64,000 bases of DNA, from the NCBI GenBank assembly GCA_011364905.1, contig RDNZ01000007.1, positions 1 through 64,000 of the forward strand. The letters run 5' to 3'. The stretch comes from Candidatus Thorarchaeota archaeon. GTDB taxonomy: Archaea > Asgardarchaeota > Thorarchaeia > Thorarchaeales > Thorarchaeaceae. A program made the position numbers and the translations under genes. Below the pieces are notes generated by a model. The model was not told the origin of the DNA, did not search any database, and was given only the letters and a program-made list of their open reading frames with translations. Below are positions 1-64,000 of this stretch, one piece after another (the first letter of the stretch is position 1; each line of letters opens with the position of its first letter).

Positions 1-102
1 CGGTATCGCATACAATCCAACAAAAGTGCCAATGACTATTATGGTGAGAAATAGTAAGACTGTGCCCCTCTTTCGTGTGGGTTCTTTACTATCTTTCTCC
101 AT
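1..102 (-). CDS. N-terminal fragment of a membrane protein
   Basis: An ATG at position 102 on the minus strand opens a frame that runs off the left edge of the window (34 codons seen). The visible part has a short charged start (EKDSKEPTRKRG) followed by one hydrophobic segment of about 18 residues that looks like a membrane anchor or uncleaved signal. The rest lies outside the window, so no function can be assigned. It is divergent from the CPBP gene, and about 140 bases of intergenic DNA separate them. Confidence 0.5.
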   Translation of the reverse strand, partial: MEKDSKEPTRKRGTVLLFLTIIVIGTFVGLYAIP

Positions 103-245
103 CAGTCTTGTCCCTACATCGGTTTTCTTATCCTGTTTTTGATATGAGGTTACCCATAAAGTCTGTGCGGAAAAAGCAATGTAGGGTTAGTTCAAACCAA
201 AGCCTTAATTCAGTTACTAAATTTGTCAGCGGGAGGATGTAAAAG

Positions 246-1061
246 TTGGTCATGGATGACCCAGACAAATACGAACTCGAAGAAGCAGAGGGAATAGGAA
301 TCTTCGAGCCCGGACAGCTTCTAGAAGATACGGTCACCAAGAATCAAATGCTTGGAGTTTTGGGATATACTGCCCTTGGGATGATTCTATTGGTCGTAGT
401 AACATTCTTGCTAATGATTCCACTAATGATGGCAGGCTTAATTATCATCAACTTTTACACATATACTATCCACATTGATCCATTGGCAATGTTGATCATG
501 ACATCTGCTGAGCTGATTTTCGTCATCCCTCCATTGTACTATATCAGAAGTCGTGGTTTGCCAAAGTCAGCATTGGGAATCAAGAACATGCACTCACCTC
601 TGGATATTGGACTTGGTATTTTGTTTGGGGTGGCAATGCTTGGAGTCAATATTGGTGTTTCCTGGTTTGTAAATCAAGCGACCGGTCCACCGCCTTCTGG
701 AATAGAAGCGATCTTGGTAGCGAGAAACTGGCCTGAGATGATCGCGTGGACCATAGTAATGATTGGATTTGTGGGTTTTACCGAGGAACTTCTATTTCGA
801 GGATTTATGCAACGTCGAATGGAGATTTACTTGCGAGGTCGTGGGACAAACAACTACCAATGGGTTGCGCTGGCAGTCAGCAGCTTAATTTTTGGTGCTG
901 TGCATCTTGACATCATTGGTCTCCCAACAAGGTTCATACTAGGCATGTTTCTGGGTTTTCTTGCGCAACGCAGAAAGTACAACCTCATAGGTCCGTCAGT
1001 GGCTCATGGAATAAACAATGCAGTGGTAGTCTTCCTTTCAAGTCTGCCCTACTTATTCTGA
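246..1061 (+). CDS. CPBP family intramembrane metalloprotease
   Basis: This 271-residue protein has about seven hydrophobic segments and the CPBP (Abi/CAAX protease, Rce1-like) signature: the EE pair at 180-181 with Arg at 185 (EELLFRG), a conserved His near 220 (GAVHL), and a second His with Asn near 254-258 (AHGINN). These residues bind metal and activate water inside the membrane. The TTG at 246 is chosen because GGAGG lies 9 bases upstream; an in-frame ATG at 252 is the alternative. The substrate is unknown: family members process prenylated proteins or peptides, or act in immunity. A strong hairpin follows the stop. Confidence 0.85.
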   Translation: MVMDDPDKYELEEAEGIGIFEPGQLLEDTVTKNQMLGVLGYTALGMILLVVVTFLLMIPLMMAGLIIINFYTYTIHIDPLAMLIMTSAELIFVIPPLYYIRSRGLPKSALGIKNMHSPLDIGLGILFGVAMLGVNIGVSWFVNQATGPPPSGIEAILVARNWPEMIAWTIVMIGFVGFTEELLFRGFMQRRMEIYLRGRGTNNYQWVALAVSSLIFGAVHLDIIGLPTRFILGMFLGFLAQRRKYNLIGPSVAHGINNAVVVFLSSLPYLF

Positions 1062-1071
1062 AAAACAACGA

Positions 1072-1094
1072 GGGATCTGTAAGTTACAGATCCC
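1072..1094. terminator. Hairpin after the CPBP gene
   Basis: A near-perfect inverted repeat: 11 bases (1072-1082) pair with 1084-1094. It sits 10 bases after the CPBP stop and before the convergent dodecin gene, so it could end transcription from both sides. The role is inferred from position. Confidence 0.5.
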
Positions 1095-1136
1095 CATTCT
1101 CATCTGGTACGAACTGAGCGCATTCAGTAGCGAAGC

Positions 1137-1340
1137 TCATGGTTCGTACTTGAAAGCGACCTTGATATTAGCTCGGAAGGCAACAATTTTGTTGTCTTGC
1201 ACCTTGCAGGTGAAGTGATCAACATCAATGCCTACAATTCCTCTCACGGACTTCGCAGCAACCGCAAGAGCATTCTTGGAGGCCTCCTCCCAGCTGTTTG
1301 GTGACTCTCCGATTAGTTCGATGACCTTTACAACACTCAT
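1137..1340 (-). CDS. Dodecin-like protein
   Basis: A 67-residue protein matching the dodecin fold: strand (VVKVIELIGES), helix (SWEEASKNALAVAAKSV), then two strands ending in VAFKYEP. Dodecins assemble into hollow dodecamers that store flavin or related ligands. The start at 1340 is supported by AGGAGGT just upstream; an open frame extends further 5' without a ribosome site. By my alignment the Trp and Gln that sandwich flavin in halobacterial dodecin are Gly and Arg here, as in the common bacterial subgroup that also lacks Trp, so flavin binding cannot be assumed. Confidence 0.85.
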   Translation of the reverse strand: MSVVKVIELIGESPNSWEEASKNALAVAAKSVRGIVGIDVDHFTCKVQDNKIVAFRANIKVAFKYEP

Positions 1341-1424
1341 ACAATTATCAACCTCCTTGGATTGCTCTATAGTTATCCAACCCTTAAGGGTCTTGCCAAC
1401 TGACTCCAAATTAAGAAGAAAATA

Positions 1425-2582
1425 TCATGCCAGGGTTTTGCGACGTGCAAAGATTAGCCAAGCAATCAAGATTAGGGCCAGAGACAACTCCAGAATGACT
1501 AAAATGTCACCAGAAAACTCACTTAGGGCCACTCCTTTGAATGCAGTGTCAGCCATCATTACACGTCCAAGATTCAGGGGATAGTAATCGTCAATGAGGC
1601 CAACATCCATGAAACCAGTGCCAACAATGACGCTACCGAACAAAAGGAACAGGAATGACTGATTGGCTTGGAGCCGCGTAGTAACTAGAGTGGAAATGAG
1701 GACGCCAAGTGCGGATCCAGATAATGACATGAGCGCAAGTACGATATTCATTGTAAGATATTGTGACCATACATTAATGTTGAATAGTAGTTGCCAGAGA
1801 ATCAGTAAGAATTGTGCTTGTAGCATCCCAACAACGAAATATGCAGAAACCTTTGATATTATAGCTTCCATCTTACTTGCGGGAGTCAGAAGCATTCGAT
1901 TGAGAGGCACATCGCCGACAATAGCTTGGGCAGCTGTTGCTGCGACAGCAATAAACACGGCAAACACAATCATAAAGACTCCAAAGGTCGCTTCAAAACC
2001 ACTGGAACCAGCAGGTTGGAACTCTGGAAACATGTCGGCTGCAATCTCGCCTTTTACCCAATCATGATCGAAGCGGAAGTCCTGAACAACTCCATTAAAC
2101 TTCGAAAAAACAGAAGTCTGACTTGAAAAATCAGTACTGCTAATGTGAATACTGACAAAGGCAGGAATATCTCCAGTAATATTTCCTTCAAACCCATATG
2201 GAATTACAGCGTATGCGTCCACTCTATCAAAGTATAATGCATCTAACGCATCTGCTTCTGTATTGTATATCTGAACAATAAAGTTGGGACTATTGGTCAG
2301 ATACCACGTGAAATTGGCTGATAGGTCCTGACCGGGAAATGTGTTTGTTGAATCGATGTCCACTAGACCTAGTCTTATCGCATCTTCGTTCTTTCCCGTT
2401 TCAGCAGAGATTCCAATTGCCGCTTGATGAGTGGCGGCATACATTGTCATCATGATCATTGTGGGAAGGATGAAGACAAGAATGAGCGCAAATTTGTCAT
2501 TCTGAATCAGTTTCAATTCCTTGAGAAACATTGACCAGATACGCCACAGTTTTGTGTTCTTCTTCTTCCCGACCTTAGACAA
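1425..2582 (-). CDS. ABC-2 type transporter permease
   Basis: A 385-residue membrane protein with ABC-2 exporter topology: one N-terminal membrane helix (about residues 30-50), a large extracytoplasmic domain (about 55-195), then five or six helices in the C-terminal half. The start is TTG at 2582 with GGTGAG about 6 bases upstream. No ATPase gene lies next to it: the upstream neighbour is a DNA glycosylase and the downstream one is dodecin. Its ATPase partner must be encoded elsewhere. The substrate is unknown; drugs, lipids or peptides are typical for the family. Confidence 0.75.
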   Translation of the reverse strand: MSKVGKKKNTKLWRIWSMFLKELKLIQNDKFALILVFILPTMIMMTMYAATHQAAIGISAETGKNEDAIRLGLVDIDSTNTFPGQDLSANFTWYLTNSPNFIVQIYNTEADALDALYFDRVDAYAVIPYGFEGNITGDIPAFVSIHISSTDFSSQTSVFSKFNGVVQDFRFDHDWVKGEIAADMFPEFQPAGSSGFEATFGVFMIVFAVFIAVAATAAQAIVGDVPLNRMLLTPASKMEAIISKVSAYFVVGMLQAQFLLILWQLLFNINVWSQYLTMNIVLALMSLSGSALGVLISTLVTTRLQANQSFLFLLFGSVIVGTGFMDVGLIDDYYPLNLGRVMMADTAFKGVALSEFSGDILVILELSLALILIAWLIFARRKTLA

Positions 2583-2628
2583 AGGTACTCACCTGATTCA
2601 GCAGTCTGGATTTTTATCTACGAGCCTT

Positions 2629-3603
2629 TTATGGGTTTTCTGCAGGCGTAGACTCCTCAAAAAATCCCAAAACTTCAGCACACATAAGAAGGTAGAGGAC
2701 CATTGTGTTTGAAGCGCCCCAGGACTCTGCATGTTCCTGAACTTGTTTCGCAGTCATTCTTAGACCTTGATTGTATAACTTTCCAAGAATCTTTTGAATC
2801 ACAAGATCCTCGTATGCAAACACGTTGAAGTTGCCTAGTCCAGCTAGCGAGAACACACGGACTGTCCAGTCCCCAATTCCTCTGATAGGTTTCAGTCGTT
2901 CAAGCACCTCCTCGTAGGGAGCACCGACTAGGGAATCTAGAGCCAAGTTGCCCTTGGCCGCGAGCATAGCGACATTGTGAATGTATTCAGCTTTGTAACC
3001 AAAACCAAATTCTCGCAGACCATCCAGTCCAGCATTTGACATTGTTTGCGCACTGGGAAAGAAGTACCAACGAGAATCTTCAAACATTACAGGTTTCGTG
3101 AGCTCAAGTACCATCCTCTTTGTGAATATGTTTGCAGCCCTGTATGATACCTGTTGCTGGATTATTGTCTTAATCAGTGCTTCAAAGGGCGTGGGTGACA
3201 TATATGGTCGCACGCCAGCTACCTTTGGAACAAGATTAGCAATTACCGGGTCCTCGCTCATTTGTTTCAATGCGTTGTCAACCTTGAGTTTTAAATTCAA
3301 TGTCCTTTCAACCATCGCCCTTAGATCTTTGGTCGTTACGTCGCAACTAGAGTGAGTAATCTGTAGAGACTTTCCTGGCTTTGGCTGCCTGATGATCAAA
3401 ACTACATGTTGATAATCAAAATCGTAGGCACGTCCAAAAAAGCCAGCGCCAGTTTGCTCAGGCACTGGTTGTATATCTGGATAAATCCAAGAATGAACTG
3501 AAGATAAGAGATCATATTCAGGTGGTACCTTGATTCGAAATGGCAATTTCATCACTTTTACAAAGACAAATGCACCTGCCGGAAGAAAGACCGGCAGATG
3601 CAT
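2629..3603 (-). CDS. AlkA/OGG-type DNA glycosylase (HhH-GPD superfamily)
   Basis: A 324-residue base-excision repair glycosylase. An N-terminal beta domain (about 20-100) precedes the helical domain. IIQQQVS (147-153) is the usual helix-start motif, the helix-hairpin-helix is at about 237-257 (IRGIGDWTV), and the catalytic Asp is D266 in AYEDL. No Fe-S cysteine set is present, so it is closer to AlkA/3-methyladenine glycosylases than to endonuclease III. I see no OGG-type catalytic Lys at the expected place, which suggests a monofunctional glycosylase. Start choice is uncertain; an in-frame ATG at 3552 also exists and neither has a good ribosome site. Confidence 0.8.
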   Translation of the reverse strand: MHLPVFLPAGAFVFVKVMKLPFRIKVPPEYDLLSSVHSWIYPDIQPVPEQTGAGFFGRAYDFDYQHVVLIIRQPKPGKSLQITHSSCDVTTKDLRAMVERTLNLKLKVDNALKQMSEDPVIANLVPKVAGVRPYMSPTPFEALIKTIIQQQVSYRAANIFTKRMVLELTKPVMFEDSRWYFFPSAQTMSNAGLDGLREFGFGYKAEYIHNVAMLAAKGNLALDSLVGAPYEEVLERLKPIRGIGDWTVRVFSLAGLGNFNVFAYEDLVIQKILGKLYNQGLRMTAKQVQEHAESWGASNTMVLYLLMCAEVLGFFEESTPAENP

Positions 3604-3644
3604 GTTTGATTGAACTTGTCTAACAATCCAAATGAGATCTGGAA

Positions 3645-3758
3645 CTACTCCTTATCTTTTTTGAAAGGATTGCTCTTGAAAGGATTCTTTGGAGCGTGCA
3701 CCTTAATTGAAAAAGCACCCTTCTCCCTATTTCCGGCAGATTCTTTGTTCTCGTTCAA
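3645..3758 (-). CDS. Possible small basic protein
   Basis: An open frame of 37 codons starts at TTG 3758 with GAGG about 8 bases upstream; an in-frame ATG at 3782 would give 45 residues. The product is Lys/Asn-rich and ends in two NPF-like repeats (NPFKSNPFKKDKE). It lies between a glycosylase gene and a divergent membrane protein gene. I do not recognise it, and it could be a chance frame. Confidence 0.3.
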   Translation of the reverse strand: MNENKESAGNREKGAFSIKVHAPKNPFKSNPFKKDKE

Positions 3759-3886
3759 TAATATTTCCTCACAAACCACCATGTGATGCTTCGATTATGG
3801 TACACAAATACATTTGAATTTATCATATTTCAGAGCATCAAACATTAGGATTATAACATGAACAACAATACGAATCGGGAATAGCC

Positions 3887-4240
3887 ATGGAACGCCGCTC
3901 AGAATCTCTATTGAATTCGTCAAGCGTCATATTCGTGGCAATGATCGTTGTCACTATATTGCTGAATTTTGGTCTGTTTTTCATCTTGAATTTTCTAGCA
4001 CCTTTAGTCACAGGATTGATTGTGGGTTATATTGTAGCTAAATACATACACGCAATTGCTATTGTATTCAGTGGGACTGCACTGAGTTATTTCCTAGTTT
4101 TCCTCATAACAGAGTGGTTTCTTGATTTTGTCTACAAACCAGAGGATGTGATTTTTGCTGTCATCATTATGTCGGGCATAGGTGTTCTGGGAGGAGCAAT
4201 TGGCTCATTCGTTGGAGCCAGACGTTCCAAAACAAAGTAG
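3887..4240 (+). CDS. Small membrane protein of unknown function
   Basis: A 117-residue protein with four predicted membrane segments (about 14-35, 38-55, 57-75, 88-110) and a basic C-terminal tail (GARRSKTK). Gly-rich helices (GIGVLGGAIGSFVG) resemble small DUF5518-like archaeal membrane proteins, but I cannot assign a family with confidence. It ends 4 bases before the stop of the convergent C25-like protease gene. Confidence 0.6.
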   Translation: MERRSESLLNSSSVIFVAMIVVTILLNFGLFFILNFLAPLVTGLIVGYIVAKYIHAIAIVFSGTALSYFLVFLITEWFLDFVYKPEDVIFAVIIMSGIGVLGGAIGSFVGARRSKTK

Positions 4241-4244
4241 GACA

Positions 4245-5495
4245 TCAAGTATCAACAGATATTCGTCCTGGTGTGAAGTCTGCGTTCGGTCCTGCAGGAG
4301 CACTACGTAGGGGATTTCCATAAAGCATCCATTCAACTGCTGATACAGATTTGTCTATTGTGAGAGTTGTTGAATCACCCTTTCTGACCTTCTCGATTTC
4401 AGCTAGGACTTTGGGCTCTAGGTTCTCGGTCAGTGCCCTGTCCACTGCAAGCTTCACCTCACCTATGAGATCATATGAGTCGAGAAGATCTAAGAGCCCG
4501 AATTTCCAACCATCGCAATACGCACATTTGCGCCAGTCCTCAAATGGTTCAACATTATTCATGGTATCAAGTGTTGCACCAATGTAGGCGGCCCCTGAGT
4601 TCAGGAAAGCTTTCAATAATGGACCTTCTTGAGCTGTATTACATGCCTCCGAAAACACAACAGGATAGCCCTGAAATTCAATCGCTGAAGCTTGTTCGTA
4701 GCTGAGAATAACCGAATTATGTGTTGCCCATCTATCAGGCGTCCCATGAATTCGTGCTGTGAATACGCCATCTGAGAATTGAAGAATAAACTCACTGACA
4801 GACAACAGCTTTTCTTCTTCCTTAGTATAACGAAGTAGCACTTCTACATCAAATCCCAAATCAGCAAGAGCTTTGACGTGCTTATCAGAACGACCCGGTT
4901 GCGAATCAAATACAATCGCTATGTTACTATCAACAACATATGGGTCCATATGATAAAGGACAGTTTTTGGTGGCCCAAAAATCCGTCCAAATGGGAAGTC
5001 GGGTTTGCCATCATTATCTAAATCCTGAATGAACCAATCGGTGAAACCGTATGTGCCCTCATATGAAATCTGTGTGGCTGGAAGCTCTTTATTAGTTCCA
5101 ATGAGTAGGACACCTTTGTGATAACTTGGGTCATAATTCTCTCTAATCGTCTTCTTTGTGAGAATCCAAGATCGACCTTGTTCAACAATGAAGTCAGCTC
5201 CGATTTCTCTGGCCTTAGTAGCGTATTGTGCAATATTGGCTTCACCCACTCTGCCGCACACCACAAGCATTTGTTTGATCAGGTTTCTATTTATCCGTCC
5301 TACTTCAAAAACAAGGTCTTCGTCAGACCTTCTCTTTCTGAATTTCTTCTTTATCTCATTGATTGTTCCAAGACCACTCTTACTGATTATATTCATGACT
5401 CCGGAGTTCTCATCAAAAGTGATAATTACTGTTGTTGGTGTAGCCGCCAGCAGCAAACTACGAAGGATATGAGAAACAATGGCCTCAAATATCAA
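4245..5495 (-). CDS. Caspase-fold peptidase, C25 (gingipain)-like
   Basis: About 416 residues. Residues 158-171 (DLDNDGKPDFPFGRI) match the metal-loop signature of peptidase family C25. His250-Gly251 (ARIHGT) and Cys285 (FSEACNT) match the clan CD catalytic dyad, each after a hydrophobic strand. No signal peptide is visible, so it is probably cytoplasmic, unlike secreted gingipains. The annotated start overlaps the 5' end of the divergent HAD gene by 17 bases; a start at ATG 5396 (residue 34) would remove the overlap but cut the first strand. Substrate and regulation are unknown. The assignment rests on motifs only. Confidence 0.6.
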   Translation of the reverse strand: MIFEAIVSHILRSLLLAATPTTVIITFDENSGVMNIISKSGLGTINEIKKKFRKRRSDEDLVFEVGRINRNLIKQMLVVCGRVGEANIAQYATKAREIGADFIVEQGRSWILTKKTIRENYDPSYHKGVLLIGTNKELPATQISYEGTYGFTDWFIQDLDNDGKPDFPFGRIFGPPKTVLYHMDPYVVDSNIAIVFDSQPGRSDKHVKALADLGFDVEVLLRYTKEEEKLLSVSEFILQFSDGVFTARIHGTPDRWATHNSVILSYEQASAIEFQGYPVVFSEACNTAQEGPLLKAFLNSGAAYIGATLDTMNNVEPFEDWRKCAYCDGWKFGLLDLLDSYDLIGEVKLAVDRALTENLEPKVLAEIEKVRKGDSTTLTIDKSVSAVEWMLYGNPLRSAPAGPNADFTPGRISVDT

Positions 5496-6129
5496 GGTGA
5501 TCTCGATAGACTTGGATGGAGTTCTCTATGATGGTCCAAGTGCCGCATTTGCGCTTGCTCAGCAGATTGGCTTGAAGGATCAATATCTCGAATTACTCGA
5601 AAGAATAGAACGAGAAAACTTGGATTTTCAAGAAACGGTGGTTGAAGTCGCAAAACTATGGAAAGGGATACCTGTTGATGCCACGTACCACTACTTGGTG
5701 AAGACGATGCCACTGCTAGACGGAGCTGAAGAAACAGTAGCTACACTGCAGGACTGGGGATATGAAGTGGGTTGTATTTCCAGCGGAGTTAGTCAGTTCT
5801 TCATGGAACCTCTGTCTCGCAGATTGAATCTATCTTTTGCCTACTCTCATATTCTTGGTTCAGAGAATCAGGTTCATGATGGAACTGTTCAGTTCACAAT
5901 GGGTGGTCCAGAAAAAGCCACGACAATCTGGAACTACGTACAAATAAGAGGACACTCACTGGAAAACGTGGCTAGTATTGGAAATGGGATTAATGACATA
6001 GATCTATTCAAAGTTTCAGCGTTCAGCATTGCATTCAATCCAGTGGATAAAGCTGTAAGTGATGCTGCGACAGTAACTATTGAATCCAAAGACTTGCGTT
6101 CGATTCTGCCGTACTTTGAGAGAGTTTAA
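5479..6129 (+). CDS. HAD-superfamily phosphatase (phosphoserine-phosphatase-like)
   Basis: A 216-residue HAD hydrolase. Motif I is DLDG (Asp11 nucleophile, Asp13 acid/base), motif II is the Ser pair in CISSG, motif III is Lys in GPEKA, and motif IV is GNGINDID. A helical cap lies between motif I and II (about 17-75), as in SerB-like phosphatases. The first acidic residue of the usual GDxxND motif is Asn, but the following Asp residues are kept. It probably cleaves a small phosphomonoester; the substrate is unknown. The stop overlaps the tail of the convergent DegT gene by 4 bases. Confidence 0.75.
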   Translation: MASNIKVISIDLDGVLYDGPSAAFALAQQIGLKDQYLELLERIERENLDFQETVVEVAKLWKGIPVDATYHYLVKTMPLLDGAEETVATLQDWGYEVGCISSGVSQFFMEPLSRRLNLSFAYSHILGSENQVHDGTVQFTMGGPEKATTIWNYVQIRGHSLENVASIGNGINDIDLFKVSAFSIAFNPVDKAVSDAATVTIESKDLRSILPYFERV

Positions 6130-7262
6130 CCAAGAATCTTTGTGAATGCATCCTTGATTTGTTGTTTGTCGTTATCCGTGAGACTCGGATGCACTGGAAT
6201 ATCGAAGTGTCGAGATCCAATCTCCTCTGACACTGGAAGAGTCACTGCTGAATAATCGGGATAATCTACGAACTTTGCCCATCTCCATTGCTGAATATTA
6301 AGGTAGGTGTCTTGCTTATGACAAGGTAGTGCGTAGACTGCTCTCGAACCCACACCCTGCTCCCTCAATGCTGATACTATGCCATCTCTATCCATTTTAT
6401 CTGAGTATAGACGGGGAGCATAAAGATGATATGCAGATTTCAGACCTTTATCTTCCACCTGTGGCTTAATTGATTCAAACTCAGAGAAGAACTCATCAAA
6501 CTCGTGAGCATTCTTTCGTCGCTGTTTTACAGCTTCTGGGAGTCGTTTCATTTGCTCAATTCCAATCGCAGCGACTACGTCCATCATTCTGTTGTTGTAT
6601 CCTATTCTGAAGTGGCTATAGCCACCCTGTTTGCCACGACCGTGGTTTTTGACCATCAGACACCGATCAAAGAGTTCTTCATTATCAGTTGTGATCATTC
6701 CTCCCTCTCCAGTCATCATGTTCTTTGTTGCATAGAAAGAGAACGCAGATACATGCCCTAGGGACCCAACTTTCCTGCCATCGACCTCAGCACCATGAGC
6801 TTGGCAGGCATCCTCAATGACCTGCAAATCATGAGATTCTGCTATATCCATAATATGCTTCATATCAGCAGGCATCCCAAAGATGTGCACTGGCATAATC
6901 GCACGAGTCTTTTCTGTAATCGCGTCTTCAATCAGTTCAGGGTCGATGTTATAGGAATCAGGTTTCACATCTACAAAAATGGGAATTGCTCCTATCATAG
7001 CAATCGAGTTGGCTGATGCGATAAACGTGAAGGGAGATGTAATGACCTCGTCCCCAGGTTCTAGTGCCATAGCCTCCAAGGCAGTGCTCAACGCAGTCGT
7101 TCCGTTGTTGGTCACTGTTGCGAATTTTGTGCCGATGTACTTAGCAAACTGCCTTTCTAGCTCACGAGAAACCTTTCCCTCAGCGAGCATTCCTGATTCT
7201 AGGACTCGCTTCACAGCTTCAACTTCTTCTTCTTCAATGATTGGCTTCGCAAATGGAATCAT
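6126..7262 (-). CDS. DegT/DnrJ/EryC1/StrS family aminotransferase
   Basis: A PLP-dependent aminotransferase of nucleotide-sugar pathways, about 378 residues. Visible features are the N-terminal PFAKP start, the NGTTAL cofactor loop, the EDACQAHGA Asp motif, and the PLP lysine in FYATKNM followed by GEGGM. The ATG at 7262 is preferred; a GTG at 7274 adds four residues. Family members make amino sugars for glycans or glycoproteins. No other nucleotide-sugar gene lies beside it, so the substrate cannot be inferred. Confidence 0.88.
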   Translation of the reverse strand: MIPFAKPIIEEEEVEAVKRVLESGMLAEGKVSRELERQFAKYIGTKFATVTNNGTTALSTALEAMALEPGDEVITSPFTFIASANSIAMIGAIPIFVDVKPDSYNIDPELIEDAITEKTRAIMPVHIFGMPADMKHIMDIAESHDLQVIEDACQAHGAEVDGRKVGSLGHVSAFSFYATKNMMTGEGGMITTDNEELFDRCLMVKNHGRGKQGGYSHFRIGYNNRMMDVVAAIGIEQMKRLPEAVKQRRKNAHEFDEFFSEFESIKPQVEDKGLKSAYHLYAPRLYSDKMDRDGIVSALREQGVGSRAVYALPCHKQDTYLNIQQWRWAKFVDYPDYSAVTLPVSEEIGSRHFDIPVHPSLTDNDKQQIKDAFTKILG

Positions 7263-7328
7263 GACAGACCACACTTGGCTGATTTTGATACAGAATAAAA
7301 CCCTTTGGCATGTGTGACAAATGTACTG

Positions 7329-7886
7329 CTATGAGGTGGAAGCCTCCGGGGAACTCTCTATCTCAGCTTGTATTTCTTTGTAGTAGGCAGTCCTACGTCT
7401 ATTCTCAACGAGGCCAACGATTCCAATAGATGCGCTCATCACCGCAAGAGCGACCAGCATATAGGCTAAATTCCCAAGATAGAAGATGATCGCAAGAGCT
7501 AAACCACTCAAGAAGCCAGTCGAAGCCCGTACGAAATTTGTGGTCTTTCTGGGAGTAAGACGTTGACTCATCCAATCGATGACAGTTGTAAAACCAAGGG
7601 CAACTGAAAGAAAGAACCAAAACCATTCAGGTGTCAATTGAACCTGAAATATGAAGAGAAACAATAGACCTAGGCCCAGACCACCATAGATTCCGCTGCA
7701 TCGTCCACAGAGATAAAGCGAGCGACCCATGATAGACACGCGTAGACAGTGACCATACATTGATGGAGGATGATGAGATAGAAGCATCTGAAGACCATTC
7801 GCAAAATCTCCTGTTCTATCAATATCATCTTCTTCACTCGTTGAGAGCGCATCTGGATGTACATCGCTTTCAGTTTCGCTGCTCAC
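7329..7886 (-). CDS. DUF2085 family membrane protein
   Basis: A 185-residue membrane protein with a cytoplasmic acidic N-terminus, then the DUF2085 signature: His pair and HCLRV, followed by LYLCGRCSGIYGG (the family's CxRCxGIY motif), then about four membrane helices. The start is GTG at 7886. DUF2085 has no established function; the conserved Cys residues suggest metal or redox chemistry at the membrane face. The approximately 290 bases upstream hold only AT-rich promoter-like sequence for this gene and the divergent ferredoxin gene. Confidence 0.75.
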   Translation of the reverse strand: MSSETESDVHPDALSTSEEDDIDRTGDFANGLQMLLSHHPPSMYGHCLRVSIMGRSLYLCGRCSGIYGGLGLGLLFLFIFQVQLTPEWFWFFLSVALGFTTVIDWMSQRLTPRKTTNFVRASTGFLSGLALAIIFYLGNLAYMLVALAVMSASIGIVGLVENRRRTAYYKEIQAEIESSPEASTS

Positions 7887-8181
7887 GGGTATCTCACAAA
7901 GAAGTTTCCTGTACGGTCCTCTTAAAACCTATTGGATTATACCAGCAAACATGAATCTGTTTGATACTGTCATTTTCTTAAATGAGCTTAAAGCTGGATA
8001 GACCAAAAATAAAAACATAAACGCTCGATGGTTCAATAGAGAAACACCCTTATTTCACATTCTATTGAGCTTTGTGCCAGTTTAAGGCGATATGAAGATT
8101 CATGCAGAACGACAATGACAGGATTTTAATGTAGGTTCATGTAGTACCACTCGCACTTTAACAAGATGATGGAATTGATTG

Positions 8182-8676
8182 ATGATGGAGAAAGTGTTAC
8201 TTGTCGATATGGACAAATGCACTGGGTGTAAGCAGTGTTCACTTGCTTGTTCTCTAACAAAGGAGGATCTATTCGATCCAGACAGGGGTAGAATCAAGAT
8301 ATTGAAGAAAGAGGAAATTGCCCTCGGACTTCAACTTGTTTGTGAACAATGCGAGTCGCATCCTTGTGTTGCTTCTTGCCCAAATGGAGCATTATCGAGG
8401 GATGAAACAACAGGAATCATCACAGTTGATGAGAATCTCTGCACATCGCAGGGTGCATGTGTGGATGCATGCATTTACTATGCCATCCGGCTTCATCCTG
8501 AAACGAAGAAGCCAATGTTCTGCGATCTTTGTGGAGGTGATCCATATTGCGTCAAGCATTGTGTTCCAGAGGCGCTTCAGTGGGTGGATAAATCGGAGGA
8601 TTTGACTAAAACTAAGAGAAAGTTGCGTTCTACAAGAATAGCAATGTACAAAGAGTTGAAGAAGGAGGCGGCATGA
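8182..8676 (+). CDS. 4Fe-4S ferredoxin subunit of an aldehyde oxidoreductase
   Basis: A 164-residue polyferredoxin of the HycB/DmsB type. Cys groups: CTGCKQC...C near residues 12-22, CEQCESHPC...C, CTSQGACVDAC, and CDLCGGDPYC...C. The third group has only three Cys; the expected second Cys is Gln, so it may bind a 3Fe-4S cluster or none. It directly precedes the AOR gene with no gap, so it is the likely electron acceptor of that enzyme. The start could be either of two adjacent ATGs (8179 or 8182). Confidence 0.85.
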   Translation: MMEKVLLVDMDKCTGCKQCSLACSLTKEDLFDPDRGRIKILKKEEIALGLQLVCEQCESHPCVASCPNGALSRDETTGIITVDENLCTSQGACVDACIYYAIRLHPETKKPMFCDLCGGDPYCVKHCVPEALQWVDKSEDLTKTKRKLRSTRIAMYKELKKEAA

Positions 8677-10596
8677 TTGTTCGGACATCAAGGCAAAATT
8701 CTACACGTAGATATTGGAACTGGCAAGAGTTGGACAGAGGATCTTCCCGAGGAATGGCGCAGACTCTATGTAGGCTCCAGAGGCATCAATGCAAAGATAC
8801 TATGGGACTACTGCAAAGACCCGTCCATCACATGGGATGACCCAAGAAACATCATCATCTTTGCTCCGGGCACTGTGACAGGAACCACTGCACCAGCATC
8901 GGGGCGAACATCGGTTACCACGGTTGGATGTACGACAGGTCTGTATCTCAAGAGCAATACGGGCGGCCACTGGGGAGCAGAGCTCAAGAGAGCAGGGTAT
9001 GATCATCTTGTTGTACATGGTGTAGCTGAAAAGCCGGTCTATATTCTGATTCAGGATGACCATGTTGAAGTACGAGATGCAAAAGACCTCTGGGGAAAAG
9101 ACATCCTGGAAACTGATGCGCTACTCAAGAAATGGCATGGCGAAGACTCTCGGGGTTTGTATATTGGACCTGCCGGTGAGAAGCTAGTTCGAGCTGCTTC
9201 TATTCAATGTTCACTGTATCACGCTGCTGGAAGAGGCGGAGGAGCAGCTGTGATGGGCAAAAAGAAGCTCAAAGCGATATCGGTGAAAGGATCAAAACCC
9301 GTCCGTGTAAAGGACCCGAAGAAATTCGCTGAGATTGCTCAAGAAATGCGAGAGCTCCTCAAAGCAGACAGCGGTGCGCAATCGTTGCATGAGTTTGGTA
9401 CTTCTGGATCAATCGGTGCAGTGAACGAGCTACATGCATTTCCAGGGAAAAATTGGCAGACGGGTTATACAGAGAATGCACATCCCATATCTGGCCAAGC
9501 CCTAAATGAAAAAGGATACCTGAAAAGACGTGTTGCATGCTTTGGATGTACAATCGGTTGTCACCGATATTCAGTAATAGAAAAAGGACCGCATGCGGGA
9601 ATTGCGAGTGGAGGACCAGAGTATGAGACCTTTGGAGCCCTTGGGAACGGACCGGGTATTATTGATACTGAAGGAGTCTTAGTTCTCAACGAGGTCTGCA
9701 ACAGACTGGGGCTTGACACAATAACCGCAGGTACAGTCACACAATGGGCCATTGAGAGCTATCTTAGGGGTGTTCTCACCAAAGAAGACACAGATGGTCT
9801 GGAACTTGACTGGGGAAAACTGGATGAAGTAAAGAAGACAGTTGAGAAAATCGCTCTCAGGGAAGGAAAACTTGGGAACCTTCTTGCCGACGGGCTAAAG
9901 ATAGCCACGAAAAAGGTTGGAAAAGATTCCTACAAATGGGCAATCATAAATGCCAAAGGGCTTGAGCAATCAAATGTCGAAACTCGATCTGCTAAAGCCT
10001 ATGCGTTGGCATTTGCTGTAAATCCTCGTGGGAATGACCACCTTATGACCGAAACCTTTGCAGAGTTTGGTGCAAGTCCAGAATCAATAGAGGTCATTGA
10101 AAAAGTGACAGGAGATAAGAAATGGGCGTCACCGCACTTTACGGAATATCGAGCTGAGATTGTGCGATGGCATGAGGATTGTTATGAGATCACGGAAGCC
10201 CTTGGATTCTGCGTATTTACATCGACAGCAGCATATGGTGTCAACCCAGACAATATGGCGAGGCTCTTTGCAGCTGCAACAGGTATTGAATTGTCTGAGG
10301 AAGAAATGATGCTCACAGGGAGACGAGTATGCACTCTTGAGAAAGCATTCAACGTCACGCGTGGAGCAACTCGTGAGTATGACAATCTCCCATGGCGTTT
10401 GATGAACGAGGGAGCAGCTTCAGGACCCCTAAAAGGAGAGAAAAACTCCAAGGAAGAACTTGATGGGATGCTTGACCGCTACTATGAACTACACGGATGG
10501 GACAAGGAAACAAGCTGGCCAACTCGAGAAACTCTAGAGATGCTCAAGCTGAAGGACGTGGCTGACTATCTGGAGGAACTCGGAAAGCTTCCCTAG
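8677..10596 (+). CDS. aor: Tungsten-dependent aldehyde:ferredoxin oxidoreductase
   Basis: A 639-residue member of the AOR family, which oxidises aldehydes to acids with a bis-pterin tungsten cofactor and a 4Fe-4S cluster. The cluster ligands are visible as Cys288, Cys291, Cys295 (CFGCTIGC) and Cys512 (GFCVF). The pterin-binding segment GPEYETFGALG follows the first three ligands. Translation starts at TTG 8677, directly after the ferredoxin TGA, with AGGAGG about 10 bases upstream; the nearby ATG is out of frame. The aldehyde substrate is unknown. A hairpin follows the stop. Confidence 0.92.
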   Translation: MFGHQGKILHVDIGTGKSWTEDLPEEWRRLYVGSRGINAKILWDYCKDPSITWDDPRNIIIFAPGTVTGTTAPASGRTSVTTVGCTTGLYLKSNTGGHWGAELKRAGYDHLVVHGVAEKPVYILIQDDHVEVRDAKDLWGKDILETDALLKKWHGEDSRGLYIGPAGEKLVRAASIQCSLYHAAGRGGGAAVMGKKKLKAISVKGSKPVRVKDPKKFAEIAQEMRELLKADSGAQSLHEFGTSGSIGAVNELHAFPGKNWQTGYTENAHPISGQALNEKGYLKRRVACFGCTIGCHRYSVIEKGPHAGIASGGPEYETFGALGNGPGIIDTEGVLVLNEVCNRLGLDTITAGTVTQWAIESYLRGVLTKEDTDGLELDWGKLDEVKKTVEKIALREGKLGNLLADGLKIATKKVGKDSYKWAIINAKGLEQSNVETRSAKAYALAFAVNPRGNDHLMTETFAEFGASPESIEVIEKVTGDKKWASPHFTEYRAEIVRWHEDCYEITEALGFCVFTSTAAYGVNPDNMARLFAAATGIELSEEEMMLTGRRVCTLEKAFNVTRGATREYDNLPWRLMNEGAASGPLKGEKNSKEELDGMLDRYYELHGWDKETSWPTRETLEMLKLKDVADYLEELGKLP

Positions 10597-10598
10597 AT

Positions 10599-10615
10599 GA
10601 GGGGTTGAGCCCCTC
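10599..10615. terminator. Hairpin after the AOR gene
   Basis: GAGGGG (10599-10604) pairs with CCCCTC (10610-10615) over a 5-base loop, 3 bases after the AOR stop. It may attenuate or end the ferredoxin-AOR transcript before the downstream LLM gene. Role inferred from position. Confidence 0.45.
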
Positions 10616-10635
10616 TCCTACTTTGTTTGGATGTG

Positions 10636-11655
10636 ATGATAATGAAAGGTTTCAGAGAGTTAGGTGTAGCAATGACTGGTGTTTTTCCAGTCAGAGATGC
10701 TATTGAATTGGCAAAGGTCGCAGAGACATTAGGATTGGGTTCGGCCTGGTTTGCAGAAGACTATTTCTTTCGAGGTGGAATTCCGTATATGGCGGCTGCC
10801 GCCATGGCAACAGAAAAAATCAGACTAGGCTTGGGAGTTGTAAACCCATACTCTCGTCATCCAGCATTAATAGCCATGGAGTTTGCGACACTCGATGAGA
10901 TGTCAAATATGAGAACCGTGTTTGGTTTGGGTTCCGGAGTCCCATTTTGGATGGAGCAGATGGGCATCTATGATAAGAAGCCGCTTTCGCGGACAAGGGC
11001 ATGCGTTGAACTCGTACGTAAAATCATAACTGGGGAGAACATCAATCACGAGGACAAATTCTTTAGAGCAAAGGATATCAAATTGGTCTTCAAACCCGTT
11101 CGAAAAGCACCACCGATATACCTGGCGTTCGAAGGCCCAAAGGGATTAGCTCTGTCGGGCGAGATTGGAGACGGCGTGATTCTATCCATTTTCTGCACGC
11201 CGTCATATGTTGAATCTGCTTGGAAAGAAATAGCAAAAGGTGCAAAGAAAGCCGGAAGGTCACTGGATGCCTATGAAATGGTTGCCTACATGCCAATGGT
11301 CATTGATGACGATCTTGACAAAGCAATCAACATAGCTCGCAATTTCTCCAAGCTTTATCTTCCACACTCGCAAGAAGGAGGCCCACTCATGTCGCATGCA
11401 GGTGTCAAACCTGAGGAAACTCTGGCGATGAGGGGAGCAGCGGAAAGAGGTGATGATGCATTGTTAGCAGAACTCATCACTGATAGAATGGTGAAAGAAC
11501 TATGCCTAGTTGGTGACAAGGAGTATTGTATCAAACGACTGCAACAAATGATTGATGCGGGGGCAAATACAATCGTTGCTTTTCCTGTCCCAGGGACCGA
11601 ACCGATAGGAACTGCAAAGATTCTCGGCACCGAGATCTCACCCCAACTAAAGTAG
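10636..11655 (+). CDS. LLM-class (luciferase-like) oxidoreductase, probably F420-dependent
   Basis: A TIM-barrel flavin/F420 oxidoreductase of about 339 residues. The N-terminal strand (GVAMTGVFP), the AETLG/FAEDY segment, GLGVVNPYSRHP (the usual loop before the substrate pocket) and the repeated GxGxG features fit the MER-like group (methylene-tetrahydromethanopterin reductase relatives). Archaea usually use F420 here. Several starts are possible (TTG 10627, ATG 10636, ATG 10642). It follows AOR in the same direction and precedes a carrier gene, which suggests a shared catabolic role. Confidence 0.8.
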   Translation: MIMKGFRELGVAMTGVFPVRDAIELAKVAETLGLGSAWFAEDYFFRGGIPYMAAAAMATEKIRLGLGVVNPYSRHPALIAMEFATLDEMSNMRTVFGLGSGVPFWMEQMGIYDKKPLSRTRACVELVRKIITGENINHEDKFFRAKDIKLVFKPVRKAPPIYLAFEGPKGLALSGEIGDGVILSIFCTPSYVESAWKEIAKGAKKAGRSLDAYEMVAYMPMVIDDDLDKAINIARNFSKLYLPHSQEGGPLMSHAGVKPEETLAMRGAAERGDDALLAELITDRMVKELCLVGDKEYCIKRLQQMIDAGANTIVAFPVPGTEPIGTAKILGTEISPQLK

Positions 11656-11668
11656 AAGGATATTACGC

Positions 11669-12910
11669 ATGTCTGAGATAGTGGAAGAGTTCTGTTTCGA
11701 TAAACCAGGAAATCCAGACCTAACGCTGGATGCCAAAAAAAGAAACAGAATAGTGGGTTACATAGTAACATTCCTCACCGTTTTCACACTTGGTACCACT
11801 GAGATCTTTGCATCCTGGTATTCAACAAGGATGGGCGGAACTCCACTTGAATCTGGCTTGGCTTTCGGAATTTTTGGACTTGTGTACATGTTCTCTCCAG
11901 CAATAGGTGGTCGGCTCTCTGATGATATTGGAAGAAAGAAAACCCTTCTCTTGTCAACTGGCGGATACATCATTGTGATTTTCCTCTATCTCCTCCCATT
12001 TGTAGGTCCCTGGCAACTTATCATCATTAGAGCCATCGAAGGTTTTGTTTTCGGATTTGTGTCACCTACAGTCGAGGGGATGGTGAGCGAGCTTGACCCT
12101 GAATCGCAAGCTGTCACGCTGGGCAACTTCTCAATGTCATGGAGTGCTTCAATGATTATTCCGCCGATGCTGATCGCGTATCTCTCTGGCATCTATGGAG
12201 ATACGTCAGGCATCTTTGTCGTATTCGGAATAGAGATTCTCGCTTTGATAATCATCGCAGTTTTTCTACAAGGATATAGAAGAAAACCCATAGTCGCATC
12301 TTCAAATGGTGAGATTCTAAATGCTCAAGACACAGGCCAACCTGAAAAGGTGAGCAAGAGTTCACCGTTGTTCATAGCATCGTATCTGTCAGTAATGCTT
12401 TGGGGAGTGGTATCGACTGTAATCCTTGGGCTGTTTCCGTCCTATATAGAAAAACTAGTTGATCTTGGATATCCATTCGTTGTTGAGGACTTTGGGAATC
12501 TTCTCCTAATATGGAACGTTTCAAGGACAATAGCTTTCCTGGGGATAGCAAGAGTATCTGGTGAATACATGAAAAAGGCAATAGTAATTGGTGCATTGCT
12601 GGCTGCCATTTCTGGATTCCTGCTTTTCGCTTTCATAAACATCTGGATCTTTGCTATATCGATGATTGTTTCTGGAATTGCTGTTGGCTTCAATTACTTG
12701 GGTGCGCTTTATCTGGTCGTTTCAGCGACGGATATCGACAAGGGTGTCCATGCTGGTTTAGTGGAAAGCATGGGTGGTGTAGGATTGTTTATTGGGCCAA
12801 TTATTGGCGGATGGTTCATGGGACTTGGACTAGCATTACCGTATCTGATGTATGCCGTACTTGCTATAGTGGTCTTTGTTTTGATAGTATTACTTCTTAG
12901 GAGAAATTAG
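11669..12910 (+). CDS. Major facilitator superfamily transporter
   Basis: A 413-residue carrier with 12 predicted membrane helices in two sets of six, separated by a hydrophilic loop at about residues 210-230. The MFS loop motif appears as GGRLSDDIGRKK after helix 2. Start ATG at 11669 has AGAAGGA upstream. It lies 13 bases after the LLM gene, so it is probably co-transcribed and may import or export a substrate of the AOR/LLM enzymes. Specificity cannot be read from the sequence. Confidence 0.85.
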   Translation: MSEIVEEFCFDKPGNPDLTLDAKKRNRIVGYIVTFLTVFTLGTTEIFASWYSTRMGGTPLESGLAFGIFGLVYMFSPAIGGRLSDDIGRKKTLLLSTGGYIIVIFLYLLPFVGPWQLIIIRAIEGFVFGFVSPTVEGMVSELDPESQAVTLGNFSMSWSASMIIPPMLIAYLSGIYGDTSGIFVVFGIEILALIIIAVFLQGYRRKPIVASSNGEILNAQDTGQPEKVSKSSPLFIASYLSVMLWGVVSTVILGLFPSYIEKLVDLGYPFVVEDFGNLLLIWNVSRTIAFLGIARVSGEYMKKAIVIGALLAAISGFLLFAFINIWIFAISMIVSGIAVGFNYLGALYLVVSATDIDKGVHAGLVESMGGVGLFIGPIIGGWFMGLGLALPYLMYAVLAIVVFVLIVLLLRRN

Positions 12911-12925
12911 GATCGAGCCTAGTCA

Positions 12926-13690
12926 TTATTCCTGCTTCAAAACATCATCGAAGGACCCTTTCAGGCTTGGATCCTCGGTGATCTTTTTCCTGGGGGGACT
13001 AGGATATGCTATTTTGCTGTGAGATAGGCCTGCTTCAACCAGCATGAATGCGGTTTTGATAGCTACGACCCACGGGTCTATGACTGGCACTTTTAGCTCA
13101 TCCATGATTGGCACCAAGTCAACCTCATGTGAAAGTGCAGTGCACCCGAGGACTATTACATTTGCCCCACCATTCTGAATGAGATCTTTGCTTTCTTTGA
13201 TGATTGCCCTTTGCGCTTCTGCTGGCTTCTTCGAGATATCCAAAACAGGCATGTCCAGATAACGGATACCAGCACAGAAGGCTTCGAGACCCTCCTTTCT
13301 AACTCCATGTTCTATGCATCGCATCAATGATTCTCCTTGCACAGTGACAACACCAAAACGAGTCCCAAGAGTAAGAGCTAAATGAAGAGCAGTGTTCCGT
13401 GGACCGATAACCGGTACCTTCGACACTTCTCTTGCTGCTTCAAGAATTGGATCGCATGCACAATCTATCACTATTACATCGTATCCCTCACGGTTGGCTA
13501 TTACTACTTGCTCAAGAATGAAGGGAGCATTATACGCTTCATCAACAAATGATTCGACACTGTGAGTGCCATATCTGGGAGTGAAGTTATCAATCACACA
13601 CTTTGGAGGAGTATGTGACTCAACAAATGCCTTCTTTTTGGGATCAGTCCACCAATCGATACCAGTTGCACCAATGAGGGCTAGTCGCAT
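12926..13690 (-). CDS. Asp/Glu/hydantoin racemase family protein
   Basis: A 254-residue protein with the two-Cys active site of the Asp/Glu racemase superfamily: Cys77/Cys79 in IDCACDP and Cys183 in LGCTAL, which lie at equivalent places in the two alpha/beta halves. Closest types are hydantoin racemase and maleate isomerase-like enzymes. It sits just downstream of a DUF917 gene on the same strand (about 50 bases). DUF917 proteins often occur with hydantoin-related enzymes, so hydantoin or thiohydantoin metabolism is a reasonable guess. Confidence 0.8.
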   Translation of the reverse strand: MRLALIGATGIDWWTDPKKKAFVESHTPPKCVIDNFTPRYGTHSVESFVDEAYNAPFILEQVVIANREGYDVIVIDCACDPILEAAREVSKVPVIGPRNTALHLALTLGTRFGVVTVQGESLMRCIEHGVRKEGLEAFCAGIRYLDMPVLDISKKPAEAQRAIIKESKDLIQNGGANVIVLGCTALSHEVDLVPIMDELKVPVIDPWVVAIKTAFMLVEAGLSHSKIAYPSPPRKKITEDPSLKGSFDDVLKQE

Positions 13691-13738
13691 ATTATGACAC
13701 CTCTGCCTGTTAGGAACTGAATTAGATGACTCTAGAAC

Positions 13739-14857
13739 CTAGTGTAACTGCCCTATTATCTCTTCCATTGGTTTGTACTCCAGTTCAGGATGTCCATATC
13801 TTTCAGGAGAGAAAGCTTTCTTCCCGATTTCAGTACTCCCGGCAAACCGCAACCGTTCATGAGCTGGAACTGCAGTCACTACAACTTCCATATCTTGTTT
13901 GAGGTCTGCGCTCATCAAACCATGACCATTTTCAGGATTATGTAGGCAGACAAGGTCTGGAAACATCACCACAGGCTTACCATCGCACATGGCCATCATG
14001 TACTCGTTCTTCGCAACAACTTCAAAACGACCCTTCAGATTCTCAGGTTTGATACGAACCAAGACATGCCAATGGCCTGCACGATCCTCACCTTTGACCT
14101 CTTCTATCCTGCCTTTTGCTAGGATTTGTCCACCCATAGTATCAAGGAAAGCATCAATGGGATTCTTTCCGTTCGCATTTGCATCACGAATTGCAGCTCC
14201 AAGTTCAATCGACTTTGAGATACTGTTGGGAATCACTGCCTTCTTCAATTGAGCACCTGTCTGGTAATAGTGGTTGTTTGCGCCTGCACCGCCATCTTGT
14301 ACTACTGCGAACCTACCAATTTCATCAGCAAGTGCAGGGGAAGTAGTCTTGTCAACAATAATGACACTCCCATTCTTGGAAACCACAGGCATGGGGCATA
14401 ATTCAATCCCATAGCCGACGAACGTTATCATTTGAGTTTCAGGAGCTGAACGTCCTAGACCATCGCCATCGACGCAAGTAATCCCAGCTCGTGCTGCTAA
14501 GGAGAGCATCACAGTTGTATTTGTGCCACCTAACTCAAATGGAACTAGATGATCAACTTTTTTCCCCGTGATTCTCTCAGAGATCTTCATTGCTTCATGA
14601 AGCTCATACCGAGTTTCCCAAGCTTCTAGCATATCGCCAATTGACGTGAAAGCCATGACTGATCCCATATATCCTCCACACACAACAAAGGCATCATCTT
14701 TAATGTCATCAGGAGGGGTTATTTCGTAAATCCGACCTCTAGCATAATCCCAGTCTACAATAGGTCTTCCAAAAGAAACTGGGTCACCACCACCACCGGT
14801 TCCAAGAATTCCTACACCCGTAAGCATATCGTAAGCGTTCTCTTTTGAAAGATTCAT
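13739..14857 (-). CDS. DUF917 family protein, copy 1
   Basis: A 372-residue DUF917 protein; part of the family is annotated as S-methyl-thiohydantoin desulfurase-like. The start at ATG 14857 gives the usual DUF917 N-terminus (GILGTGGGGDP near residue 15-25). A longer open frame upstream would overlap the next gene and lacks family sequence. Conserved features are the FELGGTNT segment and the CVDGDGLGRSAPE segment. A second copy with exactly the same length lies at 16933-18051 on the other strand. The reaction is unproven. Confidence 0.8.
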   Translation of the reverse strand: MNLSKENAYDMLTGVGILGTGGGGDPVSFGRPIVDWDYARGRIYEITPPDDIKDDAFVVCGGYMGSVMAFTSIGDMLEAWETRYELHEAMKISERITGKKVDHLVPFELGGTNTTVMLSLAARAGITCVDGDGLGRSAPETQMITFVGYGIELCPMPVVSKNGSVIIVDKTTSPALADEIGRFAVVQDGGAGANNHYYQTGAQLKKAVIPNSISKSIELGAAIRDANANGKNPIDAFLDTMGGQILAKGRIEEVKGEDRAGHWHVLVRIKPENLKGRFEVVAKNEYMMAMCDGKPVVMFPDLVCLHNPENGHGLMSADLKQDMEVVVTAVPAHERLRFAGSTEIGKKAFSPERYGHPELEYKPMEEIIGQLH

Positions 14858-14886
14858 CTCCCAAACACTCCGCAAACATATCCCAA

Positions 14887-15687
14887 TTATCGTGCGTCTC
14901 TTGTTCCTTCCATCGAATGAACGATTTTGTACCAGCGTTGCTTGGTGCCGACCTTGGCTCTTCGTTTCCATCCACGAGATTTTGGAGCATCCTCAATCAT
15001 TTGAAATAGTTTCTTGGCTCTATTGATAACAAGTTCTTTTTGGTCACTATTAAGTATAGACACCGTAGGTACAAAATCAATGAATTTCTTGATGTTTTCG
15101 GTCACGGTGTGGTAGAACCCCCAATCATCAGAGAGTATCTTCGCTATGTGTTTACCATTGACATCAGTGTCACTCCCATCGTCGGTGACATCGTGGGCAA
15201 GAAATGTTATAATTAGGTCCTTCAGGTCTTTTGCATTAATCTCAACAATCTGTGTCTTCTCTAAGAATAATTCCGCCAGTGGAATTGTTGGAGCATCAAC
15301 ATCCAGTCGCTTCTCTTTCTTGAAATCAATATTATGACAGAACTCCAAGTGGTCATAAAACACATCGATCTTTCGGTCATGTTCCTTGTCAATGAAAAGG
15401 TCTCGAAGCGTAGACGCTCGTGCAAAGCTCGGTGGAACCCAATAATATCCAAGGTCATCTCTAAAGAGGTTAATGAGCTTTTGTCGATGTTTATAATATG
15501 AGACATAATCGATGTCAGTGACTTCGCGTCCCATTTTGATATGCAAATCAGTGAATTCAGGGCTCTTGATTCTGAAAGCGAGGCAGCCCATTACTCTGAG
15601 AGGGATTCCTAGCCCAGCTGCAGCTTTCTCAATTCTCAAAGCTTCGTCCATGAAATCATCGAGAATTGGTCCATAGTTTTCTGTCAC
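14887..15687 (-). CDS. Nucleotidyltransferase-fold protein
   Basis: A 266-residue protein with a nucleotidyltransferase-like core: VMGCLAFRI (glycine turn and helix), TDIDYV (paired acidic residues) and RKIDVFYD (third acidic strand). The strand order and spacing resemble the minimal NTase superfamily, including AbiEii-like and aminoglycoside-type enzymes. The C-terminal half is helical and ends in a basic tail (RGWKRRAKVG). Cellular role is unknown; no toxin-antitoxin partner is evident next to it. It is 29 bases upstream of DUF917 copy 1 on the same strand. Confidence 0.55.
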   Translation of the reverse strand: MTENYGPILDDFMDEALRIEKAAAGLGIPLRVMGCLAFRIKSPEFTDLHIKMGREVTDIDYVSYYKHRQKLINLFRDDLGYYWVPPSFARASTLRDLFIDKEHDRKIDVFYDHLEFCHNIDFKKEKRLDVDAPTIPLAELFLEKTQIVEINAKDLKDLIITFLAHDVTDDGSDTDVNGKHIAKILSDDWGFYHTVTENIKKFIDFVPTVSILNSDQKELVINRAKKLFQMIEDAPKSRGWKRRAKVGTKQRWYKIVHSMEGTRDAR

Positions 15688-15868
15688 TTACTGTTCCACC
15701 TCATGACCGTATGTATATGGCAATGTTACTTGGCATTAATACCTTGCGCCATATCTATATCCTTTATCATTTTTTCAAAGCTATATTAAAGTGCTGAGAT
15801 ATCGCTATACCATTAAGGATTTAAACCGCCTTAAGTTGGTCACCACAATAACAACCTGAGGTAAAGAC

Positions 15869-16813
15869 ATGAGAATATTCTTAGCAGCCGATCCTCACGG
15901 AAGTCAGCAGACATGGGAGAAGATGTGCAGAGCACCTAAAGTCTTCAAAGCAGATGTCGCCATGATGTGTGGAGATCTCACTGGAAAGGCGATCATGCCG
16001 ATAATCAAGGAAAAGGAAGACAGATGGTATGCACAACCATTTGGAAGCAGAAAGACATTCAAGAAACAAAAGGATCTCGATCGATTTATCGAATTCACAT
16101 CAACTGAGGGGTACTATCCTGTAGTACTATCGCCAGACGAACTAGCCGAGCTTCAAGCAGATAAAGCAAAGGTCCAAGCTCTATTCGATAAACTGATGGT
16201 AGAGCGTATTACGCATTGGCTCGATCAAGCTGCCGAGATGATACCAGAGAATGTGGTTCTTGTTGTCAATCCGGGAAATGATGATCCATGGGTAATTGAC
16301 GATATTATCAAGAATCACGACCGAGTAATCTATCCATTGAAGAAGGTTATAGATGTCACCGATAAACACAAACTCATCAGTCTAGAGTATGTTAACGAAA
16401 CACCTTGGAATACACATAGAGAATGTTCTGAAGAGGAACTAACTGGGCTACTTGAAGCGGAGTTTGCGAGAGTCACTGAGGGCGATTATGAGAACCTGCT
16501 CTGCAATTTTCACGCGCCTCCATACGGATCTAATTTAGATGTAGCGCCCAAACTGACTAAGGATCATAGTGTTTCATATTCTGGGGGATTTGCTCTCACA
16601 GAGCCCGTTGGGAGTACCGCTGTGAGAGATGTCATCATGAAGTATCAACCCCTTGTTGCAATGCATGGACATATCCATGAGTCAGTTGGATTTACAAACC
16701 TGGGGAAAACCCTTTGCGTCAATCCAGGCTCAGAATATCGCGAAGGCATATTGAAGGGCTTTATTATAACAATAGATGACGGAAAAGCCACAGCTGGTCG
16801 TGTGGAACTCTGA
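15869..16813 (+). CDS. Calcineurin-like metallophosphoesterase
   Basis: A 314-residue metallophosphoesterase with all metal motifs: DPH (8-10), GDLTG (about 35-39), PGNDD (a GNHD variant), NFHAPP and GHIHES. About 110 residues separate the second and third motifs, much longer than in small family members, and this stretch is largely charged helix. The start ATG at 15869 has GAGGT upstream and a TATA-like stretch about 90-50 bases upstream. The substrate is unknown. It lies between two DUF917 genes but is transcribed with copy 2. Confidence 0.85.
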   Translation: MRIFLAADPHGSQQTWEKMCRAPKVFKADVAMMCGDLTGKAIMPIIKEKEDRWYAQPFGSRKTFKKQKDLDRFIEFTSTEGYYPVVLSPDELAELQADKAKVQALFDKLMVERITHWLDQAAEMIPENVVLVVNPGNDDPWVIDDIIKNHDRVIYPLKKVIDVTDKHKLISLEYVNETPWNTHRECSEEELTGLLEAEFARVTEGDYENLLCNFHAPPYGSNLDVAPKLTKDHSVSYSGGFALTEPVGSTAVRDVIMKYQPLVAMHGHIHESVGFTNLGKTLCVNPGSEYREGILKGFIITIDDGKATAGRVEL

Positions 16814-16932
16814 AATCAGTTGGTAGGGACAGATAATATGCATAACTTCTCCCATTTTAGGTTTCATAATACTTAAAGTATGGATTAATCTCATATGAAA
16901 TGCACTTAAACAATATCAAGTAGGTGTTGTGG

Positions 16933-18051
16933 ATGAGACTGGAACTGAAAACTCGAACTGATGTTGAAGATTTGTCGACCGGCTGCACCTTTTTTGGGAC
17001 TGGCGGAGGCGGCAGTAAGGAATTAGGTCTTAGAATGCTATATCCGCATGTTGATGAAGGCAAAGTCATAACCATTATTGATGTATCAGATGTGAATGAC
17101 AAGGATTGGGTTGCATGTCCATACTACTCAGGAACGATTGCACCCCCCACACCCGACATCGAATCCGCAAGATCAAGGTTTCCTTGGGACTATTATGAAA
17201 AAGAGTTAGTGACAGGACTTCAAATGCTGGAGGACCATCTAAACATTAAGTTCTCAGCTGTAGCGCCATTTGAACTCGGAGGAGTTAATACACCAGCCCC
17301 AATTGATGCCGCACTCAAACATGGTATTCCTTGTGTAGATGGCGATTACTCAGGTAGAGCTGTTCCAGAAATATGTCAGAATACTGTTTGTGTTAAAAAC
17401 TTCTCAATGGCACCTCTTGCGTTGGTGGATTGGTTTGGAAATAAAACTCTTGTAAAGGAAATCATCAATTACGAAATGGGTGAGAGGATATCAAAGGCAA
17501 TTAGTGAGGTGGCATGGGGTAGAGTTGGTAATGTCGCTTTTCCGGTAAAAGGTCAAGAATTTCACAAAGTCATAATTCCGGGCACCCTTTCATTGAGCTA
17601 CAATGTGGGAAGAACAATAAGAGAATGCAGAGAGTCCGGTGACGATCCTGCAGAAAAAATTGTCGAAAAATATGGTGGATGGGTCCTCTTTAAAGGGAAG
17701 GTCGTTGAAAAGACATGGGAGAATCGTGAAGGCTACATGTGGGGAGAAACCTCAATCAAAGGTTCAGGAATCAAACCAGGCAGTACCCTCAAAGTATGGT
17801 TCAAGAATGAGAATCATATGACATGGCTAGATAATAAGCCATGGATTATGAGCCCTGATATCATAGAAGTCATAAATCAGAAGACAGGTGAACCAATTAC
17901 AAACACGGATATCAAGAATGGTGATCCTGTTAGTGTCATTGGTATGAAAGCTGCACATGATATCTTCAGAGAGCCTGCTGGACTTGAAGTACTTGGTCCA
18001 AAGCATTTCGGATTCGATGTAAAATACACACCCATCGAAAAAGTGGTATAA
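16933..18051 (+). CDS. DUF917 family protein, copy 2
   Basis: A 372-residue paralogue of the DUF917 protein at 13739-14857. It shares the N-terminal GTGGGGS turn, the PFELGGVNTPA segment and the GIPCVDGDYSGRAVPE segment. The start ATG at 16933 is preferred because AGGTG lies 6 bases upstream; GTG 16924 and TTG 16927 are in frame. Sequence between the two copies is clearly diverged, so this is an old duplication. It follows the metallophosphoesterase by about 120 bases. Confidence 0.8.
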   Translation: MRLELKTRTDVEDLSTGCTFFGTGGGGSKELGLRMLYPHVDEGKVITIIDVSDVNDKDWVACPYYSGTIAPPTPDIESARSRFPWDYYEKELVTGLQMLEDHLNIKFSAVAPFELGGVNTPAPIDAALKHGIPCVDGDYSGRAVPEICQNTVCVKNFSMAPLALVDWFGNKTLVKEIINYEMGERISKAISEVAWGRVGNVAFPVKGQEFHKVIIPGTLSLSYNVGRTIRECRESGDDPAEKIVEKYGGWVLFKGKVVEKTWENREGYMWGETSIKGSGIKPGSTLKVWFKNENHMTWLDNKPWIMSPDIIEVINQKTGEPITNTDIKNGDPVSVIGMKAAHDIFREPAGLEVLGPKHFGFDVKYTPIEKVV

Positions 18052-18090
18052 ACATAAGGCTGGTTTCGATGGATTCATTGCAGTCCAAGT

Positions 18091-18786
18091 TCATACTACA
18101 ATATTGACGACATAGTGTTTCCTATACCAATTGGGCGTTGCCTTGACTATGATGCCATCGTAATCATCATTATAGAATTTGATGGGATTCTTGCTTGAGA
18201 GTTGATCCTCCTTTCTGAGTCTGAATTTTGCATGAGCGATTAAACGTTGAGTCCATTTTTTCAACGCATTATTCTCAGCTCGAAGAAGACTTTTGTGTTC
18301 AATCCAATAATCATCAATCATCCGCGCAGTCTTGAGGTTAATATAGTGACCAACAGTCCACTGGATGACAAAAAAGACAACCGCAACGGCAACAAGCGGA
18401 AGAGAAATCGGTGCTAACCATACTAAAGAAAAGACGTATGTGGCAACTATGGTTGGGACCGCTGCAACCATCAAGAAGGTCGCTATATATCTCAATAACT
18501 GTCTCCTTTCATAAAGCTTGATAATTCCTGGAACCTTCGGTCCAACGGCAGCAAATTTGTGCAGTACCGTCCGGATAACTTTCCATTGATCCACAAATGT
18601 GCGAGGTAGCCTACCTTCTCCAATTGCTTTTTCGATGAATGTAAGATCAAAGCACCTATGAATCCTGTATCCATCAAAGACCGTTATCATATCCTTGGTC
18701 CATTCAAGATCCAGACCTGTTGGAGAGAATTCAAATGAATTAAGATCTTGATCTTGTGAGGGTTCTACTCGTTTTCGTTTGCTCAT
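18091..18786 (-). CDS. Hypothetical protein with two central membrane helices
   Basis: About 231 residues: a soluble N-terminal part (about 1-105), two adjacent hydrophobic segments (about 108-155) forming a hairpin, and a charged C-terminal part that would again face the cytoplasm. I do not recognise the family. ATG 18786 follows GGAATGA at a sensible spacing; ATG 18795 adds three residues. It is convergent with DUF917 copy 2, with 39 bases between stops. Confidence 0.6.
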   Translation of the reverse strand: MSKRKRVEPSQDQDLNSFEFSPTGLDLEWTKDMITVFDGYRIHRCFDLTFIEKAIGEGRLPRTFVDQWKVIRTVLHKFAAVGPKVPGIIKLYERRQLLRYIATFLMVAAVPTIVATYVFSLVWLAPISLPLVAVAVVFFVIQWTVGHYINLKTARMIDDYWIEHKSLLRAENNALKKWTQRLIAHAKFRLRKEDQLSSKNPIKFYNDDYDGIIVKATPNWYRKHYVVNIVV

Positions 18787-18945
18787 TATTGTCATTCCGT
18801 TATGGAATTTTAAATTCGGGCAGGTTTATTCAAGTCATAAGCCTTGCGTTTTAAGAATGCACACGAGTATTAAAGTCCAAGCGTCAAAAGATGGGAAAGA
18901 GTAAATAGGGGAGTACAATCCGAAAGGATGAATTGAACCTGTGGA

Positions 18946-19890
18946 TTGAGCCAGATGGAAGAATATGACAGAGCAGACATAGACTGGGAAATTAGCAGTG
19001 TGAATCCCTATTCAAAGGAGCGAGCGGAGCTTCGGATGAATGCAGACCAAATCGACTTCATTCTTCCAAGACGGAAAAGAGGACGTTCCTATAATGTTGT
19101 CTTCAATGTCAAATGGGATGAAATTATTTCATTCGATTGCAGCCAAATCATTTACTGCAAAGATGAACTGACATGGCCTGCAGAAGAACCTCTTCCTAAG
19201 AAGTATGTCGAAATTGGGCCTGCAGGAATTTTCTTTTTATTTCTGAGAGCTGGTGGAGAGGCATTCTTTCAAATCTGGGCAATAGTCCCTCAAAGCGACA
19301 TCGAGAAAATTACAGAATTCGCTCAGGAGCAACTGAGTCGTCAGAATGTTCCGGGCCTAGCTCATCATGGTACAACAGGAGTTGTCAACTATATATTGGA
19401 CCGATGTGAGATAATAGAGAAGATTCCCCTCCACTGGCACGACTGGATTCGAAGTGGACCATCTACAAAGCCGCGAGAAAAGTTTATGGAGATTGACCCA
19501 GAACTTGTAATCTGTAAGGAAGGAATGGCTTTCAATTTTGCAGGGGCGAGTTCAAAGCTCAAACAGATGTCAACATTCTGGCCCTGGAGAGTGATTCGAG
19601 AAATTGCCCCTTTGAAGGATGAGGTTCCTCAGATTGCCTACATCTGGCATGAAGATAACTACACATTCACTCAGCAAGTCTGGGATGACAGCGAGAGAAA
19701 TGAAATACTCATGAAGGTTAAAACTGCCCACGAAGAATATCAAAAGGATGACTCGATTAAAGAACTTCGTTTGATTCGACCTTGGTCCTTCCCTTCTGTG
19801 TTTCATGACACATGGGATAATCTCAAGCCATTTGTATCAAAAGCGAGCAGAGATGGATTTCCACCAATTGAGGAGATCATAGAAGACTGA
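18946..19890 (+). CDS. Hypothetical soluble protein
   Basis: A 314-residue soluble protein rich in Trp and acidic residues, with no membrane segment or signal. Both halves show a similar pattern of short strands ending in a helix (about 30-130 and 165-285), as in tandem PH-like domains, but I cannot confirm this. Starts at TTG 18946 and ATG 18955 are both possible. The gene stands alone and ends before a hairpin shared with the convergent APC permease gene. Confidence 0.6.
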   Translation: MSQMEEYDRADIDWEISSVNPYSKERAELRMNADQIDFILPRRKRGRSYNVVFNVKWDEIISFDCSQIIYCKDELTWPAEEPLPKKYVEIGPAGIFFLFLRAGGEAFFQIWAIVPQSDIEKITEFAQEQLSRQNVPGLAHHGTTGVVNYILDRCEIIEKIPLHWHDWIRSGPSTKPREKFMEIDPELVICKEGMAFNFAGASSKLKQMSTFWPWRVIREIAPLKDEVPQIAYIWHEDNYTFTQQVWDDSERNEILMKVKTAHEEYQKDDSIKELRLIRPWSFPSVFHDTWDNLKPFVSKASRDGFPPIEEIIED

Positions 19891-19923
19891 TTACTTATTT
19901 GAAAGAATTATAAAAAATAGAAG

Positions 19924-19942
19924 GAGAGAGCAAAGCTCTCTC
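19924..19942. terminator. Hairpin between convergent genes (APC permease and hypothetical)
   Basis: GAGAGAGC (19924-19931) pairs perfectly with GCTCTCTC (19935-19942) over a 3-base loop. It lies in the 63-base gap between two convergent stops and could terminate either transcript. Confidence 0.5.
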
Positions 19943-19953
19943 TCTAAGCTATT

Positions 19954-21513
19954 CTACTCTGGTGGAAGCTGTCCGAAGATGGCAGCCATGTCAACACCTT
20001 TGGCCTTGTTCTTTGCACCATAGTACATGTACATCATCTGACCCCAGAAGTATACTGCGACAGTGAATAGTGTCTCGAATGCAACTCCTGATGTTGGGAC
20101 AAATGAGACCAAGGCGTAGAAGAACACAGCGCCGCTTATCAGACCAGCGATGGAGACCAATGGTATACCTAGAAACTTCCAGCCACCAGATCTCTCCCAT
20201 AGGGTTGGTCTGTAGTATGGCAAAGCCACTTCAGCTAGCGTGAACTGCCAGCGGATGAACACATATGTGAATGCCACTCCAATCGCTATAGACACATCAT
20301 ACCAGAGTGCCATTACAATAATGACAATCTGCACGAGGAGCCAGAAGTATAGCGAATTATGCGGGACATGATACTTGGGATGAATCTGAGCCATAGCCTC
20401 AGGACACATCCTGTCCATAGCCATTGCATGGAACGGTCGAGTCACCCAAAGCGCATTGCTTGGTCCATCCAGTGTATTGGCTAATATTGGCTGCGTCACT
20501 AGAACTGCGCCGAGCATGGCGCCACTAGGTCCTAGGGCAATAGCAGCGAAGTTGCCAAATCCCGGAAAGATGCCAGCAGTAGAACCGGGGTTCTGTGCAT
20601 TGTTCCAGTACAGCAGATCACCCATGCCCACCGTTACAGCAAATGCCGATAGCATGAAGAGGGCACCAATGCCGATAACACCACCAATGCAGCTCAAGGG
20701 GATGTTTCGGCTTGGTTGCGATACTTCACCTGCAACTGGCATGATCAGATATGGCCACATAATACCTACCGCAGTGGTAAGTGCTGCCGCGACAGCAGAC
20801 CAGCTTAGTGTCGTATAGTCACCAATGTTTGCGATATACGAATTTGAGACCAAGTCTGCATATGTATGTCCGGTACCGGCAAATAATGTGTCCCATCTGG
20901 CTTGACTAATCGGCATTGTGAGCAGGACAATGTCAGAAATGAGTAGTAATGCTATGACTATAAGTCCTAGGACTACTACGAACCACCCAAGGATCTTGAC
21001 ACTCAAATAGCTAAATATGAAGCCAATGAAAGTCAAGACCAATGCCAAGGCGACAAGTACAATGGGATTTGTCAGTAATGCGGTACCCATACCCTCGATT
21101 CCTGCGTTTCCGGTAATAGCACCAATCGCAACAAGACCACCACCAGTGACCTTTGCTGAGAAGAAACTAGCGGAACCACGGAATACAGGATTTGTTATAA
21201 CGCTACGCCATCCTTCCATCACACCGAAGATCGGGCTCAGTCCACGACCTACGAAGTGGTATGATGCCCCAGACCGAGGCATCGCAAGCATCAGGACCAT
21301 CGTACCGATACCTTCGAAGAGGATGGCAAATGTACCCACTGCGAAGACAGGAACGAGCTGAGCACCTGCAAACCAAGTGCTTACCTGCGGTGCCACAAAG
21401 TGAAAGTATGGGCCAACAGTAAGAGCTATTGGTAGTAATAGCGCAAACCACGGACCTACTTCTTTCACCAAACCGGAGCTCTCACGGACGAAAAGTAACT
21501 GGTCGTCACTCAT
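19954..21513 (-). CDS. APC superfamily amino-acid permease
   Basis: A 519-residue membrane protein with about 12 helices. The first helix carries the APC unwound region (FALLLPIALTVGP) and the GAS segment RSGASYHF. It likely imports an amino acid or related compound by coupling to a cation gradient. Start ATG 21513 has GGAG about 10 bases upstream. A TATA-like box (about 21590-21599, minus strand) gives a leader of roughly 50 bases. No enzyme gene is directly linked. Confidence 0.85.
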   Translation of the reverse strand: MSDDQLLFVRESSGLVKEVGPWFALLLPIALTVGPYFHFVAPQVSTWFAGAQLVPVFAVGTFAILFEGIGTMVLMLAMPRSGASYHFVGRGLSPIFGVMEGWRSVITNPVFRGSASFFSAKVTGGGLVAIGAITGNAGIEGMGTALLTNPIVLVALALVLTFIGFIFSYLSVKILGWFVVVLGLIVIALLLISDIVLLTMPISQARWDTLFAGTGHTYADLVSNSYIANIGDYTTLSWSAVAAALTTAVGIMWPYLIMPVAGEVSQPSRNIPLSCIGGVIGIGALFMLSAFAVTVGMGDLLYWNNAQNPGSTAGIFPGFGNFAAIALGPSGAMLGAVLVTQPILANTLDGPSNALWVTRPFHAMAMDRMCPEAMAQIHPKYHVPHNSLYFWLLVQIVIIVMALWYDVSIAIGVAFTYVFIRWQFTLAEVALPYYRPTLWERSGGWKFLGIPLVSIAGLISGAVFFYALVSFVPTSGVAFETLFTVAVYFWGQMMYMYYGAKNKAKGVDMAAIFGQLPPE

Positions 21514-21602
21514 TCTTGAGTTTCTCCTTTTTCTCTCTCACGACAGAATACCTATCAAATCGTGATAGCTAACAACAAATGAAACCTGATATTTAAACTA
21601 AA

Positions 21603-21624
21603 GGGTGCCTTTTTTTGGCACTTT
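21603..21624. terminator. Hairpin downstream of the Mrr-like gene
   Basis: GTGCC (21605-21609) and GGCAC (21617-21621) pair over a T-rich loop on the plus strand, A-rich on the minus strand; flanking bases add weak pairs. It lies 60-85 bases after the Mrr-like stop and before the TATA-like box of the APC permease gene, as expected for a terminator. Confidence 0.35.
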
Positions 21625-21687
21625 AACTTCGACTTTAAGAATATTAGTTCCTATTCAATACGGCTATTGCCGGATTCATTCAATATA

Positions 21688-22470
21688 CTACGATGAACGC
21701 CGAAGTCTTTTGAAAAACTCATGGTCCAAAAGGAGTACCTTGACATCCTTTGCACGAACGCCTGTTTGACTCTCCATCAGAACGTTGAGGATGATCTCAA
21801 TGTCCATTATATGAACAGGTGGTACTGATACCTTGATGTCGCGGGATGTATAACCCAGAGCCTCTTGTTTTCCTTCGTTCGTGACGATACCATTCGTGAT
21901 CAACACGCCTTGATTAGCTCCATGAGTCGGCAAAGAGCCACGGATTTCACGAATGAGATCACTACCGATTTTTCCATCGTAGTCACACTTCTTGGCGTAG
22001 ACAACAACCGGCGAATGCCCACCATCATCCCGCCATGAGGTTATTATAACTACTGTGCTATTGTACTGGTCAACCTCAACAGCTTCCTCGATTCGAGCAC
22101 GGACATTAAGCAGTACAATTCTAGCTAAGTCAGTAAACCCATCAATGTCAAGTTTCGCAATCTCATGACGCAACTCACGACGGGTCGCGCGATTGAAATC
22201 AGCCGCTCGGGCACTCACCTCAGAGATAAGCTCTTCATCCACGGCTCCTTCACACAGGTCATTGTACTGATAGAGACCAGGTCCTACACGTTGAAAATAG
22301 GCGGGCCTGTTGTCTTCCAGGGCTTGTTTTCCTTCAATTGAAAGAGACGCTGAGACGGATGCTGGATCTCTTTCAAGGGCTTCTGCAATGTCCCTGTAAT
22401 GGACAGGTTCTGCACGTGCGTGCTGTGCGAGCCATTCACGAAGAGTGAGTTTCGATGCTTTGTCTGCCAT
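21688..22470 (-). CDS. Winged-helix protein with Mrr-like endonuclease domain
   Basis: A 260-residue protein. Residues 1-75 resemble a HARE-type winged helix (LREWLAQHARAEPVHYRDIAEAL). Residues 130-220 resemble the Mrr/PD-(D/E)XK fold: VVVYAKKCDYDGKIG holds a possible QxK-like catalytic strand, and GVLITNG is the strand after the catalytic helix. Mrr-type enzymes cut modified DNA, but an isolated copy could equally serve in repair. No methyltransferase is nearby. A TATA-like box about 22 bases upstream of ATG 22470 suggests a leaderless transcript. Confidence 0.6.
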   Translation of the reverse strand: MADKASKLTLREWLAQHARAEPVHYRDIAEALERDPASVSASLSIEGKQALEDNRPAYFQRVGPGLYQYNDLCEGAVDEELISEVSARAADFNRATRRELRHEIAKLDIDGFTDLARIVLLNVRARIEEAVEVDQYNSTVVIITSWRDDGGHSPVVVYAKKCDYDGKIGSDLIREIRGSLPTHGANQGVLITNGIVTNEGKQEALGYTSRDIKVSVPPVHIMDIEIILNVLMESQTGVRAKDVKVLLLDHEFFKRLRRSS

Positions 22471-22514
22471 TCGATCGCGACCATTGATTTCATATGTTAG
22501 AGGGACTCCGCTTA

Positions 22515-22586
22515 CTCGTTTTGAGGCAACTCATGCGAATGCGAGCGAAATACATCAGGGGCGGAAGACGAAACCCCTTATGATGT
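22515..22586. other. Structured intergenic element, possible RNA
   Basis: The 220-base gap between the divergent Mrr-like and MoaD-like genes has two stem-loops. The first is TGAG/CTCA (22522-22533) capped by a GCAA tetraloop (GNRA type), with an outer CTCG/CGAG pair (22515-22518 and 22542-22545). The second pairs ACATCAGGGG (22552-22561) with CCCC-TTA-TGATGT (22574-22586). They lie upstream of the MoaD-like promoter, so they are not its leader. They may be a small RNA or part of a long Mrr leader. Confidence 0.25.
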
Positions 22587-22705
22587 TTACCCTAGCCTGC
22601 ATTTAGGAAGGGGCTTTCTTAATTTTGTATTCAGATGGGTAAATTTAAACTTTAACTCTGTATTAAGATAAACCAATGGTGTGAAGACAGTTGACGGAGG
22701 TCTTT

Positions 22706-22981
22706 GTGAAGCTCATGAACAAGGGACTCAAACATGAGGAGCATGACAAATTCCCGTTTGAAACAAGTGAGAACGCCACTATTGGAGATTTAATCGATGG
22801 GCTACATGAGGAGTATGGGGAGAGATTTGAAATCTACCTAGATGATAGAGGCAAAAGAACCTTGAGAAGAGATACAGTAGTCATCGTTAACGGAATGAAC
22901 ATGGTTGCAAGAAAAGGTGTAAAGACAAAACTGTCAAAGGGCGACCTTATTGTTTTCATGATTGCGGCTGTTGGTGGATAG
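22706..22981 (+). CDS. MoaD/ThiS-like beta-grasp protein with C-terminal Gly-Gly
   Basis: A small ubiquitin-fold protein (91 residues from GTG 22706). It ends in AAVGG, the di-glycine tail that E1-like enzymes adenylate. The preceding strand (DLIVFMIA) and the VIVNGMNM turn fit MoaD/ThiS and archaeal SAMP proteins. GTG 22706 follows GGAGG by 5 bases; TTG 22691 would give a longer first strand with a poor site. It could serve sulfur transfer for molybdopterin/tungstopterin (there is an AOR in the window) or protein tagging. No E1 or JAMM gene is nearby. Confidence 0.75.
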   Translation: MKLMNKGLKHEEHDKFPFETSENATIGDLIDGLHEEYGERFEIYLDDRGKRTLRRDTVVIVNGMNMVARKGVKTKLSKGDLIVFMIAAVGG

Positions 22982-22994
22982 TACTGAATAAGAG

Positions 22995-23013
22995 GAGGGC
23001 GAAAAGTACCCTC
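22995..23013. terminator. Hairpin between MoaD-like and GlcF-like genes
   Basis: GAGGG (22995-22999) pairs with CCCTC (23009-23013) over a 9-base loop, in the 34-base gap between convergent stops. Weak but well placed. Confidence 0.3.
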
Positions 23014-23015
23014 AC

Positions 23016-24212
23016 TCAATCTTCAGGGAAATAATCCGGTTCAAGGATCTCAGGACTGATAATACCTGCAGAAACAGCTAACAGCTCAGCTAGATCAAGG
23101 ACTCGGACTTCCAAGTCTGCTTCATACATTCCATGTGTGAGGTTCATTTCACATGCAGGGCAAATAGTAGCCATCAGTTCTGCATCAGTCTTAACAAAGT
23201 CGCGAATGCGTTCGTCTGATACCTTCTGAGAGTGGTCAGGGAACATTATCTTGCACCCGCCGCCACCACCACAACAAAATGCATGTTCACGATTTCTGGA
23301 CATCTCGATGAATTCTACTCCTGGAATCGATTCGATGACCTTACGGGGTGGCTCGTAGATGTCCCTGTACCGCCCAATCTCACAGGGGTCGTGGTATGTA
23401 ATTTTCTTTTTCACCGACTGCTTGAGTTTGAGTTTCTCTTCTTTAACAATCTCTTCTAGAACCTCACTTGTATGCCGGACCTTGATTGGGAGTTTTTCAA
23501 TTCCAAGGAGCTTAGGATATTCCTCATCAAAGGCCCTGAAGCAACTGGGACAAGGCGTGATAATCTCCTTGACACCGCGATCCTGCAGTTTTTTGAGGTA
23601 TGCTTCAGCGTATTTCTTGGAGTGCTCCATCTTTCCAGTAATCCAATAGGGAGTGCCACAACAGGTCTGGTCTTCACCAAGAAAGTCGAGTTCATACCCA
23701 GCTGCTTGAAGAAGCTGAACAAGAATGTTGGTTTTCTCCTTGAAACGATGACTGGCAAGACATCCGGGAAAGAATAGAGTCCCTGAACCTTTTTTGAACT
23801 CAAGACCTTCTGACCATTTGTTGTGAACTTTTGTGGGGTCAGCGAAGATGTTTCCCGAGGAAGTCACTGTGTCAGCCATATGTGCTCCAGCTTCTGGGAT
23901 TTTAATCCCTTGATCGATGAAGTCTTGACGCATCGCTTTAGTGACTTCAATCACATCAATTTGAGCGGCCTTTTTGCACTCTTCTCGACATCGTCCACAC
24001 ATAAAGCATCCAAATACTCGCTCTGCGAGGTCCTCAGAGTATTCAAGTTTGCCTTCTAGAATTGCTCGTGCTATAGCCATTCGGCCTCTCGCTGTCGAGG
24101 ATTCCCAGTATTGGGTGAAAACCTCTGGGCAACGGTCGTTGTAGTCGAAACCGCGACAAAACTCACACCTCCCACAGGCATAGATCATGTCTTTGTATTC
24201 TTCTATCCTCAT
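23016..24212 (-). CDS. Fe-S subunit of a hydroxyacid oxidase (GlcF/CCG-domain), pair 1
   Basis: A 398-residue protein with two N-terminal 4Fe-4S motifs (CGRCEFCRG...C and CFMCGRCREEC) and two CCG domains (TCCGTPYW near 182 and FCCGGGGGC near 313). This is the layout of GlcF, GlpC and HdrD-like electron carriers. Its ATG overlaps the stop of the upstream FAD subunit gene by 4 bases, so the two are translationally coupled. It probably passes electrons from 2-hydroxyacid oxidation to a membrane or soluble acceptor. Confidence 0.85.
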   Translation of the reverse strand: MRIEEYKDMIYACGRCEFCRGFDYNDRCPEVFTQYWESSTARGRMAIARAILEGKLEYSEDLAERVFGCFMCGRCREECKKAAQIDVIEVTKAMRQDFIDQGIKIPEAGAHMADTVTSSGNIFADPTKVHNKWSEGLEFKKGSGTLFFPGCLASHRFKEKTNILVQLLQAAGYELDFLGEDQTCCGTPYWITGKMEHSKKYAEAYLKKLQDRGVKEIITPCPSCFRAFDEEYPKLLGIEKLPIKVRHTSEVLEEIVKEEKLKLKQSVKKKITYHDPCEIGRYRDIYEPPRKVIESIPGVEFIEMSRNREHAFCCGGGGGCKIMFPDHSQKVSDERIRDFVKTDAELMATICPACEMNLTHGMYEADLEVRVLDLAELLAVSAGIISPEILEPDYFPED

Positions 24213-25591
24213 CGCAGTTCCTCCTCTGGTATGTAGATTCCTCGTTGCAAGATGTTTTTGGGGTCCAGAGTCTTTTTGAGTGTCTTTAGCAATCGATAAT
24301 ACCCAGTATCACGTTCCGCTACGAATCTCCGAAGGCCATCCCGCCCTCCAATCCCGTAAGGAACAACTGGTCCTCGCAATGTGATTTCATCAATCTCATC
24401 AGCCATTTTTACTAGTTCTTTCCATTCTTCAGGTTCATTGTAATTGGTGACCATAAAGGCAAGCCAGTCCCTCGGGAGGATTTGCCCGCCAAACCCAGCT
24501 TTCGTGTATCCACGCTTCTCTATGACCTCTTCTCTCCAGATTCTATACAAGAAAGTGATGTCATCAATCCTCAGAGATCCTGAACCAAAGAAGTGCCAAA
24601 CACCTGTATTGAACAGGTCTTGAAGTCCAGTAAGAATGCGACCAAAATAGTCATCAGCTGGGGCACGGTCTCCAATCTCGCCGCCTAGTTCTTGGATTTT
24701 CGCAATTACCTTCTTCTTCCTGTGGTCAACAATCTCCCGCTCATAACCAAAAATGTCTATCATCATGAAGAAGACGTCCGGTGCGGAGGGATCTACCCAC
24801 AGATAGACCCCTTGCAAAAACTCGTCGCCCACATGTCTATTGATGAAGTGTCCAAACTCGATGACGTCGTTGAGTGTCTTCATTGTAGCTGTAAATCGCT
24901 CAGAAATATCAGTCACAGGACGTATTCGTAATGAGAGTTCAGTACAGACACCAAGAATACCCTCTGCGCCAATGAACATCCCAGCCAAGTCGGGACCCAG
25001 GCATTGGCGCTTGAATTTGCCTGCACTCGGCCATGCAGCAGAACCAGTCTCCACAACATCTCCGTTTGGTAGAACCATTTCTAGGGAGATGATGTCCTGG
25101 TTCCCATGAAATCCGAACTTAGCAGTTGAGTGTGGTCCACCACCAGCTTTCATGACAGATCCTCCAACTGTCATTGCAGGACCCCCAGCCTCACTACAGA
25201 GATACGTCAGACCTTGTTTTCGTAGCTCTTGATCCAATTTCGCCCAGGTGCAGCCAGGTTGCACAGAAGCAACAAGATCTCTATCATTGATGTTTACAAT
25301 CTTGTTCATCCGTCCTAAATCAAGCATGATTCCAGATTCCTGAGGAAGGTAAGCATCCCAATGAGAAGTTCCGCCTCCGCGAATGTAGACTGGAACATTC
25401 TTCTCATTCGCTATCTTGAGAATCGCTTGAATTTCCTCACGGGTTTCAGGCATTGCAACATGAGTTGGCATCTTTTGTTCTGATGGACTTAAGTCACGAC
25501 TATACGGCAGCAAGTCGAAATTTCGATCGGTGACCCGACTTGGACCTACAACATCTTCTAATAGAGAGGTGATTTTTTTGATATCAACCAT
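24209..25591 (-). CDS. FAD-linked 2-hydroxyacid oxidase (GlcD/D-lactate dehydrogenase type), pair 1
   Basis: About 460 residues. An FAD-binding-4 domain (VYIRGGGTSHW for the pyrophosphate loop, GAEGILGVC later) is followed by the FAD-oxidase C-terminal domain ending in LDPKNILQRGIY. Typical substrates are D-lactate, glycolate or 2-hydroxyglutarate. The start ATG 25591 follows GGAG; TTG 25606 is possible. With the CCG protein it forms a two-gene unit like glcDF. A second, diverged pair is at 34172-36748. Confidence 0.85.
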   Translation of the reverse strand: MVDIKKITSLLEDVVGPSRVTDRNFDLLPYSRDLSPSEQKMPTHVAMPETREEIQAILKIANEKNVPVYIRGGGTSHWDAYLPQESGIMLDLGRMNKIVNINDRDLVASVQPGCTWAKLDQELRKQGLTYLCSEAGGPAMTVGGSVMKAGGGPHSTAKFGFHGNQDIISLEMVLPNGDVVETGSAAWPSAGKFKRQCLGPDLAGMFIGAEGILGVCTELSLRIRPVTDISERFTATMKTLNDVIEFGHFINRHVGDEFLQGVYLWVDPSAPDVFFMMIDIFGYEREIVDHRKKKVIAKIQELGGEIGDRAPADDYFGRILTGLQDLFNTGVWHFFGSGSLRIDDITFLYRIWREEVIEKRGYTKAGFGGQILPRDWLAFMVTNYNEPEEWKELVKMADEIDEITLRGPVVPYGIGGRDGLRRFVAERDTGYYRLLKTLKKTLDPKNILQRGIYIPEEELR

Positions 25592-25702
25592 TGTGGCACT
25601 CTCCAATAGTAATAGTCTTGGGGCTCACCGATTAATTAAAGACTGCGGTTCGAATGCAATTTAAGAAGAGATTATAAAATTCAGATGCTGAGGAAAGGAA
25701 GC

Positions 25703-26830
25703 ATGAACCCGCGAGAGAGATTCCTTGCAGCTGTCAATCATGAAGAGCCGGACAGAGTGCCGTTGGACTATTGGACAACTCCTCAAGCATACGAGGGTTT
25801 GCGTGACCACATAGGAATTGTATCTCCAGAAACTCAAGAATGGGGAATCATGTCTTCTTGGAAAACATCAGAGGAATTACTCAGACGTCTAAATGTGGAC
25901 TTCAGACGCGTCTACATGAATCCAGCAGCTGATTTTGAACCCAAAATTCTCCCAGATGGTTCCACTGAAACTGAGTTTATGTGTGGAATGAAATTGATAG
26001 GTGGATACTACGAGGTCACATACTATCCCTGGGCTGAGTTCACCGAGGTTGAACAGGTTGAGGATTTCGAATGGATTGACCCAGATGATCCATCTAGAAT
26101 GGAAGGAGTTCGGGATTGGGCAAAACACCTCCATGAGGAAACAGATTATGCGGTTGTTGGTATGGTTGGCGGTCCTTGGGGAGCTTTCGAGGTTGTAGCT
26201 CATTACATGAGGGGCTTCGACAAGTTTCTCATTGACCTTCTGAGGCATCAAGACCTCGCTGTAGCAATGATGGAAAAGAGCGCTCGGCTCGCTATTGAAA
26301 TGAACAGAGTGTTCTTAGACGAGGTTGGGGAATTTCTGGACATTGTACAAGTCGGTGATGACCTTGGTCATCAAGATGGGCTGTTGATCAGTCCCAGAAT
26401 ATACAGAAGCATGGTGAAACCAAGACACAAGAGAATCTACAGTGATATCCACAAGAGAGCACCACATGTCAAGATACTTTATCATTCATGTGGAGCAATC
26501 GAGCCAATGATTGAAGATTTGATTGAAGTTGACGTAGATATTCTTAATCCAATTCAACCTCTTGCCAAGGGAATGGACTCATTTGAGCTCAAACGCAAAT
26601 ATGGTAATCGACTCACGTTTCATGGCGGAATTGACCTGCAGTTCGCAATGTCCGCGCAGGGATCATTGGACGATTTAAGGAAAGAGATTGACACTCGGAT
26701 CGATGCACTTGCACCTGGTGGAGGATACATCCTAGCTCCAGCACATAATATACAACCAGAGTCTACACCAGAGAAGATTCTCGAACTGTATGACTATGCA
26801 ACGAAGAGAGGCGTATATCCCATAAACTGA
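25703..26830 (+). CDS. Uroporphyrinogen-decarboxylase (URO-D) family protein
   Basis: A 375-residue TIM barrel of the URO-D superfamily, starting at MNPRERFLAAV with AGGAA just upstream of ATG 25703. The segment EEPDRVP near the start, YHSCGAI (a Cys seen in the MtaA/CmuA-type methyltransferase branch) and HGGIDLQ are visible. The family divides into heme enzymes and corrinoid or coenzyme methyltransferases. No heme genes are nearby and the SCG motif fits the methyltransferase-like branch, but no corrinoid protein is adjacent. Substrate unknown. Confidence 0.75.
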   Translation: MNPRERFLAAVNHEEPDRVPLDYWTTPQAYEGLRDHIGIVSPETQEWGIMSSWKTSEELLRRLNVDFRRVYMNPAADFEPKILPDGSTETEFMCGMKLIGGYYEVTYYPWAEFTEVEQVEDFEWIDPDDPSRMEGVRDWAKHLHEETDYAVVGMVGGPWGAFEVVAHYMRGFDKFLIDLLRHQDLAVAMMEKSARLAIEMNRVFLDEVGEFLDIVQVGDDLGHQDGLLISPRIYRSMVKPRHKRIYSDIHKRAPHVKILYHSCGAIEPMIEDLIEVDVDILNPIQPLAKGMDSFELKRKYGNRLTFHGGIDLQFAMSAQGSLDDLRKEIDTRIDALAPGGGYILAPAHNIQPESTPEKILELYDYATKRGVYPIN

Positions 26831-26831
26831 A

Positions 26832-27506
26832 TCATGGAATTGGTCGGTCTTTGTGAAGATCGTGAGGATCCTCACCCTCATCTAGCTTATCAGACCACCA
26901 CTCATCTGTAGCAACAACCTGTTCCGCATGAGATAGAACTTCTTCTATTTGATGTGCTGGAATAACGACTATTCCGTCACCATCTCCAAAAATCAAATCG
27001 CCGGGATTGACTGTCACTCCTCCGCACACGATGGGCTTTTGAACGGAATCCATGTCCAGTCTACCTCTCATTGTACCGGGGTGACGCCCTCGCGCAAAGA
27101 CTGCAAAATTCATCTTATCAATATCATGAATATCTCTGGAGGTCCCATCAACCACAGCACCTCTGACTCCTTTAGGTATGCCAATCTTAGTCAGTATCTG
27201 ACCCCAGGCAGAGCAATCTGTAGCTCCAGCCATGTCTATGACAATCACATCGCCCTCATCTGCGTCTGTTGCTAGGCTCATGAATAAATCCAGCTGCTTC
27301 TCATCATATGGCCGAGTATCTGGAGAGCGTACCAATCTTCCTGTCCGTGCGAAACCAGCTATCCGACTGCACTTCGTTAGAGGCGTGATGCCTCGATCCA
27401 TACACACCGCCCCAATTCCTATTTCATCTGCCGCATCAGAGAGAGCTGCAACATACAGCTTCAGTGTTCGTTCTATGATTTCATTCCGAGTTGCCATTAT
27501 TGACAT
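26832..27506 (-). CDS. RraA family protein (hydroxy-oxoacid aldolase type)
   Basis: A 224-residue RraA-fold protein. GAVVDGTSRD is the conserved region that carries the Arg and Asp of the RraA/HMG-aldolase active site. Relatives cleave 4-hydroxy-4-methyl-2-oxoglutarate or decarboxylate oxaloacetate; E. coli RraA instead inhibits RNase E. The start ATG 27506 overlaps the upstream TGA by one base and has AGGAG, so it is coupled to the preceding gene. The catabolic setting favours the aldolase role. Confidence 0.8.
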   Translation of the reverse strand: MSIMATRNEIIERTLKLYVAALSDAADEIGIGAVCMDRGITPLTKCSRIAGFARTGRLVRSPDTRPYDEKQLDLFMSLATDADEGDVIVIDMAGATDCSAWGQILTKIGIPKGVRGAVVDGTSRDIHDIDKMNFAVFARGRHPGTMRGRLDMDSVQKPIVCGGVTVNPGDLIFGDGDGIVVIPAHQIEEVLSHAEQVVATDEWWSDKLDEGEDPHDLHKDRPIP

Positions 27507-28078
27507 CACTCCTTCTCCCAGCGATATATGCAATGGTCATCCCCACGCATCATGCATTTGGGAATAGACAGGGTTACGTTGAAGTCGACAGCTTGTCCAA
27601 TTCCTTCATCAATCTTTGTTACGTACTCGCAAATATCCGGCCCAGCACCTTTGGCTTTGAATGACTCAATCCAAGGGCATGATGTCACCTTTAGCTCAAA
27701 GCACTTCTCACTCTCAGTTTCAATAGAGAGTTCGAATCCGAAGTATGGATGCGCTGCATCAAAAAAATCGAAAATAGAGTGTAGGTCTCCACTCCTCAGT
27801 GATCCTTGCTTGATAGCAGCCCTTCCGAGTTCGAAACCATGGTGCCGATTCACTTCACTGATAGCATCCAATCCCTTTTTGCCCATTAGCTTTCGTATTA
27901 CTTCAACATAGATTGCATGGGTATCAGCTAGTGTATGCATATTGGTTCTTCGAACATCATCCGCGCCTGGATTAGACATTGCCAACATTTTCCATTGAAC
28001 TTTGAACTTGGGATTACTAAGGTATCTTAAATCTCCTCTGAGTTGGCTACTACGGTTTGTTAAATTAATATAGTCCAT
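27506..28078 (-). CDS. L-2-amino-thiazoline-4-carboxylic acid hydrolase family protein
   Basis: About 190 residues. The C-terminal part (VTSCPW...CMMRGDDHCIYRW) matches the ATC-hydrolase family, where conserved Cys and the GD.HC.xR motif are typical. The exact start is uncertain: the ATG at 28078 lies only about 14 bases from a TATA-like box, so a downstream start such as ATG 27988 is possible. It is translationally coupled to RraA. Family members are often of unknown substrate. Confidence 0.6.
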   Translation of the reverse strand: MDYINLTNRSSQLRGDLRYLSNPKFKVQWKMLAMSNPGADDVRRTNMHTLADTHAIYVEVIRKLMGKKGLDAISEVNRHHGFELGRAAIKQGSLRSGDLHSIFDFFDAAHPYFGFELSIETESEKCFELKVTSCPWIESFKAKGAGPDICEYVTKIDEGIGQAVDFNVTLSIPKCMMRGDDHCIYRWEKE

Positions 28079-28085
28079 TCGATAG

Positions 28086-28096
28086 GTTATATAAAC
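28086..28096. promoter_or_regulatory. Nearly palindromic TATA box in a divergent gap
   Basis: GTTATATAAAC reads almost the same on both strands and lies between the divergent ATC-hydrolase-like and aminotransferase genes. For the plus-strand gene it sits about 40 bases before ATG 28132, which gives a short leader. For the minus-strand gene it is too close to ATG 28078. Confidence 0.5.
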
Positions 28097-28131
28097 TAGG
28101 AAATTCTCTGCGACTACAAAAGGTGCTGCCT

Positions 28132-29292
28132 ATGCTTGCTGAGAGAAATATCGATGTTCCTGCTAGTGAGATTAGAAAGGTCTACAATAATATCATTGGG
28201 AGAACCGACGTTTTCGACATGACTGTTGGGATACCCGATTATGACACTCCTCAGCATATCAAAGATGCAGCAAAGAGAGCCATCGACGAAGGATATACGA
28301 CGTATACTCACAATGCAGGGTATATTGAGGTCAGGGAGGCACTCGCTGAAAAACTCAAGCGGGACAACAATATAACAGCAGACCCAGCTACAGAACTGAT
28401 TTGTACAGCAGGCGGCATGGGAGCTCTTGTTCTCGCAAACCTAGTTATGATTGATCCTGGGGACGAGGTCATCTATCCAGATCCTGGCTTTGTAAGTCAT
28501 TATGCACACATAAAACTCGCTGGTGGCATTCCAGTCCCAGTCCAACTAAAAAAAGAGAATGATTTCGGTATAACTGCAGAAGATGTTGCAAACCTCATAA
28601 CACCAAAAACAAAAATGATTGTGCTAAACTCACCTAACAATCCAACAGGGGGAGTTATACCCAATAAAGAATTGAAGCAAATTGCGGAGCTTTGCATTGA
28701 GAACGACATCTATGTGATTGCTGATGAGGCATATGAAAAATTCAGGTACATAAATGAAGAACCCCAATTTATTGGCTCATTTGAGGGGATGAAAGAACGA
28801 ACAGTCTCTATATTCTCTTTCTCTAAGACCTATGCAATGACCGGGTGGCGGATAGCTGTTGCCACAGGCTCCAGTGAACTAATTGGTGCAATGACTAAAC
28901 TGCAAGAACACATTATTGCAATGCCTACTTCCATTGCGCAAAAGGCTGCAGAGGCGGCAGCAATAGGACCTCAGGACTGTGTCAACGAGATGCTCAATAC
29001 ATTTCGAAAACGAAGGGAGATAATCACAAAGGGACTAAGCGAAATTGAAGGAATTGAGTTGCATCCTCCAGGTGGGGCGTTTTATGTGTTTCCAGATGTA
29101 TCAGCTTATGGAGTCAAATCGTACGATTTGGTATACAAGATTTTGAATGCGACAAATGTAGCGACACTTCATGGTTCAGCCTTTGGAAAATACGGAGAGG
29201 GATTCCTGAGGTTGTGCTATGCTGTTTCAACAGAGAGAATCAATGAAGCTCTGAGCAGACTTGATGCCTATCTGCCAAAACTATTGCACTGA
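28132..29292 (+). CDS. Class I/II PLP aminotransferase
   Basis: A 386-residue fold-type I aminotransferase, aspartate-aminotransferase-like. The PLP lysine is in SFSKTYAMTGWR, the Asn/Asp/Tyr residues are in NSPNNPTGG and IADEAYEKF, and the substrate Arg is near the C-terminus in FLRLCYA. ATG 28132 has AGGTG 6 bases upstream; GTG 28123 is also in frame. It starts the plus-strand run that continues with the glycyl radical enzyme about 50 bases downstream. The amino donor is unknown. Confidence 0.9.
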   Translation: MLAERNIDVPASEIRKVYNNIIGRTDVFDMTVGIPDYDTPQHIKDAAKRAIDEGYTTYTHNAGYIEVREALAEKLKRDNNITADPATELICTAGGMGALVLANLVMIDPGDEVIYPDPGFVSHYAHIKLAGGIPVPVQLKKENDFGITAEDVANLITPKTKMIVLNSPNNPTGGVIPNKELKQIAELCIENDIYVIADEAYEKFRYINEEPQFIGSFEGMKERTVSIFSFSKTYAMTGWRIAVATGSSELIGAMTKLQEHIIAMPTSIAQKAAEAAAIGPQDCVNEMLNTFRKRREIITKGLSEIEGIELHPPGGAFYVFPDVSAYGVKSYDLVYKILNATNVATLHGSAFGKYGEGFLRLCYAVSTERINEALSRLDAYLPKLLH

Positions 29293-29341
29293 TAGTACTA
29301 GATGCGAAAAGTAATGTATGGAAAAAGCTGTGGGATGAGGG

Positions 29342-31654
29342 ATGACATCTCGGAGTAAGCGTCTCAAACAGCAAATGCTCGAGTCAGAACCAACCATTTC
29401 ATCAGAACGAGCGGTTCTATTTACAGAGTATATGAAGGAGCATTGGTCAGATTCAACAATTCTCCGAAATGCTGGTGCTTTTGCTTATGTACTTGATAAC
29501 ATGACTATCCGGATTGAACCAGAGGAACTCATCGTTGGAAACATGGGGCCAACTCCTCGTTCTTGTCAGGTATTTCCAGAGTATAGCTGGAAGTGGATTG
29601 AGGATGAATTAGATCGGTTCGCCAAGAGAAGAACCGAGAAGTTCATGATAAGTGAGGAGGACAAGCAGAACCTCCGCGAAGTCTTCAAGTTCTGGAGGGG
29701 AAAAAGCACAGCAGAACTGGCAGGATTTGCGATGCCAGCAGAATCAATAAAGGCTTCAAAAGCGGGTCTCTTTACGATTGGTGCTCCAGGGACTGGTATT
29801 GGCCATGTCATTGTCGATTACAACGAAGTCTTACACAAAGGGCTCCTTAGGATCCTGAATGAGTTGAACGGGAGAGAGGGAGACTACTTCGAAGCGGTTC
29901 GCATTGAGATTGAAGCGGTAGTGAGATTCTCTGAACGCTTCTACCATCTTGCCGCAGAGATGGCTACGAAAGAGGTTGATAAAGAACGAAAGGCAGAACT
30001 ATTGGAAATCGCACGAATTTGTAAGAAAGTTCCTGCTGAACCCGCTGGAACATTCTACGAGGCACTCCAGTCATTCTGGTTCATCCACTTACTGATACAG
30101 ACTGAATCAAATGGTCATTCAATCTCCACAGGTAGGTTTGACCAGTACATGTTTCCATTCTACGAAACAGACCTCAAGAGCGGCAAACTTGATGAAACAG
30201 GAGCTATTGAACTCCTTGAGGTACTCTGGGTAAAGTTATCATCTCTAATCAAAATAAGAAACGAATACTATAGTGTGGCCTTTGCGGGTCATCCCATGTT
30301 TCAAAACCTCACCATTGGCGGTCAGCATGCGAATGGACAAGATGCAACAAATAGCTTAACGAAAGCAATCCTTCAAGCTACAGCGAACATAAGGGTTACA
30401 CAACCAAGTGTTTCATTTCGATGGCACAAGAAAACTCCTGAAGACATCAAATTGCAGGTTGTCGATGTGATCTCGAAAGGCCTCGGTATGCCAGGTCTCT
30501 TCAACGATAATGCAATAATCCCTATGATGATTGAGAAGGGGACTGATCACTCAGAGGCGCATGATTACTCCATTTTGGGATGCGTTGAGCCAATCATAGG
30601 TGGAAAGTCTGACCCAAGACAGAACATAGGATATGTCAATCTGCCAAAGATTCTCGAAGTGACACTGAACAACGGAAGGGACCCAAAGACAAGTGAATTG
30701 ATTGGCAGGGAAACTGGAGATCCTAGAAGTTTCAAGTCGTTTGATGAATTATGGTTAGCATTTGAAGAACAGACTGACTATACTATTGAGCTGCTGACGC
30801 AGGCAGATAGGGAAGCTGCTAGAGTCCTGGCCAAAAACACGCCGACACCATTTATCTCATCGCTTTTGCAACGATGCAACGAATCGGGCAAGACATTACA
30901 AGAAGGAGGAGCAATCTATAGCTCTGGTGGAATCATGGGTGTTGGAGTGGCAATTGTGGCTGACTCACTCGAGGCTCTCAGGAAATACGTATTCGAAAAC
31001 CGAGAAGTCGCGATGGATGAGATGCTTCAAGTCCTTGCTAAGAACTATGAAGGCTATGAGGAACTCAGAGTCAGGTTAGAGAATGACTCCGAAAAGTATG
31101 GTAATGACATTGAACGAGTAGATCTTCTTGCTAGGAACACTGGCAGGATATTTTGTAATTCAGTTCAGAATCGAATGACGACGAGAAACACTCCTTATCA
31201 TGCTGCTTTGTTCTCAGTGTCTATGTATATTCCGCAGGGGGAGGTACTTGGAGCCACACCAGATGGAAGAAAGGCGGGGTATATGATATCTGATGGTGTT
31301 TCACCCACTCAAAACAGAGATGTCAATGGACCTACTGCAGCCATGAAATCTGTGGCCAGGTTAGATCACTCTCTGTGTTACAATGGCACGCTCTACAATA
31401 TGAAGTTCACACCGGATTTCTTTGAGAATGAGTCAAAGAGAAAGAAGTTCATTGGCATGGTTGATGCGTACTTCGCAATGGGCGGATTTCATGTCCAGTT
31501 CAATGTGGTTTCACGAGAAATCCTTGAAGATGCGAAAGTAAATCCGCTGCAGCATAGAGACCTAATAGTAAGAGTTGCTGGATATAGTGCTTATTTCATC
31601 GAATTGGACCCGTTCGTTCAGGATGAGGTCATTGCTCGAACGGAATTCTCCTAA
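29342..31654 (+). CDS. Glycyl radical enzyme, dehydratase/lyase type
   Basis: A 770-residue member of the pyruvate formate-lyase superfamily. The active-site motif is GCVEP with Cys414 and Glu416; the Cys-x-Glu form marks eliminases (glycerol, propanediol, hydroxyproline dehydratases, choline lyase) rather than PFL, which has Cys-Cys. The glycyl radical is Gly747 in RVAGYSAYF, 24 residues from the end. It needs a radical-SAM activase, but none is encoded in this window. The next genes are a KDG-type kinase and KDPG aldolase, so a sugar acid or polyol is a possible substrate. Oxygen-sensitive, hence anaerobic. Confidence 0.9.
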   Translation: MTSRSKRLKQQMLESEPTISSERAVLFTEYMKEHWSDSTILRNAGAFAYVLDNMTIRIEPEELIVGNMGPTPRSCQVFPEYSWKWIEDELDRFAKRRTEKFMISEEDKQNLREVFKFWRGKSTAELAGFAMPAESIKASKAGLFTIGAPGTGIGHVIVDYNEVLHKGLLRILNELNGREGDYFEAVRIEIEAVVRFSERFYHLAAEMATKEVDKERKAELLEIARICKKVPAEPAGTFYEALQSFWFIHLLIQTESNGHSISTGRFDQYMFPFYETDLKSGKLDETGAIELLEVLWVKLSSLIKIRNEYYSVAFAGHPMFQNLTIGGQHANGQDATNSLTKAILQATANIRVTQPSVSFRWHKKTPEDIKLQVVDVISKGLGMPGLFNDNAIIPMMIEKGTDHSEAHDYSILGCVEPIIGGKSDPRQNIGYVNLPKILEVTLNNGRDPKTSELIGRETGDPRSFKSFDELWLAFEEQTDYTIELLTQADREAARVLAKNTPTPFISSLLQRCNESGKTLQEGGAIYSSGGIMGVGVAIVADSLEALRKYVFENREVAMDEMLQVLAKNYEGYEELRVRLENDSEKYGNDIERVDLLARNTGRIFCNSVQNRMTTRNTPYHAALFSVSMYIPQGEVLGATPDGRKAGYMISDGVSPTQNRDVNGPTAAMKSVARLDHSLCYNGTLYNMKFTPDFFENESKRKKFIGMVDAYFAMGGFHVQFNVVSREILEDAKVNPLQHRDLIVRVAGYSAYFIELDPFVQDEVIARTEFS

Positions 31655-31730
31655 ATAAGCAGCACCAACGGCAGATTTAACATTTCCAAAAGAATCTGAG
31701 CACCCGTCAAACTACTTTGAGTTGTCAAAA

Positions 31731-32726
31731 ATGAGTTATGATGTGGTTACCTTTGGTGAAGTAATGCTAAGGCTCTCTCCTCCCAACTTCAAGAGATTCG
31801 AGCAAACTGAGAGCTTCGATGCGCATGCTGGAGGAGCAGAGATGAATGTCGCAGTGGCGTGCACTCGGTTAGGATTGACGTCTGCCTATATCACAAAACT
31901 AGGTGACAATTCTATTGGACATTTCATCCGGAACAAAGCGAGAGAACATGGAGTGGACACTTCACATATACTCTGGGACCCTGATAGTCGGTGCGGCGTC
32001 TATTTTGTGGAGTTTGGAGCAGCTCCCCGAACCAACCGTGTGATCTATGACCGAAAAGATTCTGCAATAAGCAAGATTAAACCGGGGGAAGTTGATTGGA
32101 AGAAGATTCTGAAAGGGACCAAGCTTTTTCATACAAGTGGAATCACCCCTGCTTTAAGCGCAAGCTGTGCAGCAGCAACAGAAGAGGCTCTTAAGATCGC
32201 TAAAGAGCAAGGAGCCAAAGTCTCATACGATGTGAACTACAGAGGAAAACTGTGGACACCAAAAGATGCTCAAAAGTTCACCGAACCAGCATCAGAGTTC
32301 ATTGACATTCTAATAACAACAGAGGAGGACACAAAGGTTGTCTATGGCATTGAAGGAAAGGACTACGAGGAAGTTGCGGCCAAACTCACTGATAAGTTTG
32401 GATTCGAGATTGTAGTCATCACACTCCGAGAGACCCCATCAGTTTGGTTCAATAAGTGGTCAGTCTTTGCTTATTCAAATGGGAAGGTCTATAGAAGTCC
32501 GGTTTATGACGTGGAGATAGTTGATCGGCTTGGTGGGGGAGATTCTTGTAGCGCTGGATTCATCTATGGCTACCTTGAGCTAAAAAACCTACAGAAAGCA
32601 GTCGACTTTGGCTCAGCATTCTCTGCGCTAAAGCACTCAGTTCCTGGAGACCTTGCATTTGTAAACAAATCAGAGGTTGAAGAACTGACAAAGGGACGCC
32701 AACGCGGATTCCGTATTGAAAGGTGA
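31731..32726 (+). CDS. PfkB family sugar kinase, 2-keto-3-deoxygluconate kinase-like
   Basis: A ribokinase-fold kinase of about 331 residues. The N-terminal signature (FGEVMLRLSPP, then GGAEMNVA) is typical of KDG kinases, and the C-terminal signature is GGGDSCSAGF with the catalytic base at Asp271. It overlaps, or nearly abuts, the KDPG aldolase gene, which directly fits KDG to KDPG to pyruvate plus glyceraldehyde-3-phosphate. Start ATG 31731 is preferred over TTG 31722; neither has a strong ribosome site. Confidence 0.85.
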   Translation: MSYDVVTFGEVMLRLSPPNFKRFEQTESFDAHAGGAEMNVAVACTRLGLTSAYITKLGDNSIGHFIRNKAREHGVDTSHILWDPDSRCGVYFVEFGAAPRTNRVIYDRKDSAISKIKPGEVDWKKILKGTKLFHTSGITPALSASCAAATEEALKIAKEQGAKVSYDVNYRGKLWTPKDAQKFTEPASEFIDILITTEEDTKVVYGIEGKDYEEVAAKLTDKFGFEIVVITLRETPSVWFNKWSVFAYSNGKVYRSPVYDVEIVDRLGGGDSCSAGFIYGYLELKNLQKAVDFGSAFSALKHSVPGDLAFVNKSEVEELTKGRQRGFRIER

Positions 32727-32731
32727 AAGGC

Positions 32732-33382
32732 ATGTGGACAAAGGAAAAAGCAATGAAATTAATCTATGACACAGCTCTGATTCCAATTATTCGTGTTGAG
32801 TCGGCGGATATTGCTTTCAAAGTGGCGGATGCATTTTTGCAGGGAGGCGTTCCCATCATAGAAGTGACCATGAGCGTTCCAGGCGCTGTCGAGGTTGTGC
32901 AACAACTTGTAGAGAAGTTTGGTAATAAGGTCCTGATAGGTTCAGGGACTGTTGTTAGCGGGAAAATGGCTGAGGAAGTCATCAAAGCTGGAAGTGAGTT
33001 CATTGTGAGCCCTAATTATTCTCGTGATTTGATTGAGACTGCAATGAAACATGACAAGCCAATTATACCAGGAGCCCTCACGCCCACTGAGATCTATGAT
33101 GCATACACAATGGGGGCAGATGCGGTCAAAGTATTCCCGTGTGGTATGGTGGGGGGTGCGGATTATCTGAAAGCCATAAGAGGGCCACTGCCCCACATCC
33201 CGCTCGTCCCAACTGGTGGCGTAGAACTAGAAACTGCAGGGTCCATGCTTGAGGCAGGAGCATATGCGCTTGGTGTTGGTGGAGCAATCACTGACAAAAA
33301 AGCCATCAAGGAAGGCCGGTATGAAGTAATTACTGAGAATGTTAGTAAATTTCTTGAGATTGTAAAGGACTACAGGAGGTAA
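32732..33382 (+). CDS. eda: 2-dehydro-3-deoxy-phosphogluconate aldolase (KDPG aldolase)
   Basis: A 216-residue class I aldolase of the bacterial-type KDPG/KHG family. Visible motifs are VEVTMS (catalytic Glu), GSGTV, FIVSPNY, PGALTPTE and the Schiff-base Lys in AVKVFPC. ATG 32732 has AGGTGA 6 bases upstream, inside the kinase stop region; GTG 32723 would overlap the kinase stop. Bacterial-type Eda is less usual in archaea, which more often use the unrelated KDG aldolase, so transfer is possible. Confidence 0.9.
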   Translation: MWTKEKAMKLIYDTALIPIIRVESADIAFKVADAFLQGGVPIIEVTMSVPGAVEVVQQLVEKFGNKVLIGSGTVVSGKMAEEVIKAGSEFIVSPNYSRDLIETAMKHDKPIIPGALTPTEIYDAYTMGADAVKVFPCGMVGGADYLKAIRGPLPHIPLVPTGGVELETAGSMLEAGAYALGVGGAITDKKAIKEGRYEVITENVSKFLEIVKDYRR

Positions 33383-33429
33383 AATGCCGATTTAGGAAAT
33401 CGAAAAGGTAGAAGGGAGAACAGATCAAG

Positions 33430-33702
33430 ATGATTGAGGGATATTATAAAGAAAGACTGACTAAAGTGATTCAAAAGAAAACGTTTGGTCAGCTTGAGAG
33501 GTTTGCGCTAGACAGTGCTGGAAACACAAAGGTATACAAGCTAAGAGAAGTATTGCAGACATTTGATCCGGTTCATCTAACCATGTACATGGTAGGTGTT
33601 TGTGGAAGAAAGATTAAGGTGAAACTCAATACTTTCGATTTCCCTGATGGCGAACGTAGGGTAGGAATTGAGTTCATTGAGGTTCTTAAATGGGATGAAT
33701 AG
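33430..33702 (+). CDS. Hypothetical 90-residue protein
   Basis: A small soluble protein, mostly alternating strands and charged residues, with no motif I recognise. It lies 47 bases after the aldolase gene with a GGGAGA site upstream and could be the last gene of that run. A roughly 120-base gap with a TATA-like stretch follows before the SCP2 gene. Confidence 0.5.
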   Translation: MIEGYYKERLTKVIQKKTFGQLERFALDSAGNTKVYKLREVLQTFDPVHLTMYMVGVCGRKIKVKLNTFDFPDGERRVGIEFIEVLKWDE

Positions 33703-33826
33703 AGAATCCTCAGAACAGTAGCAGAGCAGCAAGATATACAGCCAGAACGATCAATCAATATGAACCTTTAAGAGATATAACTAAATCCAGCGCTAAATCT
33801 GTACATTCTCATAGGAGCACTTAGAG

Positions 33827-34153
33827 ATGACTCAGGACCTACTAGAACTTATGCAAGAACGAATCACAATCGGATTAGAAAGAGAGAAGACCCATGAAGC
33901 GATACAAGGGTGGGAACGCACAGTCCAACTTACACTGAAGGAAGGACCACAGTACCACTTCATTGTCAAAGACAACAATATCACAGTTCACGAGGGACCT
34001 ATCGATGATCCAGATATGAGGATCCAGAGTGATGAGGACACGATTCGGAAACTGTTTCTTGAAGAGATGAGCGCAAGCTCAGCCATCTTTAAACGCAAGT
34101 TGAAAGTGAAAGGATCGACTTCTGATCTCATGAAGATAAGACACATTTTCTAG
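33827..34153 (+). CDS. SCP2 sterol-transfer-like domain protein
   Basis: A 108-residue protein with the SCP2 pattern: a strand pair (TVQLTLKEGPQYHFIV), DPDMRIQSDEDTIRKL (the family's xDxxIxxxxxD turn and helix), and a final helix after LKVKGS. SCP2 domains bind lipids or acyl chains, and stand-alone archaeal copies are of unknown role. AGGAG lies 9 bases before ATG 33827. It precedes the second hydroxyacid oxidase pair by 18 bases. Confidence 0.7.
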   Translation: MTQDLLELMQERITIGLEREKTHEAIQGWERTVQLTLKEGPQYHFIVKDNNITVHEGPIDDPDMRIQSDEDTIRKLFLEEMSASSAIFKRKLKVKGSTSDLMKIRHIF

Positions 34154-34171
34154 GTCATAGGGGGAAAGCGA

Positions 34172-35584
34172 GTGGCAATTGACAAGAAGATTGCAAAGGA
34201 ATTTGAAAATGCAGTCGGGGCCGAATATGTATCAACAAGACCTGATGTTCTACTAACATATTCACAGACTGCGTCCATGGCAGTCGAGCCTGTTATTCCA
34301 TCTGCGGTTATTCGTCCAGCAAATGCGAAAGAGGTATCTCAGATACTAAAGTTGGCAAACAAGCATAGGATACCTGTGACTCCTCGGTCGGGAGGATCTA
34401 GTCTTCAAGGAGAAGCCATCCCAAAACCGGGAGGAATTGTTGTCGACCTTTTGAGACTGGGTGGCATCACTCTTTACGAAAATCTCCGTTCCGTAACAGT
34501 TGGAGCAGGGGTCACTTATGGAGAACTAGACAAATTTCTAGCTAAGCATGGTCTCTTCCTCCCAGTTTATCCAGAGTCTTCTTTGGTCTGTACTGTTGCG
34601 GGTAATGTGGCCGTGAATGGAGCGGGTGTTGGTTCTAGTCTATATGGGTGCACTGGCGAGATGGTTCTCGGACTAGAAGTAGTTCTCCCTGATGGCACTA
34701 TCATACAGACCGGTTCGGAAGCAAATCCAAATTCGCCAGGGCCATTCATCCGATATGCCTTTGGTCCAGATCTGACAGGTTTGTTCATTGGCTCACTTGG
34801 TAGTTTTGGAATTATTACAAAGGTATCAGTGAAGACATTCAAACGGATGAAGTACTTTGACTATAACATGTACGGATTTGATACTGTTGAACTTGCGGAG
34901 CAGTTCCTCATTGAAATTAAACAGAACGACATCAACGGTCTCTTCACCTCTATCTACTCAGGAGAAGTCCTTGACTTATTCATGGACATGCTCTCGGAGG
35001 AACTTGGGTTCCCACCATTTGAGCATGCAGAGCGCACTGTATCAATGACAATAGGTCGCGTACGTGAAGACATGCTAGAGAGTGACGCTAAACTTGCACG
35101 CGAGATATGTGAGAGATTGGGAGGGAGAGTACTGAATGTCCGAGAAATGCCACAGCAAGAATGGGAGGGGCGCTTTTGGAACTTCGTTCGAGCCTCGTAC
35201 ATACACGGATGGCATTGGAGGACACTTTACCATCATCAGACTCCAACGAACTCGCACAAATCAGTAGACATCATAATGGATGCAATGGACAAATACAGGT
35301 TTCTTGGTCATACAGCTGGCTTTCAATCAGGACATAGCAGTATGAACCTCTATCCTCACCTCTACTTCGACCCGCAAGACAAAGATGAAGAAGAAAAGGT
35401 TGTAAAGGCCCACCAAGAAATAGCGAAAGCCTTGTTCAAATCGGGAGCAGTTCCCTTCAAGCTTGCTGAGTTTTGGAAGGATGCGATTGAGGACATGGAT
35501 GAGTACATGGACTTTCTCAAACATATAAAGAACTCAATTGACCCGAACAACATAATGAATCCGGGAGTGCTTGGAGGGATCTAA
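34172..35584 (+). CDS. FAD-linked 2-hydroxyacid oxidase (GlcD type), pair 2
   Basis: A 470-residue FAD-binding-4 protein paralogous to the one at 24209. The FAD loop is PRSGGSSLQGE, followed by GAGVTYGELD and the LGSFGIITK segment. The C-terminal domain ends in IDPNNIMNPG, the glycolate/D-lactate dehydrogenase signature. Start is GTG 34172 with GGGGGAAAG upstream. It is 3 bases upstream of its Fe-S partner gene, with which it must be co-translated. Confidence 0.88.
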   Translation: MAIDKKIAKEFENAVGAEYVSTRPDVLLTYSQTASMAVEPVIPSAVIRPANAKEVSQILKLANKHRIPVTPRSGGSSLQGEAIPKPGGIVVDLLRLGGITLYENLRSVTVGAGVTYGELDKFLAKHGLFLPVYPESSLVCTVAGNVAVNGAGVGSSLYGCTGEMVLGLEVVLPDGTIIQTGSEANPNSPGPFIRYAFGPDLTGLFIGSLGSFGIITKVSVKTFKRMKYFDYNMYGFDTVELAEQFLIEIKQNDINGLFTSIYSGEVLDLFMDMLSEELGFPPFEHAERTVSMTIGRVREDMLESDAKLAREICERLGGRVLNVREMPQQEWEGRFWNFVRASYIHGWHWRTLYHHQTPTNSHKSVDIIMDAMDKYRFLGHTAGFQSGHSSMNLYPHLYFDPQDKDEEEKVVKAHQEIAKALFKSGAVPFKLAEFWKDAIEDMDEYMDFLKHIKNSIDPNNIMNPGVLGGI

Positions 35585-35587
35585 TCA

Positions 35588-36748
35588 ATGGCAGAGATAG
35601 ATCTTGACGAACTCATAGAGAACTTACTTCAATGTCGTAGGTGCGGCATCTGCCGCAATGCGGTCTATGAGGAAAGAGGATTTGATGGAGTTTGTCCGGT
35701 CTGGAAGAACTCCCCTGGGTTTGAAACCAGTTTTATGCGTGGCCGGATTCAGGTTGCTTTAGCACTCTTGGAAGGAGTTCTTGAAAAGACTCCAGAGAAT
35801 TCTGAAGCGCTTTTTTCATGTACCCTCTGTGGAAACTGCACCGAAATCTGTGCCGCAGAGTTCAATCCTGCGGATTGCCTTGAGGAAGTCAGAGCAGTCC
35901 TGAATGATATTCCTAATGATGTTCGTGATGCAATAGCAGAGAAGATAATCCAGTTTGATAACCCCTATGAGAAAAACAGGAGTCTTAAACGCGAGTGGAT
36001 TAAGGAGGTAGGTTTTGAGATTCCAACCTCTGGTGAAGTCCTCTACTTCACTGGATGTACTGCAGGGATGAAGCTTCCAACTGTCGTCATATCGGCAGCA
36101 AGAATACTCAAAGCCGCAAATATTGAGTTCGCGGTCCTTGAAGAGGAACCATGCTGCGGTAGCGTCATGTTGCGAACAGGAAAAACAGATGAGGCCCGTC
36201 TTAATGCACAGAGGGTAGTAAGCGCAATTCAAAAGTCTGGAGCGAAAAAAGTCATTGTTACTTGCGCAGGATGTTTAAAGACCCTTCGAGAGGATTTTCC
36301 GAAGTTGGGACTCGAGATTCCCGAAGTCCTGCACATAACCGAGATCTTACAGGAAACTGCGGCGTGTAAGAAGCTGAAGCTCAAACCGGTGACAAAAAGA
36401 CTCAAGGTGACATATCACGATCCCTGTCACCTATCTAGAGCTATGGGAGTTTATGATGCGCCAAGAGAAGTAATCATGTCAATACCCAACATTGAGTTTG
36501 TCGAAATGGAAACAAGTAGAGAAACTGCAATGTGCTGCGGAGCTGGAGGGGGTCTTCGTTCATATGATCCTGAGCTTGCAAAGAAGATTGCCGCAGACAG
36601 AGTGATGAGTGCTCATGAAGTTGGGGCGGAGATAATAGCTACTGCGTGTCCGTTCTGCGAGAGCAATCTAAGGTTGGGAGCTGAGCAAATAAACAGCTCA
36701 ATTCGGGTTGCAGATATTGTGGACTTAATAGCTGAGCGCCTGATGTAA
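35588..36748 (+). CDS. Fe-S subunit (GlcF/CCG-domain), pair 2
   Basis: A 386-residue partner of the preceding flavoprotein. The N-terminus has two cluster motifs (CRRCGIC...C, then CTLCGNCTEIC) and two CCG domains (PCCGSV near 184 and MCCGAGGG near 318). Sequence differs enough from pair 1 that the two pairs likely handle different substrates or acceptors. A 7-base-pair hairpin follows. Confidence 0.88.
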   Translation: MAEIDLDELIENLLQCRRCGICRNAVYEERGFDGVCPVWKNSPGFETSFMRGRIQVALALLEGVLEKTPENSEALFSCTLCGNCTEICAAEFNPADCLEEVRAVLNDIPNDVRDAIAEKIIQFDNPYEKNRSLKREWIKEVGFEIPTSGEVLYFTGCTAGMKLPTVVISAARILKAANIEFAVLEEEPCCGSVMLRTGKTDEARLNAQRVVSAIQKSGAKKVIVTCAGCLKTLREDFPKLGLEIPEVLHITEILQETAACKKLKLKPVTKRLKVTYHDPCHLSRAMGVYDAPREVIMSIPNIEFVEMETSRETAMCCGAGGGLRSYDPELAKKIAADRVMSAHEVGAEIIATACPFCESNLRLGAEQINSSIRVADIVDLIAERLM

Positions 36749-36760
36749 AAAACAACAAAG

Positions 36761-36788
36761 GGCAGGCATCACCTTAGTAACGCCTGCC
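36761..36788. terminator. Hairpin between GlcF-like and OB-fold genes
   Basis: GGCAGGC (36761-36767) pairs with GCCTGCC (36782-36788) over a 14-base loop, in the 65-base gap between convergent stops. Likely shared terminator. Confidence 0.5.
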
Positions 36789-36813
36789 GCATCAATAGTA
36801 GTGCGAATCTGTT

Positions 36814-37311
36814 TCAATAGCCTCTGCTTCGGTCGCGATATCCACCGCCACCGCGACGATCTCGGTCCCCATATCCACGGCCTCGGCCATATCCCCGACC
36901 GCCACCGCCACCGCCACCGCCATAGCGTGGACGTTGTTCGTGCTCTTCCGCACTCATGTCAACTTCATTGTTGACCTCTTCGATGGCTTCCTCAGCGTCC
37001 TTGAGGGTACCGTAACGTCCGATGTTGAGTCTAAGATGACCCTGAAAGAGAGTCGTGTATCCATTCTCGAGCCGGTAGGTCTTCTCATCTTCTATCTCAT
37101 CGATTGAAGCATCCCATAATGGAACTGTCACAAGACCAGTACTGTCTCCAACAACCGTATCGCAGACACGGTGGTTTTCTCCATCAGCCCTGGATGTCAC
37201 TTCCCTGACTTCTCCTTTCTCAATCACCTTGAATGAGATATTCACACTCTTCATTCTTGGTTTAAGTTCTGAAATTTGAGCCTCAATTGGCTCTCTCTCT
37301 TGATATCCCAT
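36814..37311 (-). CDS. OB-fold single-strand nucleic acid-binding protein with RGG tail
   Basis: A 165-residue protein. Residues 10-105 form an OB fold of the RPA/SOSS-B type (ISFKVIEKGEVREV, TGLVTVPLWD, YRLENGYT). Residues 128-165 are a Gly/Arg/Tyr-rich tail with repeated RGYG and GGGG runs, like RGG-box RNA-binding tails. The family joins archaeal SSBs and eukaryotic hSSB1-like proteins. It should bind ssDNA or RNA in replication or repair; the tail may drive RNA binding or self-association. Confidence 0.8.
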   Translation of the reverse strand: MGYQEREPIEAQISELKPRMKSVNISFKVIEKGEVREVTSRADGENHRVCDTVVGDSTGLVTVPLWDASIDEIEDEKTYRLENGYTTLFQGHLRLNIGRYGTLKDAEEAIEEVNNEVDMSAEEHEQRPRYGGGGGGGGRGYGRGRGYGDRDRRGGGGYRDRSRGY

Positions 37312-37439
37312 GGTCTATCACCTTGGATTTGCAGGCTTTCAAAAGTAGAATCTTCCTCAGGGATCGCAAAGCTGTGCCTGGAACTCTGGAGCTTGTGATT
37401 CAACTAATCTTTGAGGGCACTGCTACTCTATCGGGATAT

Positions 37440-37775
37440 CTAATTCCCTTTAAACTCTTGTCTAATATCTGGAAAGTCCAAAATGAGGTGGACGATTGTA
37501 GACACCCAGACTTGGTGCCCGATTTTGCGGGCTCGAGGTCCACCCTCTTTTGTTATTTTGAACATGAGTGGCGCTCCAATGCACACATTGTCAAGACACC
37601 TCTCTGAACCCTCGGGGGTGAGAGCACGAATTTCCCTGCAGATGGATAATTCGTATACGCCTACGCAATGCGGTCGCATCGTTTCCACGACTATCGACGA
37701 TGCGTGGAGCAATGGGGCATCCGACCAATCGTCCAAGATATTGTATGCAACATACCAACATAAGTCCTTCCCCAA
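37440..37775 (-). CDS. Possible hypothetical protein in a long intergenic gap
   Basis: The 525-base gap between the OB-fold and inositol-phosphate synthase genes holds an open minus-strand frame of 111 codons from TTG 37775, with several Cys, Trp and His and a more protein-like composition than the opposite-strand frames. I do not recognise it. The same stretch also folds well on paper, including GGTGGAC/GTCCACC around two inner hairpins (about 37486-37550), so a structured RNA is the alternative. 37312-37439 shows nothing. Confidence 0.3.
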   Translation of the reverse strand: MGKDLCWYVAYNILDDWSDAPLLHASSIVVETMRPHCVGVYELSICREIRALTPEGSERCLDNVCIGAPLMFKITKEGGPRARKIGHQVWVSTIVHLILDFPDIRQEFKGN

Positions 37776-37815
37776 TGTTCAAAAATCATTCAACTATTCT
37801 ATACTCATAGAATAA

Positions 37816-37823
37816 CTTATAAG
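37816..37823 (+). promoter_or_regulatory. TATA box of the inositol-phosphate synthase gene
   Basis: CTTATAAG in AT-rich flanks. At the usual archaeal distance transcription would begin near 37846, which makes TTG 37867 a better start than TTG 37837. Confidence 0.5.
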
Positions 37824-37866
37824 AAATCAACAGGACTTGGCTATAATAGAGCCAAAGGTGACGTAT

Positions 37867-38934
37867 TTGAACGGAATAAAGGTCGCGATAGTTGGAGTTG
37901 GCAACTGTGCGAGTGCACTTGTTCAGGGTGTTGAATTCTATAAGAGTGCAAAGACTGAAGATGAACTGATTGGATTAAACCATCTTGATTTTGCAGGATA
38001 TCATGTGAAGGATATTCAGTTCGTGGCAGCCTTTGATGTTACAGACACCAAAGTTGGCTTTGATCTTGCAGAAGCCATCTTTGCCGAACCAAACAATGTG
38101 ATGCGGTTTGCAAAAGTTCCAACGACTGGAGTCAAGGTGTTGAAAGGTCCTGAGCTTGATGGTGTAGACGACATGCTAAGAGGGATCGTGAAAGTTGCAT
38201 CTGGGGATGAAGCTGATGTAGTCAAGGTCCTCAAGGATTCAGGTGCTGAAATGCTCATCAACTTGATACCTGGCTCAGCTGAACAGGCCACGAAGTTCTA
38301 TGCCAATGCCGCACTGGAGGCGGGCTGTGCATACATTAATGGCACGCCAATTCCAATTGCATCGGATCTAGAATGGAGTAAGAAGTTTGAGGAGAAAGGA
38401 TTGCCTCTAGTTGGCGATGACATTCAGGACCAGCTCGGTTCTACTGTGTTTCATCGAAACATACTACAACTCTTAGTATCACGAGGAGTCAAAGTTGACA
38501 AAAGCTATCAACTAGATGTTGGAGGCGGCGCTGAGTCTTTAGACTCGCATTATCGAGGTAGGATGAGAAAGAGAGGCGTAAAAAGTGAGGCAATTAGTCA
38601 AGACTTGCCCTATGATGCGCCATTGGTTGCTGGATCAAGCGACTACATTCCTTTTATGGATAATGCGCGAGACTCGTATTTCTACATCAACGGACGACAG
38701 TTTGGAGGAGCTCCAATCAAGATTGACATCAGAATGGAGGTCACGGATGGACCAAATGCTGGCCCAATACTCATGGATGCAATCAGGGGAACAAAGCTTG
38801 CTCTGAAAAGAGGTCTTGCGGGGTCTCTAGAGTCAATCTCAGCTTATGGTTTTAAGATGCCACCGACCCCTACGACAATGTATAGAGCTGAGAGATGGGT
38901 TGAAGAGTTCTTATTGGGTAAGAAAAGAAACTAG
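37867..38934 (+). CDS. ino1: myo-inositol-1-phosphate synthase
   Basis: About 355 residues of the archaeal/actinobacterial INO1 type. It converts glucose-6-phosphate to inositol-1-phosphate with bound NAD, the first step to inositol phospholipids. The NAD motif VGVGNCAS follows the start, and INGTPIPIAS and the DDIQDQLGST segment match the active-site region. TTG 37867 with GGTGA 5 bases upstream is chosen over TTG 37837, which precedes the expected transcription start. Asgard and other archaea make archaetidylinositol, so this fits membrane lipid synthesis. Confidence 0.9.
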   Translation: MNGIKVAIVGVGNCASALVQGVEFYKSAKTEDELIGLNHLDFAGYHVKDIQFVAAFDVTDTKVGFDLAEAIFAEPNNVMRFAKVPTTGVKVLKGPELDGVDDMLRGIVKVASGDEADVVKVLKDSGAEMLINLIPGSAEQATKFYANAALEAGCAYINGTPIPIASDLEWSKKFEEKGLPLVGDDIQDQLGSTVFHRNILQLLVSRGVKVDKSYQLDVGGGAESLDSHYRGRMRKRGVKSEAISQDLPYDAPLVAGSSDYIPFMDNARDSYFYINGRQFGGAPIKIDIRMEVTDGPNAGPILMDAIRGTKLALKRGLAGSLESISAYGFKMPPTPTTMYRAERWVEEFLLGKKRN

Positions 38935-38952
38935 CTGAGAATAAACAGCTAG
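38931..38952. terminator. Hairpin at the end of ino1
   Basis: CTAGCTG (38931-38937) pairs with CAGCTAG (38946-38952) over an 8-base loop; the ino1 stop codon lies within the first arm. It precedes the convergent glycosyltransferase gene. Confidence 0.45.
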
Positions 38953-39002
38953 GGAATGAAGCAAGTCTTCAAACGAGCTATTCTTCATACTCCGTCGATT
39001 CA

Positions 39003-40688
39003 TCAAAGAAATGTCGTGTATAGACCACCCTGTATAACATCATCGGGAAGGCTCGATGAGAATAGTATGAGGTTATCTATTAGCCTGCTTCTCTCAGACG
39101 GCATCACTACGTAAAACGACACCGTACTGGCATGTGCAACTATATTGTGGTGAATGGTCCAGTTGCCAACCTGCTCCCAATCATCAGGGATGTACTTATC
39201 CGCATACACTATTGCTATTTTGACACCTCGCTCTGTAGCAATGTTCTGCAACATAGTCGCACTCATTGATCCATTGAGTAGCGCTTCTCCTATTTCAAGA
39301 GTACCAATTCCCCATTTGTCAACACACACAATGTCTGAGAGATAATTCACACAACCAATATCATTGACCATAATAGTTTCACCCGTATAGAAGTTATTGA
39401 GAAAGAGGCCCATCTGATATTGTTGTTCATAGATGTTGTTAGAAGCAAGAGGGGTCCAAACGACAGCTAGAACGCCTCGTCCCGCCAGGGGTGCTACGAA
39501 CAGAATGACAAAAGCGAATCCATACAGGCGTTTCTTTTCCAGAGATCTTCCTTTCAATGACATCCAGAGAGATGACAAATCTAAGTTGGAGATGAACTGA
39601 TGGCCTTGAATTGAAATGGCGATGACTCCAATCGCGACTAGATAGGCCTCATACCTGAAGAACCATCCAACTCGACCCAGCAGAACATGTAACAGAAGGG
39701 TTGGAACGAATATCAGTTTTAATACATTGTTAATGTGCCAGAAGCCATATTCTCTAGCGCTTGTCAACTTGACAGAGGCGAGTAGGAGTGCAACCAAGTG
39801 AGGCGATACTAATAAAGAGCCAAAACCGCGAACGAAAAAGAAGGAAACGCCTTCATCCATTGCGTTGACACTCTTCACAAGCAGCGAGTTCGAAATAAGC
39901 AGCCAACCATTTTGTGCTGACACGATACCGTATGCAATCCACGGAAGTGCAGCCATAATCAGAACCGCCAAAGCATAGACCCATTTTCTCCGCAGCGCAA
40001 AAAGACAGACTACCGGCAAAGCTAGAAAAACTGTTTCAATACGAAATGCAGAAGCGAAAAAGGTGGCAATCAACATGAGGAGTAATTGACTCCTGGTGCT
40101 GGCTTCTCCAAGCGAAAGAATCCTCGCAGCGAGAACAAAAAGGACAATGGAGAAAACAACATGAAACGTGTGCTCCATCCCTGTGAAGACAAGACCAGGC
40201 AGTGAGGTAAAAAAGATGAACGATATCAGAACAACAGTGAGGTATCTCGAGTTCATTTCCGTGTCTTTTAGCAAAACATAGAGTATCACCACAGCAATCG
40301 AGGCAGCAAAGACATTGAGAACAAGTGGGACCAAGTCAGAAACTCCAGTCAGAATAAAAACTGCAGAGATCATCAAATTCCAAATTGGCGATGAAGAGCT
40401 TGAGCTGAATCCGTATCGAGTCACGCCAAAAATCGAGTATTCGGTCAGATTCTTGGATATCGCAAGATGAATGTAGGCGTCGTCAAGTGTATATACCATC
40501 AAACCTGAATTGATAATCAAGATTGAGACATACATTACGGCAAGCGATATCCAGAGGCAGGCAAGTGCTATTATCACCGGAAGATGTTTCGCCATCCATT
40601 TTTCCACCTTTAACGCCTTCCTGCCAAGCTCAAAACTGAAGCGCGCATGAAATATCCAGTCAGCTCCTGCCGAATCGGATTTGAACAC
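39003..40688 (-). CDS. GT-C membrane glycosyltransferase
   Basis: A 561-residue membrane protein with 10 or more helices. After the first helix comes TLDDAYIHL (Asp69-Asp70), the acidic loop motif of GT-C enzymes of the PMT/AftB-like group, then the GFSSSSSSPIWN loop. The C-terminal 120 residues form a soluble domain. It should transfer a sugar from a lipid-linked donor on the outer face. GTG 40688 is supported by a TATA box about 23 bases upstream; ATG at residue 32 is the alternative. Confidence 0.75.
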   Translation of the reverse strand: MFKSDSAGADWIFHARFSFELGRKALKVEKWMAKHLPVIIALACLWISLAVMYVSILIINSGLMVYTLDDAYIHLAISKNLTEYSIFGVTRYGFSSSSSSPIWNLMISAVFILTGVSDLVPLVLNVFAASIAVVILYVLLKDTEMNSRYLTVVLISFIFFTSLPGLVFTGMEHTFHVVFSIVLFVLAARILSLGEASTRSQLLLMLIATFFASAFRIETVFLALPVVCLFALRRKWVYALAVLIMAALPWIAYGIVSAQNGWLLISNSLLVKSVNAMDEGVSFFFVRGFGSLLVSPHLVALLLASVKLTSAREYGFWHINNVLKLIFVPTLLLHVLLGRVGWFFRYEAYLVAIGVIAISIQGHQFISNLDLSSLWMSLKGRSLEKKRLYGFAFVILFVAPLAGRGVLAVVWTPLASNNIYEQQYQMGLFLNNFYTGETIMVNDIGCVNYLSDIVCVDKWGIGTLEIGEALLNGSMSATMLQNIATERGVKIAIVYADKYIPDDWEQVGNWTIHHNIVAHASTVSFYVVMPSERSRLIDNLILFSSSLPDDVIQGGLYTTFL

Positions 40689-40702
40689 GGTTTTATTTCT
40701 TT

Positions 40703-40714
40703 TGCAATATATAT
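40703..40714 (-). promoter_or_regulatory. TATA box for a leaderless glycosyltransferase transcript
   Basis: CATATATATTGC on the minus strand, centred about 23 bases before GTG 40688. This spacing is typical of a transcript that starts at or next to the start codon. Confidence 0.5.
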
Positions 40715-40830
40715 GACATCCAATCTTGACCTTTACAGAATCCCCTTGTATTTTACAGCTCCACTGTTACAAAATTGGAGAGCCGCAATACGGTGAGAAT
40801 CACTCGTGGGGATTAGCAAACTCTTTAGAA

Positions 40831-41262
40831 CTAACTATGGGCTTTAAGATACTCATCAAGCATTGCCTTTAGCATGTCGAGCTTGCTAATGACTAGAAAT
40901 TCAGTTTCCTCACCGATCTCGCTAAGAGTCTCATTAAATGAGATTACACTGTGAAACTCCTGAAGAAGATTCTCCTTGACAGCATTTGACCGAGCTGCAG
41001 GATCGAAGACAACAATCTTGTTTTCAGGTTCGAAGTTCACTACTATGCTTCTTTTGAGGTACATTACTTTTTTGCATTTAGGGCATTGAACACGATTTGC
41101 TTTACCAGTTCTTAGAGGCTTAATCATATCCCGGTCTTCATACAAATCAATGTGGTCTACTACTTGAGTCTCATAGACCCTTTTGCATTTTGAGCACTTC
41201 ACTTCTGTTGAACTCTTACTGACCAAAATTGTCACCCAGACATTGTTTGAAAGTTGAGGCAT
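40831..41262 (-). CDS. CpXC-type zinc-ribbon protein
   Basis: A 143-residue protein with two Cys pairs, Cys23/Cys26 (CSKC) and Cys60/Cys63 (CPKC), in the CpXC-domain arrangement, followed by a helical C-terminal part. It probably binds one zinc. Function is unknown. It lies 18 bases downstream of the VTT-domain gene on the same strand and may be co-transcribed with it. Confidence 0.65.
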   Translation of the reverse strand: MPQLSNNVWVTILVSKSSTEVKCSKCKRVYETQVVDHIDLYEDRDMIKPLRTGKANRVQCPKCKKVMYLKRSIVVNFEPENKIVVFDPAARSNAVKENLLQEFHSVISFNETLSEIGEETEFLVISKLDMLKAMLDEYLKAHS

Positions 41263-41280
41263 CCACTTAAGAATTCCGCA

Positions 41281-41934
41281 CTAATCATCTGCCTTTGTAT
41301 TTGTATCTAGCACCTCATCGTCTATGATGTCTTGAAGCATATCAGATTCAGCCCCTTCAGTTTTTCTCTTAAACAAGATACCAGTGATAATTGCAGTTAG
41401 TGCGATTGATGCAACCACAATTGGTGTCGACTCGAAAAACCCACCTCCAAATGAAAGACCAAGAAGGGCAATCAGAGCACCGGCAATTGTCACAGCGACT
41501 TTGCCTGTGAAATAGCTGAGGATAAACTTGGTAGTATTATATTTGGTGAGCCCTACGTATACTATAAGGGGATCATCAGGAATGGGAGAAGCTGCAGCAA
41601 TAAAGAGCGCAATCGCACCCCATTTCTCAACACGACGTTTCTCAGAATCTAATGATTTCAGCCGTTCTGGTGACAGGATTGCTCGCGAACCTCGCACCAC
41701 ATAGAAATGAATCAGTTTGGCAAGCGTAGCTGTTACTGCGACAATAATTCCGATGAGAATTGCTTCTACTATCCCAACAGGTCCTATAATTGATAGAATC
41801 AGAACAGCAGCAAAGGCCAAGACCATGTTACTCGGGCTGAGAAAAGGAATCATGTTGATTGCAAAACAGATGATGAAGAGACCTACATAGCCTTGACTTA
41901 TCATATCAGTTATGAATTGGGAGATGTTCTGCAT
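41281..41934 (-). CDS. VTT/DedA-like membrane protein
   Basis: A 217-residue membrane protein with about five helices. The segment ALFIAAASPIPDDPLIVYVG resembles the VTT (DedA/TMEM41/VMP1) re-entrant loop with its Pro-Asp pair. VTT proteins scramble phospholipids or transport lipid-linked intermediates. The C-terminal 30 residues are an acidic tail. Assignment rests on this motif and topology. Confidence 0.6.
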   Translation of the reverse strand: MQNISQFITDMISQGYVGLFIICFAINMIPFLSPSNMVLAFAAVLILSIIGPVGIVEAILIGIIVAVTATLAKLIHFYVVRGSRAILSPERLKSLDSEKRRVEKWGAIALFIAAASPIPDDPLIVYVGLTKYNTTKFILSYFTGKVAVTIAGALIALLGLSFGGGFFESTPIVVASIALTAIITGILFKRKTEGAESDMLQDIIDDEVLDTNTKADD

Positions 41935-41975
41935 CTCAAAAACACCAATGCTGTGAACTACTGATCCTTTATGGA

Positions 41976-42398
41976 CTATTCCGACACCCGTTCAACAACG
42001 ACTCTCTGAACTCCATCAAGAACCTTGAGTGAATTCTCCAAATCTGCCAAGTCTGAACTGAGTTGTCCGGGGTTGAAATAGCACTCATAGAAGCATCTTG
42101 TTCCTCGGAGACACACACCTGTTGAAAATAAAAGATCAACAAGACCTGCTTTCTTGAAAATCTGGGACAGTTTGGTCAAGAAATCATTTGTGAGTTTTCC
42201 TATCTCGAGACTGAGGAACAAAACTTCATCACTCTCGAGCGGGAATATCTTAATGAGCCGGTCCTTGTGCACTAGCACCATTAATCCTTGAGAGGTCCCC
42301 ATAGCGCTCTTAAACGCAGATGGAAATTTCACAGTTTCACTATCATCAAAAACTAATACTTTTCCGGCGGTTGCACCTTCATAGGCTTCGTCTGACAT
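41976..42398 (-). CDS. Hypothetical protein, possible ACT-like C-terminal domain
   Basis: A 140-residue soluble protein. The N-terminal part has a short swapped-hairpin-like pattern (GKVLVFDDSETVKFPSAF) reminiscent of AbrB regulators, and the C-terminal half (strand-helix-strand-strand-helix-strand, with CLRGTRCFYECYF) resembles an ACT-type fold. I cannot name it. ATG 42398 has GGAG 9 bases upstream; ATG 42443 is the longer option. It is divergent from the split nuclease genes, with about 130 bases between. Confidence 0.5.
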   Translation of the reverse strand: MSDEAYEGATAGKVLVFDDSETVKFPSAFKSAMGTSQGLMVLVHKDRLIKIFPLESDEVLFLSLEIGKLTNDFLTKLSQIFKKAGLVDLLFSTGVCLRGTRCFYECYFNPGQLSSDLADLENSLKVLDGVQRVVVERVSE

Positions 42399-42526
42399 CA
42401 GTTTTGGTCTCCGTAACGAAATCCTGCTGATGTATCTCCCCAAACTCGAATATAAGTGAATCTCTACTGTTTGGTCGGATATGTGCTCCTTTTGTAGGTG
42501 TCATTCATACATTACTCTGATATACT

Positions 42527-42796
42527 ATGAAACTGACAGATACTGAAAAAGAGCCATTTCATGGACTGAGAGATGTATCAGACTTAAGAACTCAATTTCA
42601 ATGTGAGTACCGATTGCGTCTCAAACAGGCAACTGGAAACACTTCCACACCAGCAAGTGTCGCCGGGACAAGGTTTCATCAACTTCTTGCATCACAGACA
42701 GATATTCGCAAAACTGAGAATGGAAAAAATCGGTTTGTTCCTTTATTGATAATCATCATCACTCTACTTGTTGGTACCCTTTGGATCATCTGGTGA
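42527..42796 (+). CDS. N-terminal half of a split Cas4/RecB-like Fe-S nuclease with C-terminal membrane helix
   Basis: An 89-residue ORF. Residues 13-55 resemble the start of Cas4/AddB-type PD-(D/E)XK nucleases: VSDLRTQFQCEYRLRLK carries the first cluster Cys (Cys26), and AGTRFH carries the motif-I His (His51). Residues 71-89 are a membrane helix and then the frame stops. The rest of the nuclease (catalytic D, E-x-K and three further Cys) is in the next ORF, which starts 4 bases later in another frame and begins with a membrane helix. A natural split or a frameshift are both possible. Confidence 0.6.
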   Translation: MKLTDTEKEPFHGLRDVSDLRTQFQCEYRLRLKQATGNTSTPASVAGTRFHQLLASQTDIRKTENGKNRFVPLLIIIITLLVGTLWIIW

Positions 42797-42800
42797 TTGT

Positions 42801-43460
42801 ATGAGTAACCTTGTCAGTTTTCTCATGATACTAATGTGCATGCTTGGACTCTTAGTCTTCTTAGCATATCAACCAAAGAGTGGTCTTGTATCGTCTGGGA
42901 TGATAATGAGAAGAGCAGTATCTGCACCCGTGTGTCTCTCCGAGTTCTTGACTAAGAAGCAGAAGCAGTGGAAGAACCACACCTATTATTACTTCGCTGA
43001 AGAAACAGTTAGGTCCTTGGGACATAGGTTCATTGGAAGATTCGATGGAGCAGTAATCCATTGGGAAGATGTACCTATCTTGGATCTCATAATTGAACAC
43101 AAATTCCCATCGCAGCATCTCCCAAGACACATGAGACCAGAAGATGTTTTTCAAGCAGGCCTCTATGCACTGGCCTTGATGGAGAGCGGTGTTTCTTGTT
43201 CCTCGACAAAACTTGTGACAATATACTGCTCCCAAGATAAGGCGGAAAAATGTTTAGAAAGAAAATCGACTAGAGATTGCTGGCGTTGCAACGAGAGTAG
43301 ATCATATGTGAAGAAATTCAGACCAAACGATGTGCTTAGGATCCTAAAGAGATTGGATGAAGTTTGGTACGAAGGTAGGAAGTCAAGAACCACTCATGAT
43401 GAAAGCAATTGTTGGGTTTGTCCATATAGTAATGGCAGATGCAACTATGCTTTGGTTTGA
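42801..43460 (+). CDS. C-terminal half of a split Cas4/RecB-like Fe-S nuclease with N-terminal membrane helix
   Basis: A 219-residue ORF with GGTGAT just before ATG 42801. A membrane helix (about 4-23) is followed by the nuclease core: GRFDGA (Asp82), LIIEHKF (Glu99-x-Lys101), and the Q...YA helix (Gln118, Tyr122). The C-terminus has Cys204, Cys207 and Cys214 (C-x2-C-x6-C), the three late ligands of the 4Fe-4S cluster in Cas4, AddB and Dna2; the first ligand is in the preceding ORF. An extra CWRC at 160-163 is unexplained. It may act as a membrane-tethered 5'-3' exonuclease with its partner. Confidence 0.65.
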   Translation: MSNLVSFLMILMCMLGLLVFLAYQPKSGLVSSGMIMRRAVSAPVCLSEFLTKKQKQWKNHTYYYFAEETVRSLGHRFIGRFDGAVIHWEDVPILDLIIEHKFPSQHLPRHMRPEDVFQAGLYALALMESGVSCSSTKLVTIYCSQDKAEKCLERKSTRDCWRCNESRSYVKKFRPNDVLRILKRLDEVWYEGRKSRTTHDESNCWVCPYSNGRCNYALV

Positions 43461-43522
43461 TTTGGAAGTTGATATACAACAACACAGACCTTTTTACGTT
43501 AGAGAATCAACAAGAAGATGCT

Positions 43523-43942
43523 ATGGTTCATTCATTAACAAGACTCCTATCTTATGTAATAGCCGCAAAGAGAGATTTGAAACGTACCTACTACACCGCA
43601 CGAAATCACGATGCCAAATTGGATGCAAAAGAGCTTGTAGCAGCTACGATAGCTCTTCAGCGACTATTGGAGGACCTTCTTGCCAAACGTAGAACGAGTA
43701 GGTTAGCCAAAAGAATCTTGGAAGACAGAAAAGCGAATCTGTCGGTTCAACGATGGATAAACGGATTTCCAAAGCGGGTGAAAGAGTATCTATCGAAGTC
43801 GAAAAAGCTCGAACAGCAGCATCTTCGAAAGTATCAACAAGTTCTCCTAGAGTACATAAACGGGATAAGCATGGAGCTTGCTCGATGGATTGAAGATATC
43901 GAAACAATGAAAGAACTGCCAAGACTTCCCCGAGAATCATGA
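43523..43942 (+). CDS. Helical protein downstream of the split nuclease
   Basis: About 139 residues (167 if started at 43439, which overlaps the nuclease gene). It is very basic and almost wholly alpha-helical with long charged stretches, so a coiled coil or nucleic-acid-binding helical bundle is likely. I do not recognise a family. Its position right after the nuclease, on the same strand, suggests a shared transcript. It converges on aRF1 with 12 bases between stops. Confidence 0.5.
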   Translation: MVHSLTRLLSYVIAAKRDLKRTYYTARNHDAKLDAKELVAATIALQRLLEDLLAKRRTSRLAKRILEDRKANLSVQRWINGFPKRVKEYLSKSKKLEQQHLRKYQQVLLEYINGISMELARWIEDIETMKELPRLPRES

Positions 43943-43954
43943 GGATTTTTTATT

Positions 43955-45076
43955 CTACCATCGAAGACGCGCAGCCATTCCACCAAATGCCTTCAGTTGC
44001 TGTCCTGATTCTGTTTGGTTGGAAAACACTAACAAATTGCTGCCATAGTCTGCAACCATGTCGTAGAGTTCATCCATTTCATCTGCAATGTCCTCTAACA
44101 CCATTACTGTGTCCACACGGCCCTGACGTAGTGCCTCCAAGACTTCATTCTTGCCGTATGTCACTGTGTTCAAACCCTTCATCAGATCCTCCATAAATTG
44201 GTCCCATGTTTGACGTTCAACATAAATCTCGGTTTCACGGAGGATTCGGGAAGCCTCTTTCATCGCTTGGTAGAGACCAGTTTCATCGATGATGCTGACA
44301 GGAATGATGGTTTCGGCAATCTTCTCACGGATTCGATAGTCAAGGTCCCCTTTTTCTAAGAATTCTTGACAACGAATTGTGTTTCCTCCCAAGACTATTG
44401 CATCGACGCCGTCCAAATTGTCAAGTAGCAGATCTGCAAGAATGCGACCTACATGCTTGAAGAACTCCATCATTTTTTCCTCGCGAATTCGAAGGTATCG
44501 TTTTGCACTCTGGCCGCCAGCTCTGGTCTTGCCAATTATGTAAAAATCTTCATCGCGGACCAGTTCCATGTGCTTTCCTCTGAGGTATCCGATCGTTACC
44601 TTACCACCCTCAAGAAGAACAATGACGACCAAACTCTTAGGCTTCGTCATGTTTTCAAGTTCTTCTGTCACAAATTCCCGTCCACAGAGGTAGACAAATT
44701 GGGATATCGGACTGGGCGGAACGACGAGCTCTCGTATTACATTCCCAGTGCCTCCCTCTTCTTCTATACCAAAAAAGAAAACCAATCCGTTTTCGGGAAT
44801 GCCGGTCATTTTTGTAAGTTCGCTCAGTATTGCAGTTAGATTGTCAGCAACATTCTTTCTATTTGCTTTGCTCTTGATGTTATCAGCGCCTGCAAGTTCA
44901 GTCTTGACGAAGTTAATCACATCAGTAAGATTCTTTGAAGGAGGTATATAGAGTGTGGTGAAAGAACTATGGCGCCCCTTGTACGCTTTGAGCTGTTCAA
45001 CCTTGCGTTTGAGCCTATGTCTTTCTACGGACATTGTTTTCACCATCTCTATTATGCTATTCACTGATTTCATCAA
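43955..45076 (-). CDS. prf1: Peptide chain release factor aRF1, short form
   Basis: A 373-residue archaeal class I release factor. Domain 1 has NIKS (66-69) and YLCGREF (129-135, YxCxxxF) for stop-codon reading; domain 2 has AGGQ with GGQ at 187-189. Domain 3 ends in FGGMAARLRW. Archaeal aRF1 proteins are usually about 410-425 residues; the missing part is the domain-3 minidomain with its Cys-rich zinc region, expected near residue 325. The motifs needed for termination are intact. The 5' gap (45077-45215) has no other gene. Confidence 0.9.
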   Translation of the reverse strand: MMKSVNSIIEMVKTMSVERHRLKRKVEQLKAYKGRHSSFTTLYIPPSKNLTDVINFVKTELAGADNIKSKANRKNVADNLTAILSELTKMTGIPENGLVFFFGIEEEGGTGNVIRELVVPPSPISQFVYLCGREFVTEELENMTKPKSLVVIVLLEGGKVTIGYLRGKHMELVRDEDFYIIGKTRAGGQSAKRYLRIREEKMMEFFKHVGRILADLLLDNLDGVDAIVLGGNTIRCQEFLEKGDLDYRIREKIAETIIPVSIIDETGLYQAMKEASRILRETEIYVERQTWDQFMEDLMKGLNTVTYGKNEVLEALRQGRVDTVMVLEDIADEMDELYDMVADYGSNLLVFSNQTESGQQLKAFGGMAARLRW

Positions 45077-45215
45077 AAATCAGAGGCAGCCATTCCTGCC
45101 AGTTGGTTGACTCGATTGAGGATATTTTAACATTCCGTAGTAGCTGTGAACTTCCGCGACCCTAAAGCGATGGCGACACATTAAAAAGGTGAGCTCTTAG
45201 TCCAATTCTAGAAAG

Positions 45216-45341
45216 GTGAAGGACGGATGGATAACCGCCAATTTACAAATACCCCATGAGGGGTCATTCATTGTGCCAAGACAGAATATATGCGGTGCAC
45301 CATTCGCGATTGATTCGAAAGACCTTAGGAGTTTTGAGTAA
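45216..45341 (+). CDS. Possible 41-residue ORF just upstream of pheS
   Basis: A GTG-initiated frame of 41 codons ends 3 bases before the pheS ATG. AAAGG overlaps the start, so the ribosome site is unclear. It contains three Phe, not the run expected of a classical attenuator. It could be a leader peptide, a small protein or chance. Confidence 0.3.
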   Translation: MKDGWITANLQIPHEGSFIVPRQNICGAPFAIDSKDLRSFE

Positions 45342-45344
45342 CAA

Positions 45345-46853
45345 ATGAGCGAGCAGTTGACAAAAGGAGAAAAAACCATTCTTAGGGAACTAATGAATAT
45401 TGGTCAGCGTGTACCCACCTCGCAGCTAGCAAACAACCTCGGCCAAGCAGAAGAAAGAGTGATCTCAATTCTCAATTCACTGGCAAGTAGGAATCTTGTA
45501 GAGATTATCTCAAGAGAGATCGTGTCCTACAAAATAACTGAGGAGGGGCAGGAGTATGCCGAAACAGGCCTTCCCGAGGTGCGTCTCTTTAATGCTGTGA
45601 AGAGTTTAGGAGGAGTAGCCAGCTTTGATGATGCCTCTGCTCAATCTGGAATGGACCATAAAACAAAAGGTATCGCGATGAACTGGGCCAGGAAGAATCA
45701 CTGGCTCCAGATATTAAAAGAAGACGATGCTACAGTGCTTCGTTCTCTCGTAGATGCACCAGAATCTGATGTATCGGATGTGTTGGAACAAGTTGCATCA
45801 GGAAAAGGCACACTTTCCAAGTCAATGTCAGATGCTCTTAGACAGGCACTAGAGAGGAACCTAGTGTCGGAAGTTATAACCAAGAAATTCGAAACGGAGA
45901 TCATCGAATCTGAGGTTGCAGAGGTTGAGCAGCTACTCGCCGTGGATTCAGGAGGGATTGGAAATTTGACTCCAGAGATTCTAACCACTGGCGCTTGGAG
46001 AAACAAGTCATTTAGACCATATAATGTAGACATCGTACCAGCCTATGCAAACTACGGGAAGAAGCATCCTTACGCGGAATTCAATGATTGGCTTAGAGAG
46101 ATTATGATTGGACTGGGTTTCACAGAATGGTTTGGTCCCTATGTTGAAACCGAATTCTGGGGTCATGATACACTCTTTGTTCCCCAAGATCATGTTTCGC
46201 GTGAAGTCCAAGATCAATTCAGAGTTGCAGCTCCATTCGACCACGGGCACATTCGGGACAGGAAATATTACAAAGCTGTGAAAGCAGTACATGAGAATGG
46301 AGGAACCACTGGTTCTAAGGGCTGGGACTGGCCATATAGTGAAGAGGTGGCAACCAGACTTTGTCTGCGCCCTCATACAACCCCAGTATCAATGAGGTAT
46401 CTCTATGAACATCGTGAAAGCCCTCAGAAGATGTTCATCATAGACCGAAACTTCAGGTCAGAAACACTCAGTGCAACACATGGGCAGGAATTTGACCAGT
46501 GTGAGGGAATCATCATGGACAAAGGACTGACGTTGAGAGACCTCCTAGGATACCTCACTTCAATATGCAATGCTGTAGGCATTAAGAAGTTGAAATTCAA
46601 ACCTGGGCAGTTTCCTTTCACTGAGCCAAGTGTTGAAACTTTCGGAAAACATGAGAAGCTTGGATGGATTGAGCTTGGTGGTTCCGGGATTTTTCGACCA
46701 GAGGTCACCCTGCCGCTTGGAATAGAAGATACGGTCCTCGCATGGGGAATCGGTTCAGGGAGGCTCTACATGGCAGCTATGGGTATCAATGACATTAGAG
46801 ACCTCTTCTCAAGAGATTTGAATTGGCTTAGGAGGAGCCACTTCGTCAGGTAG
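45345..46853 (+). CDS. pheS: Phenylalanyl-tRNA synthetase alpha subunit
   Basis: A 502-residue archaeal/eukaryotic-type PheS. The N-terminal 80 residues form winged helices (tRNA binding), and the catalytic class II core follows (about 230-500), with the Arg-rich motif 2 region (RNFRSET) and GIGSGRLYM near motif 3. With PheT it forms the alpha2-beta2 enzyme that charges tRNA-Phe. pheT starts 9 bases downstream. Confidence 0.95.
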   Translation: MSEQLTKGEKTILRELMNIGQRVPTSQLANNLGQAEERVISILNSLASRNLVEIISREIVSYKITEEGQEYAETGLPEVRLFNAVKSLGGVASFDDASAQSGMDHKTKGIAMNWARKNHWLQILKEDDATVLRSLVDAPESDVSDVLEQVASGKGTLSKSMSDALRQALERNLVSEVITKKFETEIIESEVAEVEQLLAVDSGGIGNLTPEILTTGAWRNKSFRPYNVDIVPAYANYGKKHPYAEFNDWLREIMIGLGFTEWFGPYVETEFWGHDTLFVPQDHVSREVQDQFRVAAPFDHGHIRDRKYYKAVKAVHENGGTTGSKGWDWPYSEEVATRLCLRPHTTPVSMRYLYEHRESPQKMFIIDRNFRSETLSATHGQEFDQCEGIIMDKGLTLRDLLGYLTSICNAVGIKKLKFKPGQFPFTEPSVETFGKHEKLGWIELGGSGIFRPEVTLPLGIEDTVLAWGIGSGRLYMAAMGINDIRDLFSRDLNWLRRSHFVR

Positions 46854-46862
46854 GTGATAACG

Positions 46863-48533
46863 ATGATTGTAGAATGTAGGATAGACGATCTCCTATCATT
46901 GATCGGCAAGAAACTAACCCATCGACAACTGGAAGACACACTCTTTCTAATCAAGGCGGAGATAGAGAAGCTTGAGGGGAACATTGTGGAGATAGAAGTG
47001 AATCCAGACCGCCAAGATATGCTCTCGACTGAAGGCATTGCAAGGGCGGTTAGGTCATTCCTAAGAATAGACTCTGGTCTCTGGAAGTATCCAGTCCGAA
47101 AATCCGGAAAGCAAGTCATCGTCAAGCCAGGTCTCAGCAAAATAAGACCATTCATTTGCTGCTCAATCATTAAGGGAGTTCCTTCAGATGATGAACTAAT
47201 CAAGGAGTATATGCATCTGCAAGATGCTCTGACTTCCACACATGGAAGAAACAGAAACAAAGCTAGTATTGGTCTCTATGTCTATGATGACATTCAGTTC
47301 CCAGTAATCTATAAGCCACAAAAACCGGAGAAGATAAAATTCATACCTCTTGGCTATGAGAAGGAGATGGATGGTCCAACAATCCTAGCTGTTCACGAAA
47401 AAGGAGTTGAGTTTGGACCAATATTGCAGAATCACAGTAAGTGGCCTCTACTAATTGACTCCAAAAACCAGGTGCTAAGTCTACCACCTATTATCAATAG
47501 TAATAACTTAGGCAGAATGACCACTGAAACAAAGAATCTTTTCATCGAAGTCACCGGGACTCATTTACCGACTGTTGACCAAGCATTGAACATCATCACT
47601 GCGTCTCTTGCAGAAAGAGGAGGAAAGATCGAGTCGGTCAATGTTGTGTACCCTGACGGTTCAACTGAAGAGACCCCTAACTTCAAGCCTGAAGGAATGA
47701 AACTAGATATCAGAGAGATCAATCGCATGATTGGGCTTGATTTGACAGGAACTGAGATTATCCAAGCTTTAGAGAGGATGGGTTACGGAACAAAAATGCT
47801 GAGGTCCAAACAAGTCCAAATCCTAATTCCACAAGTACGAATGGACATTCTTCATCCAGTGGATATTATCGAGGATGTTGCTATCGGATATGGATTCGAT
47901 AACTTGAAACCAGCAATGCCTCAAACAATGACGGCGGGCAAGACAAATCCGGTGACTCGGGTTAAAAACAAGCTAAGAGATCTAATGGTGGGAATGGAGT
48001 ATAATGAAGTCATGAACTACATTATGACATCTCCGGAACTCTTGAATGACAAAATGCTTCGGAACCGACTCATGATTACCACAGGAAATCCGAAAAGTCT
48101 GAGCTACTCTGTTCTTCGGAATTCGCTCCTGCCAATTCTTCTTGATTTCACATCACAGAATCAACATGCTGACTATCCACAGAAAGTTTTCGAGGTGGGA
48201 GACATTGTGATTCCTGATGAGACCAAGGAAACATGCGTGGACCAAGTCCCATCAGTGTGTGGCTTAGAGAGTGATGTTAAGGTGAATATTACTAAACTCA
48301 TGTCCGAGATAGGATTCCTATTGCGGAATTTGGGATTGGGCGAGCGTTTCAAATTCGAATCAGAGAAGAATACAGATTTCATTGAAGGTAGGTCTGGATG
48401 TATCAAAATCGATGGAAAGACATGGGGCATCTTTGGAGAGATTTCTCCCGTGATACTTTCAAACTTTGGTATCGGATATCCTATTGTTGCATTTGAGATA
48501 TTCTTCCCGAGAGAGATTGATTGGCTCATGTAA
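46863..48533 (+). CDS. pheT: Phenylalanyl-tRNA synthetase beta subunit
   Basis: A 556-residue archaeal-type beta subunit, shorter than bacterial PheT because it lacks the N-terminal tRNA-binding and C-terminal anticodon domains. The B3/4 editing region (about 90-260) and the catalytic-like core (about 330-555) are recognisable, with INSNNLGRMT and the VDIIEDVAIGYG segment. ATG 46863 has AGGTGA 5 bases upstream; GTG 46854 directly follows the pheS stop. Confidence 0.93.
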   Translation: MIVECRIDDLLSLIGKKLTHRQLEDTLFLIKAEIEKLEGNIVEIEVNPDRQDMLSTEGIARAVRSFLRIDSGLWKYPVRKSGKQVIVKPGLSKIRPFICCSIIKGVPSDDELIKEYMHLQDALTSTHGRNRNKASIGLYVYDDIQFPVIYKPQKPEKIKFIPLGYEKEMDGPTILAVHEKGVEFGPILQNHSKWPLLIDSKNQVLSLPPIINSNNLGRMTTETKNLFIEVTGTHLPTVDQALNIITASLAERGGKIESVNVVYPDGSTEETPNFKPEGMKLDIREINRMIGLDLTGTEIIQALERMGYGTKMLRSKQVQILIPQVRMDILHPVDIIEDVAIGYGFDNLKPAMPQTMTAGKTNPVTRVKNKLRDLMVGMEYNEVMNYIMTSPELLNDKMLRNRLMITTGNPKSLSYSVLRNSLLPILLDFTSQNQHADYPQKVFEVGDIVIPDETKETCVDQVPSVCGLESDVKVNITKLMSEIGFLLRNLGLGERFKFESEKNTDFIEGRSGCIKIDGKTWGIFGEISPVILSNFGIGYPIVAFEIFFPREIDWLM

Positions 48534-48636
48534 AATAACATACTGAAGGTTTGAGAATCTCCGAAGAAAAGATATAAGACAAAACCTGTGAACTGTCAGA
48601 GTAAGTCCGGTAAGTGATAACCCAAGGTGCTCCTGT

Positions 48637-49233
48637 ATGGCTCAGAGCAATGACACCACAGCTGCTGCATCCGACGACGGATTTGAAGGATACAAGTTTA
48701 GAATAGTTTTGTTAGGAGAGGCAGCCGTAGGCAAAACATCGCTCGTGAGGAGATACACTGAGAATGTCTTTGATGAGGAGTATAAGCAGACCATCGGAAC
48801 AACATTCGCAACAAAAGATATCGATGTGACCGATGGTGAGGGCAACGTTCGGACAGTTCGTTTGAATATATGGGACATGGGCGGACAATCAACCTATAGA
48901 GAACTCCGCAGGCAGTTCATGAAAGGAGCCTCTGGGGCGGTAATCGTCTACGATGTAACCCGTCCGGAAACTTTCATGGCAATGAACAATTGGTTTGAGT
49001 CATTCAAAGAGGTGTGCCCAGATTCGCCGGTTATCATTAGCGCAAACAAAGTGGATCTATCAGAGAACAGGATGGTCCCTCAAGAACCCGGAATGATGCT
49101 GCGTGATTGGTTTCAGGCAGAGTATTTTGAGACTTCGGCGAAGACTGGCGACAAGGTAAACAATGTATTTACACGAGTTGCAGAGGTTGTTCTGGAGAAG
49201 GCACTATCTGAGAGCAAGAGTCCTTTGATGTGA
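48637..49233 (+). CDS. Ras/Rab-like small GTPase 1
   Basis: A 198-residue Rab/Ras-type GTPase. G1 is GEAAVGKT (27-34), G2 Thr lies in TIGTTF (52-57), G3 is DMGGQ (80-84, with catalytic Gln84), G4 is NKVD (137-140) and G5 is TSAK (166-169). A 20-residue flexible Ser/Ala/Asp-rich N-terminus precedes the fold. No C-terminal Cys prenylation motif is present, so it is not lipidated in the eukaryotic way. It is followed by a CBS protein (16 bases). Confidence 0.92.
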   Translation: MAQSNDTTAAASDDGFEGYKFRIVLLGEAAVGKTSLVRRYTENVFDEEYKQTIGTTFATKDIDVTDGEGNVRTVRLNIWDMGGQSTYRELRRQFMKGASGAVIVYDVTRPETFMAMNNWFESFKEVCPDSPVIISANKVDLSENRMVPQEPGMMLRDWFQAEYFETSAKTGDKVNNVFTRVAEVVLEKALSESKSPLM

Positions 49234-49248
49234 CCCTTTCCGGGTGAG

Positions 49249-49671
49249 GTGAAGGTGAACGTGATAGTAAGGGACTTCATGACATCATTTATTGTCACAG
49301 CTGATGCAGATACTCTTGTAGTCGATGCCGCGAAATTGATGGCAGCAGAGGATGTTGGCAGCCTGCTCGTTACAAAAGCAGATGTTCTTGCTGGGATGAT
49401 TACAAGACGCGAAGTAATTGGTGCTCAGCTTCTATCGGATAAAGCCTATCATTCTCTGTGCGTAAAAGACATAATGACAACTCCTGTTGTAACAATTGGA
49501 CCTGAAGCTGATCTTGGTCAAACCATCGCGTTGATGAATCAGACAGGAGTACGTCATGTGCCAGTCATTGAAGGAAACGACATAATCGGACTTGTTGCGT
49601 CAACAGACATAATCAGAGTACTGGCAACAATGAAGCTAATCGCTGATGGTGCGCCGGCAATCGAAGATTAA
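49249..49671 (+). CDS. CBS-domain pair protein
   Basis: A 140-residue protein made of two CBS motifs (about 8-65 and 75-135), each with the TPVV/DADTLVVDAAKLM strand-helix pattern. CBS pairs sense adenosine nucleotides or SAM. Placed directly after a small GTPase gene on the same strand, it could link energy state to GTPase activity. It converges on the coiled-coil gene with a 4-base stop overlap. Confidence 0.88.
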   Translation: MKVNVIVRDFMTSFIVTADADTLVVDAAKLMAAEDVGSLLVTKADVLAGMITRREVIGAQLLSDKAYHSLCVKDIMTTPVVTIGPEADLGQTIALMNQTGVRHVPVIEGNDIIGLVASTDIIRVLATMKLIADGAPAIED

Positions 49672-50366
49672 CCTATTTTGTATTTTGAAGCTTCAGCTCT
49701 GATCTCTTTTTTCAGTTGGATTATATCACGCGCTTGCATCTCTTTGCGTTTCTGATAACCTCCAACGATTCCAGCCCACCTATCGATATGAACCATAATG
49801 GGATCGCTTGGAACAATTTTCATTATAGCAGCTTTTGATTCTGCCAAAGCATCTAGGACATCTCCAGCTACACAACCCATCTTTAGGGATTTAATTATGG
49901 AGTCGAGATGTCCTGCAATTTGCAGTGATCGGTCAGCTGAAAGCGAGGAGGGAGCAGCTGAAGGCGCCGGAGTTGGTTCAGGTCTGGATGCAGGAGCAGG
50001 TTCCGGTGCCGGAGCGGATCTTGCAGGTGTGGGGGCTACCTGTACTGGCACGGGTTCGGGAACCGGCATATTCTGAATGATCTGTAGCATCTCATTTCGT
50101 AGGTTCTCGATGGACTGCTGAATGAAGACGCGGATTGCCCCGACCTCCTGCACGACCATGTTTGCCAAGTCTTCCTGATTATCAGGAGCTGGAGCGGCTT
50201 GAGCTTGATTACCCAGAGCAGCAATAATCTCGTCCTTAGCAGTTCGTACCTCAGATTTGATCTCGGTGACTGTTCCTAGAATGGTGATCATTCGTTTGAG
50301 AGTTTCACCAAGTTGGTTGATGCTTTCTTCAATCTTCATCAAACGGCTAAGGAATTGCTCTGCCAT
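49668..50366 (-). CDS. Coiled-coil protein with Pro/Ala linker
   Basis: A 232-residue protein. An N-terminal helical region (about 1-110) with heptad-like spacing is followed by a disordered Pro/Ala/Val linker (about 105-145, many PAPEP repeats) and a C-terminal helical domain (about 145-232). ATG 50366 follows GGTGA by 6 bases; the longer frame to 50414 lacks a site. I do not recognise it. It lies between two small GTPase genes, divergent from one, and could be a scaffold or effector for them. Confidence 0.6.
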   Translation of the reverse strand: MAEQFLSRLMKIEESINQLGETLKRMITILGTVTEIKSEVRTAKDEIIAALGNQAQAAPAPDNQEDLANMVVQEVGAIRVFIQQSIENLRNEMLQIIQNMPVPEPVPVQVAPTPARSAPAPEPAPASRPEPTPAPSAAPSSLSADRSLQIAGHLDSIIKSLKMGCVAGDVLDALAESKAAIMKIVPSDPIMVHIDRWAGIVGGYQKRKEMQARDIIQLKKEIRAEASKYKIG

Positions 50367-50552
50367 AGTATTCACCAACAGTCGACATTTCATCCGAATA
50401 TGGAAAATGCCCACTATAATCCTTGCTATGACGAACCCAGAATGAGATTGTGAGTACTATGAAATTTTGGATATTACGAGGATATACTCAGAACTATTAT
50501 TAACCAAAAAGCCGGCAAAGATACTTGGCAGTGAAATCTAGGACGTAGTACC

Positions 50553-51152
50553 ATGTCGATGGATGATGCTAGTCACATGTTTAAGCTGGTTGCGCTGGGA
50601 AATGGCGCTGTTGGCAAGACTAGCTGTATTAAGAGGTACACGGAAGATAGTTTCAGCGAGCGGTACATTGCAACAATTGGCACCACATTCGCCCTGAAGA
50701 CTGTGAATACTGTTTTGCCAAGTGGAAGTACTGTAACTGCACGAGTTGTTCTTTGGGATCTTGCAGGGCAGCCCACATACAACGAACTGCGACGCAGGTA
50801 CATGGCTGGCGCATCAATGGCAATCATTGTATATGATGTAACACGGCCTCAAACGTTCTTGGATATAGGTGAATGGTTCACCAAGTTTATCACTGTGTGT
50901 CCCAATGCTGTGGTCGCGGTCGTAGCCAATAAGATAGATCGTGAGGACAGACTTGTTCCTCCAGAAGCAGGCAAGATGGTCACCCAGTGGTTGGATGTAG
51001 TACATTACGAAACTTCAGCCAAGACCGGAGAGAATGTCAACATTCTCTTCACAGAATTGGTGCAGAAAGCAATTGCCAAACAAGCAGAAACTGGTCCACT
51101 TGATTCAACATCAGGGGATCAACCACCAAAACCATTCAAGCTAGGAGTCTGA
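50553..51152 (+). CDS. Ras/Rab-like small GTPase 2
   Basis: A 199-residue GTPase paralogous to the one at 48637. Motifs: G1 GNGAVGKT (16-23), TIGTTF (41-46), G3 DLAGQ (69-73), G4 NKID (126-129), G5 TSAK (154-157). All residues for GTP hydrolysis are kept. The C-terminal 25 residues are flexible and lack prenylation Cys. It is upstream of a membrane protein gene on the same strand (24 bases). Confidence 0.92.
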   Translation: MSMDDASHMFKLVALGNGAVGKTSCIKRYTEDSFSERYIATIGTTFALKTVNTVLPSGSTVTARVVLWDLAGQPTYNELRRRYMAGASMAIIVYDVTRPQTFLDIGEWFTKFITVCPNAVVAVVANKIDREDRLVPPEAGKMVTQWLDVVHYETSAKTGENVNILFTELVQKAIAKQAETGPLDSTSGDQPPKPFKLGV

Positions 51153-51175
51153 GAGGGACACTAGGAAGGATATGA

Positions 51176-51712
51176 ATGGTTTCGACAACCAAATATTTAG
51201 AAGGATTAATTGGGCATCTTTTTCTCTTCTTAGTTAACTTCTCCGTCCTAGTAGGGATTATTGAGAGTCTTCAGCTTTTTACTCCGTCACTACCAATCCT
51301 CAATGCTCTGGTCCTGGGATACATGCTTGCTCACACATTCGTACTCCTCACTGTGCAACAAGGCATTCAAATTCTGGAGCTTATTAGAATGCATCTACCC
51401 ACCGTGTTAATTCTTTACTACTTTAGAATCAGTGATCAGGAAACTATTCAGGTTCCGCTGTTTGACCCCACAAAAAGTCGATTGGCAGTTCTAATTGTTC
51501 TCCTTGTGATAACAGGCGGACCAATACTCTACCCAATTTTCGCAATCTACGGATTTCTTCTCGTTTGGGGACACCTCACAATCATTGCACTAGATCCAGC
51601 AAGAATTGTTCAATACTTTGGTATATTCCTCAACTATGCACCTCCTTTGTTACTCATTGTAGCAGGAGCCATAGTCATCTCAATTGTGATGATTGAAAGA
51701 AGACATGTCTGA
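51176..51712 (+). CDS. Multi-pass membrane protein of unknown function
   Basis: A 178-residue protein with about five predicted membrane helices (about 10-30, 38-60, 65-80, 101-130, 140-173). No enzyme motif seen. A GGAAGGA site precedes ATG 51176. Co-direction with GTPase 2 suggests it may tether the GTPase, which lacks a lipid anchor; this is inference. It converges on purA with 10 bases between stops. Confidence 0.6.
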   Translation: MVSTTKYLEGLIGHLFLFLVNFSVLVGIIESLQLFTPSLPILNALVLGYMLAHTFVLLTVQQGIQILELIRMHLPTVLILYYFRISDQETIQVPLFDPTKSRLAVLIVLLVITGGPILYPIFAIYGFLLVWGHLTIIALDPARIVQYFGIFLNYAPPLLLIVAGAIVISIVMIERRHV

Positions 51713-51721
51713 GGCGCTGAT

Positions 51722-53005
51722 TCAAGAAACAATGATTGTATCTGCCCTATCCGGGCCGATTGAAACCAGTTTCACCTGTGTGTTCGTTAATTTTTCAATA
51801 AACGCAAGGTATCTTTTCAGTTGGACCGGCAAATCGTGCAACGACTCTAATTCTGATAGAGATAGGTCATCAAGTGTCCACCCTTCTAACTCTTCATAGA
51901 TAGGAACTACGTTTGACAGAGTGGTAGCATCGGCAGGGAAATTCGTGGTTTCTTCGCCGTCTACATCGTAGGCGACACAGACTTTCAAGGGATTGATTCC
52001 CGTCAGAGCATCAGCTTTTGTAACTGCCAGAAACTTGCCACCATTGAGCCTGACCGCATACCGCAACGCAACAATATCCAACCACCCGCATCTTCGAGGC
52101 CGACCTGTTACTGTGCCATACTCTCTGCCTTTATCGCGAATTCTTAGACCAACGCTTCCTTCAACCTCTGTTGGAAAAGGGCCGGTTCCGACTCTAGTCA
52201 GATACGCCTTGCAGATACCTAACACAGACTCGAGTTTCGAGAATGGAACTCCAGTTCCGATTGATGCAGCGGCAGAAATACAATTAGAACTTGTGACAAA
52301 AGGATAGGTCCCATGGTCAATATCAAGTAGAGTACCTTGAGCTCCTTCAAATAGGACACGTTTTCCTGCACTCATCTCCTTCTCCAAGAAGACGCCACTG
52401 TCTCCAACATAGGGCAAAAGGCTCTTGACAGCAGAGGTAAAAGACTCCAATGAAGGACCATTTTGTGTATCCACATCTGCATGATGAACTGCCTCAATAA
52501 TAGACCTCGATGAAGCTTCAAGAGATGACCATTGATCACCTGAATGGTTTCTGAAATCGCAAAATCGAACACCGACACGAGACACCTTGTCAGAGTATGT
52601 AGGACCAATTCCTCTCCTCGTGGTACCGATCATCTTTCCTCCTTTAGATAACTCATTAAGGCCATCAATCTGAATGTGATACGGTGTGATGAGATGCGCT
52701 CGGTCACTGATTAGCAGGTTAACCTCGATTCCGGCCTTCCTCAAGGCGTTAATCTCATCTAAGAGAATGATGGGATCAACCACAACACCATTTCCAATCA
52801 CTACACTTTTTTTGCGTATAGCGCCAGTGGGCATAATTCTAAACTTGTGTACCTTCTCGCCTATTTTCACAGTATGCCCTGCGTTACTGCCACCTTGAAA
52901 TCTAACTACAATGTCAAAGTCCTCTGAAAGTACATCGACTATCTTGCCTTTGCCTTCGTCGCCCCACTGCAGTCCGACGACGACCAAGCTTTGAGAGGAG
53001 TTCAT
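51722..53005 (-). CDS. purA: Adenylosuccinate synthetase
   Basis: A 427-residue GTP-dependent enzyme that joins IMP and aspartate on the route to AMP. The P-loop-like GDEGKGK (about 15-21) and GGSNAGHT with the catalytic His (about 38-45) are intact, as are the GTRRGIGP and CGWLD segments. Length and motifs are standard. It is divergent from geranylgeranyl reductase; the start regions face each other over about 105 bases. Confidence 0.96.
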   Translation of the reverse strand: MNSSQSLVVVGLQWGDEGKGKIVDVLSEDFDIVVRFQGGSNAGHTVKIGEKVHKFRIMPTGAIRKKSVVIGNGVVVDPIILLDEINALRKAGIEVNLLISDRAHLITPYHIQIDGLNELSKGGKMIGTTRRGIGPTYSDKVSRVGVRFCDFRNHSGDQWSSLEASSRSIIEAVHHADVDTQNGPSLESFTSAVKSLLPYVGDSGVFLEKEMSAGKRVLFEGAQGTLLDIDHGTYPFVTSSNCISAAASIGTGVPFSKLESVLGICKAYLTRVGTGPFPTEVEGSVGLRIRDKGREYGTVTGRPRRCGWLDIVALRYAVRLNGGKFLAVTKADALTGINPLKVCVAYDVDGEETTNFPADATTLSNVVPIYEELEGWTLDDLSLSELESLHDLPVQLKRYLAFIEKLTNTQVKLVSIGPDRADTIIVS

Positions 53006-53110
53006 AGAGTGAGACCTTCGTTCGTTGTAGATAATAGTTATGCCTTGTTTCAGACTTTTGTGTTATGCAGGTATTTAAATTCCAGAGCTAGTTTATGGAG
53101 TCGAGAGACT

Positions 53111-54463
53111 TTGAAGAAATCAGATGTTGTTATCGTTGGTGCAGGATCAGCAGGATGTGTCACAGCTAGAAGATGTGCTGAACTTGGACTGAAGACACTG
53201 CTTTTGGATAGAAAGCCTCAGGAAGAAGTCGGGCAGAAAGTATGCGGCGACGAGGTTAGTAAAACACACTTTGAGGCAACAGGAATAGACTACCCTGAGG
53301 GTGATGAAATATCGTCAGCCATTTTAGGCGCAGATGTCTATCCTCCAAACAGAAAGAACGAATTACAGGTCAGAGGATGGACTGAGTTTGACGGTTGGAC
53401 TGTGAACAGGCTCATTTGGGGGCAAAGGCTACTAAAGGATGCTATCGATGCAGGTGTCAAATTCCTGCCCAATATCCATGTAGCCGAACCTGTGGTGAAT
53501 TCGGACCGTGTCATAGGTGTTGAATACAAAGACCTCGAATCTGCGGAAACTGTCGTTGTTAGTAGCAAGATAGTCGTTGATGCAAGCGGATTTGCAGCAG
53601 TTATAAGAAACAAGTTGGAAAGCCCTCTCATTGAAAACAACATTGACAAAGAGGACGTTGCCCTCTGTTATAGAGAGATTCTGAAGCTGAAGATGCCTTT
53701 GGCTGAACCCGAGGTTGCTCGTGTTTTCCTTGGTGGAGAAATAGCACCAAAGGGCTACGCATGGATTTTCCCCAAGGGGGTTCAAGAGGTCAATGTAGGT
53801 GTAGGCATAACAGGCGGTGAAGGACGCGGCTCACCAAAATCACACTGCTTTAAGTTCAAGGAGCAATACCCGTTGCTGTTCGGCAGCAAGGTAATAGATG
53901 GAAAGGGAGGTGCAGTGCCAGTCAGGAGACCCCTCAAGAGTCTTGTTGGAGATGGTATTGCATTCGTTGGAGACGCCGCACTGCAAGTCAATCCAATCCA
54001 TGGTGGAGGCATTGGAGCAGGCATGAGAGCAGGAATCATCCTTGGTGAAGTTGTGAGAGGAGCAATTGCAAAACGAGATCTTTCAGCGGCGGGTTTATGG
54101 TCATATAACATGCGATACCTTCCTAACTTCGGACGCAGACTAGCATCTCTTGAGGTCTTCAAAAGACTCCTCCAAGCAGTATCAGATGAAGACATGAACT
54201 TCGGTTTTGAAAGAAGACTACTCGAAGCTGAAGACTTGATGGCTGCAAACCGTGGTGATGGGATTTCTCTCAGCATTGTTGAAAAAATGAAGAGAGTAAA
54301 AAGAGGAGCAGGCAGAATATCTCTTCTAATGAAGTTGCAGAAGGCAGCAGGGCTCATGAAAAAGATGAACAAAGCTTACAGTAACTACCCGACCAGCCCA
54401 GATAGACTTGATAGTTGGGAAAAGTCAGTCTTGAGCATTATAGAATCGGCAACTTTCAAATAG
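53111..54463 (+). CDS. Geranylgeranyl reductase family flavoprotein
   Basis: A roughly 450-residue FAD protein of the GGR family. The dinucleotide motif VGAGSAGC lies near residue 9, KVCGDEVS (Cys of the GGR active site) follows, and GDAALQVNPIHGGGIGAG is the second FAD motif. It saturates isoprenoid chains of archaeal ether lipids. TTG 53111 is chosen because it gives the family N-terminus and follows a TATA-like box (about 53070) by a suitable distance; the longer frame overlaps purA. Confidence 0.88.
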   Translation: MKKSDVVIVGAGSAGCVTARRCAELGLKTLLLDRKPQEEVGQKVCGDEVSKTHFEATGIDYPEGDEISSAILGADVYPPNRKNELQVRGWTEFDGWTVNRLIWGQRLLKDAIDAGVKFLPNIHVAEPVVNSDRVIGVEYKDLESAETVVVSSKIVVDASGFAAVIRNKLESPLIENNIDKEDVALCYREILKLKMPLAEPEVARVFLGGEIAPKGYAWIFPKGVQEVNVGVGITGGEGRGSPKSHCFKFKEQYPLLFGSKVIDGKGGAVPVRRPLKSLVGDGIAFVGDAALQVNPIHGGGIGAGMRAGIILGEVVRGAIAKRDLSAAGLWSYNMRYLPNFGRRLASLEVFKRLLQAVSDEDMNFGFERRLLEAEDLMAANRGDGISLSIVEKMKRVKRGAGRISLLMKLQKAAGLMKKMNKAYSNYPTSPDRLDSWEKSVLSIIESATFK

Positions 54464-54471
54464 AGAAGAAA

Positions 54472-54492
54472 GATGGTCTTTGCGAGACCATC
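54472..54492. terminator. Hairpin between GGR and radA genes
   Basis: GATGGTCT (54472-54479) pairs with AGACCATC (54485-54492) over a 5-base loop in the 49-base gap between convergent stops. Confidence 0.5.
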
Positions 54493-54512
54493 AGTTTCTG
54501 CAAAAATGAATT

Positions 54513-55565
54513 TTAGACGTCACGTATGCCATCCTTAACAACAGTGAAAACTGCTTCACCCTCGGGAAGGTTGGGAGAATCTACTAGCCGGCAGATTCTT
54601 CGTTCACCTTTTGATTTTCTGAGATAACAACGGGTCTGTGGCACATGTGCAAGGACATGACCACCTACAGGAGCTGTTGGGTCTCCAAAGAATGCATCCG
54701 GCCGGGACATGACTTGATTGGTGATATACACCGCCATATTGTTGATCTCCGCACCTCTCTGGAGATGGTGGAGATGCTTGTTTAATTTCTGTTGTCTTGC
54801 TGCCAGGGTACCTCTACCAGTATATTCCGCTCTAAAGTGACTCGTCACGGAGTCAACAACCAATAGTCTGGCATTCTGGTCAGTTGCCATTTCCATGGCT
54901 TGATCGCACAAAAGGATTTGATGGTCCGAGTTGTACGCGCGAGCCCACACGACATTCTTCAGAACTTTGGCTGGGTCCATCCCATAGGCCTCTGCCATGT
55001 CAACTAAGCGCTCAGGCCGGAAAGTCCCTTCGGTATCCACATAGATTGCTTTTGCGCCAAGACCCCCCTCTTCTGGGGAACGCTGTACCATCACAGCCAA
55101 TTGATGTGCAATCTGAGTTTTTCCCGACCTGAAAGATCCGTACATCTCTGTGATGGATTGAGTTTCAAGGCCTCCTGCAAAAAGCTCATCCAAAGCCTTG
55201 GAACCTGTGGAGATACGACCAGCTGTTTTACGCCTTTCCAAAAGTAAATCGGCAGTCTCGAATCCAATGTCTAGCATCTCTCGAGCCGCTTTGATGATCT
55301 TTGTGGCCGTTGTCTCTCCAATTGAACCAGCTGCTGCTAGTTCTCCAGGGGATGCAACAGCAATTGCTTCTACATTCTTATAGCCCGATTCGGCTAATCG
55401 TTTTCCAATAGCTGGACCGACTCCAGGGAGATCGGTCACTTCAATCCCTGACACTCCAGCATCTTCGCCAGAAGTTTCAAGGGTTTCCTGATCATTCGCA
55501 TCGAACTCCTCGTAGTCCATTTCCTCTTCGTCTTTTTCTTCATCTGCTTCCTTTTTTGGTGACAA
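54513..55565 (-). CDS. radA: DNA repair and recombination protein RadA
   Basis: A 350-residue archaeal RecA/Rad51 recombinase. An acidic N-terminal tail (1-40) precedes a helix-hairpin-helix domain (about 40-100), then the ATPase core with Walker A GSFRSGKT (143-150) and Walker B LLVVDSV. It loads on ssDNA for strand exchange. Start is TTG 55565 with GGGAGGT upstream. The extended acidic tail is longer than in typical RadA. The gap 55566-55777 holds promoter-like AT-rich DNA only. Confidence 0.95.
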
Positions 55566-55777
55566 GTAGAAGACCTCCCTATATCACCCAACATCTATCC
55601 TCAGACTTTGTTGAGCATGTAGACGTGATAATGTCGATTCACTGAGTATAAAAATAGCACTAGTGAACAGACCGAGTGATGAGTCTATAACTTCTCTAAA
55701 GAACTTGACTCTTCCTACAGAAAGAACTCTGGAATATTTCAATCATAAGACCAATGGTAACAAGGATCGAAAGCGTT

Positions 55778-56104
55778 CTAGCCGCGCGTTAGTGTGACTA
55801 AAATGAATTCCTCTTGGGGAGCGATTCGAATTCCACCCATGTTTGTCTGAATCTGAATGAAAGCCAGCTCGCCGCCTTCTTTAACACCCCGAACAATCTC
55901 CCATGTCTTACCAATCAGTGCGCTTAGAAGAGCCGAGATTTCTTCAGCCCTCTCAAGAGTCACACCCCATGTGTTGATTGGAAATCCTTCTGGACTAATG
56001 AAAAGAGCGGCATATACATCGGGAAACTTGCTTGTTATATTTTGAATAATCCTCTCGAATATCTCACGCTTTGGCATTGCTGGCATGTTTTTGTACACAT
56101 CCAT
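55778..56104 (-). CDS. Roadblock/LC7 domain protein
   Basis: A 99-108 residue protein of the roadblock/LC7 family: helix (EIFERIIQNIT), strand (AALFISPEGFPI), long helix (EEISALLSALI) and two strands (GELAFIQIQT, EFILVTLTRG). In Asgard archaea and eukaryotes these domains bind or regulate small GTPases. ATG at 56104 or 56077; no strong ribosome site decides. It lies about 210 bases upstream of radA on the same strand. Confidence 0.8.
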   Translation of the reverse strand: MDVYKNMPAMPKREIFERIIQNITSKFPDVYAALFISPEGFPINTWGVTLERAEEISALLSALIGKTWEIVRGVKEGGELAFIQIQTNMGGIRIAPQEEFILVTLTRG

Positions 56105-56264
56105 AGCAGTTTCTGGGTGTTCTGGTATCTCAAAGGTGTTAAATGGACAAAGAAAAAGCTTGTTGTCATATAGCCAAGAGCTAGGAGTGAAACTATTTCA
56201 CTTGATTTCATAAAAAGAGAAACGCTTCCTGATTACCCTATCTGGATACGACTACCAAAACTAT

Positions 56265-56975
56265 TTGAAACACACTGGAACGTCATTCTTCGAACTCAAA
56301 GTAGGGACTGAAAACGAACTTACAATATTCCAAACCATGATGGTGAAACTAGTGAAATACCACGATGAGTTGCTAGAATTGGCAGGAGCGAGAGTTACTT
56401 TTTCTAGAGCAATTTCAAGACTTACTCCGGCTCCGCTAATCAATCTCTATGTTGGTATTATCTTTTCACTTACTTCACCAATAGGTCTCGGACCGTATCT
56501 TAGTCCTCTTCAATCTGTGTTGATCTGCCTACTCATAATGGTCATTCTCCCCATTGCTCCAATAGTCTTAGAGGCGTGGAGAGGAAATGTAGATCTCGAT
56601 GTGTCTAACAGAGAAAGCCGGACAAAGTTCTTTGTGTTTTCGATGATGTGCGATGTCTTAGCTTTTGTCGTCTATGGATATTTCAAATGTCATATCATGA
56701 GTACTCTTGCTGCAGCATACTTCTCTGTAACGTTTGGTGTACTGTTGGTCAGCTTGAGATGGAAGATATCAGTCCATGGAGCAGGGATAGGTGGCCCTGG
56801 TGCAGCTCTAATCTATGTCTATGGTCCTATTGCTCTCAGTGTCATCGCTGTTTGGGCATTGGTCATTTACTCTAGGGTCAAACTGAAACAGCATACACTG
56901 TTACAGTCAATTGCAGGCGTATTGATAGCAGTGATTATCTCATGGGCGACCTATGTTGCTTTGTACGCAGTATGA
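56265..56975 (+). CDS. PAP2-like membrane phosphatase
   Basis: A 236-residue protein with about six membrane helices. Three PAP2-like segments are visible in order: NRESR (115-119), SVHG (169-172) and SRVKLKQHT (203-211), the last holding the Arg and His of the C3 motif. PAP2 proteins remove phosphate from lipid phosphates or polyprenyl diphosphates. C1 is weak, so activity is uncertain. The start is unclear (TTG 56265 or ATG 56337). Confidence 0.55.
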   Translation: MKHTGTSFFELKVGTENELTIFQTMMVKLVKYHDELLELAGARVTFSRAISRLTPAPLINLYVGIIFSLTSPIGLGPYLSPLQSVLICLLIMVILPIAPIVLEAWRGNVDLDVSNRESRTKFFVFSMMCDVLAFVVYGYFKCHIMSTLAAAYFSVTFGVLLVSLRWKISVHGAGIGGPGAALIYVYGPIALSVIAVWALVIYSRVKLKQHTLLQSIAGVLIAVIISWATYVALYAV

Positions 56976-57081
56976 CAATCGAGATGCGATATGACGATTT
57001 TGTACGAAATCGATTCATATGTGAACTTTCGAATTTGTTAGATGCAGTTACGCCGCTGTCTAACTATAGGAATGTCTGTCA

Positions 57082-58368
57082 ATGCAGGACCAAGTGATTT
57101 GTCCAAATTGTGGAAAACACATCAGAAAGGGATCGACATTCTGTATAGGTTGTGGAAACAAAGTGCCCGAAGATTTGCCAATAGCCCCGCAAGAACCTAC
57201 ACTTGAAGATTCAGAGATTTCAGATGAATCTGACGAACTTCCAAGCCTTGAAGAGTCTGTCTTGGATGAGATACCTTCCGAATCGACTTCGCAAGCTACT
57301 GAACCGGAGGTCTTGCCACCGATAGAGGAAGACATGAGCTGGGATGATTCACCATTACCAACACCCGAAGGGCAACTAACTGAAGATGACATAACCCTCG
57401 TTGACAAAATCGTCGAGGCTCATGCAGGAGAGCCTTCCGGAAGTGCCACAGAAGGACCAAGCACCTCTGCGTCAGATGGTCCCCCACTATTGCCAATTGG
57501 AGACCCAGCAGTACCAGAAGGAAGAAGTACCGACCTATCATGGGAAGAGGGAGTGGAAGGAATCAAAGTGGGAATGCCCTTCAAAGAGGTTGAACCACCT
57601 AGAGTCTTTGATGAAGAGGTTCCAATCACAACTGAAGAGGCACTTGAGCATCTGTTCCCTGAAGGAGCACCAAAAGAGATTCAAGAAGAAACAAGAGAAG
57701 CTGTTGAGCATCTGTTCCCTGAAGGGAGAGGAACTACAACAACGTCGTTCATCGATGTTGTAGTCGGGAAACCCTCAAGAGTTGGTCTTAAGGGACCACT
57801 TCAGGAGCTTGAAACACCTGTTTGCCCGAACTGCGGGGTCGCACTTTCATCAGACGATTTTGAGTATCCGCCTTATGTTTTTGAGGCCATGGGGAAAGCG
57901 CGACTTGAGCGAGGCGAACAGTACCTTCAGGAGAATGAGCATGAGAAAGCAATCGAATCCTTTGAGATTGCAAAGATGCTGTTCGAGCAAGCCGGAAACG
58001 AAAAGGGTGTTGCTGAAAGCGTAAAGAGAGTAGATATTGGCTATGATGAGATGGCAAAGTTTCACTTTGATCAGGGCGAGAACCATATGAAAGTGAATGA
58101 ATATGAATGGGCTATTGTGCAGTTCAGAAAAGCTCGGGAGCTCTACATGTTCAGCACTGATGAAAAGAAGCGTGCTCGATGTTCAGAGAAAGCTCGGGAA
58201 GCCTATGTAGAGTGGGGGAAAGACCTCGAGTCCCAGGGAGACCAGTTGGCCAAAGACGGAAGTTCAAGGGATGCACTGTCAAAGTACCAGGAAGCCGCTG
58301 CCAAGTATCGAGAAGGCGAGGATAGTAAAAGACTCCGAGGCCTTGAGAAGAAGATTCGGAAGGCTTAG
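57082..58368 (+). CDS. Zinc-ribbon, disordered and TPR-repeat protein
   Basis: A 428-residue modular protein. Residues 7-26 form a zinc ribbon (CPNCG...CIGCG), residues 30-250 are acidic and disordered, a CPNC pair recurs near 252, and residues 270-425 form TPR-like helices. Within the linker, EHLFPEG occurs twice, 20 residues apart, encoded by an identical 22-base repeat (57644 and 57704), like a duplicated docking motif. It may be a scaffold; function unknown. The end hairpin is shared with the next gene. Confidence 0.7.
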   Translation: MQDQVICPNCGKHIRKGSTFCIGCGNKVPEDLPIAPQEPTLEDSEISDESDELPSLEESVLDEIPSESTSQATEPEVLPPIEEDMSWDDSPLPTPEGQLTEDDITLVDKIVEAHAGEPSGSATEGPSTSASDGPPLLPIGDPAVPEGRSTDLSWEEGVEGIKVGMPFKEVEPPRVFDEEVPITTEEALEHLFPEGAPKEIQEETREAVEHLFPEGRGTTTTSFIDVVVGKPSRVGLKGPLQELETPVCPNCGVALSSDDFEYPPYVFEAMGKARLERGEQYLQENEHEKAIESFEIAKMLFEQAGNEKGVAESVKRVDIGYDEMAKFHFDQGENHMKVNEYEWAIVQFRKARELYMFSTDEKKRARCSEKAREAYVEWGKDLESQGDQLAKDGSSRDALSKYQEAAAKYREGEDSKRLRGLEKKIRKA

Positions 58369-58375
58369 TGCCTTC
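58359..58375. terminator. Hairpin over two convergent stops
   Basis: GAAGGC (58359-58364) pairs with GCCTTC (58370-58375) over a 5-base loop and overlaps both the TPR-gene and the amidohydrolase stop codons. Confidence 0.4.
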
Positions 58376-59291
58376 AATCTTTCTTTGGTTTGAACCCAGT
58401 GAGTCTCAGGATATTATCTCGAAAGATAAGATCCACATCTTCTTGCGTATAATTAAATCGAGGTAACAATGACTGAACAGCATTATACTGCTCTTCCAAT
58501 ATGTTGTATCTAAATCCGCGTGGGAAGAATGAAGAATCTGTACCAAAAACCACTCTGCAAGATGCTCCTGCTCTTAATGCATGTTCAAAGATTCTGGTAA
58601 TAGTTAGTTCAGTATCCTGGTATTTCATCCACATGTTACTTCCACTTGTGTCCATAACCACATTGGGAATCTGATACATGAGCATCAACACTTCGCGGAA
58701 AAATCCCGCTCCAAAATGAGCAATCATAAAATTCAGCTCGGGAAAATCCTGAGCAGGTTTTTGGATATCGAGAGGATTTCCATATCTAAGATTCGCCTGG
58801 TCACCAATAGTTATACCGAAGTGGAGGATCACTAGTAGTTTCTGCTTCTTAGCTTCCTCATAGATGGGATATACTCGTTCATCATACATATGCATACTAC
58901 CAGAACTAGGATACAACTTGATACCCTGAAAGCCATCCTTTCCTGCTCTTTTCACCAAGTCAGCAGCGTTCTCTTGAGCAGGATCAATATTCGCATAGCC
59001 CATAAATCGACCGGGAAATCGCTTCCGAGTTTCATTAAACTCATCCCAGACTTCCTCACCAATCATCATACCAATTGCAGTTATACCATATTTATCCAGT
59101 TCATCTATCCACATCTGACCAGCATCCCAACTCTCATCAGGGATCGTCAGTCCTGGCATGTCGGTCTGAAATGAGACCCTGTTTTGCATTCGCTCCATTG
59201 AGTGACCACTATTTAGCCATCTCTTAATTGTGTCATAAGTGAAGAAATGGGCATGGCTATCAATCACTTCAGTTCCAACTTTCGATATCAC
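58374..59291 (-). CDS. Amidohydrolase-2 family metal hydrolase
   Basis: A 305-residue TIM-barrel amidohydrolase. The HxH metal motif is in DSHAHF near residue 11-15, a later His is in AHFGAG, and the catalytic Asp is in GTDSSFF. This branch includes decarboxylases and hydrolases for aromatic or small acids (ACMSD-like). Start is GTG 59291. Substrate unknown; no pathway partner is adjacent. Confidence 0.8.
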   Translation of the reverse strand: MISKVGTEVIDSHAHFFTYDTIKRWLNSGHSMERMQNRVSFQTDMPGLTIPDESWDAGQMWIDELDKYGITAIGMMIGEEVWDEFNETRKRFPGRFMGYANIDPAQENAADLVKRAGKDGFQGIKLYPSSGSMHMYDERVYPIYEEAKKQKLLVILHFGITIGDQANLRYGNPLDIQKPAQDFPELNFMIAHFGAGFFREVLMLMYQIPNVVMDTSGSNMWMKYQDTELTITRIFEHALRAGASCRVVFGTDSSFFPRGFRYNILEEQYNAVQSLLPRFNYTQEDVDLIFRDNILRLTGFKPKKD

Positions 59292-59377
59292 AGCAAAAGT
59301 CCCCTAAGTTTACAATAGTTATTGATACTGCCCCTTAGAGGTAATAAGGGCTCACTTGTAGGACAAGAGTGACATAA

Positions 59378-61618
59378 CTAGATCCAATCGCCAGTTTCGA
59401 GCTTTCGCGGGAGATATTCGTCTGTTAGATACTCAAAGCTGTGACTAGCAAATGCTTGGATCTCAGCTTTCTCTTTCAGTTTCAGCATCAACTCTAAGTC
59501 ATTCACCCAAGGCTTGTTACGCTTTACAAATGGTTCCTTTAACATGTCTTTTACTCGCTTGATGTCATTGGGCTGCATTGGGATTCGAACAGCTTTTGGA
59601 ATCTTGTATTCATCCAGGTCACGACTTAATACTCCTAAGAGTTTCAATTCTGGTGTAGCGATGAAGGGCGACTCATAACTAAGCCTCTTACTGCCTCGAA
59701 GGAACACAGAGTATATGTAGTGTCCATATGGGTCGGAATCAACAAGCGCAAATGCAGGAATCTCCAACTCTTTGACCAGCATCTTTAGGAAGGCTCTTGT
59801 AGCAATGTCTCCCGAGCCTTTCCCGGTTATTACGATGCAAGGTTGCCGGTTCCAGTACTTTGCTTCTGCAAGTCGCATGACTGCAGCATCTTTCTCAGAT
59901 AGAATAATGAACTCCGCATCACTCTCGACAATCTCAAGCTGGTCTAAGAAGGGAGTAACGGCCCACCCACCAGTTCCCATTTTGGTAAGGTCGATGAGGT
60001 CACCACCATCTCGAATTGTCACACGACCCATTGCTGAACCTCTGGCTGACGCAACAACATGAATGCTATCTCGTGTCGTTTGAATCATCGAAGCAACATC
60101 TTCAATGATCTTGTCACTGTACTTCTGCTCTCTAAAGAGATTGACATCACTGTAGTAGACCTCTCTTTTGGTTGCGTGAAGGTGCAACTTCAGCAAGTTG
60201 AATACTATCTCCATGACACGAGCAGTTCTTGTTGCATCAACAACAGATGCCAGTGAGTGATAGGGGCGAGAAATTGTACGCATTCCTAAGAGCAAAAGAT
60301 CACGAACCTCATCCCAGACGATGTTGTCACCAGACCTACTCGGTATGTCGAAAGCTGGTCTGCCACTCATCATGGTTTCATTGAGAATATCTAATGCAGT
60401 GTCAACTATTCTCTCGGTTGTTTCATCCGCTGTTAGACTAACAACTTCAACAGTTTCAAGAATTGGTTTTGCTTCCTCATCTGATTCATTTCTATCCTGA
60501 ATTTTTTGTTCCGCATTCGCCCAGTTCTCTTTCAATTCGATTGCCAAACTTTCGACAGCTTTTGGCACATGTAAACCTGAATCTTTTCTCACTGGTTTGG
60601 GTTTCTTCTTGGGTGGCCTTATAGGCATCTTCGTGGGTTTTCTTGCAGGAGGCGATTTCTTTTTTGGCTGAGCTCGCTTGCGCTCCTTTCTTTTTTGGGG
60701 CTTCTTTTCTGGTTCTTCTTCTTCTTTTGCTGGTTCTTCAATAACCTGAGGGGTTTTTTCCTCAGGCAGAACCTTGGCTGAAACCACAGTTTCTGGCTCT
60801 CCGACTAACTCAGCTAATTCTTGTTCGCGAATCAATCCCTTTGCGGCTCTCACAAATGATGTTGCTTTTGCTGTACTCAAACCCCCCACTTTCTTTGCGA
60901 CATTTTCAGGGGAAGCTCTCGCCAATCGAGCCACAGAATCATAACCAGCCCGCTCTAATGAGAGGGCGAGTTTCGAACCCAAGCCGGGAACGTCGGTCAG
61001 AGATAGTTTTGGAGGTGAGATTGCCTCCTCCTCACCACTTACCTGTGTTTCAAGTTCATCCACAGGCGTAGTGGCTTTTTCGTGTCTTTTGACCATCTCT
61101 TTTGCAGTATCTACTAGTTTCTTAGCTCCAGACAGACTGAGACCTTCAACCTTCTTTGAAAGAGAAGCAGGCCGTGAACGTGAGATCTGTTCAACGGTTT
61201 CATACTTTGCATCAATCAGCCTCTCTTCCAGTTTAGATCCTACACCAGGGAGCTGAGTCAGACTGAAGGAGCTTTCTGGAAGTGCAGGTTTTGCCTTTTT
61301 CTTTGCAGGGGACTCTTTCTTCTTTGAACCAGCCTTCTTTTTCTGAGTTTGTTTCTTATCAGCTGGCTTTTTCGATGGCTTTTTTGAACCAGCCTTCTTT
61401 TTCTGAGTTTGTTTCTTATCAGCTGGCTTTTTCGAAGTCTGTTTCTTCACAGCTGGTTTTTTCGATGGCTTCTTTTGACTCTTGGACTTAGTTGCTTTCT
61501 TAGAAGGGCTTTTGGAGCTCTTTCTTGCCGATTTCTTCTTCGTTTTTTGTTCTTCAACAACGTCACTAAGAGTTGCTTGAACCGTGTCCTGTTTGTCTTT
61601 CTTTTTCTTACGACTCAA
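59378..61618 (-). CDS. top6A: DNA topoisomerase VI subunit A with H1-like tail and HhH domains
   Basis: At 746 residues it is about twice the usual 360-390. The core is about 375-746: catalytic Tyr in EVYYSDV (Tyr488/Tyr489; the second aligns with the Spo11 Tyr), toprim Glu in LSEKDA, and DSDPYG as the DxD pair. The extension has a Lys/Ala/Ser/Pro-rich tail (about 1-115) like histone H1, with an exact 53-base repeat (61323-61375 and 61383-61435). Two RadA-like helix-hairpin-helix domains follow (about 116-172 and 205-262), then another basic linker. TTG 61618 overlaps the subunit B stop by 4 bases. Confidence 0.92.
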   Translation of the reverse strand: MSRKKKKDKQDTVQATLSDVVEEQKTKKKSARKSSKSPSKKATKSKSQKKPSKKPAVKKQTSKKPADKKQTQKKKAGSKKPSKKPADKKQTQKKKAGSKKKESPAKKKAKPALPESSFSLTQLPGVGSKLEERLIDAKYETVEQISRSRPASLSKKVEGLSLSGAKKLVDTAKEMVKRHEKATTPVDELETQVSGEEEAISPPKLSLTDVPGLGSKLALSLERAGYDSVARLARASPENVAKKVGGLSTAKATSFVRAAKGLIREQELAELVGEPETVVSAKVLPEEKTPQVIEEPAKEEEEPEKKPQKRKERKRAQPKKKSPPARKPTKMPIRPPKKKPKPVRKDSGLHVPKAVESLAIELKENWANAEQKIQDRNESDEEAKPILETVEVVSLTADETTERIVDTALDILNETMMSGRPAFDIPSRSGDNIVWDEVRDLLLLGMRTISRPYHSLASVVDATRTARVMEIVFNLLKLHLHATKREVYYSDVNLFREQKYSDKIIEDVASMIQTTRDSIHVVASARGSAMGRVTIRDGGDLIDLTKMGTGGWAVTPFLDQLEIVESDAEFIILSEKDAAVMRLAEAKYWNRQPCIVITGKGSGDIATRAFLKMLVKELEIPAFALVDSDPYGHYIYSVFLRGSKRLSYESPFIATPELKLLGVLSRDLDEYKIPKAVRIPMQPNDIKRVKDMLKEPFVKRNKPWVNDLELMLKLKEKAEIQAFASHSFEYLTDEYLPRKLETGDWI
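61323..61435 (-). repeat. Direct repeat encoding part of the Top6A lysine-rich tail
   Basis: Two identical 53-base copies, 61323-61375 and 61383-61435, offset by 60 bases (20 codons), so the frame is kept. They encode tandem K/S/P/Q-rich units and show that the tail grew by recent in-frame duplication. Confidence 0.85.
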
Positions 61619-63618
61619 TCAAGCTCACCTTCTTCGGAGGTATCTTCCCCATTATCTAATGGAATGTCGGCGATAAGGTCAGTCCCGAGTGCATCAGTTT
61701 CAGTTTCCTCTTGGTCCTCAACTGTTTCAAACCCGGTTATCGAATCTCGTAGCTTACTCGCAATTGTTTCAGCATCAAAAAGAGGCTTCTTCTTACCATC
61801 ATTGGCAATAGTCACCAAGCTCTGTGCAAACTGATCAGCATACATCGCAAGAATGCCTGCGCGCTTGGCCTTCCTTCGTGCTGTTTCACGCCTGGTAATG
61901 AATCGCCTGAATTTTCGTCCAGCATCCTCGAGGGCGAGTTTGATCTCTCTTAGAAGCACCTCGTCTTCTGCGAGGGCTTGTTTACTCTGCCCCTTAAACA
62001 TGACATGCACATAGGCTCCTGCGACGTGAATAAACACCATTACAGGTCCTCGCGGAATTCCATTATCAAAGGTCTGCAATTTGTAGTTCTTCCAGTTCAC
62101 TAGTGCCGTAGCCTTCCAAGTGGCGCAGTCGCTATTGTCTCTGAGTTTTGGAACCCGATTCACAAATCGCCAAAGGACCATTGGCGCAGATGATGCAGAT
62201 TTGATCTCACCGCCATAAGCAATACAAACCTCAATGGCAAACGATAGACCTTTTCCTGAGGTGGGCTTTCGTGTCACTGCGGCTACAAAGTCTGGCTTGT
62301 ATGCCATCTTAATTGTTTGTTCGAATATCTCTTCTCCAACTGGCACAACAGTATCAGTGGGAGGTGCTATATAGTCCTCGCTTGAAAAGGAGCGATAGAG
62401 TAGCTCAACTTCTGTCTTAGACAGAGAGTCTGTTGGTGTTGTCATTTTAAGATCATCAAGATGCCTTCTTCGAAGGTCTTTACTTGCATTGGCAATAATC
62501 GTCCTAGCTTTATTGGTACTTAGACGACAGAACGCTTTTGTCAGAAAACCTCGTAGATCCGATTCCTTGGTTTCCCTTAACAGATCTTGAAACTCACCAA
62601 TCCTAATACTTGCGGGGTGAGGTTGAGCATACTTGGGTTCTTCTGGGAATGTATTCACCCTACGTGGATGAATGTGAACCAAACCGTAGGGATCAATAAA
62701 GATGATTGTCACATGAGAGTTTAGTAGTGATGCCATCTCTGCATATACATCAGCATAACCTCGTCGATATTGGATATTCAGATAGTATAATCTGATGTAG
62801 GTTCCGTGATTGAAAGGAAGGTCCATGTCTATTGGTCCACCAACATGTTCCTTGGTGTTTGCAGTGGTCGTGTAGAAGTTGGTTACTGTAGCCATATCAG
62901 TATTGAATCGTTTTGATATTGTAAAAATGGGCTTTCCAGTAGTGTTTTGTGCATCACTGAATGCTGATGGAGCACCAAATCCTTGGCTGCCTCTCGTTTG
63001 CCTCAGTTTCTCAGACTTACTTGATGCTAGATAGATTCCAAATTTCTCCAAGTCATTTGGAACCATCCCTACGCCAGTATCGAAACAGGTGAACTCGTAT
63101 ACCTTGAAGCCTTCTTCGTCATCAATGGGAACAAGGTCAGGCATCTGAACTTCTTTTAGCTCCATGACCACTAGAGGTTCTCGTTTAGATATGAGAGTGC
63201 GCAAAGGCACCACGAACTTTCGAAACTCAGTAATTCGTTCATCGATGGTTTCCTTGCGTCTCGCAGGTATCTCTACTTCCTTGCCAGCTCGCACATCTCG
63301 TTCAAGCTGCTTGCTGAGTGCAATAGAATCAATTTGCCCTTCTTCTAGTTTAGCTCGAACCTCAGCAATAACAGCAGGATCTAGCTGATCTTGAAGACGA
63401 GGGTGTCGCTTTGCTTTCCACCACCAACTCTCAAGAGCATCAATGGCATTGTCCAAGAACTCGATTGCGTACTGTGTATGTTTGTTAAGTCCTGTTTCAA
63501 AACCGACAAGCTGGGTACGTTTTCTCATGAATTTTGCAATTGTACCTTGCTTGATGTCTCCTGACTCGGCCTTGATTACCGTAGGAGCTGGATTTGAATT
63601 GGATTTTTTCCCGGACAA
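61615..63618 (-). CDS. top6B: DNA topoisomerase VI subunit B
   Basis: A 667-residue GHKL ATPase subunit that opens and closes the topo VI gate. N-box EFLDNAIDA (Glu53, Asn57), G1 DTGVG (180-184) and the lid RGSQGFG (209-215) are present. About 120 residues separate N-box and G1 instead of about 40, so roughly 80 charged helical residues are inserted in the ATPase domain. Start is TTG 63618 with GGAGTGA upstream. It is the first gene of the top6B-top6A unit. A TATA-like run lies at 63727-63736. Confidence 0.92.
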   Translation of the reverse strand: MSGKKSNSNPAPTVIKAESGDIKQGTIAKFMRKRTQLVGFETGLNKHTQYAIEFLDNAIDALESWWWKAKRHPRLQDQLDPAVIAEVRAKLEEGQIDSIALSKQLERDVRAGKEVEIPARRKETIDERITEFRKFVVPLRTLISKREPLVVMELKEVQMPDLVPIDDEEGFKVYEFTCFDTGVGMVPNDLEKFGIYLASSKSEKLRQTRGSQGFGAPSAFSDAQNTTGKPIFTISKRFNTDMATVTNFYTTTANTKEHVGGPIDMDLPFNHGTYIRLYYLNIQYRRGYADVYAEMASLLNSHVTIIFIDPYGLVHIHPRRVNTFPEEPKYAQPHPASIRIGEFQDLLRETKESDLRGFLTKAFCRLSTNKARTIIANASKDLRRRHLDDLKMTTPTDSLSKTEVELLYRSFSSEDYIAPPTDTVVPVGEEIFEQTIKMAYKPDFVAAVTRKPTSGKGLSFAIEVCIAYGGEIKSASSAPMVLWRFVNRVPKLRDNSDCATWKATALVNWKNYKLQTFDNGIPRGPVMVFIHVAGAYVHVMFKGQSKQALAEDEVLLREIKLALEDAGRKFRRFITRRETARRKAKRAGILAMYADQFAQSLVTIANDGKKKPLFDAETIASKLRDSITGFETVEDQEETETDALGTDLIADIPLDNGEDTSEEGELD

Positions 63619-63918
63619 TGTAATTCACTCCGAACTATGGAAATGTTGCTACATTTTATCAATGAGCAATCGGACAGGTTTACCTACGAAACGGTCTTCT
63701 GCCTTGTCTAATCGGATTTCTTTTACTATATATTAATGATTTCTGTCACTAATACCTTCAAAATGCCTCTTTCTATGATTTTGTGCACTTAGAACGCTTT
63801 TGAAGTCATATAATCGGAGAAATATCTCACTCGTAGGGCAAACTAGAACTCACATTCCCGTTTTTACAGATTAACGGAGACCAATGGACAACCTTTTCCG
63901 GAGGAATAGCACCTCAGT

Positions 63919-64000
63919 CTAGAGCAAGAAAATGAGTCCCAAACCAGTCAATGCAATAGCAATACACTCGATTCCTGATGTCAATCCGGAGGATAATATT
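63919..64000 (-). CDS. Possible C-terminal fragment of a membrane protein
   Basis: A minus-strand frame enters from the right edge and stops at 63921-63919. The 26 visible residues include a hydrophobic stretch rich in Ile/Leu/Ala/Gly that ends at the stop, as in a terminal membrane helix. An opposite plus-strand frame from ATG 63932 is the alternative. The gap from 63619 to here has only AT-rich promoter-like DNA. Confidence 0.3.
   Translation of the reverse strand, partial: ILSSGLTSGIECIAIALTGLGLIFLL

Follow-up and report, generated by a model that had tools for sequence, protein, structure and literature searches.

We analyzed a 64,000-nt stretch of DNA (hereafter "the window") from the genome of a member of the Thorarchaeota (Asgard archaea). 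Four open reading frames (ORFs) on the plus strand form a row that encodes, from 5′ to 3′, an aminotransferase, a glycyl radical enzyme (GRE), a KDG-type kinase (KDG, 2-keto-3-deoxygluconate), and an aldolase of the KDPG/KHG family. The aminotransferase and GRE genes are separated by 49 bases and the GRE and kinase genes by 67 bases; the kinase and aldolase ORFs overlap by 4 bases. Rfam and tRNA scans of the whole 64-kb window gave no matches. The features discussed here are as follows:

22691–28078, strand unassigned: conserved upstream neighborhood (MoaD-like, CCG and FAD-oxidase pair, UroD-family, RraA-like, V4R), by synteny in most Thorarchaeota loci
28123–29292, plus strand: class I/II aminotransferase (aspartate/aromatic type), first in the row (PF00155; PDB 1gd9/1dju)
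29342–31654, plus strand: GRE, 770 aa, proposed sugar-acid radical dehydratase of a Thorarchaeota-only clade (PF02901/PF01228, trees, AlphaFold)
30581–30589, plus strand: C414-V415-E416, the GRE-eliminase motif with thiyl cysteine C414 and CxE glutamate E416 (alignment to glycerol dehydratase)
30617–30625, plus strand: R426 and N428, at the Trp445/Asp447 columns of glycerol and propanediol dehydratases (alignment, 23/23 Thorarchaeota copies)
31580–31582, plus strand: G747, glycyl radical residue in RVAGYSAYF (aligned with glycerol dehydratase G763, 23/23)
31722–32726, plus strand: PfkB-family kinase, KDG kinase type (PF00294, PDB 2afb, GGGD motif)
32723–33382, plus strand: KDPG/KHG aldolase family (Eda), class I (PF01081, TIGR01182, K136/E47)
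33430–36748, plus strand: variable downstream neighborhood (small ORF, SCP2, FAD-linked oxidase, CCG Fe-S protein), by synteny across Thorarchaeota loci

The GRE matches PF02901 (E = 1e-204) and PF01228 (E = 1e-32) and has the features of an eliminase-class GRE: a PFL-like barrel, a glycyl radical domain with an RVxGY loop, and a Cys-x-Glu motif in the Cys loop. A first-pass annotation of the window had named Cys414/Glu416 and Gly747; the Pfam domains bear this out, as does alignment to B12-independent glycerol dehydratase (GD), in which these residues correspond to Cys433, Glu435, and Gly763 and are invariant in 23/23 Thorarchaeota copies. The nearest folds to an AlphaFold model of the GRE (pLDDT 91.6) are 1,2-propanediol dehydratase (PD; 5i2a, Z 56.7) and GD (1r8w, Z 56.3). 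The GRE scores below every NCBIfam equivalog cut-off. We rejected its identity as trans-4-hydroxyproline dehydratase HypD (584 bits vs the NF043068 cut-off of 1100), CutC (551 vs 1050, TIGR04394), HpsG/HpfG sulfopropanediol dehydratase (590 and 540 vs 1000, NF048009/NF048011), and PflD (584 vs 1109, NF007437), and likewise the IAD, HPAD, and PFL assignments, whose curated cut-offs are not reached. In addition, HypD residues D278, S334, D339, and T645 are replaced by H259, F314, M319, and V626. In the tree, the GRE belongs to a clade restricted to Thorarchaeota (100/100 support) that lies outside the GD/PD, HypD, CutC, and YbiW/PflD clades. The GD/PD clade (six rows) also has 100/100 support and holds no Thorarchaeota GREs; membership in it is ruled out by the tree and the Asp447 column, and YbiW and PflD lie on separate branches. 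A genome scan found no GRE orthologue above 43% identity beyond Thorarchaeota. Judged from its sequence, the Thorarchaeota GRE is a previously unplaced kind of oxygen-sensitive radical enzyme that branches apart from every characterized clade sampled, one of two findings that the first-pass annotation had named as support for its reading.

The active site resembles that of diol dehydratases but has a pair of residues new to the clade. We take His164, His281, Ser282, and Asp447 (GD numbering) to be the substrate residues of GD and PD. In the alignment, the equivalents of GD H164, H281, S282, C433, E435, and R782 are all retained, while W445 is replaced by Arg426 and D447 by Asn428. Both replacements are invariant (23/23 Thorarchaeota copies), and these letters are absent from their columns in the GD, PD, 9rco, PflD, YbiW, HypD, and CutC sequences aligned. 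Arg426 and Asn428 are possible contacts for a carboxylate or polyol. Arg426 is only suggestive in this respect, because the arginines that hold the anion in IslA lie on other strands and the residues that hold the carboxylate in HypD are uncharged. Tyr431 of the GRE aligns with HypD Tyr450, which contacts the carboxylate of hydroxyproline.

The two genes downstream of the GRE were annotated on first pass as a KDG-type kinase and a KDPG aldolase, and domain and structure matches agree. The kinase (PF00294) has as its best PDB match 2afb, the Thermotoga maritima 2-keto-3-deoxygluconate kinase (291 bits), and carries a GGGD motif with D274; its best NCBIfam matches, a KHG/KDPG aldolase/sugar kinase fusion and a haloarchaeal KDG kinase, fall below their cut-offs. 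KDG kinases of other Asgards (40–47%) lie in different contexts that give no substrate clue. The aldolase (PF01081) scores 187 bits against TIGR01182 (cut-off, 156) and matches T. maritima KDPG aldolase (1vlw/1wa3). Its Schiff-base lysine, K136, and Glu47 are kept in 24/24 Thorarchaeota orthologues aligned. Position 51, which we take to be that of Arg49 in Escherichia coli Eda, is Ser. By family and gene pairing, the two proteins are predicted to be a matched pair like the KDG kinase and KDPG aldolase of T. maritima.

Evidence that these genes function together comes from their distribution. Both the GRE and the kinase are found in 30 of 47 family genomes and neither in 15; the two mismatches are contig ends, including the one genome (G214) that appeared to have a kinase without a GRE. 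The association is significant (Fisher p = 3e-10). Many of the genomes are incomplete metagenome-assembled genomes (MAGs) in which neighboring genes may go missing jointly by chance. The aldolase follows the kinase, occurring in the same 31 genomes. In genome G180, the genes are unlinked, yet all are co-retained. In G183, where the genes are also unlinked, all three are present in decayed form: the GRE has three in-frame stops, the kinase has two in-frame stops and an altered GGGD motif, and the aldolase has a frame break at the gene's end. In G190, the three genes are absent as one block, with the aminotransferase gene followed directly by a thioredoxin gene; its congener G189 has the block at exactly that site. 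Six genomes that lack the block are 93–98% complete. We conclude that GRE, kinase, and aldolase constitute a three-gene unit, with strong support for a functional linkage. Their joint gain and loss is stronger support for this than gene order.

The order aminotransferase-GRE-kinase-aldolase is nonetheless conserved across the Thorarchaeota family, the second finding that the first-pass annotation had asked for. Its refuting outcome, clear placement of the GRE among enzymes whose substrate is known together with a variable gene order, did not arise. The aminotransferase (PF00155; PDB 1gd9/1dju, 310 bits; K235 and R363 present) had also been suggested to supply or remove an amino group. Its gene is intact both in G183, where the other three have decayed, and in G190, where they are absent; it is therefore not obligatory for the unit and is probably accessory. 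The upstream neighborhood is syntenic in most loci. The downstream genes are common to many loci, with unrelated genes in their place in L050, L054, L057, L061, and L063; the SCP2, FAD-oxidase, and CCG genes were rejected as unit members on account of this variation. An APC-type permease is found, with the aminotransferase, near the GRE in many loci, and a MIPS homologue lies downstream of the row. The row contains no conserved sugar-acid transporter or sugar dehydrogenase.

Classical Entner-Doudoroff dehydratases are iron-sulfur, enolase-superfamily, or UxuA/UxaA enzymes, and these are scarce in the family. UxuA- and UxaA-type dehydratases occur in 0/47 genomes and the ILVD_EDD family in 2/47. 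Enolase-type proteins (MR_MLE_C) occur in 12/47; they are absent from 35, including the window genome, and their presence is uncorrelated with that of the GRE. To our knowledge, sugar-acid dehydration in other organisms falls to enzymes of quite different kinds. We found no literature joining Thorarchaeota with KDPG aldolase, and the abstracts that join Thorarchaeota with the Entner-Doudoroff pathway do not evidently concern a GRE route.

The kinase and aldolase share the fate of the GRE in inheritance, loss, and decay, and their substrate is therefore probably the product of the GRE. We propose that it is a radical dehydratase that supplies a 2-keto-3-deoxy sugar acid to the two enzymes, in a semi-phosphorylative Entner-Doudoroff-like route, and give this reading a probability of roughly 55%. 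Sugar-acid dehydration is suggested by the kinase and aldolase, by the diol-dehydratase-like site with its invariant Arg/Asn pair, and by the paucity of classical dehydratases. The first-pass annotation, which had suggested radical dehydration of a sugar acid or polyol as a new anaerobic entry to such a path, is partly supported. We infer the reaction, substrate, activating partner, and order of steps as follows. A radical-SAM activase encoded elsewhere would place the radical on Gly747. No activase gene adjoins the GRE gene in the window; contig C43 carries the sole clear GRE activase of the genome (TIGR02494), next to a second GRE. A TIGR02494 activase is present in 28/31 genomes with this GRE, and G183, with its decayed unit, has none. 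The radical would move from Gly747 to Cys414, which would abstract the C2 hydrogen of the sugar acid; a five- or six-carbon aldonic acid is the likeliest substrate. Glu416 would deprotonate the C2 hydroxyl, and the C3 hydroxyl would be lost as water, giving a 2-keto-3-deoxy sugar acid. The KDG kinase in the row implies that dehydration precedes phosphorylation. The kinase would phosphorylate the product, and the aldolase would cleave it to pyruvate and an aldehyde phosphate, which would be glyceraldehyde 3-phosphate in the case of a six-carbon acid. Known GRE eliminases act mostly on small terminal alcohols or ring substrates; attack on C2-H of an aldonate would represent a new GRE substrate class. 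We regard it as an even bet that the enzyme defines a new GRE class, an aldonate dehydratase, that replaces the iron-sulfur or enolase-type dehydratase in the Asgard semi-phosphorylative Entner-Doudoroff pathway.

Other readings draw on the same evidence. Given that GD and PD come closest to it in sequence (43% identity) and fold (Z 56–57), and that the H164/H281/S282 positions are kept, the GRE could be a glycerol/1,2-propanediol-type diol or polyol dehydratase with an altered pocket, its aldehyde product being used elsewhere and its gene being co-regulated with the kinase and aldolase while serving a separate pathway. This is rather improbable: GD/PD and the Thorarchaeota GREs are separate clades (100/100 each), D447 and W445 are replaced in 23/23 copies, the GRE decays and disappears together with the kinase and aldolase, and the row has no adjacent alcohol/aldehyde dehydrogenase or microcompartment genes. 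Less easily dismissed, though still unlikely, is action on another compound of this catabolic route (a cyclic polyol, an anhydro sugar, or an amino sugar acid), with further steps leading to the 2-keto-3-deoxy acid. The permease and aminotransferase near many loci fit an amino-containing substrate, a MIPS homologue lies downstream, and YbiW and PflD, which also have CxE, are 1,5-anhydrohexitol 6-phosphate lyases that open sugar phosphates made by the PTS (PMC12441222). However, the three-gene unit has no additional enzyme, its flanks vary, the aminotransferase is dispensable, and a KDG kinase speaks against a phosphorylated GRE substrate.

The remaining two readings are both very improbable. 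In a 4-hydroxyglutamate/hydroxyproline-type route, the GRE would act on an amino acid, and the aminotransferase and a KHG aldolase would yield pyruvate and glyoxylate. Eda-family aldolases do split 4-hydroxy-2-oxoglutarate, HypD is itself a GRE, and Thorarchaeota have HypD-like paralogues; but the GRE lacks HypD residues D278, S334, D339, and T645 and scores far below the HypD cut-off, the KDG kinase would be left without a role, and the aminotransferase is not obligate. Alternatively, a GRE unrelated to the kinase and aldolase could have stayed beside them through genome kinship, since much of the region is syntenic across the family and MAG incompleteness may drop adjacent genes together. 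Such chance or vertical synteny is disfavored by the unlinked co-retention in G180, the joint decay in G183, the clean absence of the block in G190 with its flanks kept, and the high completeness of the six block-less genomes.

If the GRE is indeed a sugar-acid dehydratase, radical chemistry enters central sugar-acid catabolism, carboxylate-bearing polyols join the substrates of GREs, and an anaerobic Asgard lineage has an Entner-Doudoroff-like route without classical dehydratases. The case is also a caution against automatically labeling Asgard GREs as pyruvate formate-lyase or alkylsuccinate synthase. Among known systems, GD (1r8w) and the 1,2-propanediol dehydratases (5i2a, 9rco) have the fold, CxE, glycyl loop, and His/His/Ser polyol set in common with the GRE, which differs from them in its identity (~41–43%), its own clade, the replacement of GD Asp447 by Asn, Trp445 by Arg, and Tyr640 by Phe, and a neighborhood of sugar-acid rather than alcohol metabolism. 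YbiW and PflD are likewise CxE GREs of sugar catabolism, but they share only ~37% identity with the GRE, belong to other clades, and act on PTS-made sugar phosphates. HypD dehydrates a carboxylate-bearing substrate, as proposed here for the GRE, and the His155 and Tyr431 positions are common to both; the GRE differs in its clade and in lacking the HypD substrate residues. Lastly, the semi-phosphorylative Entner-Doudoroff pathway of haloarchaea and the KDG branch of T. maritima have the same succession of KDG kinase and KDPG aldolase, whereas the candidate dehydratase here is a radical enzyme.

Contig C78 of a 3.08-Mb draft genome contains the window, in which four genes, all with unambiguous Pfam assignments, form a row:

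28123-29292, + strand, aminotransferase
29342-31654, + strand, glycyl radical enzyme (GRE)
31722-32726, + strand, PfkB-type kinase
32723-33382, + strand, Eda-type aldolase

The best solved relatives of the kinase and the aldolase are the KDG kinase and KDPG aldolase of T. maritima; the kinase retains its GGGD motif and the aldolase its catalytic Lys and Glu. On either side of the GRE-kinase-aldolase genes is a FAD-oxidase/CCG iron-sulfur pair (GlcD/GlcF-like; 23016-25606 and 34172-36748), with an extra copy of the second FAD oxidase in some relatives. A conserved divergent block encoding UroD-family (MtaA-like), RraA-like, and V4R proteins (25685-28078) lies 5′ of the aminotransferase. In one relative (G217, L060:5719-9150), a 1143-aa ORF resembling a PAS-domain sensor kinase separates the GRE from the KDG kinase.

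Gene order by itself is weak evidence for a shared function, since synteny extends over much of the region. Of 47 genomes of the Thorarchaeota family, 30 carry the GRE together with the kinase and 15 carry neither (Fisher p = 3e-10); in the two discordant genomes a contig ends at the gene concerned. The aldolase tracks the kinase, occurring in the same 31 genomes. Many of these genomes are incomplete, such that adjacent genes may be missed together; six genomes lacking the block (G181, G184, G188, G190, G194, and G195) are 93–98% complete. In genomes G180 and G183, the GRE is on a separate contig, close to a thermosome gene, and both parts are still kept. The G183 genes (L082:10001-12334 and L132:3546-5188) are decaying: three in-frame stops interrupt the GRE and two the kinase, whose GGGD motif is also altered, and the aldolase has a frame break close to its end. 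The activase family is missing from this 97% complete genome, while the aminotransferase and adjoining genes have open reading frames. The pattern reads as decay of one pathway; draft base errors are possible, but they must have struck just these genes. In G190, a thioredoxin gene lies within a few bases 3′ of the aminotransferase, and in its congener, G189, the GRE, kinase, and aldolase sit exactly between the two. Together, joint presence and absence, unlinked retention, decay in G183, and the G190/G189 comparison define the unit as GRE-kinase-aldolase, with a strong case for a functional link. The first-pass annotation had suggested a role for the aminotransferase, but as an obligate partner it is contradicted by G183 and G190, where it stays open or is retained while the unit is broken or missing. 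It is probably a neighbor with its own use, perhaps, speculatively, making alanine from pyruvate.

The GRE passes only a broad NCBIfam subfamily model, missing each curated equivalog by hundreds of bits. Its nearest orthologues (≤83% identity) all come from records titled Candidatus Thorarchaeota or, in one case, just "archaeon"; outside their clade, an Asgard search and 84,980 species genomes yielded no GRE relative above 43% identity. The enzyme branches apart from every characterized clade sampled, one of the supports named in the first-pass annotation. Two trees, one of 85 rows and a careful one of 30, join the Thorarchaeota GREs in a single clade (100/100, stem 0.76), excluded from the clade (100/100) of B12-independent glycerol dehydratase (GD; 1r8w), 1,2-propanediol dehydratase (PD; 5i2a), and 9rco, and separate from HypD, YbiW, and PflD, as well as from CutC (sampled in the 85-row tree only). 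The top structural matches of the AlphaFold model (pLDDT 91.6) are PD and GD, as expected of the superfamily; such a predicted match speaks to fold, not function.

Other GREs were seen in passing. HypD-like GREs of Thorarchaeota and other Asgards (L067:3255-5630 and L134:7240-9645, both − strand, and relatives) keep all tested HypD substrate residues, with Cys-Val-Thr replacing Cys-Val-Glu in three of four read, possibly reflecting a different reaction; at two loci, adjoining genes resemble ribosomal-protein genes. A Chloroflexota plasmid (L143:3971-7328) carries a YbiW-related GRE and activase, with a ROK-family protein and a sugar ABC transporter encoded alongside; this GRE, too, may act on a sugar.

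The Cys-x-Glu motif and Gly747 noted at first pass hold up by alignment, with C414/E416/G747 corresponding to GD C433/E435/G763, and the enzyme has the glycyl radical loop. We compared active-site columns of 23 Thorarchaeota sequences with characterized eliminases, with residue roles as in the GD structure. The polyol positions H164, H281, and S282 (GD numbering) are retained in all 23, as are R782 and the residues for radical and acid-base chemistry, and all carry D447 to Asn, W445 to Arg, and Y640 to Phe changes. R426 and N428 of the window GRE occur in none of the aligned characterized eliminases. Tyr431 (22/23) occupies the position of HypD Tyr450, which is Phe in GD and PD; HypD Tyr450 hydrogen-bonds the hydroxyproline carboxylate (PMC7077986). 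These residues would fit a carboxylate-bearing polyol as substrate, a circumstantial reading since IslA and HypD hold anions through residues at other positions.

The genes, clade, residues, and joint fate are observed; the reaction, substrate, and activase are inferred. The best explanation is a GRE acting as a putative sugar-acid radical dehydratase that would feed a semi-phosphorylative Entner-Doudoroff-like route. The presence of a KDG kinase implies that dehydration precedes phosphorylation. The GRE would take hydrogen off C2 and water off C3 of an aldonate, and the product would be exactly the substrate of KDG kinase. The window genome has a single clear GRE activase, a TIGR02494 protein. 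It adjoins a second, distant GRE (C43:18616-22031, L064:13616-17031; 34% identity to the window GRE) and probably acts in trans on the GRE of the window; the family occurs in 28 of the 31 genomes carrying a window-type GRE, with decayed G183 among the exceptions.

Classical sugar-acid dehydratases of the families searched are sparse among the 47 genomes: none encodes a UxuA- or UxaA/GarD-family enzyme, ILVD/EDD occurs in two, and MR_MLE enolases in 12. In named control genomes, these searches did detect the families. The window genome has no MR_MLE enolase, and MR_MLE enolases do not correlate with the GRE (9/31 with, 3/16 without; p = 0.5).

We found no description of a GRE sugar-acid dehydratase or of this Thorarchaeota cluster in the open-access literature, a search scope that does not prove novelty. 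Asgard GREs have so far been treated chiefly as alkyl/benzylsuccinate synthases (PMC8163825). GREs do enter sugar catabolism, as for YbiW and PflD, via anhydrohexitol phosphates (PMC12441222). The window GRE appears to work like GD/PD-type eliminases, yet falls outside the GD/PD group itself.

Follow-up and report, generated by a model that had tools for sequence, protein, structure and literature searches.

Topoisomerase VI A subunits normally consist of little more than a catalytic core, and the Top6A gene of a Candidatus Thorarchaeota genome encodes an extended protein of 746 residues (top6A, 59378–61618, minus strand; open reading frame and Pfam). Is the additional N-terminal part translated together with the core, and if so, what does it contribute to the enzyme? 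The gene was analysed within a window of 64,000 nucleotides, the whole stretch of DNA under study (contig RDNZ01000007.1, positions 1 to 64,000), and compared across the Asgard phylum (228 genomes), in which the family of the Thorarchaeota lineage, f1, is represented by 47 genomes from 13 genera. All window features given below lie on the minus strand.

Catalytic core and Top6B partner

The core occupies residues 389–746 (59381–60454) and is made up of 5Y-CAP/winged-helix and Toprim domains, as assigned by Pfam and alignment. TP6A_N was matched at 67.1 bits (1e-18, cut-off 26) and the Top6A/Spo11 Toprim domain at 182.9 bits (7e-54, cut-off 24.1). The catalytic tyrosine, Tyr489, which aligns with Tyr106 of M. 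mazei, was invariant in 22 sequences together with Glu575, Asp627 and Asp629, in keeping with the first-pass annotation, which had described the core as standard. The match to Top6A (1.5e-57) was far stronger than that to Spo11 (7e-7), and the protein is not closer to Spo11. The catalytic domain of topoisomerase V is not present; the core is a type IIB Top6A and only the helix-hairpin-helix (HhH) part discussed below resembles topoisomerase V. The core aligned over its length with the solved Top6A of Saccharolobus shibatae (2zbk) and Methanosarcina mazei (2q2e), with which it shares the tyrosine, the Toprim acidic residues and an adjacent Top6B, whereas these A subunits, at 369–389 residues, have no room for HhH domains, a Lys tail or a Q-x-T-L motif. 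Judged by sequence, the product is a bona fide topoisomerase VI A subunit.

The partner gene top6B (61615–63618) encodes 667 residues with GHKL and transducer domains that align with solved Top6B (transducer 3.5e-42 in Pfam) and keeps the WKxY motif. Its last 42 residues (61618–61743) form an acidic C-terminal tail of net charge -16 by composition. Across the family the charge of this tail ranged from -7 to -20 (last 29–46 residues); in the remaining families of the phylum, the last 45 residues carried -7 to +9. The ranges touch, yet in most family members the tail is much more acidic. In the ATPase domain of Top6B, an insertion of roughly 100 residues relative to M. mazei lies between the N-box (EFLDNAIDA) and the G1-box (FDTGVGM); it is apparently common to other Asgard Top6B. 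Topoisomerase VI senses DNA crossings and bends via Top6B elements (PMC5922973). Loss of such DNA-sensing residues was considered as a reason for the Top6A extension and rejected: as read from the alignments, two of the three basic residues of the M. mazei H2TH are missing, but apparently so in S. shibatae too, and WKxY is kept.

Two more Top6B/Top6A-like gene pairs were found in the same genome, at L002 (1495–3982) and L003 (1423–3635). Pairs of this type recur in the family, and their identity to the core of the main Top6A is 26–31%. Both Top6A-like proteins keep the YY catalytic region, and the Toprim motif of L003 reads DMS instead of DxD.

Reading frame and layout of the extension

The TTG start codon of top6A shares four bases with the stop of top6B and is preceded by a GAAGGTGAG-type ribosome-binding sequence. 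Comparison of Top6A genes in the family placed ATG, GTG or TTG at the same start position, and in the nearest relatives a GAAGGTGAG or GGAGGTGAG-like sequence lies 5' of the aligned start. In every part of the extension pN was far below pS, most strongly in the HhH domains (0.09–0.18 versus 0.6–0.9). Since this constraint is accompanied by an architecture that recurs across the family, the extension is not a product of chance. Extension and core are most likely translated as one protein, as the comparative evidence suggests. That the core instead starts near residue 351, leaving the extension as a distinct product or separate gene, is hardly credible: a GTG at codon 351, the sole internal start that yields a core of normal length (396 residues), is found in just two of 22 sequences (GTT in 9, GTC in 7, GTA in 4), both the ribosome-binding sequence and the bases shared with top6B agree with the distal start, and no complete relative has a stop or a separate gene. 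The internal start and the separate upstream gene had both been raised in the first-pass annotation as grounds for abandoning the fusion, and the relatives contradict both.

The extension adds about 350 residues to an ordinary Asgard Top6A. The extra length first reported was thus real but slightly overestimated at 370, as 40–70 residues already precede the conserved core in a typical Asgard Top6A. At its N-terminus, the family alignment revealed the motif TVQATLSDVVE (residues 12–22, 61553–61585) with a conserved Q-x-[TS]-L, which is PIP-box-like but for the absence of the aromatic pair. A Lys-rich tail, disordered as judged from composition and pLDDT, follows (residues 23–112, 61283–61552). 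Residues 1–118 are 37% Lys with a net charge of +37, and pLDDT was about 30 over residues 1–115 in the full-length AF2 model. The core of that model was poor, probably on account of a shallow alignment, and only its HhH and helix parts were used. Inside the Lys tail lies a 60-bp tandem repeat (61319–61438; two copies, 95%), of which copy positions 5–57 make up the exact 53-base repeat noted at first. No homologues of the Lys tail were found elsewhere in the genome.

Two HhH domains were identified by Pfam, profile and AF2, the first with a PGVGSK hairpin (residues 118–175, 61094–61267) and the second, beyond a spacer, with a PGLGSK hairpin (residues 204–262, 60833–61009). A variable linker that is first acidic and then basic (residues 263–340, 60599–60832; composition and alignment) leads to a conserved block, RKxSGLxVP plus the helix EMKxxW, which joins the extension to the core (residues 341–377, 60488–60598; alignment). 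The helix was predicted by AF2 at residues 353–377 with a pLDDT of 82–84. This SGLPVP-helix block, the Q-x-[TS]-L motif and the acidic Top6B tail had escaped the first-pass annotation.

Distribution and variation in the family

Database relatives of the extended Top6A are nearly all Candidatus Thorarchaeota. Within f1, the extension was observed on every Top6A whose N-terminal half lies on its contig, a tally that leaves aside a few genes truncated at a contig end or by masked bases. Open frames of Top6A in the other families of the phylum reached at most about 510 residues among those listed, most being 395–480. The fusion is accordingly lineage-specific, as had been proposed, and recurs in all 13 genera. 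The f1 cores grouped together on a long stem, in one clade supported at 100/100, and the comparative data are most simply read as a single gain of the arm on the family stem before diversification.

The number of HhH domains per Top6A is two in most members, four in L051, L052 and L056, five in L055 and seven in L058 and L059. Fresh, lineage-specific tandem duplicates are evident: the first and second domains of L051 are 95% identical and the second to fourth of L055 are 74–82% identical. The suggestion that the arm has been growing recently thus applies both to the 60-bp repeat in the window and to HhH arrays in other genera. The HhH domains, Q-x-[TS]-L and the SGLPVP block are constant. Variation is concentrated in the Lys tail, which is short or absent in several genera (L030, L034, L055, L058 and L059), all of which retain HhH domains. 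The seven-HhH clade (L058, L059) has lost the Lys tail, and its extension as a whole carries a net charge of -9 to -11; the Lys tail is therefore dispensable. A trade-off between HhH number and Lys-tail charge was considered and set aside, the Spearman coefficient of -0.60 being uncorrected for relatedness and reflecting a handful of events.

Gyrase A was absent from the window genome and from 45 of the 46 other family genomes, and topoisomerase VI is therefore probably the main type II enzyme of these cells. The sole gyrase A match in the family (1.9e-120; G013:C269:7923-9038) comes from a single genome of the same genus as the window and is either contamination or a recent transfer. Gyrase loss was rejected as the trigger of the arm, as its absence alone does not explain an arm that several other gyrase-less families of the phylum do without.

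In other, Heimdall-like families the N-terminus of Top6A bears another type of domain, about 80 residues long and ubiquitin-like, with a match to ubiquitin/Rad60-SLD. It was seen in L082 (from 12658, plus strand), L084 (1365–2783, minus strand), L086, L087 and L088, with matches in L082 to PF11976 (6.7e-8) and PF00240 (3.5e-7) and weaker ones in L088.

Function of the arm

Pfam detected HHH_5 twice in the extension (2e-16). The GhGx[KR] hairpin, a DNA-contacting pattern, is kept in 94 of the 96 HhH domains of family Top6A, meaning that the HhH domains are conserved wherever the extension recurs, as anticipated. Against solved structures, a profile of the HhH pair matched topoisomerase V best (3e-15), followed by Rad51/RadA (4e-10), and topoisomerase V was also matched by the single HhH-pair sequence without a profile. 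The AF2 model of the pair had a mean pLDDT of 81, and each domain superposed on the N-terminal domain of RadA at about 1.0–1.3 Å over 58 residues. The domains had first been called RadA-type; they do share the fold, and about 32% identity with the RadA of the same window, but the best solved match is topoisomerase V, and the RadA domain sits on a recombinase. Within the genome, HhH1 is 41% identical to the HhH domain of a membrane protein, 32% to RadA and 31% to that of Rpo6, the respective values for HhH2 being 38%, 32% and 37%. Thus the Top6A domains show no special closeness to RadA over the HhH domains of Rpo6 and the membrane protein, and the genome's closest relative of HhH1 is the membrane protein.

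This multi-pass membrane protein (L004, 1480–3060, minus strand; L133–L151) is family-wide and bears a C-terminal, cytoplasmic-looking HhH domain, in many cases with a poly-Lys tip; it may possibly link membrane and chromosome. The RNA polymerase subunit Rpo6/RpoK (L006, 1450–2130, plus strand) has an N-terminal HHH_5 domain (3.8e-11). HhH domains were also found within open frames of 2283 and 2219 residues (G025:C82:26337-26717 and G025:C9:19685-19864) in a genome whose own Top6A has seven HhH.

On balance, the extension is probably an auxiliary DNA-binding arm, acquired once on the Thorarchaeota stem, that raises the affinity and processivity of the enzyme. The HhH domains, in most species along with the Lys tail and linker, would hold the flanking or crossing duplex while the Top6A dimer cleaves. 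Such added contacts near the Top6A gate would increase affinity and processivity and improve the capture of DNA crossings. The acidic tail of Top6B might screen or position the basic arm; electrostatic pairing of the two is only a suggestion, and a weak one, as the charges of Top6A extension and Top6B tail were uncorrelated (Spearman 0.16, p 0.36). A DNA tether, which the first-pass annotation had also proposed, is made plausible by the HhH type and fold and is favoured by the near-invariant hairpin and by the topoisomerase V and RadA profile matches. It is weakened by the net negative extension of the seven-HhH clade and by the fact that domains of the HHH_5 type also bind proteins.

These same observations point to a less probable reading, in which the HhH domains recruit a partner (RNA polymerase, the clamp, a histone or another chromosomal protein) and so site topoisomerase VI at transcription or replication, with DNA binding of minor importance. 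NusA AR2, a protein-binding HhH domain, was among the structural matches, and NusA AR domains recruit proteins. The HhH type is also not reserved for DNA enzymes, since Rpo6 and the membrane protein of the same genome carry it. Against this, the hairpin is retained almost throughout, the DNA-binding topoisomerase V and RadA were well ahead of NusA in the profile matches, and the surroundings of the HhH domains are strongly basic in most family members.

The N-terminal motif bears on a further alternative, which we regard as unlikely: that Q-x-T-L is a degenerate PCNA box coupling topoisomerase VI to the clamp, the Lys and HhH parts serving mainly as a flexible spacer that adds auxiliary contacts to DNA. 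Q-x-[TS]-L was present in all 36 complete Top6A N-termini of the family despite the hypervariable tail behind it. Its form, Q[AST]TLx[DE], agrees over the first six positions with the terminal clamp boxes of two proteins of the same genome, QSTLSDFF in FEN1 and QTTLTDFF in a protein that, from reading of its sequence, is like the PolD large subunit. The full PIP box (Q-x-x-hydrophobic-x-x-aromatic-aromatic), however, is not matched, as the defining aromatic pair has given way to other residues, mostly V, L or I. Genome-wide, the clamp-box pattern occurred three times versus four in a reversed control, so that the weight of this agreement lies entirely with the identities of the two genes. As a clamp box the motif is only a lead. 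Within the favoured DNA-binding arm, a docking role of the peptide is probable, with the sliding clamp as a possible partner.

That the Lys-rich region compacts chromatin like a linker-histone tail, independently of catalysis, is quite improbable: the high Lys content and charge and the one archaeal histone encoded by the genome would fit, but the tail is short or absent in several genera that keep their HhH domains and Pfam reported no H1 globular domain, and the initial description of the tail as histone-H1-like comes down to composition.

DNA-binding arms are known on other topoisomerases, while none was found described on topoisomerase VI as far as could be searched. The open-licence literature returned nothing on an HhH arm in Asgard topoisomerase VI and, for the enzyme beyond Asgard, general reviews only, and a 2024 survey of topoisomerase VI distribution mentions neither helix-hairpin, fusion nor domain architecture. 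As far as could be searched, the HhH/Lys-armed topoisomerase VI is a real, conserved variant undescribed in that literature. The earlier remark that no role is described for such a tail on topoisomerase VI holds to this extent, but there is precedent for an HhH array on a topoisomerase, the best solved match being topoisomerase V. In Methanopyrus kandleri, that enzyme carries 12 tandem (HhH)2 domains as an array after its core, AP-lyase domains included (PMC9489208). Both enzymes combine a topoisomerase core with tandem HhH domains, and among solved structures the HhH pair is closest to topoisomerase V. That enzyme has another core, whereas in Thorarchaeota the core is type IIB, the array is N-terminal and the domains are fewer. 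In actinobacterial TopA, Lys repeats are reported to confer processivity (PMC7398561). The likeness here lies in the Lys-rich tail, which in TopA is C-terminal and belongs to a type I enzyme. By analogy, the arm is most likely convergent with topoisomerase V and with the TopA tails. Plant topoisomerase VI has the DNA-binding accessory subunits BIN4 and RHL1, extra components like the Thorarchaeota arm but separate proteins.

A broader and decidedly tentative proposal is that Thorarchaeota topoisomerase VI is a processive enzyme tethered to chromosome and replisome by a clamp-docking peptide, a charged arm, an expandable HhH array and an acidic Top6B tail, and so an independent Asgard counterpart to what eukaryotic topoisomerase II has in its basic C-terminal domains. 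For a relative of Spo11 to grow its own DNA-tethering arm would be notable, and if the arm binds DNA, evolution has here converged with topoisomerase V and TopA. The natural series of enzymes with two, four, five and seven HhH domains, with and without the Lys tail, offers a ready test for auxiliary DNA contacts: in Asgard archaea without gyrase, it would show how such contacts determine the processivity of a type IIB enzyme, its capture of crossings and its decatenation.
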